Source of the DNA: Bacillota bacterium
GTDB taxonomy: Bacteria; Bacillota; Clostridia; Lachnospirales; WQUN01
DNA length: 32,238 nt
NCBI GenBank assembly: GCA_009778185.1
Contig: WRKG01000292.1
Coordinates: 1-32,238, forward strand
Reading direction: 5' to 3'
Below are positions 1 to 32,238 of the stretch, piece by piece. Made by a program: the position numbers and the translations under genes. The notes beneath the pieces were generated by a model. The model was not told the DNA's origin and did not search any database. It saw only the letters and a program-made list of their open reading frames with translations. The first letter of the stretch is position 1. The number at the start of each line of letters is the position of its first letter.

Positions 1-1
1 A

Positions 2-820
2 GCTATTTTTTTGACCGATTTGGTCGCCGCCACGTTGCTTGCCGAAAACGGCGTTACGGCGGACGGCGTGGCTGGTTTTTCGCTTGGCGAACTTCCTGCC
101 GTTGCGTTTGGCGGACTTTTGCCCACAAAACAAGCCTTCGAGTTGACCCAATTTAGAGCCGCCAAAATGCACCAGGCAACAATCGCCCAAAAAGGCGGAA
201 TGCTGGCGGTTTTGGGATTATCGGACGAAATTGTCAACCGCATTTGCGAAGATGTCGGAAAGGCTTATCCTGTGAATTATAACGCTCCTGGACAGGTTGT
301 TGTGGCTTTTTTTGAGGGAAATTGGGGAGATTTGGCGGAATTTGACGGAAAATCGGATAATTTGGGATATTCTGCCGAAAAATCCCAAAATAAAGCCGAA
401 ACTGTGCAATCCGCCTTAATTCAAGCTGTTAAAGCCGCAAAAGGTAAAACTGTTCCGCTGGCTGTCGCTGGAGCGTTCCACAGTCCGCTAATGGACGGCG
501 TTTCACAGGATTTATCCGCTTTCTTGGAAAACGTTACTTTTGCACAACCGAAACTGCATATTTATGCAAATGTTTCCGCAAAACCTTATTCCCTCGAAAA
601 CGCCGCAGAATTGCTTGCAAAGCAGGTAAACAGCCCAGTTTTATGGAAATCTACCATAGAAAACATGATAGCCGACGGATTTACTACATTTGTAGAAACT
701 GGGCCAGGAAAAACGCTTGCAGGGTTAATTAAAAAAATTGCGAAAAACAACGAAAACGTAAGAATTTATAACGTATACGACAAAAAAACGCTAGAGGAGG
801 TGCTTTCCAATGTTAAATAA
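2..820 (+). CDS. fabD: Malonyl-CoA:ACP transacylase, 5' truncated by window edge
   Basis: Frame is open to the window start (AIFLTDLVAATLLAENGV...); GFSLGE nucleophile motif, GAFHSPLM, and position immediately before fabG. Confidence 0.93.
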   Translation, partial: AIFLTDLVAATLLAENGVTADGVAGFSLGELPAVAFGGLLPTKQAFELTQFRAAKMHQATIAQKGGMLAVLGLSDEIVNRICEDVGKAYPVNYNAPGQVVVAFFEGNWGDLAEFDGKSDNLGYSAEKSQNKAETVQSALIQAVKAAKGKTVPLAVAGAFHSPLMDGVSQDLSAFLENVTFAQPKLHIYANVSAKPYSLENAAELLAKQVNSPVLWKSTIENMIADGFTTFVETGPGKTLAGLIKKIAKNNENVRIYNVYDKKTLEEVLSNVK

Positions 821-1517
821 TCTAAATGAACTGTTAAACGGCAAAATTGCGGTAATTACAGGCGCGGCACAAGGAATCGGCTTGGCTATTGCAAACGCAT
901 TTTCCGCCGCTGGTGCAACGGTCGCCGCCGTGGATATTGCCAATTCGGAATTTGTTTGCGATGTGTCCGATTTTGCCCAAGTTAAAGCCGTTTGTGCCGA
1001 CATTTTGGCAAAATATGGCAAGGTTGACATTCTCGTCAACAACGCAGGAATCACCAAAGACGGCTTGTTGCTCGCAATGAAAGAAGAGGACTTTGACAAG
1101 GTTTTGGCTGTCAACCTCAAAGGTGCGTTTAACTTCACAAAGCAACTTTCGCGTCCGTTAATGAAATCGCCGAACGGTCGCATTATCAACATGGCATCGG
1201 TCATCGGCGTGAACGGCAACGCAGGACAAGCCAATTATGCGGCTTCCAAGGCAGGGCTAATTGGGTTTACAAAATCGATTGCGAAAGAACTCGCAAGCCG
1301 TGGAGTTACCGCAAACGCCATTGCGCCAGGATTTATCCAAAGCAAAATGACGGACGAAATGCCAGCCGCCGCCAAAGAAAAGGCTCTCGCAAATATTCCG
1401 TTGCAGCGACTAGGCACAACCGCCGATATTGCGGCGTTGGCGACGTTTCTCGCCAGCGATTTTGCCGCCTACATCACAGGCGAAGTCATCAAAGTAGACG
1501 GAGGTTTGTTTATATGA
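810..1517 (+). CDS. fabG: 3-oxoacyl-ACP reductase
   Basis: SDR motifs: TGAAQGIG, NNAG, YAASKAG, terminal GEVIKVDGG. RBS gaggagg upstream; overlaps the fabD end. Confidence 0.95.
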   Translation: MLNNLNELLNGKIAVITGAAQGIGLAIANAFSAAGATVAAVDIANSEFVCDVSDFAQVKAVCADILAKYGKVDILVNNAGITKDGLLLAMKEEDFDKVLAVNLKGAFNFTKQLSRPLMKSPNGRIINMASVIGVNGNAGQANYAASKAGLIGFTKSIAKELASRGVTANAIAPGFIQSKMTDEMPAAAKEKALANIPLQRLGTTADIAALATFLASDFAAYITGEVIKVDGGLFI

Positions 1518-2899
1518 AAAGAGGTCGCAAGAAAAAAGTGCATAATTATGCAGAACGCCACTGGGAATTTAGCGAGCCAAAAAGGGTTGTAGTTACTGGG
1601 CTTGGAGCGATTACGCCGATTGGAAACACGGTTGACGATTATTGGGAAAGTTTGACGGCTGGAAAGCACGGTTTTGCGCCGATAAGTCGGTTTAATCCGA
1701 AAGATTTCAATATGAAAGCCAGTTTAGCGGCGGAAATAAAGGATTTTTCGGCGGAGGATTATTTGCCGAAAGCCGAAATTAAGCGAACCGACAAGCACCA
1801 AATTTTGGCGATTGCGGCGGCAACGCAAGCGGTGGAGGATTCCAAGCTACTGGAAACGCCGCTCAACCGTGCAAGATTTGGCGTTTACATCGGCTCTGGG
1901 ATTGGCGGCTTGGACACAATGGTTGAACAGGCGAAAGTCATGGCGGACAAAGGCCCAGACAGGGTTTCGCCGTTTATGATAACCAAAATGATTGCGAACA
2001 TGGCGAGCGGCGTTGTTGCGATAAAATTTGCGGCGCGAGGTCCAACTTTGCCTGTAGTTTCGGCTTGTGCGACCGCTACGCATTCCATCGGCGAGGCGTT
2101 TCGTGCGATAAAACACGGCTACGCAACGGCAATTTTGGCTGGCGGTGCGGAATCTTGCATAAATCCGCTTGGCGTGGGCGGTTTCACGACGGCACAGGCT
2201 TTGTCAACCGCCAGCGACCCAGATTCTGCAAGCATTCCCTTTGACAAGCGGCGACATGGCTTTGTTATGGGCGAAGGTGCGGCGGTTTTGGTCTTGGAAG
2301 AATATGAACACGCAAAAGCGAGAAATGCGAAGATATACTGCGAAATCACAGGATATGGCAACACTTGCGATGCGTATCACATCACAGCGCCAGATCCGAG
2401 TGCAATTTGCACAGAATGGATGATTTTGCAAGCGTTTGAAGAGGGCGGAATCGGCTACCAAAACGTGGCAAAAGCCGCCGAAAGGCTGTATATCAACGCT
2501 CACGGTACTTCTACGCCGCTTAACGATGCAACCGAAACGCTAGCAATCAAGCGAGTTTTCCGAGAATTAGCCGATTTTTATTATAAAGCCCTCTCAAAAG
2601 AAGAATATGAGGATTTTCTCAATAGTAGGGAAAATTTGGCGTACAAAGTGGCGATAAGTTCCACGAAATCAATGACTGGGCATTTGTTGGGTGCGGCAGG
2701 TGCGGTCGAAGCGATTGCTTGCGTGAAAGCATTGCAAACTGGGATAATTCCGCCAACAATCGGCTACAAAGAGCCAGACGAGGCTTGCGATTTGGATTAT
2801 ACCGTTAATGTGGCTCGAAAATTGCCGATAGAATGGGCGTTTTCTACTTCGCTTGGCTTTGGTGGACATAATGCGGGAATTTTGTTTCGGAGTGTATAA
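1514..2899 (+). CDS. fabF: Beta-ketoacyl-ACP synthase II
   Basis: KAS motifs VVTGLGAITPIGN, SACATATHSIGEA (Cys), NAHGTSTPLND (His), TKSMTGHLLGAAGA (His), GFGGHNA. ATGA overlap with fabG. Confidence 0.95.
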   Translation: MKRGRKKKVHNYAERHWEFSEPKRVVVTGLGAITPIGNTVDDYWESLTAGKHGFAPISRFNPKDFNMKASLAAEIKDFSAEDYLPKAEIKRTDKHQILAIAAATQAVEDSKLLETPLNRARFGVYIGSGIGGLDTMVEQAKVMADKGPDRVSPFMITKMIANMASGVVAIKFAARGPTLPVVSACATATHSIGEAFRAIKHGYATAILAGGAESCINPLGVGGFTTAQALSTASDPDSASIPFDKRRHGFVMGEGAAVLVLEEYEHAKARNAKIYCEITGYGNTCDAYHITAPDPSAICTEWMILQAFEEGGIGYQNVAKAAERLYINAHGTSTPLNDATETLAIKRVFRELADFYYKALSKEEYEDFLNSRENLAYKVAISSTKSMTGHLLGAAGAVEAIACVKALQTGIIPPTIGYKEPDEACDLDYTVNVARKLPIEWAFSTSLGFGGHNAGILFRSV

Positions 2900-2956
2900 T
2901 TATGCAATTTGAAAACTGCTCGCAACCTTAAAATTTTTGCAAACGAGGAATGTTAT

Positions 2957-3202
2957 ATGCTCACAGACAAGCAAAAAATAATTGCCGCAATAGACCAAAT
3001 GACGGACATTGAACTGCAAAATCTTTGTGCTATAATTGTAACAAACGACTACAACCGCACAAATTGGTCGGATATTCCAATCGAAGAGCCGACAGAATCC
3101 GATAAGCTAATATTGGACGAAATTTACGATGACGATGATTTTATTCCGCAGGAAGAAGTGCTAAAAAGGCTTGGAATAAGCAAGTTAGAAGTCGGTATTT
3201 AG
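2957..3202 (+). CDS. Small acidic hypothetical protein
   Basis: 81-aa ORF from ATG with gaggaa RBS ([23 protein letters not shown]...); the ORF track start at 2909 is probably too early. Confidence 0.55.
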
Positions 3203-3281
3203 CAAAACAGCAAGATTTAGCAAAATTTGGGGATTTAAGAAATTATGGGGAGTTACCACAATATTTTTAGGAGTTGATTTT

Positions 3282-3758
3282 TTGGATAAAATAGCAATGA
3301 TAGGCTTGTTTACAGCGTTGCAGCACATGACAGAGCAAGGCGACTTAAACGGCGTAAACAAAGTTGTAAATACAGTTTTGCACAATTTGCACAATTTACC
3401 GAACGTTCAAGCTATGCAAAATGTACAAACTGCACAAATTCAGCCGTCCGCCGAAAACGCCGCTTTTGCAGCACAGCCGCTACAGCCAGCCGCCGCCCTT
3501 GGAGCAACCGCAAGCAACGCAAGTGGCGTAAAATCGCCAATGGTTGGCGTGTTTTATGCGTCCTCTTCGCCAGATGCCGCGCCGTTTGTGCGTATCGGCG
3601 ACAACGTCCAAAAAGGCGATGTTTTGTGCATTCTCGAGGCAATGAAACTTATGAACGAAATTCACGCCGAAAAAGACGGAAAAATCGTTGATATTTGCGT
3701 AAAAAACGGCGATTTAGTGGAATATGGACAAATTATGTTCAAAATGGAGATTACTTAA
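3282..3758 (+). CDS. accB: Biotin carboxyl carrier protein of acetyl-CoA carboxylase
   Basis: Biotinylation motif EAMKLMNEI; Ala/Pro-rich linker; [20 protein letters not shown] start with taggag RBS. Confidence 0.93.
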
Positions 3759-3759
3759 A

Positions 3760-4197
3760 ATGGGAGATATTATCAAGGTTGACAAAAATCAAATTATGGA
3801 AATTTTGCCGCATCGTCCGCCAATGTTGCTGATTGACGAGGGCGAGTTGCAGGACGGCGTTTCCGTCTGCAAATACACCGTGCAGGGCGACGAGTTTTTT
3901 TTGCAGGGGCATTTCCCTGGAAACCCTGTCGTGCCTGGCGTTATCCAGTGCGAGATGATGGCGCAGGCATCGTGCCTGTTGGTCGGCAAGCCCAATGACG
4001 GCAAAGCCTACACGCCCTATTTTACTGGGCTTGATAAGGTTAAGTTCAAGCGGAAAGTTGTCCCGAATGATTGCATTGTGCTGAAAAGCGAACTTGTCAA
4101 GCAAAAGGGCGTTTTCTATTTTGTGAAATGTACAGGACACGTCAACGGCGAATTGTGCTGTTCGGCGGAGATTTCGTTTGCGTTGGTTGCGGATTAG
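3760..4197 (+). CDS. fabZ: 3-hydroxyacyl-ACP dehydratase
   Basis: ILPHRPPMLLID, GHFPGNPVVPGVIQCEMMAQA motifs; likely start ATG 3760 (MGDIIKVDKNQ). Confidence 0.94.
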   Translation: MGDIIKVDKNQIMEILPHRPPMLLIDEGELQDGVSVCKYTVQGDEFFLQGHFPGNPVVPGVIQCEMMAQASCLLVGKPNDGKAYTPYFTGLDKVKFKRKVVPNDCIVLKSELVKQKGVFYFVKCTGHVNGELCCSAEISFALVAD

Positions 4198-4388
4198 TGG
4201 AATTTTTGTATAATTATGCAATGTATAAATATGCAAAAAATGGAAATATGCAGTTTGTAGGTTTTGGAATTGCAAGGATTTTGTGGATTTTGGCAATTTG
4301 CAAGGTTGGAATTGCAAGAATTTTTGCATATTTTAGCAATTTGGAATTTTGCGGATTGTAGCATAATGAACAGGTATAACGAGCAAAC

Positions 4389-4413
4389 GGGCGACCGAGA
4401 CGGTCGCCCCTAC
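4389..4413. repeat. Extragenic palindrome, variant core (gggcgaccgagacggtcgcccctac)
   Basis: Perfect 9-bp arms gggcgaccg/cggtcgccc plus the ctac outer border shared with the main family. Confidence 0.7.
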
Positions 4414-4464
4414 GAAAAATGTTAAATTTCACAAAAAATAAAATCCTATAAAAAAAGCGGGTCA

Positions 4465-4484
4465 CCTGCCCGCCGGCAGGCGGG
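4465..4484. repeat. GC-rich palindrome family 2 (cctgcccgccggcaggcggg)
   Basis: Same 20-21-nt unit found at 6590-6610 and, inverted, at 32207-32226. Confidence 0.7.
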
Positions 4485-4568
4485 AGGGCGCGCGCGTCCT
4501 TGCGGGTCTGGGCAGCGCCCAGGGTTTTAATGTTTTAGGTTTTAATGTTTTGACTTTTGGAGGTATTT

Positions 4569-5930
4569 ATGTTTTCGAAGATTTTGATAGCGAATCGTGG
4601 CGAGATTGCGGTGCGTGTTATAAGGGCTTGCAAGGAAATGGGGATTGCTACTGTTGCGGTTTATTCTGAGGCGGACAGGGAGGCGATTCATGTTAGCTTG
4701 GCGGACGAAAGTTGCTGTATCGGCAAGGCAACGCCACGCGACAGCTATTTGAACATGGCGAATATTATCATGGCGGCGCGCGAATTTCACGCTGAAGCGA
4801 TTCATCCTGGCTATGGCTTTTTGTCAGAAAATGCCGAGTTTTCGGACTTGTGCGCCGAAAATGGAATCACTTTTATTGGCCCAAAAGGCTCTGTTATTGC
4901 GAAAATGGGCGATAAGGACATGGCTCGCAAAACCATGAAAAATGCTGGCGTTCCTGTGATTCCTGGTTGCGAGTTGGTCGAAAGTTTGGAGCACGCAACG
5001 GCGGAAGCCCAGCAAATTGGCTTTCCTTTGCTGATAAAGGCACGTTCTGGCGGCGGTGGTCGTGGAATTAGGCTTGTCAACTCGGCGGACGAACTGGAAT
5101 CCCAGTACAAAATAGCCACGCAAGAGGCGGCGGCGGCGTTCAGCGATGGCGCGGTCTACATGGAAAAATATCTGACAAACGTCAAACACATTGAAACGCA
5201 GATTTTGGCGGATAATTTCGGAAATATCGTGTGTTTGGGCGAACGAGATTGCTCCATGCAACGCCGCAACCAAAAGCTGGTGGAAGAAAGCCCTTCGCCA
5301 GTCGTTACGGACGATTTGCGGCGGCGGCTGATTGAGGTTTCCCATTTGGCGGCGAAAGCGGTAAATTATAGGGGTGCAGGTACGCTCGAGTGCCTGTACG
5401 ATAGCACCGCCGACGAGTTCTATTTTATGGAAATGAACACACGCTTGCAGGTGGAGCATCCTGTAACGGAGTTTATCACTGGCGTTGACCTTGTCAAGTG
5501 GCAAATTCGGATTGCCGCCAACTTGCCGCTAAAGTTCACGCAAGCGGACGTAAAACTAGACGGTTACGCCATCGAGTGCCGCATTAACGCCGAAGACGAG
5601 CATTTTAAGCCGTCCGCTGGCGAGGTTACGATGTTGCACGTTCCAGGCGGGCCGCTTGTTCGCTTTGATTCCGCCATTTACAATGGATATTTCATTCCGC
5701 CGTTTTACGATTCCATGATTGGCAAGCTGATAGTGGCATCTCGCAGTAGCCGAAAGGGGGCGATTCGCAAAATGAAAGCCGCTCTGGCGGAACTCGTGAT
5801 TGAGGGCGTGGCATCTAATCGGGATTTGCAGATGTTCATAATGAACTACAAAGAATTTGCGGACGGCACGTATACAACCGCAAGTTTAGAAAATTTATTG
5901 AATATCATAAAAAAATCTGATGAAAAATAG
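4569..5930 (+). CDS. accC: Acetyl-CoA carboxylase, biotin carboxylase subunit
   Basis: KILIANRGEIAVRVIRACKEMGI, HPGYGFLSENAEF, GGGGRGIR, EMNTRLQVEHPVTE; ggaggt RBS before ATG 4569. Confidence 0.96.
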   Translation: MFSKILIANRGEIAVRVIRACKEMGIATVAVYSEADREAIHVSLADESCCIGKATPRDSYLNMANIIMAAREFHAEAIHPGYGFLSENAEFSDLCAENGITFIGPKGSVIAKMGDKDMARKTMKNAGVPVIPGCELVESLEHATAEAQQIGFPLLIKARSGGGGRGIRLVNSADELESQYKIATQEAAAAFSDGAVYMEKYLTNVKHIETQILADNFGNIVCLGERDCSMQRRNQKLVEESPSPVVTDDLRRRLIEVSHLAAKAVNYRGAGTLECLYDSTADEFYFMEMNTRLQVEHPVTEFITGVDLVKWQIRIAANLPLKFTQADVKLDGYAIECRINAEDEHFKPSAGEVTMLHVPGGPLVRFDSAIYNGYFIPPFYDSMIGKLIVASRSSRKGAIRKMKAALAELVIEGVASNRDLQMFIMNYKEFADGTYTTASLENLLNIIKKSDEK

Positions 5931-5972
5931 TGAATATTTATACATTTGTGAACAAAAAGGAAGTGCATAATT

Positions 5973-6536
5973 ATGCAAGGATATTTTTTGATAGGTTCGT
6001 TTGTTGTTATGATTTTGGCGGTTTTGGTGCGTTCGCAGCAGTTGCGAAAATTGGGCATTAAAGCGGTGCATTTCGGCAAACTGGACAAAAAAGATTTCAT
6101 AATTCCGCCGTTTGTGCTATTATATTTTTACTTGATTTTGGCGAATATTTGGGATTTTCCACGATTTGAGGAAATTTTTGTGCAAAATGACATTATATCG
6201 TGGATTGGCGTTGCTTTTTGCGTGTTTGCTCCTGTTTTGTTCATTTGGGGGATTATCTCGTTTGGGAAAAGTTTTCGAGTTGGAGTTGACAACAAAAAAC
6301 CGAACAGTTTGGTAACTGGCGGAGCGTTCGCAATCAGCAGAAATCCGCTATATTTGGCGTTTTTTTCAATATTATTGGGAGCATTTTTGATTTTTCCAAT
6401 GTGGACGTTTTTCGGCTATTTTGTGGCGGCTTTGTGGCTGATTGACAGGCAAGTTTGCCTGGAGGAGAATTTTTTGAAAGCCCATTATGGAGCGGAATAT
6501 GACGATTATTGTGGGAAAGTTCGGCGGTATTTGTGA
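5973..6536 (+). CDS. Isoprenylcysteine carboxyl methyltransferase (ICMT/PEMT)-family integral membrane protein
   Basis: Several hydrophobic segments followed by LVTGGAFAISRNPLYLAFF...LEENFLKAHYGAEYDDYCGKVRRYL, typical of the ICMT-family C-terminus. Confidence 0.8.
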   Translation: MQGYFLIGSFVVMILAVLVRSQQLRKLGIKAVHFGKLDKKDFIIPPFVLLYFYLILANIWDFPRFEEIFVQNDIISWIGVAFCVFAPVLFIWGIISFGKSFRVGVDNKKPNSLVTGGAFAISRNPLYLAFFSILLGAFLIFPMWTFFGYFVAALWLIDRQVCLEENFLKAHYGAEYDDYCGKVRRYL

Positions 6537-6574
6537 TACGAATCAACGGTTGACAATTTGCATTTACCTAAATG

Positions 6575-6618
6575 TAGGGGCGGATATTACCTGCCCGTCC
6601 GGCAGGCGGGTCCGCCCG
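6575..6618. repeat. Composite palindrome: family 2 unit nested in the GTAGGGGCGGATATTATCCGCCCG palindrome
   Basis: gtaggggcggatatta + cctgcccgtccggcaggcggg + tccgcccg. Confidence 0.75.
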
Positions 6619-6796
6619 TGTTATAAACTAGCGAATGATACTTGTTCGTCCACCATCTGGACGAGGGCGGGTTCGCAACTACGTAAAATGCTGTATTATT
6701 TGCATTATTTCAACCATTGATTAACGTAAATTCCAATACTGATTGATTTTTATGATTGAAATTTGGTATAAAATTTGTAATTTTGGAGGAAATTTT

Positions 6797-7645
6797 ATGA
6801 TAAAATTTAGAAAGCCCAAAAATTTTTTAGAGGGATCGCGCAAGCTGGCGAATGCGGCACAAAAAGGGTTGACAGATGATTTAGTGGTGTGTCCAAAGTG
6901 CAAGAAAAGCCTTGAAAACAGCGACCTTATCGGACGTTTGAACGTTTGTATTTATTGCGGACATCATTTTCGGCAGACGGCGCGGCAACGGCTTAATTTT
7001 ATTTGCGACGACGGCAGTTTAACGGAACTTTACGCCGATTTGCAGTCGGAAAATATATTGGATTTTCCCGAATATGACAAGAAATTGGCGAACGCAAAAC
7101 TGGGCAGCAAAGAGGTTGACGCAGTTATTTGCGGCACTTGCGAGATAAACGGTGTAAAATCGGCAATATTCGCAATGGAGCCATATTTTATGATGGGTAG
7201 CATGGGAGTTGTCGTTGGCGAAAAAATAACGAGTCTTTTTGAGCAAGCAACGGCGGAACGCTTGCCAATAGTGGGTTTTACGGTATCTGGCGGTGCGCGT
7301 ATGCAAGAGGGAATTTTATCGTTAATGCAAATGGCAAAAATCAGCGGTGCGGTAAAACGGCACAGCGATAGCGGTCAACTATATTTATGCGTTTTAACCG
7401 ACCCAACAACAGGCGGAGTTACAGCAAGTTTCGCCATGCAAGCGGACGTTACCATAGCCGAACCGAACGCTCTAATTGGTTTTGCGGGCCCGCGCGTGAT
7501 TGAGCAAACTATCCGCAAGCGGTTGCCAGACGGCTTTCAGGAGGCTAGTTTTATTTTGGAAAAAGGGTTTGTTGATGATATTGTTGAACGGAAAGATTTG
7601 AAGGATTATATTGGTAGGATTTTGCGGTTGCATAATTATGCGTGA
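6797..7645 (+). CDS. accD: Acetyl-CoA carboxylase carboxyltransferase beta subunit
   Basis: N-terminal zinc finger CPKCKKSL...CIYCGHHF, FTVSGGARMQEGILSLMQMAK, GFAGPRVIEQTI. Start taken at ATG 6797 after ggagg. Confidence 0.94.
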   Translation: MIKFRKPKNFLEGSRKLANAAQKGLTDDLVVCPKCKKSLENSDLIGRLNVCIYCGHHFRQTARQRLNFICDDGSLTELYADLQSENILDFPEYDKKLANAKLGSKEVDAVICGTCEINGVKSAIFAMEPYFMMGSMGVVVGEKITSLFEQATAERLPIVGFTVSGGARMQEGILSLMQMAKISGAVKRHSDSGQLYLCVLTDPTTGGVTASFAMQADVTIAEPNALIGFAGPRVIEQTIRKRLPDGFQEASFILEKGFVDDIVERKDLKDYIGRILRLHNYA

Positions 7646-7698
7646 AATGAATAAATTTAATTGATAATAAATCTTAAAAAAATATAAAAATATAGTTG

Positions 7699-7744
7699 AA
7701 ATCCCAAAAGTTGCAAATAACAAGCAATATTTTGGGATTTTTTA
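7699..7744 (+). terminator. Rho-independent terminator after accD
   Basis: Inverted repeat aaatcccaaaa (7699-7709) / ttttgggattt (7730-7740) followed by T-rich tail. Confidence 0.75.
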
Positions 7745-7903
7745 CTTAATTTTTGTAAATATGCTAATTGAGAGAGATTTTCTCGGTATGAATTTATTCA
7801 TCAATTTTTTTTATATATTAAATCAACCTAATAAAAAATGTGAGTGTGTCGGAATTTCGATGAATTGACGACAGACAGGCGGCATAAGGGCGGCTAGCAA
7901 TTT

Positions 7904-7929
7904 GTAGGGGCGGATATTATCCGCCCGCA
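7904..7929. repeat. Extragenic palindrome gtaggggcggatattatccgcccgca
   Basis: Matches the consensus repeated at 15257, 15484, 19491, 19529 and 21885. Confidence 0.85.
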
Positions 7930-8153
7930 TTTTTTGTTAATTTGATTTGCTATAACATAGCATAGCTTATAACGATTGCAATATATTTTATTGTCCCAAA
8001 AACTTTTTCCTATAATAACAGCATTTTTTAACTCATATTTCAAAAAAACGCAAAAACAAGAGTAAAAATTAGTAATATTACGAAAAATAAATATATTTTA
8101 TTTTAATCTTTATTTTTTTATAAAATTTTGTGGATAATGTGTATAAATAGCGA

Positions 8154-8187
8154 TTGACTTATATATATATATATATATATATATAAT
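8154..8187 (+). promoter_or_regulatory. Candidate promoter with (TA)13 spacer upstream of the AAA+/zinc-ribbon operon
   Basis: TTGACT at 8154-8159, TA tract 8160-8185, TATAAT at 8182-8187 (22-nt spacing) or TATATA at 8178-8183 (18-nt spacing). Confidence 0.45.
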
Positions 8188-8283
8188 GGATATTACACGG
8201 TTTTTGCAAAATTTTACGTGATAACAAAAATATGACTTTTTATGCGAGTATCTCGCAATTATTAGAAAGGGAGTGATTATCTA

Positions 8284-9078
8284 ATGTACAAAACCAACGA
8301 AATTACACCATTACTCAAAAAAATTTTTGACGAACATGGTTATAGTGTTTTGAACAATGCACAAATTTTTGTCTCTTTAATTAGGGATTACTTATCCGAA
8401 AAAGGCTACAAAAAAGAGGCTGCTATTTTAGCTGAAATTTATTCTATCGTGTCAATCGGTAAAAGATTATACGAAAATCGGCAAACTTCACAGACAAATC
8501 AAGAAAAAGCTGCCAAACAAATTTTGAACGAATTACGTAGCAACTACGATGAAGAAACGGCTGAATTTGCTGTAATGTCTGTTACTGGTGCTTTGAACTG
8601 GCAACTTTCAATTTCGGCTCATGAACAGGAAAATAAAAAGCCTTTCTTTGGTGGCTTGTTTGGCGAAAAAACAAAAAAACAAAATTCAAGTAACTCAAAT
8701 TCAAGCAACACTAAAAGCCCTGCCAATATGCCAAGTAAAAATAACCGTACCATTGAGTTGACATTCTCATGTCCGCCTGAAATGGGCGGCTCAACGAAAC
8801 AATCCAATAATACTTCTTGGGTTCATGCAAATTGCGGCAATAACGCTACTTTATTACTTGACCTTGACAACTGGAATATTGTATGTCCAGCCTGTGGGAA
8901 AAAAAGCCTGTGTACTAGCTGGGAATATGACGGAACAGCATACTCCATGAAAGTAACAGGAGAAAATGCTACAGGAAACTTCCAAAAAATTAAACACGGT
9001 TTCATAACGTATGCACTTGCAGATTTGTTGCCAAATTCTCTTGACGAGGTAGCCAATTTTGTTAATGCAGTAAAATAA
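8284..9078 (+). CDS. Hypothetical protein: helical N-terminal domain, low-complexity Ser/Asn linker, C-terminal zinc-ribbon-like domain
   Basis: ORF with RBS gaaagggag; C-terminal CPP...WVHANCGN...IVCPACGKKSLCTSWEYDG; N-terminal LLKKIFDEHGYSVLNNAQIFVSLIRDYL. Confidence 0.75.
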   Translation: MYKTNEITPLLKKIFDEHGYSVLNNAQIFVSLIRDYLSEKGYKKEAAILAEIYSIVSIGKRLYENRQTSQTNQEKAAKQILNELRSNYDEETAEFAVMSVTGALNWQLSISAHEQENKKPFFGGLFGEKTKKQNSSNSNSSNTKSPANMPSKNNRTIELTFSCPPEMGGSTKQSNNTSWVHANCGNNATLLLDLDNWNIVCPACGKKSLCTSWEYDGTAYSMKVTGENATGNFQKIKHGFITYALADLLPNSLDEVANFVNAVK

Positions 9079-9122
9079 TCATAGTCAATTTAGGCTTATA
9101 AACATTAAAAAGGAGTGGAAAT

Positions 9123-9899
9123 ATGACACGTAATCAAGCACCACAAGTTTCAATTCAAGAAAGTTTGCAGTACGTAGACGATGCTTTTCAATTTGTTGTC
9201 ATCGCTTTGGAAAAACTGGAGGCTTGTCTGGAAATTGAGCGAACTGGAAATTGTAATCTAAAAACAACGGCGGTAGGTAAAAATTTAGATTTTCATGACG
9301 ATATAGCTGTTCCGCCTACTGAACAAAAATTGCACGCTGAATTAGAAAATCAGTGCATAGGATTATTTATGCAATCCAAAAGTTTAGAAAAAGTCGGTAA
9401 ACAGGATTTTGACAAAGCAGTTAAATATTTTCTTAATGATTTACTATCCTGGTACGGAGGTAGAAAGGATTCTGTTCCTCCAAATGTAGTTGAATGCTAT
9501 TTTTTGCCTATTGCGTTTTCGGTAAGTCAATCGGTCAAAAATATCAACGATATATCCGATGTAATAAAGCAATATGTAGTGGACACTAACAACGATTTTG
9601 AAAAGCTACCCGACGATGTAAAGAAAAAAGCAGTATTAGATGGACATCGTAATTGGGTTTTAGCGGTTGAAAAAGCGGGAGCGTTACAAAAAGAGTACAT
9701 TGAAAGCGGGAAAGCGAACAAACCCTTTGCTTATTCTGCACACAAACGCGGTACTGCAAAAGATGGCTTAAATCGGATATTAAGCTACTTTGTTCAAACG
9801 TACAAAGATCCAAATCCTGTAATTCGGCAAGTTGCTCATGTTATTAAGCAATACTTGCCAGAACAAATTGATGTGGTTACACATTATACTAATAGATAG
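9123..9899 (+). CDS. Hypothetical protein of unknown family (predicted largely helical)
   Basis: 258-aa ORF with aaggag RBS inside the collinear operon; no family recognised. Confidence 0.7.
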   Translation: MTRNQAPQVSIQESLQYVDDAFQFVVIALEKLEACLEIERTGNCNLKTTAVGKNLDFHDDIAVPPTEQKLHAELENQCIGLFMQSKSLEKVGKQDFDKAVKYFLNDLLSWYGGRKDSVPPNVVECYFLPIAFSVSQSVKNINDISDVIKQYVVDTNNDFEKLPDDVKKKAVLDGHRNWVLAVEKAGALQKEYIESGKANKPFAYSAHKRGTAKDGLNRILSYFVQTYKDPNPVIRQVAHVIKQYLPEQIDVVTHYTNR

Positions 9900-9909
9900 A
9901 GGTGTAAAT

Positions 9910-10245
9910 ATGGCTACTTATTTTGAATTATATTTTCAATGCCCTGTTTGTATAGCATTAGGTAACACTAACATTCCTACATCTTACTGGGAACACAGTT
10001 CAGACGGCGGAATAATTGAAGTTGGCGATGATGCAAATTATAGATGTAAATCATGCAATCAAAAAGCACACGTTTCAAAATGGCAATATGGTTGCCCTGG
10101 TCACTCGGGCGATAATGGCGAATTAGTTTACAAAGCTGCAAGTCCTCAATCAATGGTAAAAGCATTTGGTATTGCAGCACAAATGTCAGACCAATACAGT
10201 TCTCAGTGGCTTAAAAACTTTATCAACAACCTGGGCGAGTGGTAA
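9910..10245 (+). CDS. Zinc-ribbon small protein, paralog A
   Basis: QCPVC...YWEH...GDDANYRCKSC...WQYGCPGHS; ATG 9910 just after the previous stop; DNA-level similarity to 10250-10603. Confidence 0.75.
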   Translation: MATYFELYFQCPVCIALGNTNIPTSYWEHSSDGGIIEVGDDANYRCKSCNQKAHVSKWQYGCPGHSGDNGELVYKAASPQSMVKAFGIAAQMSDQYSSQWLKNFINNLGEW

Positions 10246-10249
10246 AACT

Positions 10250-10603
10250 ATGGCTACTTATTATGAATTGTATATGCAATGCCCTGTTTGCATAAGTAGG
10301 GGTAACAATAACATTCCTATGTCTAGTTGGGTACATAATTTAGATGGCGGAATAATTGAAGTTGGCGATGACGCAAATTATAGATGTAAACTATGCGGTC
10401 TTACATTACATATTTCATATTGGGCATATGGCTGCCCTAATCATTCGGATGATAATGAAGAAGTAGTTTACAAAGATGCAATAAGACCGCATCATGATAA
10501 ACAATTTGGTTTTATAGCACAACTTGGTATTGCAGCACGACTGTCAGACCAATATAGTGCTCAGTGGCTTAGAAATTTTGTCTACAACATGAGCGATTGG
10601 TAA
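10250..10603 (+). CDS. Zinc-ribbon small protein, paralog B
   Basis: MATYYELYMQCPVC...WVHN...GDDANYRCKLC...WAYGCPNHS; starts ATG 10250, near-identical start region to 9910 ORF. Confidence 0.75.
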   Translation: MATYYELYMQCPVCISRGNNNIPMSSWVHNLDGGIIEVGDDANYRCKLCGLTLHISYWAYGCPNHSDDNEEVVYKDAIRPHHDKQFGFIAQLGIAARLSDQYSAQWLRNFVYNMSDW

Positions 10604-10696
10604 AATCAGCAATGCAAGGCTCGCATTCGCTTGTTCGTCTAAACGGATGCGGGCGTATATTTTCTTTATCAATAAAGAAAGGAGGGAAATAGCAAT

Positions 10697-11140
10697 TTGG
10701 GAACTTGGTCTAAGAAAGAAAAGGACTTGTGGCATAAGTGGCGTAAGGATAAGCTGAGTCCTGTGGTTATGGAGAGTGTTCGTAGGGCGATTGACAGTTC
10801 GTATAACTTAACCTATTACAGACTATATATTCAATGTCCAGTATGTATAGGAATGGGCTATCGAGTACCTTTTACCCATTGGATTCATGGTAATTGTGGT
10901 GGCTATCTTGAAATTGGGGATAATGCCCATTATAGATGTGCAAGATGTTTGCACGAAGATCACGTAGCTTTTTGGGAATATGGATGCCCTTATCATTCGG
11001 GCGGTAACGGAAATTATTTGGTTCATAAAAAGGTTTCCGTTAATTCAATAATTAAAGCACTCGGCATTGCCGTTCAAATGGCTGATTATGGCGGAAGTGT
11101 ATGGATGAAAAAATTTTTAGACAACTTATGGGATTATTAG
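10697..11140 (+). CDS. Zinc-ribbon small protein, paralog C with extra charged N-terminal segment
   Basis: YYRLYIQCPVC...HWIHGNCGGYLEIGDNAHYRCARC...WEYGCPYHSGG; aaaggaggg RBS, TTG start. Confidence 0.72.
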   Translation: MGTWSKKEKDLWHKWRKDKLSPVVMESVRRAIDSSYNLTYYRLYIQCPVCIGMGYRVPFTHWIHGNCGGYLEIGDNAHYRCARCLHEDHVAFWEYGCPYHSGGNGNYLVHKKVSVNSIIKALGIAVQMADYGGSVWMKKFLDNLWDY

Positions 11141-11152
11141 GAGGATTTTAGC

Positions 11153-13204
11153 ATGACCAAAAAATTTCGTATAAAAATGTTTAATAACGATGGTAATTTT
11201 CCCAAAAATAACCTCGATATATGGGTATCTAGTGATATATACTCTGATTTTGCAAATTTTAACGGAAATGAAATAGACCGACCAGTTTATGTAAAAGTCA
11301 GCACTGCCGCATTGGTTGGCGAAAATATTTTATATGCAATTCTTCAGCCGTCCAACGATGCGGACGAAAATATCGCATATATATCAAAAGACATTGAACA
11401 TAGCACCGATGTATATTTTTTGAATAACGAAGAAGTAACCATTGAACCCATTGAATACGATAATTTCGTCCAAGCGGAACAAGTTACAATCTCGCTTAAA
11501 AGCGAAGAGGTATATTTATGGTCAGCCGAGGAAGTTAGCAATTCTGAAAACTCTGTGTTGACAAATAATAAAATAGTTTTCTTAAATCAAATTATGTGGA
11601 TTAACCCGTTCACCATAAAGCAAAAAACGTTGGCAAAAGTTATTGATATATTTCCACGTAATCCAGATAATCCTAATATTGCTTATCAGACAACAAATAA
11701 AACCAAAATAATCTTTGAGGGATTGCCAGAATCGCAACAAAAAGTAATTGACTTTAACAAAATCGGCGGTTTGAATGACGTTATTATTAAAATTAGAGAG
11801 ATTGTTCAAATACCTCTGCATTTTCCTGAACTTTTGGAAAAATTTGGAATTGTTCCTCCAAGAGGTTTATTGTTGTACGGACCTCCTGGCAACGGAAAAA
11901 CAATGATTGCACGGGCAGTGGCGGACAACATGGGTGCAAGATTTTTCTCTATTGAGGGTTCGCAACTGCTATCAAAATTTGTAGGCGTAGGCGAGCAAAA
12001 ATTGGAAGATTTGTTTAACGATGCTGCCAAAGCAGCAGAAAAAGGAAATGCAATAATCTTTATAGACGAATTGGATTCAATGGCAATGCGAAGAGATAAA
12101 TACGACGTTGAACATAACATAACCATGGTAGGCAGATTATTATCGTTGATGGATGGCATACATTCCAGACGCAATGTATTTGTTATAGGTGCAACAAACA
12201 GGCTAAATACTATAGATTCCGCTTTTCGCCGCCCTGGACGTTTTGAATTAGAGTTTGAAATTCCAAACCCAAACCTAAACGCTAGATACGACATTTTAAC
12301 TAAATATGTAGATATATCCAACAATGAAATTATCGCAAAAGAAGTGGACAACAATTTTTTGTCCCAAATAAGCGAGCTAACAAATGGTTATTCGGGCGCG
12401 GACATAAGTTCGCTGTATCGCCAAGCTGTAATGAACGCTATGCGAAAAGCAATCGACATAGATTCAGTAGGAAAATTGCTACTAAAACACGAAAACGTAA
12501 CTTTAACAAAAGATGATTTTGAAGTTGCAAGAAAAAGCATAACGCCAACATCATTGCGTGGAGTTGATGTTCCGCCAATTAGTACAAGCTGGGACGAAAT
12601 AATTGGTTTATGCGAGCCTAAAGAAAATTTGCTTAAAATACATGATTATTTTTCCGCAAATACAGAGGTTGACACATTTGGTTATAGACCAGATTTCTTA
12701 AATTTAATTTTTAAGGGCGATATAGGTTCAGGCAGAAAAACGCTTGTTAAAGCCTTTGCAACAGGTTTTAACTATGAATTGCTACCGATTGACCTTTTGA
12801 ATTTGTTTACTCTTGGCTATAAAGAAGCATTTAATGCTATTGACGAAACGTTTTTGAAAGCCAAACAAGTTGCACCTTCCATTATATATATTAGCAATCT
12901 GCAAAATATCGACAAAGCGGATTTGTTTTTGCATAAACTTCTCAATAATACAAGACAGCTTAATGCAAGGCACAAAATATTGATAATTGTTGAAATAGAC
13001 AACAAAGGGGATATTCCAAATAATTTAATAGGCTACAAAGCGTTCCAAAAGCCAATCAATTTTGAATGGCAACCCGAAGAGTTATCACAAATATTTGACA
13101 AATATAATGTTGACAACGAAACAGGAGAACATCTCATTAAAGAACATGGAATAACCACCACAGGACATTTAATATCGAAGCTAAAAAATTTGCAATTTCA
13201 ATAA
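11153..13204 (+). CDS. Cdc48/VCP-like tandem AAA+ ATPase (canonical D1, degenerate D2) with unique N-terminal region
   Basis: D1: GPPGNGKT, pore-loop KFVG, IIFIDELDSM, IGATNR, RRPGRFE. D2 region: GDIGSGRKT and IIYISNLQ in place of canonical Walker A/B. Aggagg RBS. Confidence 0.9.
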   Translation: MTKKFRIKMFNNDGNFPKNNLDIWVSSDIYSDFANFNGNEIDRPVYVKVSTAALVGENILYAILQPSNDADENIAYISKDIEHSTDVYFLNNEEVTIEPIEYDNFVQAEQVTISLKSEEVYLWSAEEVSNSENSVLTNNKIVFLNQIMWINPFTIKQKTLAKVIDIFPRNPDNPNIAYQTTNKTKIIFEGLPESQQKVIDFNKIGGLNDVIIKIREIVQIPLHFPELLEKFGIVPPRGLLLYGPPGNGKTMIARAVADNMGARFFSIEGSQLLSKFVGVGEQKLEDLFNDAAKAAEKGNAIIFIDELDSMAMRRDKYDVEHNITMVGRLLSLMDGIHSRRNVFVIGATNRLNTIDSAFRRPGRFELEFEIPNPNLNARYDILTKYVDISNNEIIAKEVDNNFLSQISELTNGYSGADISSLYRQAVMNAMRKAIDIDSVGKLLLKHENVTLTKDDFEVARKSITPTSLRGVDVPPISTSWDEIIGLCEPKENLLKIHDYFSANTEVDTFGYRPDFLNLIFKGDIGSGRKTLVKAFATGFNYELLPIDLLNLFTLGYKEAFNAIDETFLKAKQVAPSIIYISNLQNIDKADLFLHKLLNNTRQLNARHKILIIVEIDNKGDIPNNLIGYKAFQKPINFEWQPEELSQIFDKYNVDNETGEHLIKEHGITTTGHLISKLKNLQFQ

Positions 13205-13275
13205 ATAGCATTTTTTGCGAAACAAACTTGGAATTTTAACTTTATTTATAATCCATAAGAAAGGAGAATTATTTT

Positions 13276-13362
13276 ATGGACATAGGAACTATATTATTTG
13301 TGGTAGTTTTTGTTGTTGGATGTGGAATATTTGGCGCTTTTTACGCTAGTCGCAAAAAATAA
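13276..13362 (+). CDS. 28-aa predicted membrane peptide (possible truncated duplicate)
   Basis: MDIGTILFVVVFVVGCGIFGAFYASRKK with RBS aaaggag; near-identical to the C-terminus of ORF 13407-13592. Confidence 0.45.
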   Translation: MDIGTILFVVVFVVGCGIFGAFYASRKK

Positions 13363-13406
13363 TTTTGTGAAAATGTCGACCAAAAACCAAGAAAGGAGAA
13401 ATATTT

Positions 13407-13592
13407 ATGAATGATAAAATATTAGCTATCGCAGCAATTTTAGGAGCAGCCTTAATAATTGTGATATTTGGTAATTGGATGTTGATTCTTTGGGGTAATG
13501 AGCCTATGGAAATAGGAACTATATTATTTGTGGTAGTTTTTGTTGTTGGATGCGGAATATTTGGCGCTTTTTACGCTAGTCGCAAAAAATAA
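13407..13592 (+). CDS. 61-aa predicted membrane protein
   Basis: MNDKILAIAAILGAALIIVIFGNWMLILWGNEPMEIGTILFVVVFVVGCGIFGAFYASRKK; RBS gaaaggag. Confidence 0.55.
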   Translation: MNDKILAIAAILGAALIIVIFGNWMLILWGNEPMEIGTILFVVVFVVGCGIFGAFYASRKK

Positions 13593-13636
13593 TTTTGTGA
13601 AAATGCCAACTAAAAACCAAGAAAGGGGAAATTTTT

Positions 13637-13798
13637 ATGAGTGATAAAGGTGCAATGATTGTAAGTATATCGGTCATCTGCCTAATAGTCGGAGCAGTTG
13701 TTGCTTGGTTATTAGGATTCGTGGCAATACAAATTATATTAGCTTTTCTGGCGATTGTTATTGGAATAGCCTATTATCTTTACTCTCTAAAAAAATAA
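13637..13798 (+). CDS. 53-aa predicted membrane protein (below ORF-track cutoff)
   Basis: MSDKGAMIVSISVICLIVGAVVAWLLGFVAIQIILAFLAIVIGIAYYLYSLKK with RBS gaaagggg; translated by hand. Confidence 0.5.
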   Translation: MSDKGAMIVSISVICLIVGAVVAWLLGFVAIQIILAFLAIVIGIAYYLYSLKK

Positions 13799-13831
13799 TT
13801 ATATTAAAATCTCAAATAAAGGATGTGCAAA

Positions 13832-14074
13832 ATGCAACTAAAAGATACGTACGGCAACGTAACAGCCACAATAAACGGCAAAACAATCTGCGAAACTAAA
13901 CGTGGCAACCTATTATATTACATACGTGGCGATAGTATCCAAGACGAATATGGAAACACGGTGTACAAAATCCAAGCCGACAGAATAAGAGATACGCACG
14001 GAAACACCGTTTATTACATACGTGGCGATACCGTCCGCGATGTACATGGGAATGTGCTTTATTTTATCCGATAA
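13832..14074 (+). CDS. Small repeat protein built of 16-aa units
   Basis: SIQDEYGNTVYKIQAD / RIRDTHGNTVYYIRGD / TVRDVHGNVLYFIR; RBS aaagga, ATG 13832 or 13823. Confidence 0.65.
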   Translation: MQLKDTYGNVTATINGKTICETKRGNLLYYIRGDSIQDEYGNTVYKIQADRIRDTHGNTVYYIRGDTVRDVHGNVLYFIR

Positions 14075-14231
14075 AATAAATTTTGCCAAACAAAAATTTT
14101 ACACACAGCAAAAGTTGTGATAATATGTAAATTAGCTTGATAAGTAAGCAAGCAAAAAGGGCAAAAAGGGCAAAATTTCTAGTTGGAAAGTCAACTATGA
14201 TATAAATCACATCTCAGAAAGGGTTACAAAT

Positions 14232-15206
14232 ATGTATATTTCAGGTTATATTGGCGAAGGGCGTTTTAACGGTCTTCGGGCGGGCGATGAAAAAGTGCTA
14301 ACGCACGTTAATTTCTCGTTTGCGGTGGTAAAAGATGGACTCGGTAGCGTTGCACATTGGCAAAATGCGGATAAAGTTCGCAATTTTATGCAAAACAAGC
14401 AAGGCATAAAGGCAATTTTATCAGTTGGCGGTTGGGGCGCAGGCGGCTTTTCTAATGCTTGCTCCACGCCAGAGGGAATCGAAAATTTGAGCAACTCGTT
14501 AGTGGCAATAATTGACGATTATGGTTTTGACGGAATCGATCTTGACTGGGAATATCCTGGACTCGGCTCGGCAGGAATTGACCATTCGCCAGCCGACAAA
14601 GTCAATTTTACGGCTTGGGTGCAATCTTTGCGGAACAAACTTGGCAAAGACAAGCTAATAACAATGGCAGCAGGAGCAATGCAACGTTGCATCGATAATT
14701 TGGAGATTGACAAATTGGTCAATCTACTGGATTTCTTCAACGTTATGACATACGATATGTGCCACAATAAATACACGTGCCATCACACGGCATTATACGA
14801 ATCTCCCCACAGCAAGAGCATTTGCGGCGACAAAGCAATAAAATTATACGAAGCGGCAGGTGTTCCTTTGGACAAGCTAGTTTTAGGCGGAGCATTTTAT
14901 GCCAGAATTTTCCAAAAAGCAAGCGGCTTAAACACAGAATTTGACGGCGAAGTCCCTACCTGGACAGGCGGCTACGTTGACACAATGGAACGTGCCGAAA
15001 AAGCTGGCGGTGTACAATATGACGAACAAGCCCAAGCTGCATACGCTTTCAACTCCGAAACAAAAGAATACATCACGTTTGACGATGTTCGCTCGCTAAA
15101 GGCAAAATACGATTACGTGAAAAATAGAGGTCTAAAGGGTATTATGTTTTGGGAATATACTTGCGATGACGATAACAGCACATTGCTAAAGGCATTAAAA
15201 GACTGA
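14232..15206 (+). CDS. GH18 family glycoside hydrolase (chitinase-like)
   Basis: ILSVGGWG and DGIDLDWEYPG (DxxDxDxE catalytic motif), MTYD, GIMFWEYTCDD; RBS gaaaggg. Confidence 0.92.
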   Translation: MYISGYIGEGRFNGLRAGDEKVLTHVNFSFAVVKDGLGSVAHWQNADKVRNFMQNKQGIKAILSVGGWGAGGFSNACSTPEGIENLSNSLVAIIDDYGFDGIDLDWEYPGLGSAGIDHSPADKVNFTAWVQSLRNKLGKDKLITMAAGAMQRCIDNLEIDKLVNLLDFFNVMTYDMCHNKYTCHHTALYESPHSKSICGDKAIKLYEAAGVPLDKLVLGGAFYARIFQKASGLNTEFDGEVPTWTGGYVDTMERAEKAGGVQYDEQAQAAYAFNSETKEYITFDDVRSLKAKYDYVKNRGLKGIMFWEYTCDDDNSTLLKALKD

Positions 15207-15243
15207 TTTTTGTGTGTTACACTCGAACAACTTAAAAATAGAC

Positions 15244-15519
15244 TGTTGTAGAAAAAACGGGCGGATATTATCCGCCCCTACATAATGCCTATCGATTGTC
15301 CTCGATTCGCCTGCTTTCCTAGAAATTTTTTAATTTAATAACAATGGCATAATATTATATCGACACAAACCATGGTTAAAAATTGTATTTGATAAAACCG
15401 TTCGACATGAACCACGGTTAAAAAATTGCATTTGATAAAACCGTTCGACATGAACCACGGTTAAAAATTGCATTTTCTAAAACGTAGGGGCGGATATTAT
15501 CCGCCCGTTTTCTACAACA
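15244..15519. mobile_element. MITE-like element: about 36-bp terminal inverted repeats flanking about 42-bp tandem repeats
   Basis: tgttgtagaaaaaacgggcggatattatccgcccctac (15244-15281) is inverted as gtaggggcggatattatccgcccgttttctacaaca (15484-15519). Confidence 0.5.
15361..15476. repeat. Tandem repeat, about 42-43 bp period, about 2.7 copies
   Basis: cgaca[c/t][a/g]aacca[t/c]ggttaaaaattg[t/c]atttgataaaaccgtt beginning at 15361, 15403 and 15446. Confidence 0.9.
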
Positions 15520-15574
15520 ACCTGTTTTGAAAATATTCGAAATTATTCAAAACGATCCAAAACCATCCAAACCA

Positions 15575-18196
15575 TCACGCTTTCGACATCTGCAAGCTAA
15601 AATTATTTTTCATTTCAACAATAAGCACGGCAATTTCATCAAATTCGCTATGCAATAGCATTGACGAAAGCGTTTCAATCGCCTCTTGTACTTCGGTTGG
15701 CCATGAATGTTGCTTAATTGCATCCAATGTAGCTTTCGAACTTTTTTTGTTATAACTTGCCGCTTCATTTTTTAACACATTAAGCTGCTCCAACAAAAAC
15801 TCCCAATCGCAGTCGTCGTCGGATTTTGCGTTTTGTTGCTTGCTTTCTTCTTGTTCGGCTGTTAATGTTTTAAGATGCTCCTGCAAATTTTCAATAAAAT
15901 TGTCAACGTAATCTTGTATAATTGATGTGTTTCCTTTGTTGCCGGCATCTTCTAATACTTGTGCTGTATGAGCCAGTTCTTTTTCGCCAATGTTTGCCAG
16001 CGAGCTTTTTATGCCGTGCACAGCAATGACAAAATTTTGCAAGGCGGATTCTGTCCACTTTTCGCTTAAAACATCTTGTAAAACTTGAATCGTTTTGCTA
16101 ACATCACTGATAAATGCGTTTCTTATACCGTCCGATAAGGTTTTGTCCGCTTTATCGTCGGGCTTGGATTCTTGTTTTAGTAGCCATTCGGCTTTTGCCG
16201 CTTCTATCACATCGTCGGGATATTTACTGCGAATCAATCTTATTAAAACCGTGTTCAAATTTTTCAATTCAATCGGCTTTGACAAAAATCCAGAAAATCC
16301 ATTTGACAAAAATAGTTCCGATTGCCCCAAAATTGTGTTCGCCGTCAACGCAACAATCGGATTAGAATATCCCATCGATTTTATCGTTTTGGCGGTTTCG
16401 ATTCCGTCCATTTCGGGCATCATGTGATCCATAAATATTATATCGTAAATATTGCCTTGCTTTACCTTTTCGACAACTTCAAATCCGCTGGTTGCGGTTT
16501 GTATGTTAAGTCCGTACGAAGACAAAAGTCCGCGAGCAACGTATAAATTGGATTCCTGGTCGTCAACTACTAATACTTTGCCGTACGGCATTGGTTCAAA
16601 TTCAAATCGTTCTTTTTTGTGTAGCTCAAACTCGCCAAATTCGTAGTTGCGAAGATTATATGCGGCTTGTTTACCCAAAACTCGGCTGTCGCTGTTCTTT
16701 TGCGGAATCGTAACATGAAAGAAAGTTCCCTCGCCTTTTTTGCTGTCAACTTTTATTTTGCCGCCCATCAATTTTAGCAACTGGTAAGTTATGTGCATTC
16801 CAAGCCCTGTGCCTTGAACATACTTATTTTCTTTCGAGTTAAATCGGACGTATTCGTTGTTAAATAATGTGTTAAGTTGCTCTTTTGTCATGCCTTGCCC
16901 TGTATCAGTTACGCTAATGCACAGTTGTGCAGTGTCTTCTTCTTCGGATTGCTCCATTTTTAACTCGAGAGCAACTGTGCCTTCGCTGGTGTACTTAAAG
17001 GCGTTCGATAGCAAGTTGTTCAAAATTTGCTTAATACGCAACTCGTCGCCAATAAGAGAAATTGGCAAATTTTCGTCAACATCTAAAACAAATTTTATAT
17101 GACTGCTGTTTTTGTTCATCAAATTAAACTGGACAGTATCCATTATTAGGCTTGCGGTTTCGTACGGTCTATCTTCAATTTCTAGTTTGCCCGCGACAAC
17201 TTTGGAAAGGTCTAATAAATCGTTGATGATTCCCGTTAGCAAAATAGCCGAGCGGTTTATTTGCATAAAAGCCTCTTCAACATCGGGATCAATGTGCATT
17301 TTTTGCAACTGAATATCTGCAATGCCGCGAATTACGCTAACTGGCGTGCGAATTTCGTGGCTCATGCGAGCCAAAAATTGGTTTTTGGCAATATTTTCAT
17401 TGTTGGCTGTTTCCCAATTTTTTGCCTTTACGTAAACTTCTTTTATATCGCGTAAATCTTGCAAATAAGTGCCAGCAACCATTTCGCCGTGATAATTTAT
17501 GGGAATAAGCGACATATTGACCGCAACAGGATTTCCCTCGGAATCTTGGCAAGTGTATTCGAAAGTTGCCGAATCGTTTTCTTTTATAAGTCTGTCCAAA
17601 AAATCTTTTGACGGATTGGTCGGAAAAATATTGTTATAGTTGTGCAAAGCATCTTCTTTGGTTTTGAAATTGAACAGCCGCGCAGCTTCTTTGTTGCAGT
17701 CAACGGCAATGTAATCTCTGCGAACCAAAAAACACGCCATCGGAATAGAATCCAACATAAGGTCAGCGGTTGCGTTGGCTTCACGCATTTGTTCCATAGC
17801 ACGGCGGCGCAAAGTAAGGTCATGTACGCTGCAAACTACAACGTGATCTTCGCCCAAAGTAAACGAGGCACAAGATGTATCTGTGTAAAGCAAAATTCCG
17901 TCCATGCGTTGGTATACAAAGCGGTTTTTAAGCTGTCCGTGCATATTGGAACTATCTAACATTCCGTTAAAAAAATCTTTCGATTGCAGATGGTTTGGTT
18001 GATACGGCGGAAGAATATATTTTAGATACGTGCCGAAATCTTCTTTTGCGTATAAAGCGAAAGTTTTGACGGTTTCCTGGTTACAGTCGACAAAATTGTG
18101 TTCGCTGTCAAAAAGCATAACGGGAATAGGAATAGTGTCAATAACAAGGCGTAATTGTTCGATAGCTTTCATTTTGTTAGATAATTTAGAAATCAT
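15575..18196 (-). CDS. Hybrid sensor histidine kinase: PAS-PAS-HisKA-HATPase-REC-Hpt
   Basis: FLARMSHEIRTPVSVIRG (H box), GQGMTKEQ, GTGLGMHITYQLL, REC KVLVVDDQESN...FMDHMMPEMDG, Hpt HGIKSSLANIG. Confidence 0.93.
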   Translation of the reverse strand: MISKLSNKMKAIEQLRLVIDTIPIPVMLFDSEHNFVDCNQETVKTFALYAKEDFGTYLKYILPPYQPNHLQSKDFFNGMLDSSNMHGQLKNRFVYQRMDGILLYTDTSCASFTLGEDHVVVCSVHDLTLRRRAMEQMREANATADLMLDSIPMACFLVRRDYIAVDCNKEAARLFNFKTKEDALHNYNNIFPTNPSKDFLDRLIKENDSATFEYTCQDSEGNPVAVNMSLIPINYHGEMVAGTYLQDLRDIKEVYVKAKNWETANNENIAKNQFLARMSHEIRTPVSVIRGIADIQLQKMHIDPDVEEAFMQINRSAILLTGIINDLLDLSKVVAGKLEIEDRPYETASLIMDTVQFNLMNKNSSHIKFVLDVDENLPISLIGDELRIKQILNNLLSNAFKYTSEGTVALELKMEQSEEEDTAQLCISVTDTGQGMTKEQLNTLFNNEYVRFNSKENKYVQGTGLGMHITYQLLKLMGGKIKVDSKKGEGTFFHVTIPQKNSDSRVLGKQAAYNLRNYEFGEFELHKKERFEFEPMPYGKVLVVDDQESNLYVARGLLSSYGLNIQTATSGFEVVEKVKQGNIYDIIFMDHMMPEMDGIETAKTIKSMGYSNPIVALTANTILGQSELFLSNGFSGFLSKPIELKNLNTVLIRLIRSKYPDDVIEAAKAEWLLKQESKPDDKADKTLSDGIRNAFISDVSKTIQVLQDVLSEKWTESALQNFVIAVHGIKSSLANIGEKELAHTAQVLEDAGNKGNTSIIQDYVDNFIENLQEHLKTLTAEQEESKQQNAKSDDDCDWEFLLEQLNVLKNEAASYNKKSSKATLDAIKQHSWPTEVQEAIETLSSMLLHSEFDEIAVLIVEMKNNFSLQMSKA

Positions 18197-18200
18197 GTAA

Positions 18201-19256
18201 TCAGCTCCTTATCTGGAAATAATGCCCTTTTTGCGGTTGTGCCTTATGTAGTTCGTCAAATTTTGCTTGTATGTTGTAAAAAGTTTTTACAATAAGGGGA
18301 TCGAACCGTTTGCCGGATTCGCTCATAATAATGTCAACGGCTGCTTCGTGAGTAAAAGCCTCTTTGTAAGGGCGTTCGGTAACAAGTGCATCGTAAACAT
18401 CGGCGATTGCCATAAGTCGCCCATGAATTGGGATATTTTCGCCTTTTAGCCCGTGCGGATAACCCGAGCCATCCCAATTTTCGTGGTGAAACTCTGCAAA
18501 AAGTTTCGCCGTTTTAAGAAACATATCTTCGCCAGTACGTTCGATAACTTTATCGATTATGTTAGCACCCATAATAACGTGGGTTTTCATAATATCGTAT
18601 TCACTTTCGGTAAGTTTATCGGGCTTGTTTAATATTGTATCAGATACGTTAATTTTGCCAATATCGTGCAACATTGCACACGGCGGAACAACTTCCATAT
18701 CCCACAAAATAAGTTCGTCATAATAAATTTTTTGTGCAATCATTTCGTAAACCAAAAGTTTTATGTATTCGACAGTGCGTTCGATATGTCCACCAGTATT
18801 TTCGTCCCTATTTTCGACTAAATCGGACAAAACAAAAATAAGGCTGTGATAAGCACGTTCAAGTTGGGCAGTACGTTCACGTATAAGCCCATTCAAATTT
18901 AGATGCAGCTGCACTCTGTTTAGTAGCACCGCATCGGAAAACGGTTTGTTTATGAAATCGACTGCACCTAGCTTAAAGCCCTGCGTTTCGACATCAGTGT
19001 CATTAGTAGCGGTTAAAAATATTACAGGAATACTTTGGTATTCTTTTCGGCTTTTCAGCTTTTCCATTGCCTCAAAACCGTCCATTTCTGGCATTCTTAT
19101 ATCTAAAAGAATCAAATCGGGTGTAATTTTTTCTATTAACTTAAACATGGATGCGCCTGACGATAGCGTTATAACGTTGTAATGTTCGCCCAAAGCATCT
19201 TCAATTTTAATTAGGTTTGTGTCGTTGTCGTCAACCGAAAAAATAGTTTTTACCAT
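18201..19256 (-). CDS. Response regulator with HD-GYP domain (RpfG-like)
   Basis: REC LLDIRMPEMDGFEAM; LHDIGKINVSD...HHENWDGSGYPHGLKGENIPIHGRLMAIADVYDAL...; 4 nt from the kinase gene. Confidence 0.93.
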   Translation of the reverse strand: MVKTIFSVDDNDTNLIKIEDALGEHYNVITLSSGASMFKLIEKITPDLILLDIRMPEMDGFEAMEKLKSRKEYQSIPVIFLTATNDTDVETQGFKLGAVDFINKPFSDAVLLNRVQLHLNLNGLIRERTAQLERAYHSLIFVLSDLVENRDENTGGHIERTVEYIKLLVYEMIAQKIYYDELILWDMEVVPPCAMLHDIGKINVSDTILNKPDKLTESEYDIMKTHVIMGANIIDKVIERTGEDMFLKTAKLFAEFHHENWDGSGYPHGLKGENIPIHGRLMAIADVYDALVTERPYKEAFTHEAAVDIIMSESGKRFDPLIVKTFYNIQAKFDELHKAQPQKGHYFQIRS

Positions 19257-19490
19257 GCGCTATGTCCTCCTTTGCTAAAATCCAAAAAAATATTTCACAA
19301 TATTATATCTCTGATTAAAATATAACATAAAACTTTGAAGTTTACAATAACTTATTTTTATTATAAAAAAATAAGTTGGATTATGTTGTTTTTTTTACGA
19401 AAAATTTTAGTTTGGGGTTAATTTTTTTGATTGCAATGTTGAAGTTTGTTATAATGTACAAATACTTTTTAATTGCAACGTTATTGAAAT

Positions 19491-19552
19491 GCGGGCGGAT
19501 AATATCCGCCCCTACAAATCGCCAAACCGTAGGGGCGGATATTATCCGCCCG
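19491..19552. repeat. Pair of inverted extragenic palindromes
   Basis: gcgggcggataatatccgcccctac (19491-19515) and gtaggggcggatattatccgcccg (19529-19552) separated by 13 nt. Confidence 0.88.
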
Positions 19553-19686
19553 TTTATCCCAAATTCGCAAATTTTTTGCAACCCAATTTTATATTACAAT
19601 TTTATATTGCAATATAAATGTAATATCTGTTTGTAAAAATTTGTGGTATAATTAACCATAACGTCAAAGTAGCAAAAGGAGAACCC

Positions 19687-20568
19687 ATGAACAGCAATAA
19701 AGCTGAACCAACAAGCCCTCAATTAGCCAACCATCTAAAATACGTTGACGAATGGATAAAAATTGGCTTAATAAATCCAGCGGACAATATTTTACTTGAA
19801 ACAGAAAAAGGCATAACAGGAGCAATTTGCTTTTGCGAGCAATCGCCGACAACGTTACGAATACTAAATTTTACACTGGACAAAATTACGTTTAACAGTT
19901 ACAAACTAATTTTGACCGCAATAAACCAAGCAAAACGTCCACAAACGCAAAAAATTATTTACAATCTTTACAGCGACGAACCCAATTATTCTGCCGTGTT
20001 AAAAATGTTTAATAGGGCAAACTTTGAAATTGCTCAACAAAAACACCGTTATACCTACAATGCAAAAAAAATATTGACAACTTCCAATAATAGCAATATG
20101 ATATTTAAGAACGTATTAGAAACTGGCGAAAAATTATTTATCGAAGCCGTACGAAAAGTTACGCAAAATACGCTAGACAAAATTATGCTAGAAGATGCCC
20201 AAATTATGGGCGAACAAGCCGCCGCCGAAGATTATGTGCAACAAATGAAGAAAATCTCGTATAAGCCGAGTTGGTGGCGTTTAGCTTATGTAAACGATAT
20301 TTTGGTGGGTTTAATTTTACCGCAAGCCTTTAACGCAACCGAAGGCGTTATAAATTATATTGGCGTTTTTCCTGAACATCGCGGAAAAGGCTACGTTTTG
20401 CCTATTGCTGTAGAAGGCACAAACATTTTGCTAAAAAACGGCATAACGCAAATTTACGCCGACCTAGATACCGCAAACACGCCGCTCGCCAATGCTTTAA
20501 CCAAACTTGGCTACTTTCGCCAGCTAGATGAATCCGTCTTGATAAATAAAATAAATAAAAATTTATAA
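19687..20568 (+). CDS. GNAT-family N-acetyltransferase
   Basis: C-terminal INYIGVFPEHRGKGYVLPIAVEGTNILLKNG...ANTPLANALTKLGY, typical GNAT acetyl-CoA loop; aaggag RBS. Confidence 0.82.
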   Translation: MNSNKAEPTSPQLANHLKYVDEWIKIGLINPADNILLETEKGITGAICFCEQSPTTLRILNFTLDKITFNSYKLILTAINQAKRPQTQKIIYNLYSDEPNYSAVLKMFNRANFEIAQQKHRYTYNAKKILTTSNNSNMIFKNVLETGEKLFIEAVRKVTQNTLDKIMLEDAQIMGEQAAAEDYVQQMKKISYKPSWWRLAYVNDILVGLILPQAFNATEGVINYIGVFPEHRGKGYVLPIAVEGTNILLKNGITQIYADLDTANTPLANALTKLGYFRQLDESVLINKINKNL

Positions 20569-20638
20569 CTTTACTTTTAGCAATTTTTATGTTGAAATAA
20601 ATTTATGCACTTAATTAAGATAAACAAGGGGAAAAAAT

Positions 20639-21760
20639 ATGCGCATCATAGACCTAAGAAGCGATACAGTTACTCGCCCCACTAACGAAATGCGTCAAGC
20701 CATGTCATTTGCAGAGGTTGGCGATGATGTATATGGGGATGACCCAACAGTTATTAAACTAGAAGAACTTTCCGCTACATTGCTCCAAAAGGAGGCGGCG
20801 CTTTTTGTGCCAAGCGGTACTTTTGGCAACCAATTAGCCCTGCTTACTCATTGTCAATCTGGCAACGAGGTTATTTTGGACGATGCTTGCCATATTGTGC
20901 AGCACGAAGCGGGCGGTGCGGCTCGTTTGGCGGGCGTTCAACTGCGAACCTTTTCGCACGAACTATTTGATAAATCAAACAAGTCAACCGAAAAAGAAAA
21001 CCGCATAATAAAGCAGTTAAAACTTAATTCTACCGAAAACGCCGATATTGCCGCAATAGAAAGCCGTATTCGCAAAATTAACGATATTCATTATCCCAAA
21101 ACGGGACTTATTTGTTTAGAAAATGCTCATTCTAACGGGTGCGTTTTGCCGTTATCTTACATGGACGATATTGTTTTATTGGCAAAAAAATATAATATTC
21201 CCATTCATTTGGACGGCGCGCGCATTTTTAACGCTGCCGAGTATCTAAAAAAGCCAGCTTACGAAATTGCCGCCCGCGCGGATTCGGTTATGTTTTGCTT
21301 GTCAAAAGGACTTTGCTCGCCAATCGGCTCGGTTTTGGTTGGCAAGCAAGATTTTATCGATTTGGCTCGCAAAAATCGCAAAATTATGGGCGGCGGCTTG
21401 CGACAAGTGGGAATGCTTGCGGCTGCTGGGATTATCTCGTTGCAAAAAATGACGAAACGGCTTAATCAAGATCACAAAAACGCCAAACTTATGGGAAAAT
21501 GGTTGGCAAAACAAAATGGTATTCAAGTTAATCAAAAAAATATACATATAAATATGGTGTTTTGCGACATAAAACTAGATTATCCCATTACACCAGATAT
21601 TTTTGTTAATCGTCTGCAACAGGCGGGAATTTTGATAAATCCACCAGAAAACCCTATGTCAACTGAGTTTCGTTTTGTTACCCATAACGACATAAAAGAA
21701 TCTGACATAAAATATTTTACCAGCAAAGTCTCTGAAATTTTAACAAAAGATTTTTGGTAA
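20639..21760 (+). CDS. ltaE: Low-specificity L-threonine aldolase (PLP-dependent)
   Basis: MRIIDLRSDTVTRPTNEMRQAM, GDDVYGDDPTV, FVPSGTFGNQLAL, HLDGARIFNAA, FCLSKGLCSPIGSVLVG. Confidence 0.9.
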   Translation: MRIIDLRSDTVTRPTNEMRQAMSFAEVGDDVYGDDPTVIKLEELSATLLQKEAALFVPSGTFGNQLALLTHCQSGNEVILDDACHIVQHEAGGAARLAGVQLRTFSHELFDKSNKSTEKENRIIKQLKLNSTENADIAAIESRIRKINDIHYPKTGLICLENAHSNGCVLPLSYMDDIVLLAKKYNIPIHLDGARIFNAAEYLKKPAYEIAARADSVMFCLSKGLCSPIGSVLVGKQDFIDLARKNRKIMGGGLRQVGMLAAAGIISLQKMTKRLNQDHKNAKLMGKWLAKQNGIQVNQKNIHINMVFCDIKLDYPITPDIFVNRLQQAGILINPPENPMSTEFRFVTHNDIKESDIKYFTSKVSEILTKDFW

Positions 21761-21823
21761 TTTTTAGGGTTGTAAAAATTTTTTGGTGGATATTATTTGA
21801 TTGGTGGATATAAATGTTGGAAT

Positions 21824-21883
21824 ATTCGGATTGGGAAGATTCGGATTGGGAAAATTCGGATTGGAAAGATTTGAATTGGGAAA
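21824..21883. repeat. 15-bp tandem minisatellite, 4 units
   Basis: attcggattgggaag / attcggattgggaaa / attcggattggaaag / atttgaattgggaaa. Confidence 0.9.
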
Positions 21884-21884
21884 A

Positions 21885-21909
21885 TGCGGGCGGATATTAC
21901 CCGCCCGCA
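21885..21909. repeat. Extragenic palindrome tgcgggcggatattacccgcccgca
   Basis: Same core directly adjoining the 15-bp minisatellite. Confidence 0.8.
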
Positions 21910-21974
21910 TTTCAACATTTATCGCATTATTCGCATTTGCAAAATAAATATTTTGCACAACGAAAGGAGAACTT

Positions 21975-24359
21975 ATGAAAGGAAACTCAACACAACTAGT
22001 ATTAGTGGCTGTTTTGGTGCTAATAATTGCGGTTGTCATTATATTTATGAACAACCCAACGGAGGAACAAGCGGTTGCTACAGCAGAAACTCCGCAAAAC
22101 AATGTTGACGAAACGGCTGAAACATCTGAATCCGTTGAACTTGACGAACAAGACGAAACAGCCGAAATAGTGGAAATATCCGCCAACCAAGAGCAAGCCA
22201 TTTTGCACGTAACGCAACGTACAGCCGATTGGCACACAATAGACATTCGCCGCGGAGATTTAGCCGTTGGCGACGAAATAACAATTTTGGGACGCACTGG
22301 CGGAAATGTTGGCACAGCCGAAACGGCGTATATGTTGCTTGGCGGGGGCAATTCTCCGTGGAACTGGATAACGTCAACCGAAATAAACAGGGCAAATCAA
22401 CCATTTTCGTTGCACATGGTGCTTGAAGAAAATCACATAACCGAATCGCAATTTGAAAATATCCGTCTGCAAAGCAACGCCGCCGCCGCAGATATGCCTT
22501 TTTTTGTGGACGATATTATCATAACTCGCGGCAACGAAACGTTGTATTCCTTGGCGGACGACATTTATATACAGGGCAACATTAGCACCATTGCAACTCT
22601 TATGGGACATCCATTTTTGGCGGTCAGTGGTAATCCGACAATTTTTGTTGTGCCGCATAACACAGCTTTTGGCGGAATTTTGAACGAGGAGGGCGAACTT
22701 ATGGCAACTGGAGATTTACAAAATGTTTTACTGCTAGATTTTGAATCGGACACGATAGATGCCGATATGATAACAGCTGGCGGACAAGTGCAAGCCCAGC
22801 GATGGTTATTGGACGATGGCAACCACGTTTTTCGCATAGAAAATGTAACAGGCAATTTTAACAGTGGCGATGGCAATTTTATAACAATAACGCCAGAAAC
22901 GCCTTTACCAGTGGGTTCTACAATCGAGGTTTCGTGGGATGTTTTTGTTCCAAGTGCGGAAAATCCCAATGTTACAACCCTTGTTGGTCCTGGAATCAAC
23001 ATAAACGGGCAATTTGGCTCGGAGTCGCATCAACCGACAAACAACACGCCGCAACCTGGCGATTTGGCACGAAATATCCCAATGGACGAATGGGTCAACA
23101 CAACTGTAGAATTTACCAACGGAATTGCTGTCGGCGATGTAAATTTTCTTATTTTCCGATTTAGGGTAAACGACGATCAACAACAGCCAACCGTGCATTA
23201 TATTGATAATATCAGTATTTCTACGCGCGGCGCGGTAGATGTTTATGTTCCCAATTTTGACCTTTCGTTGCCGTCGCTTGCTTTGCTGTTTGAAGATTAT
23301 TTTTTGGTGGGCAATACGTGGAGCAATCCCATACAAATGAACCTTGGCAACACGGAAGAGGGTTTTGTCCACCATTTTAATGCCGTTACGGCAGAAAATC
23401 ATCACAAACCCAGTTTTATTGCGGCGGCTGGACCTGATCCCGCAACGTGGAATTTTACCATTCAAGACGAAATTGTGGATTTTGCCGAGGCAAACGGAAT
23501 CGCAATGATAGGTCATACGCTAGTTTGGCACGCACAATCTCCAATGTGGTTGACAACGCAAGCCAACAGCACCGAGCCATTGACACGCGCACAAGCCATG
23601 GCAAATTTGGAGCTATACATTAGCACAGTTGCAGGACGTTACGCTGGACGCATTCATTCTTGGGATGTTTTGAACGAGGCAATAGCAAGCAGTGTCAACA
23701 GCTTTTCGGGAGATTGGCGAAATCATATTCGACAAAATATTGATGTAGCCAACGGCGAACAGCAATGGTATGCGGCATTCGCAAACGGTGCGGATGAATC
23801 CGTTGGCGAAAGCGGCGAAGATTTCATATTTTACGCATTTTATTTTGCACGGCAAGCGGATCCCGATGCAATTTTATTTTACAACGATTACAACGAGGAG
23901 CAGCCTGGCAAACGTGATGCAATCGCCCAAATGGTGGAGCAGATAAACGAACGGTGGCAACAACACGCCAATTATGACGGACGGCTACTGATTGAGGGAA
24001 TCGGCTTGCAATCGCATTATCATCTTGATCAATGGGCGACCAACTTTAACAATATTCGTCCCACAATAGAGCGGTTTATTGAAACAGGCGCAATTTTGGC
24101 AATCACAGAACTGGACATTACAATCGGAACGCAAAGCAATCCGTCCATTCCATTAACCGCCGCCCAAGAGTTGCGACAAGCGGAATATTTTCGCCGAGTT
24201 TTTAGCTATTATTTAGAATTTGCCGAACATATCGACAGAGTAACAATTTGGGGCAAAGCGGACAATCAAAGTTGGCGTGCATGGGGTTCTCCTCTGATGT
24301 TTAATAATTATTTATCGGCAAAAGAGGCGTTTCATGCTGTTGTGGAGTTGGTGGAATAA
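21975..24359 (+). CDS. GH10 endo-1,4-beta-xylanase with N-terminal membrane anchor and two CBM-like modules
   Basis: N-terminal hydrophobic segment; GHTLVWHAQSPMW, SWDVLNEA (acid/base), ITELDI (nucleophile); upstream beta-rich modules of CBM4/9/22-like appearance. Confidence 0.88.
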   Translation: MKGNSTQLVLVAVLVLIIAVVIIFMNNPTEEQAVATAETPQNNVDETAETSESVELDEQDETAEIVEISANQEQAILHVTQRTADWHTIDIRRGDLAVGDEITILGRTGGNVGTAETAYMLLGGGNSPWNWITSTEINRANQPFSLHMVLEENHITESQFENIRLQSNAAAADMPFFVDDIIITRGNETLYSLADDIYIQGNISTIATLMGHPFLAVSGNPTIFVVPHNTAFGGILNEEGELMATGDLQNVLLLDFESDTIDADMITAGGQVQAQRWLLDDGNHVFRIENVTGNFNSGDGNFITITPETPLPVGSTIEVSWDVFVPSAENPNVTTLVGPGININGQFGSESHQPTNNTPQPGDLARNIPMDEWVNTTVEFTNGIAVGDVNFLIFRFRVNDDQQQPTVHYIDNISISTRGAVDVYVPNFDLSLPSLALLFEDYFLVGNTWSNPIQMNLGNTEEGFVHHFNAVTAENHHKPSFIAAAGPDPATWNFTIQDEIVDFAEANGIAMIGHTLVWHAQSPMWLTTQANSTEPLTRAQAMANLELYISTVAGRYAGRIHSWDVLNEAIASSVNSFSGDWRNHIRQNIDVANGEQQWYAAFANGADESVGESGEDFIFYAFYFARQADPDAILFYNDYNEEQPGKRDAIAQMVEQINERWQQHANYDGRLLIEGIGLQSHYHLDQWATNFNNIRPTIERFIETGAILAITELDITIGTQSNPSIPLTAAQELRQAEYFRRVFSYYLEFAEHIDRVTIWGKADNQSWRAWGSPLMFNNYLSAKEAFHAVVELVE

Positions 24360-24520
24360 TGGCAATGGTGGATTGGGATAAACAACTTAAGAAATCTGAT
24401 GTTGAGCCTACTTACACAGATGAGGAAATATTGGAAATTTGCAAGAAAAATTTGATAAAATATGCAGATGTATTTCGGCGGTTAGAGGAGTTGGACAACG
24501 GTGGACAAACCTTCGATTGA
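24359..24520 (+). CDS. 53-aa putative antitoxin upstream of Doc-like ORF
   Basis: MAMVDWDKQLKKSDVEPTYTDEEILEICKKNLIKYADVFRRLEELDNGGQTFD, translated by hand; ATG overlaps the xylanase stop (taATG) and the 3' end overlaps the next ORF. Confidence 0.55.
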   Translation: MAMVDWDKQLKKSDVEPTYTDEEILEICKKNLIKYADVFRRLEELDNGGQTFD

Positions 24521-24869
24521 AAAAATATGCAAAATTAACCGCTTGATTTTGAGACGTAAAAACACATTGCGAGATGTGAATTTGTTGGATTCTTGTATTA
24601 GCTCTGCTTTCCAATCTTACGGCGGAACGGATTTTTATGCAACCGATTTTGAAAAAATCTGTCGCATTTCCTATGGAATCGTCAAAAACCACGCTTTCAT
24701 TGACGGAAACAAACGTACTTCGTTGGCTTTTTTGACTACATTTTTAGAAATATATGATTTTCCGCCACTAAAATGTACGTTGCTTATAGAGCCTGTAATA
24801 CTTATGACGGCACAAAGCCTTATATCTTTTGAGGATTTTTGCCTAATGGTTAAAGATTTATTGGAATAG
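24501..24869 (+). CDS. Fic/Doc-family protein (death-on-curing-like toxin)
   Basis: ISYGIVKNHAFIDGNKRTSLAFLTTFLEI matches HxFxDxNKR Doc/Fic motif; GTG start. Confidence 0.85.
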   Translation: MDKPSIEKICKINRLILRRKNTLRDVNLLDSCISSAFQSYGGTDFYATDFEKICRISYGIVKNHAFIDGNKRTSLAFLTTFLEIYDFPPLKCTLLIEPVILMTAQSLISFEDFCLMVKDLLE

Positions 24870-24889
24870 CCACTCGAAAGGAGAACTCA

Positions 24890-25426
24890 ATGAACCTAAC
24901 TTTTGCCGATTTTGCAACAAAAATGTCAACAATGCCACGGCACGGCGATATTGTTTCGGGCTTTTCGCTTGGCTTGGAGGATAAATGGCGAACCTTTTAC
25001 AAAAAAGGTCGACTTGTTTTCAACCAAGAAAACCTCAATCTTGCATATACTGGCTCGCTGGCGGACGGCTTTCGCTTGCTAGATGCCACGCAAAATTTTA
25101 CCGAGGAATTTTTGGACGAATGCTCTTGCGTTATGCCAGATGTTATGATTTTTATGCACAATAATCTAAAACGCTACCGTAGCAAAACGCTAGGTTATCC
25201 CGATTTAGTAGTAGAAGTTTGGTCAGATAGCAACAACTCCACCGAAAAAGACTTCAAAACTCTGCTGTACAGCACGGGCAAAAACACCGAACATTGGTAT
25301 TTAACGCAACATTCCAACATAATCGAATGCTGGCACGAAACCACAAAATTGTCAACACAATCTTTGCAAAATATATTAGTAACGCAAAGCGGCATATCGT
25401 TTGATTTGCGGCATTTGGCAATATAA
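24890..25426 (+). CDS. Uma2-like putative restriction endonuclease-fold protein
   Basis: PDVMIF...LGYPDLVVEVWSDSNNSTEKDFKTLLYSTGKNTEHWYL, pattern of Uma2 (DUF820) proteins; gaaaggag RBS. Confidence 0.78.
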   Translation: MNLTFADFATKMSTMPRHGDIVSGFSLGLEDKWRTFYKKGRLVFNQENLNLAYTGSLADGFRLLDATQNFTEEFLDECSCVMPDVMIFMHNNLKRYRSKTLGYPDLVVEVWSDSNNSTEKDFKTLLYSTGKNTEHWYLTQHSNIIECWHETTKLSTQSLQNILVTQSGISFDLRHLAI

Positions 25427-25437
25427 AGGAGGATACC

Positions 25438-25596
25438 ATGAACTACAAAATTGACCTACAATTTGACCATGAGGCGGAAGTTTGGATTGCGACAAGCGAA
25501 GATGTATACGGGCTTGTTTTGGAAGATGAATCTTGCGACAGATTGCTGGCAAGAGTAAAACTTGCTGTGCCTGAATTGTTGGAATTAGAGCAATAA
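25438..25596 (+). CDS. 52-aa DUF1902/HicB-like protein
   Basis: MNYKIDLQFDHEAEVWIATSEDVYGLVLEDESCDRLLARVKLAVPELLELEQ, translated by hand; ggagg RBS. Confidence 0.6.
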   Translation: MNYKIDLQFDHEAEVWIATSEDVYGLVLEDESCDRLLARVKLAVPELLELEQ

Positions 25597-25650
25597 ACGT
25601 TGTTTTGAAACGCACAAAAATAAATCATAAATTTTGAAAAGGAGTACAAA

Positions 25651-26859
25651 ATGCAAAAAATCAAAAAAGCAGTCCTAGCCTATTCTGGCGGACTTGACAC
25701 ATCAATAATAATTCACTGGTTAAAAGAAAATTACGGCTGCGAAGTTATCGCCGTTGCGGCGGACGTTGGACAAGGCAGCGAACTTACTGGGCTTGAGCAA
25801 AAAGCCATAAACACAGGTGCATCCGCCTGTTTTATCGAAGATTTACGCAAGCAATTTGTGGAAGATTACATTTTTCCAACCGTGCAAGCACAGGCAATTT
25901 ATGAGCGGCAATATTTGCTCGGAACGGCGTTTGCTCGTCCTGTTATTGCGAAAAGGCTTGTGGAAATTGCCTTGCGCGAGGGAGCGGACGCAATCGCTCA
26001 CGGTTGCACAGGAAAGGGCAACGATCAAGTTCGCTTCGAACTGGCTGTAAAGGCGTTTGCTCCGCAAATGAAAATAATTGCTCCGTGGCGTGAATGGGAA
26101 ATAAAATCTCGTGAGGATGCAATCGAGTATGCTGAAGCCTGCAATATTCCCATTCCTGTTACACGAGAAACAAATTATTCCAAGGATAAAAATATTTGGC
26201 ACTTGTCCCACGAGGGTTTGGATTTGGAAGACCCTGCAAACGCGCCAAAATATGACAACATTTTGGAATTGGGTATAACTCCCGAAAAAGCCCCAAACAC
26301 GCCAACTTCCGTAACTATCGACTTTGAAAAAGGAATCCCAATCGCAATAAATAGCGAAAAAATGGACGGCGTAAAAATTGTTGAACTTCTCAATAAAATC
26401 GGCGGCGAAAACGGAATCGGCATTATCGATCTCATCGAAAATCGGCTTGTCGGCATGAAATCGCGCGGCGTGTACGAAACTCCCGGCGGAACAATCTTGT
26501 ATAAAGCCCACGCTTTACTGGAAACTTTAACGGTGGACAAAGAAACCGCTCGCATAAAAGAACATCTCGCAATAAAATTTGCCGATTTGGTTTATAATGG
26601 ACAATGGTTTACGCCGCTCCGTCAAGCGTTGTCAGCGTTTGTGGCAGAAACGCAACAAAAAGTCAGCGGTCAAGTTGTCTTAAAACTTTACAAGGGAAAT
26701 ATTATTCCGCAAGCGATAACTTCGCCATTTTCGCTGTACGATGCCGAACTTGCCTCGTTTGGCGAAAGCGATTACAATCAAAATGATTCGGCAGGATTTA
26801 TCAATTTATTTGGGTTGCCAATAAAAGTCGCCGCCCAGTTAGGACGTGAGCAAACATGA
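25651..26859 (+). CDS. argG: Argininosuccinate synthase
   Basis: [48 protein letters not shown]; aaggag RBS. Confidence 0.97.
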
Positions 26860-28241
26860 GCAAAACTTTAACAGGACGTATGCAAGCCGAAATTAACGAA
26901 GATGTCCACGATTTTAACCAATCCATTATCGAGGACAGAACTCTGTTTGAGTGGGATATAATGGGCAGTTTGGCGCACGTTTATATGTTAGCCGAACGAG
27001 GAATTTTGACAACCGAGGAATCCGAAACAATTTCGGAGGGCTTGACACAAATTTTAGAGGATATAAATTACGGCAAAGTGGAATACGATTACGAGGCGGA
27101 AGATGTTCATATGTTCGTGGAAAATCTGCTAATAGAGCGGATTGGCGAAGTTGGTGGCAAGCTGCACACGGCACGCAGCCGCAACGATCAAGTTGCACTA
27201 GATTTGCGACTGTACGTCCGCCAAGAAATAATTGACACATTGACAAGTTTTTTTGATTTACAAAAAATTTTGCTAGAAACCGCCGAAAAGCACACAGAAA
27301 CAATAATGCCAGGTTATACGCATTTGCAACGTGCGCAGCCTATAACTTTGGCACATCATTTATTGGCGTATGTTGAAATGTTCGGCCGCGACGAAAGCCG
27401 TTTAAGGGACTGTTTTGTGCGAATGAATTACTCTCCGTTGGGCGCAGGAGCATTAGCAGGTACAACGTTTCCAATCAACAGAAAAACGGTTGCCAAAAAT
27501 TTGGAATTTGAAGCACCCACAAGAAACAGCCTCGACAGCGTAAGTGATCGCGACTTTTGCATAGAATTTGTCTCGTGTTTGGCAATAACTGCAATGCACC
27601 TTTCTCGGTTTGCGGAAGAGGTTATTTTGTGGTGTTCCTGGGAATTTCGTTTTGCGGAGCTACATGACAGCTTTGCGACAAGTTCGTCAATTATGCCGCA
27701 AAAGAAGAATCCCGACGTTGCGGAATTGGTGCGTGGCAAAACTGGCGTAGTTTACGGCGATTTAATGGCAATGTTGACAATAATGAAAGGCTTGCCGTTA
27801 GCCTACAACAAAGATATGCAGGAAGTCAAGCCGCTGTTAATAAACGCAATCAGCACCGTACAGGATTGTTTGGATATTTTTACGCCCATGTTAAGCACGC
27901 TAAAATTCAACAAAGAAAATATGCGAAAGGCAGTCGCAGAGGGATTTTTGAATGCAACAGATTGTGCCGATTATCTCACAAAAAAGGGAATGCCGTTTCG
28001 TACGGCGTACAAATTGGTTGGCGAGTTGGTAAATTTGTGCATAAAAAAACGTTGCTCTTTGGACGATTTGCCAATAGAGGAATATCGCGCAAAATCGGAA
28101 TTGTTCGAACGAGATATTTATGAAGTTATAAATATCGATAATTGCGTAAAGGCGCGTAGTTTGATTGGCGGTCCCGCGGCAAAAACGGTTAAAAATACTA
28201 TTCGGTTGTTGAAATCGGAGAAGTTTGGTAAAGGGAAATAA
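26856..28241 (+). CDS. argH: Argininosuccinate lyase
   Basis: [60 protein letters not shown] overlap with argG. Confidence 0.97.
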
Positions 28242-28247
28242 AAAAAC

Positions 28248-28310
28248 AAGGCACATTTGGGAATTGAACCCATAAACCGAAAGTTTTACCGTTTTTGCTG
28301 TCTGTGCCTT
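28248..28310 (-). other. tRNA-like hairpin (degenerate or truncated tRNA), also usable as argH terminator on + strand
   Basis: Minus strand: AAGGCACA...TGTGCCTT 8-bp closing stem and TGGG-TTCAATT-CCCA T-arm-like hairpin, only 63 nt with no clear D or anticodon arm. Plus strand: same stem followed by tttttgttatttt. Confidence 0.45.
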
Positions 28311-28392
28311 TTTGTTATTTTAACATTTATTTTTGTATAAAACAAGGTTGCATTTTGAATATAATATTTGGCAACCTAAAATAGGAGGAATC

Positions 28393-29670
28393 ATGCAAAA
28401 AATTATTATAAACAAGTTAGGTCCGATTGATTATGCGGAGTTGGAATGCACGAAGTGGATGGTGTTTATTGGTGCGCAGTCCACTGGGAAAAGTACGGTG
28501 GCTAAGGCTATTTTCTTTTTTAGGAAAGTTGGCGAAAGTATTTTTGACCTTTTGGTGGAAAATACCATGCTTACAAAAGTTTCAGATACGGAAAATTTTA
28601 CACATAAAATAATGACAGCTTTGAGTGAAAGATTTATGGATATATTTAGCTCTTTTGTCATGTCTAAAGATACATCTGTGCAATTTTACTATGCTAATGA
28701 AACATATATAAAAATATCGTTTTTGCTAGAAAATGATATAAATATCGACTTTAGTGAAAATATTGTACAATATTTAATTGAAGTTGATGCAGATATATTG
28801 ACTTACAGAGAATTGTCAACAGAATTGTCAAAAAGTTTTAGTAATTCTGAAAAAAATAGTAAATGGATTTACCGTGAAAGAGCAAAATTACGAAAGTTGT
28901 TTGAAGATAAATATAAAAATATTTATCTTCCAGCAGGACGTAGTATGATAAGTTTATTAGCTGAAAAATTAGACCGTATGCTTTTTACTATGAACGATTC
29001 CCAAAAACAAATGCTTGATTTCTGCATTCGTTGTTATTTAGAAGATGTTCTTGAGTTGCGACCAGTATTTAATAGTTTTTTAGAGCGTAAATTATCAAAA
29101 AAAACTGCGTTGGAATTAACCGAAAAGATTTTGAACGCCACATACAGCTACGGAGACGGAAATGAACGCCTAGAATTACCCAATGGTCAACATATAAGTT
29201 TGAGTAGGGCATCTTCTGGTCAGCAGGAAGTTGTGTGGGTAACAAATTTGTTAATCTATTCCTTGTTGCATGATAAACAAAAATTTGCATTCATAATAGA
29301 AGAACCCGAATCCAACCTATACCCAGAAACGCAAAAGCAACTAATCGACCTAATAGCCCTAACAGCCAACCAAGGCAACAACATAATAATAACAACGCAC
29401 AGCCCATATATTTTGGGCAGTATAAATAATTTGCTGTACGCTGGGCAGTTTGCCAAACAAAACGCCGAACTCGCCACAAAAGCAAGCAAAATCATCGACA
29501 AAGATTTTTGGATAGACAGAGCGGATTTATCCGCTTGGCACGTGAAAGACGGCACGGTTACAAATTGTATCGATGACGAAATTGGGTTAATCCAAGACGA
29601 ACTGATTGACGAAATTTCAGGCGTTATAAACAAAGAATACGCTGATTTGTTGGATATTGAGGAGGATTAG
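28393..29670 (+). CDS. AAA-family (OLD/ABC-like) ATPase
   Basis: Walker A GAQSTGKST, signature-like LSRASSGQQE, Walker B FAFIIEEPESNLYPE, H-loop IIITTHSPYIL; aggagg RBS before ATG 28393. Confidence 0.87.
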   Translation: MQKIIINKLGPIDYAELECTKWMVFIGAQSTGKSTVAKAIFFFRKVGESIFDLLVENTMLTKVSDTENFTHKIMTALSERFMDIFSSFVMSKDTSVQFYYANETYIKISFLLENDINIDFSENIVQYLIEVDADILTYRELSTELSKSFSNSEKNSKWIYRERAKLRKLFEDKYKNIYLPAGRSMISLLAEKLDRMLFTMNDSQKQMLDFCIRCYLEDVLELRPVFNSFLERKLSKKTALELTEKILNATYSYGDGNERLELPNGQHISLSRASSGQQEVVWVTNLLIYSLLHDKQKFAFIIEEPESNLYPETQKQLIDLIALTANQGNNIIITTHSPYILGSINNLLYAGQFAKQNAELATKASKIIDKDFWIDRADLSAWHVKDGTVTNCIDDEIGLIQDELIDEISGVINKEYADLLDIEED

Positions 29671-29672
29671 TA

Positions 29673-30107
29673 ATGCCAATTAACAATTTTGACTCTTGGT
29701 GTGATAAAAATCAACCAATAATAGTTTCGCAAGACGGGGGCAAAAATTCCCCTAAACACACGGCAATCAATGCAGCAGAACCTCCAGCATATGTAACACA
29801 ATACAAAATTGACGGCGTTATATTAAAAAACGAAACTTGCTGTGATTTTCTGGTTATTAACGAGGAAACTCGCATTGCTTATTTGATTGAATTAAAAGGA
29901 CACGGCATAGAAAAAGCAGTTGACCAACTAGAAAGCACCGAGAAAAAACTCAGCAAGCAACTGGAAAATTACGATTTGCGTTTTCGCATTATTGCAAAGC
30001 GATTTCCTAAACCAGCCCGTGAAACCACTAAATTTAAGAAATTTTGTCATAACAGGAAAAACAAAGTGATTCATAGATCGGGCGGTTATCTTGAAGAAGA
30101 AATTTAG
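29673..30107 (+). CDS. Small protein with PD-(D/E)XK-like motif, partner of upstream ATPase
   Basis: CDFLVINEETRIAYLIELKGHGIEKAVDQL (D...ExK pattern); 2 nt after the ATPase stop. Confidence 0.55.
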   Translation: MPINNFDSWCDKNQPIIVSQDGGKNSPKHTAINAAEPPAYVTQYKIDGVILKNETCCDFLVINEETRIAYLIELKGHGIEKAVDQLESTEKKLSKQLENYDLRFRIIAKRFPKPARETTKFKKFCHNRKNKVIHRSGGYLEEEI

Positions 30108-30125
30108 CCAAAAAGGAGTAACCCA

Positions 30126-30466
30126 ATGTTCCAAACTTACCTAACCACCGCCAAAGCCGCCTACCAAACAAACGAAAACGCAAAAACACCACACAACAAC
30201 CACCAATCCCTAGAATGATTTGCAGGTGCAGGAGGATTAGCATTAAGGCTTGAAAACGCCGAATTTTCAATTTAGAACCTGCCGAATTGGATTTGCTTTC
30301 GAGCGATTATACTTGTCAAGCGTTCAGTTATGCGGGAACAAGCGGCAGTTTTGCCGATGTGTGCGGAACGGTGTTCTATTATTATGCGGAATTTTTGCGA
30401 CAACTAAAGCCGAAAATATTTTTGGCAGAAAACATAGGAAAATCAATCACAAATGCGCTAATCTAG
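30126..30466 (+). pseudogene. Decayed C5-cytosine DNA methyltransferase fragment
   Basis: Frame from ATG 30126: ...NNHQSLE*FAGAGGLALRLENAEF (motif I with in-frame TGA), then frame change to SSDYTCQAFSYAGTSGSFADVCGTVFYYYAEFLRQLKPKIFLAENIGKSITNALI* (degenerate PCQ and ENV motifs). Confidence 0.8.
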
Positions 30467-30550
30467 GAGGGCAAAATGAATTGGAATTGTGATTTTTCCG
30501 ATTATTTACATATTATTTAGCGATTTTCTGATATTCCCCAAAATTCCCCC

Positions 30551-31267
30551 TCACTTTACCCTTGACAAAATTCTAACATTAAAATTTCTATCAAAACAAA
30601 ATTGCGCAACTTGCATCAACCTACTAACAACCTCAAAATCTACGGTAAACAAAAAAGCCTGGCTTAAATCTTCCGTTAAAATATAGTTGACTGCATATCG
30701 TACATTTTGCGATATTTCCAAGTGGTCATTTTTTACCTTTGGCTTGCAATCATTGCAAATTATGCCCTCTTTGCAAAAAAAAGAGTTCACATTTTTATTA
30801 GCACAAATACAACAATGTCCCATTTCGGGAGCAACCCCGTTATTTAGCAAAAATCTCAATACAAAAACTGCGACCGCTTGTAAACCTAAATTTTTATTTA
30901 TATGTTGCAAGGTTTTCAATGTCAACTGCAAATTTTCGTTGCTTTCGGTGCGGTTTGGGATAACTTTTTCGCATATTTCCAAAATATATTGGGCGTAACA
31001 AAGGCTTTCGTAACTTTGACCAATCTCGTAAAAACCTGCTAAAATGTCCGCTTGCGTCATTGAGAAAAACTGGTTGCCTTCTGCGACAACATAATCGGCA
31101 TAAGTTAGCAGTTGCGAAGCCGCCAAAAACTTGCTTTTTGCCTTTCTTGCACCTTTTGCGTACACAAAAATAATGCCAATATCTTTGCAGAATATGGTCA
31201 ACCGTTTATCGGATTCGCCGATGGGCAACTCGCGCATAACAAGCCCTCTAATTTGCAGAGTTTTCAT
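30551..31267 (-). CDS. recO: DNA repair protein RecO
   Basis: IRGLVMRELPIGESDKRLTIFCKDIG, AKGARKAKSKF, C-terminal CCICANK...CKEGIICNDC zinc motif. Confidence 0.9.
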   Translation of the reverse strand: MKTLQIRGLVMRELPIGESDKRLTIFCKDIGIIFVYAKGARKAKSKFLAASQLLTYADYVVAEGNQFFSMTQADILAGFYEIGQSYESLCYAQYILEICEKVIPNRTESNENLQLTLKTLQHINKNLGLQAVAVFVLRFLLNNGVAPEMGHCCICANKNVNSFFCKEGIICNDCKPKVKNDHLEISQNVRYAVNYILTEDLSQAFLFTVDFEVVSRLMQVAQFCFDRNFNVRILSRVK

Positions 31268-32163
31268 AATTCGCGCGAGTCGTAACCCAAATTACGCAAC
31301 ATTAAATCGTTGTCGCGCCAGTGCTTGCGAACTTTTACCCAAATTTGCAAATTTAGGGGCGTATCTAGCAACCGCTCTATATCTTTGCGAGCGGCTGAAC
31401 CAATTTTTTTGAGCATTTCGCCACCTTTACCAATTATTATCGCCTTGTGAGATTCCCGTTCGCAATATATGGTTGCCTCTGTGTCAACTAAATTTCGCTT
31501 GGTGCGTTTTTTCATTTTGGATATTTCCACCGCAATACCGTGAGGAATCTCCTCCTGCAAAAAGGTCAATGCCTTTTCGCGTATCATTTCGGCGGCAATT
31601 TGGCGTTCTGGCTGATCGGTTATCATATCGTCAGGAAAATACTTCGGTCCAGTTGGCAAATATTTAGTTGCCGTTTGCAACAATTCGGCTAAATTATCCT
31701 GTTTGAGAGCGGAAATTGGCACAATATCGCAAAAGTCAAATCGTTTAGAGTACGCATCAATCGTAAGCAAAATATCGGGCTTTTTGACCGTATCCGATTT
31801 ATTTATTACCAAAATTACTTTAGAATTTTTGTCTAATATCGACAAAATAAATTCGTCAGCAGTCGGTATTTTTTCGGTTGGCTGTACAAGATACAGTATA
31901 ACATCAACGCCATTCAAAGAATTTTTAGCACTTTTTACCATATAATCTCCCAACTTGGTTTTGGGATTATGCAAACCAGGAGTATCTATAAAAACAATTT
32001 GGAAATCCTCTTCCGTTAAAATGCTGCGTATTTTGTTGCGCGTGGTTTGCGGACGATTTGAAACTATAGCAATTTTTTCGCCCACAAACGCATTCATTAA
32101 CGTGGATTTTCCCACATTTGGGCAACCTATCAACGATATAAAGCCCGATTTATACTTTTCCAA
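31264..32163 (-). CDS. era: GTPase Era
   Basis: GCPNVGKSTLMNAFVGEKIAIVSNRPQTTRNKI, DTPGLH, NKSD; C-terminal KH domain IIGKGGEMLKKIGSAARKDIE. Confidence 0.97.
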   Translation of the reverse strand: MEKYKSGFISLIGCPNVGKSTLMNAFVGEKIAIVSNRPQTTRNKIRSILTEEDFQIVFIDTPGLHNPKTKLGDYMVKSAKNSLNGVDVILYLVQPTEKIPTADEFILSILDKNSKVILVINKSDTVKKPDILLTIDAYSKRFDFCDIVPISALKQDNLAELLQTATKYLPTGPKYFPDDMITDQPERQIAAEMIREKALTFLQEEIPHGIAVEISKMKKRTKRNLVDTEATIYCERESHKAIIIGKGGEMLKKIGSAARKDIERLLDTPLNLQIWVKVRKHWRDNDLMLRNLGYDSREL

Positions 32164-32206
32164 AAAATGTTATCCCCTTTCTATTGCAAGATAAAACCGT
32201 GGGGCG

Positions 32207-32226
32207 CCCGCCTGCCGGCGGACAGG
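32207..32226. repeat. GC-rich palindrome family 2, inverted copy
   Basis: cccgcctgccggcggacagg is the reverse complement of cctgtccgccggcaggcggg. Confidence 0.7.
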
Positions 32227-32238
32227 CCGCCCCCCGCC

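Follow-up and report, generated by a model that had tools for sequence, protein, structure and literature searches.

What is the function of a gene pair in which an ATPase is followed by a small nuclease-like protein? The window, i.e. the whole stretch of 32,238 nucleotides analysed here, contains such a pair (genes A and B; Table 1) in the chromosomal interval between argH and recO/era. The original prediction described it as a candidate defence pair, consisting of an OLD/ABC-type ATPase and a 144-aa partner with a D...ELK nuclease-like motif, and held it to be not obviously Septu or PARIS. Below, we describe the two proteins, their relatives and their surroundings, and suggest a model in which the pair is a WonAB-like system that probably aborts phage infection.

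Table 1. Positions of the features discussed in the text, numbered from the first nucleotide of the window.
Feature	Position	Strand	Remarks
Apparent AAA-centred module	8284..13204		
Fic-domain protein, then Uma2-like protein	24501..25426		
tRNA-like element	28308..28245	-	between argH and gene A
Ribosome-binding site and leader of gene A	28378..28392	+	aggaggaatc before ATG 28393; aggagg at 28383
Gene A, OLD/ABC-type ATPase	28393..29670	+	ATG 28393 to stop 29670; 425 aa, 48.9 kDa; WonA-like, PDC-M29A
Gene B, predicted PD-(D/E)XK nuclease	29673..30107	+	start ATG 29673; 144 aa, 16.6 kDa; WonB-like, PDC-M29B
Decayed C5-cytosine DNA methyltransferase	30126..30465	+	FAGAGGLALRLENAEF and ...DYTCQAFSYAGTSGSFADVCGTVFYYYAEFLRQLKPKIFLAEN; two frames with stops; PF00145 2.5e-11

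The ATPase and its small partner

All the ATPase motifs quoted in the original prediction are present in A, i.e. the Walker A motif GAQSTGKST with K33 and also Q29, the signature SSGQQE at residues 274-279 (SSGQQ at 274-278), the Walker B motif IIEEPESNLYP with E303/E304 and the H-loop THSP with H336; in addition, R183 lies within PAGRS. Pfam reports only AAA domains in this protein (AAA_15 at 2e-21 and AAA_21 at 6e-17). Among 14 relatives of A, R183, the SSG-Q signature, E303, E304, E306 and H336 are invariant, as are D394, D406 and S409 in the C-terminal extension formed by residues 345-425, while K33 is kept in 13 of the 14, the exception being L023, in which the N-terminus is missing as annotated. 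As originally noted, no TOPRIM domain was found in A, the C-terminus included, by Pfam, PADLOC or a fold search; because 89 residues remain after the H-loop, such a domain would not fit. The structure model of A has a mean pLDDT of 69 and was built, like that of B, on 5-7 sequences; its best matches in the fold search are retron I-A PtuA, AriA, Rad50, OLD, Septu PtuA and Gabija.

Gene B begins after a gap of 2 nt and, like gene A, has a strong ribosome-binding site, in this case gaggagg just before the start codon. Both genes lie where the original prediction had placed them. In 14 sequences with identity down to 20%, residues D47, C57, D58, E73, L74, K75 and Q85 of B are invariant. Because the D58...E73-L-K75 element is constant in these homologues from several phyla, the D...ELK motif is no chance occurrence. 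In a shallow AlphaFold2 model (mean pLDDT 62, with 77-87 in the core), strands at residues 41-45, 59-63 and 68-75 are followed by a helix (79-92) and then a further strand (101-108), and D58 begins the second strand while E73/K75 end the third, which is the arrangement of PD-(D/E)XK enzymes. Foldseek searches with this model return mainly PD-(D/E)XK nucleases, with N.BspD6I (prob 1.00) first, followed by Hjc, T7 endonuclease I, EndoMS, PspGI, Avs3, Can2 and XisH. Since the E-values of these matches start at 0.0075, none being at or below 0.001, and the model is of mid-confidence, they are consistent with a PD-(D/E)XK fold without being decisive. Searches of Pfam, NCBIfam and PHROGs give no significant match to B, and a PDB sequence search with B or its profile gives no match; relatives of B have weak Pfam matches to DUF2726, PDDEXK_9 and PDDEXK_11. 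Neither an HNH domain (Pfam, PADLOC, NCBIfam), the lack of which had also been predicted, nor a TOPRIM/DUF4435 signature was found in B. Based on residue conservation and the model, we predict that B is a PD-(D/E)XK nuclease with the active site D58/E73/K75, i.e. that the partner has a nuclease fold as the original prediction supposed.

Linkage, distribution and surroundings of the pair

Homologues of B are present in the sister species, another member of the family, Lachnospiraceae and other Clostridia and Bacillota, and also on a mobilizable plasmid from Muribaculaceae, a plasmid of Bacteroides finegoldii, prophage contigs and two unannotated contigs labelled "Bacteriophage sp.". The two genes recur next to each other in unrelated genomes. 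An A homologue directly precedes B in 15/15 loci that have two intact genes and a contig reaching upstream of them (this count leaves out L025, with a frameshifted A, and L005/L015, with a truncated pair). Moreover, the protein distances of A and B correlate in a mirror-tree comparison with r = 0.89, a value reached by none of 5000 permutations, and thus A and B evolve as a unit. Judged from these comparisons, A and B are inseparable, co-evolving and obligately paired. The pair in the window is real and probably intact. The pair is sporadic and occurs in approximately 1% of the sampled genomes (3/295 in the order, 3/391 in the class and 6/399 in the phylum, the last count taking in one probable false match). 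L022/L029, which emerged as a B homologue with an E-value of 6.6e-4, is without an ATPase partner and was therefore treated as a false match. Scans of viral contigs kept yielding, for the most part, the same two or three loci, and those that started from Gram-negative relatives did not retrieve the WonAB sequences.

The surroundings of the pair recurrently include defence genes or mobile elements, rather than indicating a random scatter, and together with the conservation of the pair as a unit this agrees with the original reading as a candidate defence pair. In the window, the decayed methyltransferase is directly 3' of B, and is a defence-type neighbour outside the system itself. Elsewhere, a type IIG restriction-methyltransferase is downstream of the pair (L002; 4e-163), the pair is flanked by a PDC-S45 peptidase (2.7e-101) and an Abi_alpha protein (1.2e-26) in L030, and a DUF6119 protein and a SIR2-like protein with a weak PDC-S21 match are upstream of it in L010:980-4004. 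Signs of mobility near the pair are a phage S24 repressor (L018), a Tn916 Xis-like gene (L024), an integrase (L026) and a resolvase on a MOBV plasmid (L011). At least three pairs, in distant genomes, are within polysaccharide-synthesis clusters rather than classical defence islands, namely those in L003 (Lachnospiraceae), L023 (the B. finegoldii plasmid) and L025 (another Bacillota). As side observations, the L010 contig is labelled "Bacteriophage sp." and is otherwise bacterial or element-derived in look, and two separate prophage contigs each have a trypsin-like peptidase with a PDC-S45 match (L030:2888-3715 and L032:849-1835) near a WonAB-like pair, which suggests a possible recurrent association of this peptidase with such pairs.

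The genus comprises two genomes only. The sister species has three copies of B, one of them decayed, and in that species a pair sits at the matching place after argH. Across this site, identity between the two species is 92% for argG, 82% for argH, 68% for A and about 40% for B. Identity is 81-96% at the two ends of A and 47-54% in its insert, and falls to 27% in the last third of B. A fragmentary third copy (L005/L015) has 92% nucleotide identity to the window over the C-terminus of A and the first 48 codons of B. This pattern of divergence, together with the identity of the L005/L015 copy, points to mosaic exchange and to rapid evolution of the parts presumed to sense infection and to act as effector, as is typical of defence genes. 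One could go further and regard the Bacillota branch as a diversifying variant, in which the insert of A and the C-terminal half of B change rapidly while the ATPase core stays constant, genomes hold several mosaic copies and alleles are swapped at one chromosomal site. Because of the rapid turnover of these two parts, triggers and RNA targets might then differ between alleles. We consider this extended reading decidedly improbable.

Two other parts of the window were noted. One of them looks like an uncharacterised AAA-centred module; this cluster includes two products without clear Pfam matches (8284-9078 and 9123-9899) and three similar small cysteine-bearing proteins that are apparent tandem duplicates (9832-10245, 10166-10603 and 10697-11140), and also encodes a 683-aa AAA protein with a CDC48-type domain and lid. 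The small Fic-domain protein (PF02661) and the Uma2-like PD-(D/E)XK protein that follows it have weak matches to the PADLOC candidates PDC-S23 and PDC-S03; the Fic homologue is kept beside argG in the sister species.

Relation to PDC-M29, WonAB and other ATPase-nuclease systems

In PADLOC, A is matched best by PDC-M29A (3.5e-28), ahead of AriA (1.7e-25), and the sole match to B is PDC-M29B, which is partial (3.5e-4, 18.7 bits). Thus, both models of PDC-M29 are matched by the window genes in the right order, the match to B being weak. PDC-M29A also matches 14/14 relatives of A (best 2.9e-49) and PDC-M29B 6/14 relatives of B (best 3.3e-10); the B of the window was not among the results of a six-frame scan of the whole genome with the PDC-M29B model. 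PDC-M29 is itself a putative defence candidate of computational origin, and a literature search for "PDC-M29" found no paper naming it.

The closest tested counterpart is WonAB from the Vibrio cholerae WASA-1 prophage, which consists of an OLD-ABC ATPase and a 16.1-kDa PD-(D/E)xK protein and which, according to experiments from 2025, aborts phage infection via a shutdown of translation (PMC12137116). Both genes are needed, residues K34, R182, E300 and H333 of WonA and K71 of WonB are essential, and WonB is toxic only if WonA with an intact ATPase is present; genomic DNA stays intact while translation stops, and tRNA or rRNA is the suspected target (PMC12137116). The window pair has the same organisation, i.e. 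a two-gene operon with the OLD-ABC ATPase first and the small PD-(D/E)xK protein second. By position, the essential residues correspond to K33, R183, E304 and H336 of A and K75 of B with near-identical spacing, the two small proteins are similar in mass (16.1 versus 16.6 kDa), and the ATPases have in common a C-terminal extension after the H-loop. Both kinds of pair are rare and borne by prophages and other elements; the window pair, however, is in the chromosome of a Clostridia-type gut bacterium, whereas WonAB is in a V. cholerae prophage, and its homologues have been reported mainly in Gram-negatives (PMC12137116).

According to the same paper, all WonAB homologues are part of a broader family termed "OLD-ABC ATPase + Novel REase", which is present in 0.96% of genomes and includes an example from the Bacillota species Anaerovibrio lipolyticus (SHI83489/SHI83462; Krishnan et al. 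ABC survey, cited in PMC12137116). So described, this family has the same two-protein architecture as the window pair. From motif positions, architecture, protein sizes and the description in that paper (PMC12137116), we conclude that the window pair very probably belongs to the "OLD-ABC ATPase + Novel REase" family, which includes WonAB.

In Septu PtuAB, retron I-A PtuAB and PARIS AriAB, a sensor ATPase of the OLD/ABC class controls a nuclease, and the ATPase fold is common to these systems and A. Their effectors differ from B in that PtuB is an HNH protein and AriB a TOPRIM protein, neither of which is present in the window pair. Accordingly, Septu was rejected because B has a PD-(D/E)XK core instead of the HNH partner, PARIS because there is no TOPRIM (DUF4435) as partner or fusion, and Gabija and class 1 OLD nucleases because A stops short of a C-terminal TOPRIM. 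The literature likewise treats PARIS, Septu, Gabija and OLD as distinct from the WonAB family (PMC12137116). PD-T4-4 is also an operon of an ATPase and a nuclease, is related to WonAB and has another C-terminal extension and in some cases another nuclease (PMC12137116). PD-T4-4_A matches A at 7.8e-23, whereas PD-T4-4_B gives no match to B up to E = 1, which speaks against membership of PD-T4-4. The initial placement outside Septu and PARIS thus holds for the fold of the partner as well as for its PADLOC match. A functional Septu (PtuAB) or PARIS (AriAB) variant would still have in its favour that A scores against AriA and, at 7e-11, against PtuA models and has fold matches to both. Because these scores are below that of PDC-M29A and are due to the common ATPase core, and B has neither HNH nor TOPRIM/DUF4435 and PDC-M29B as its one PADLOC match, we regard such a variant as hardly credible.

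Since its kind has already been described as PDC-M29 and WonAB, the pair adds a further member to a known type rather than founding one of its own, and is less novel than was originally hoped. Window-type pairs link PADLOC's candidate PDC-M29 to the experimentally tested WonAB. Moreover, intact, fast-diverging pairs occur in Clostridia, in other Bacillota, on plasmids of Bacteroidota and in prophages, and their natural variation could help to locate the surface that senses infection and to identify the target in a kind of system first described mainly from Gram-negative bacteria.

Proposed mechanism and alternative readings

Based on this kinship, we suggest that A and B together make up an abortive-infection system against phages that belongs with WonAB, PDC-M29 and the "OLD-ABC ATPase + Novel REase" family, with A as the sensor and B as an RNA-cutting effector. 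We consider this model likely. That the pair functions in phage defence at all is highly likely, and as to the substrate of B we lean, by analogy, towards RNA. In this model, A would dimerise around ATP and serve as the sensor of infection; the surface used for sensing is probably on its fast-evolving insert (about residues 46-270), and B is probably held by its conserved C-terminal extension. A phage-derived trigger would then cause A to release or license B, and B, by means of D58/E73/K75, would cut RNA needed for translation, i.e. tRNA or rRNA as in the analogy with WonAB. As a consequence, translation would stop and the infected cell would make no more virus. Abortive infection, the activation of B by A and the RNA target are all carried over from WonAB, whereas the sequences themselves show that A is of a sensor-class ATPase dimer type, that its partner is of a nuclease fold class with invariant catalytic residues and that the two are obligately paired.

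Alternatively, the pair could be a defence system that targets DNA, in which A would sense phage DNA ends or replication intermediates in a Rad50/Septu-like manner and B would act as a restriction effector does, degrading or nicking the DNA of the phage itself. The fold neighbours of B are DNA enzymes (the nicking enzyme BspD6I, Hjc, T7 endonuclease I and EndoMS), those of A include Rad50 and PtuA, and DNA is the substrate of most PD-(D/E)XK nucleases. However, the substrate cannot be read from a similar fold, and the closest tested relative, WonB, spares genomic DNA as translation stops (PMC12137116). DNA targeting therefore seems to us unlikely.

Readings without a role in phage defence fare less well. 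The pair could be an addiction module of the toxin-antitoxin type, in which B is the toxin and A the antitoxin and which is kept because it stabilises mobile elements and variable loci. This would suit an operon of two genes, one of them for a small nuclease, that occurs in a prophage, on an ICE-like element and on a mobilizable plasmid. Yet the dependence of WonB toxicity on WonA with an intact ATPase (PMC12137116) excludes simple neutralisation in WonAB, and defence genes adjoin the pair in several loci, making an addiction module improbable. Three pairs (L003, L023 and L025) are within capsule/O-antigen clusters, between glycosyltransferase or nucleotide-sugar genes and in the same direction, which could indicate a housekeeping or glycan-related function in which the pair serves variation of polysaccharide loci or DNA repair. 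Polysaccharide clusters are, however, hotspots of gene exchange, and glycan genes are absent from most other loci. Because the pair is in only approximately 1% of genomes and on unrelated elements, it is not a housekeeping function; we regard this explanation as very improbable.

Finally, the tRNA-like element upstream of gene A consists of an acceptor-like GGCACA/TGTGCC and a T-arm-like TGGGTTCAATTCCCA and is without a D-arm. ARAGORN, at several settings, and Rfam were negative for it, and a pattern search found one copy per genome. The sister species has conserved the element at the corresponding position, with a shorter middle part. Within the improbable reading of a diversifying Bacillota branch, it might even be a decoy or regulator of an RNA-cutting B, but it may simply be a bidirectional terminator for argH.
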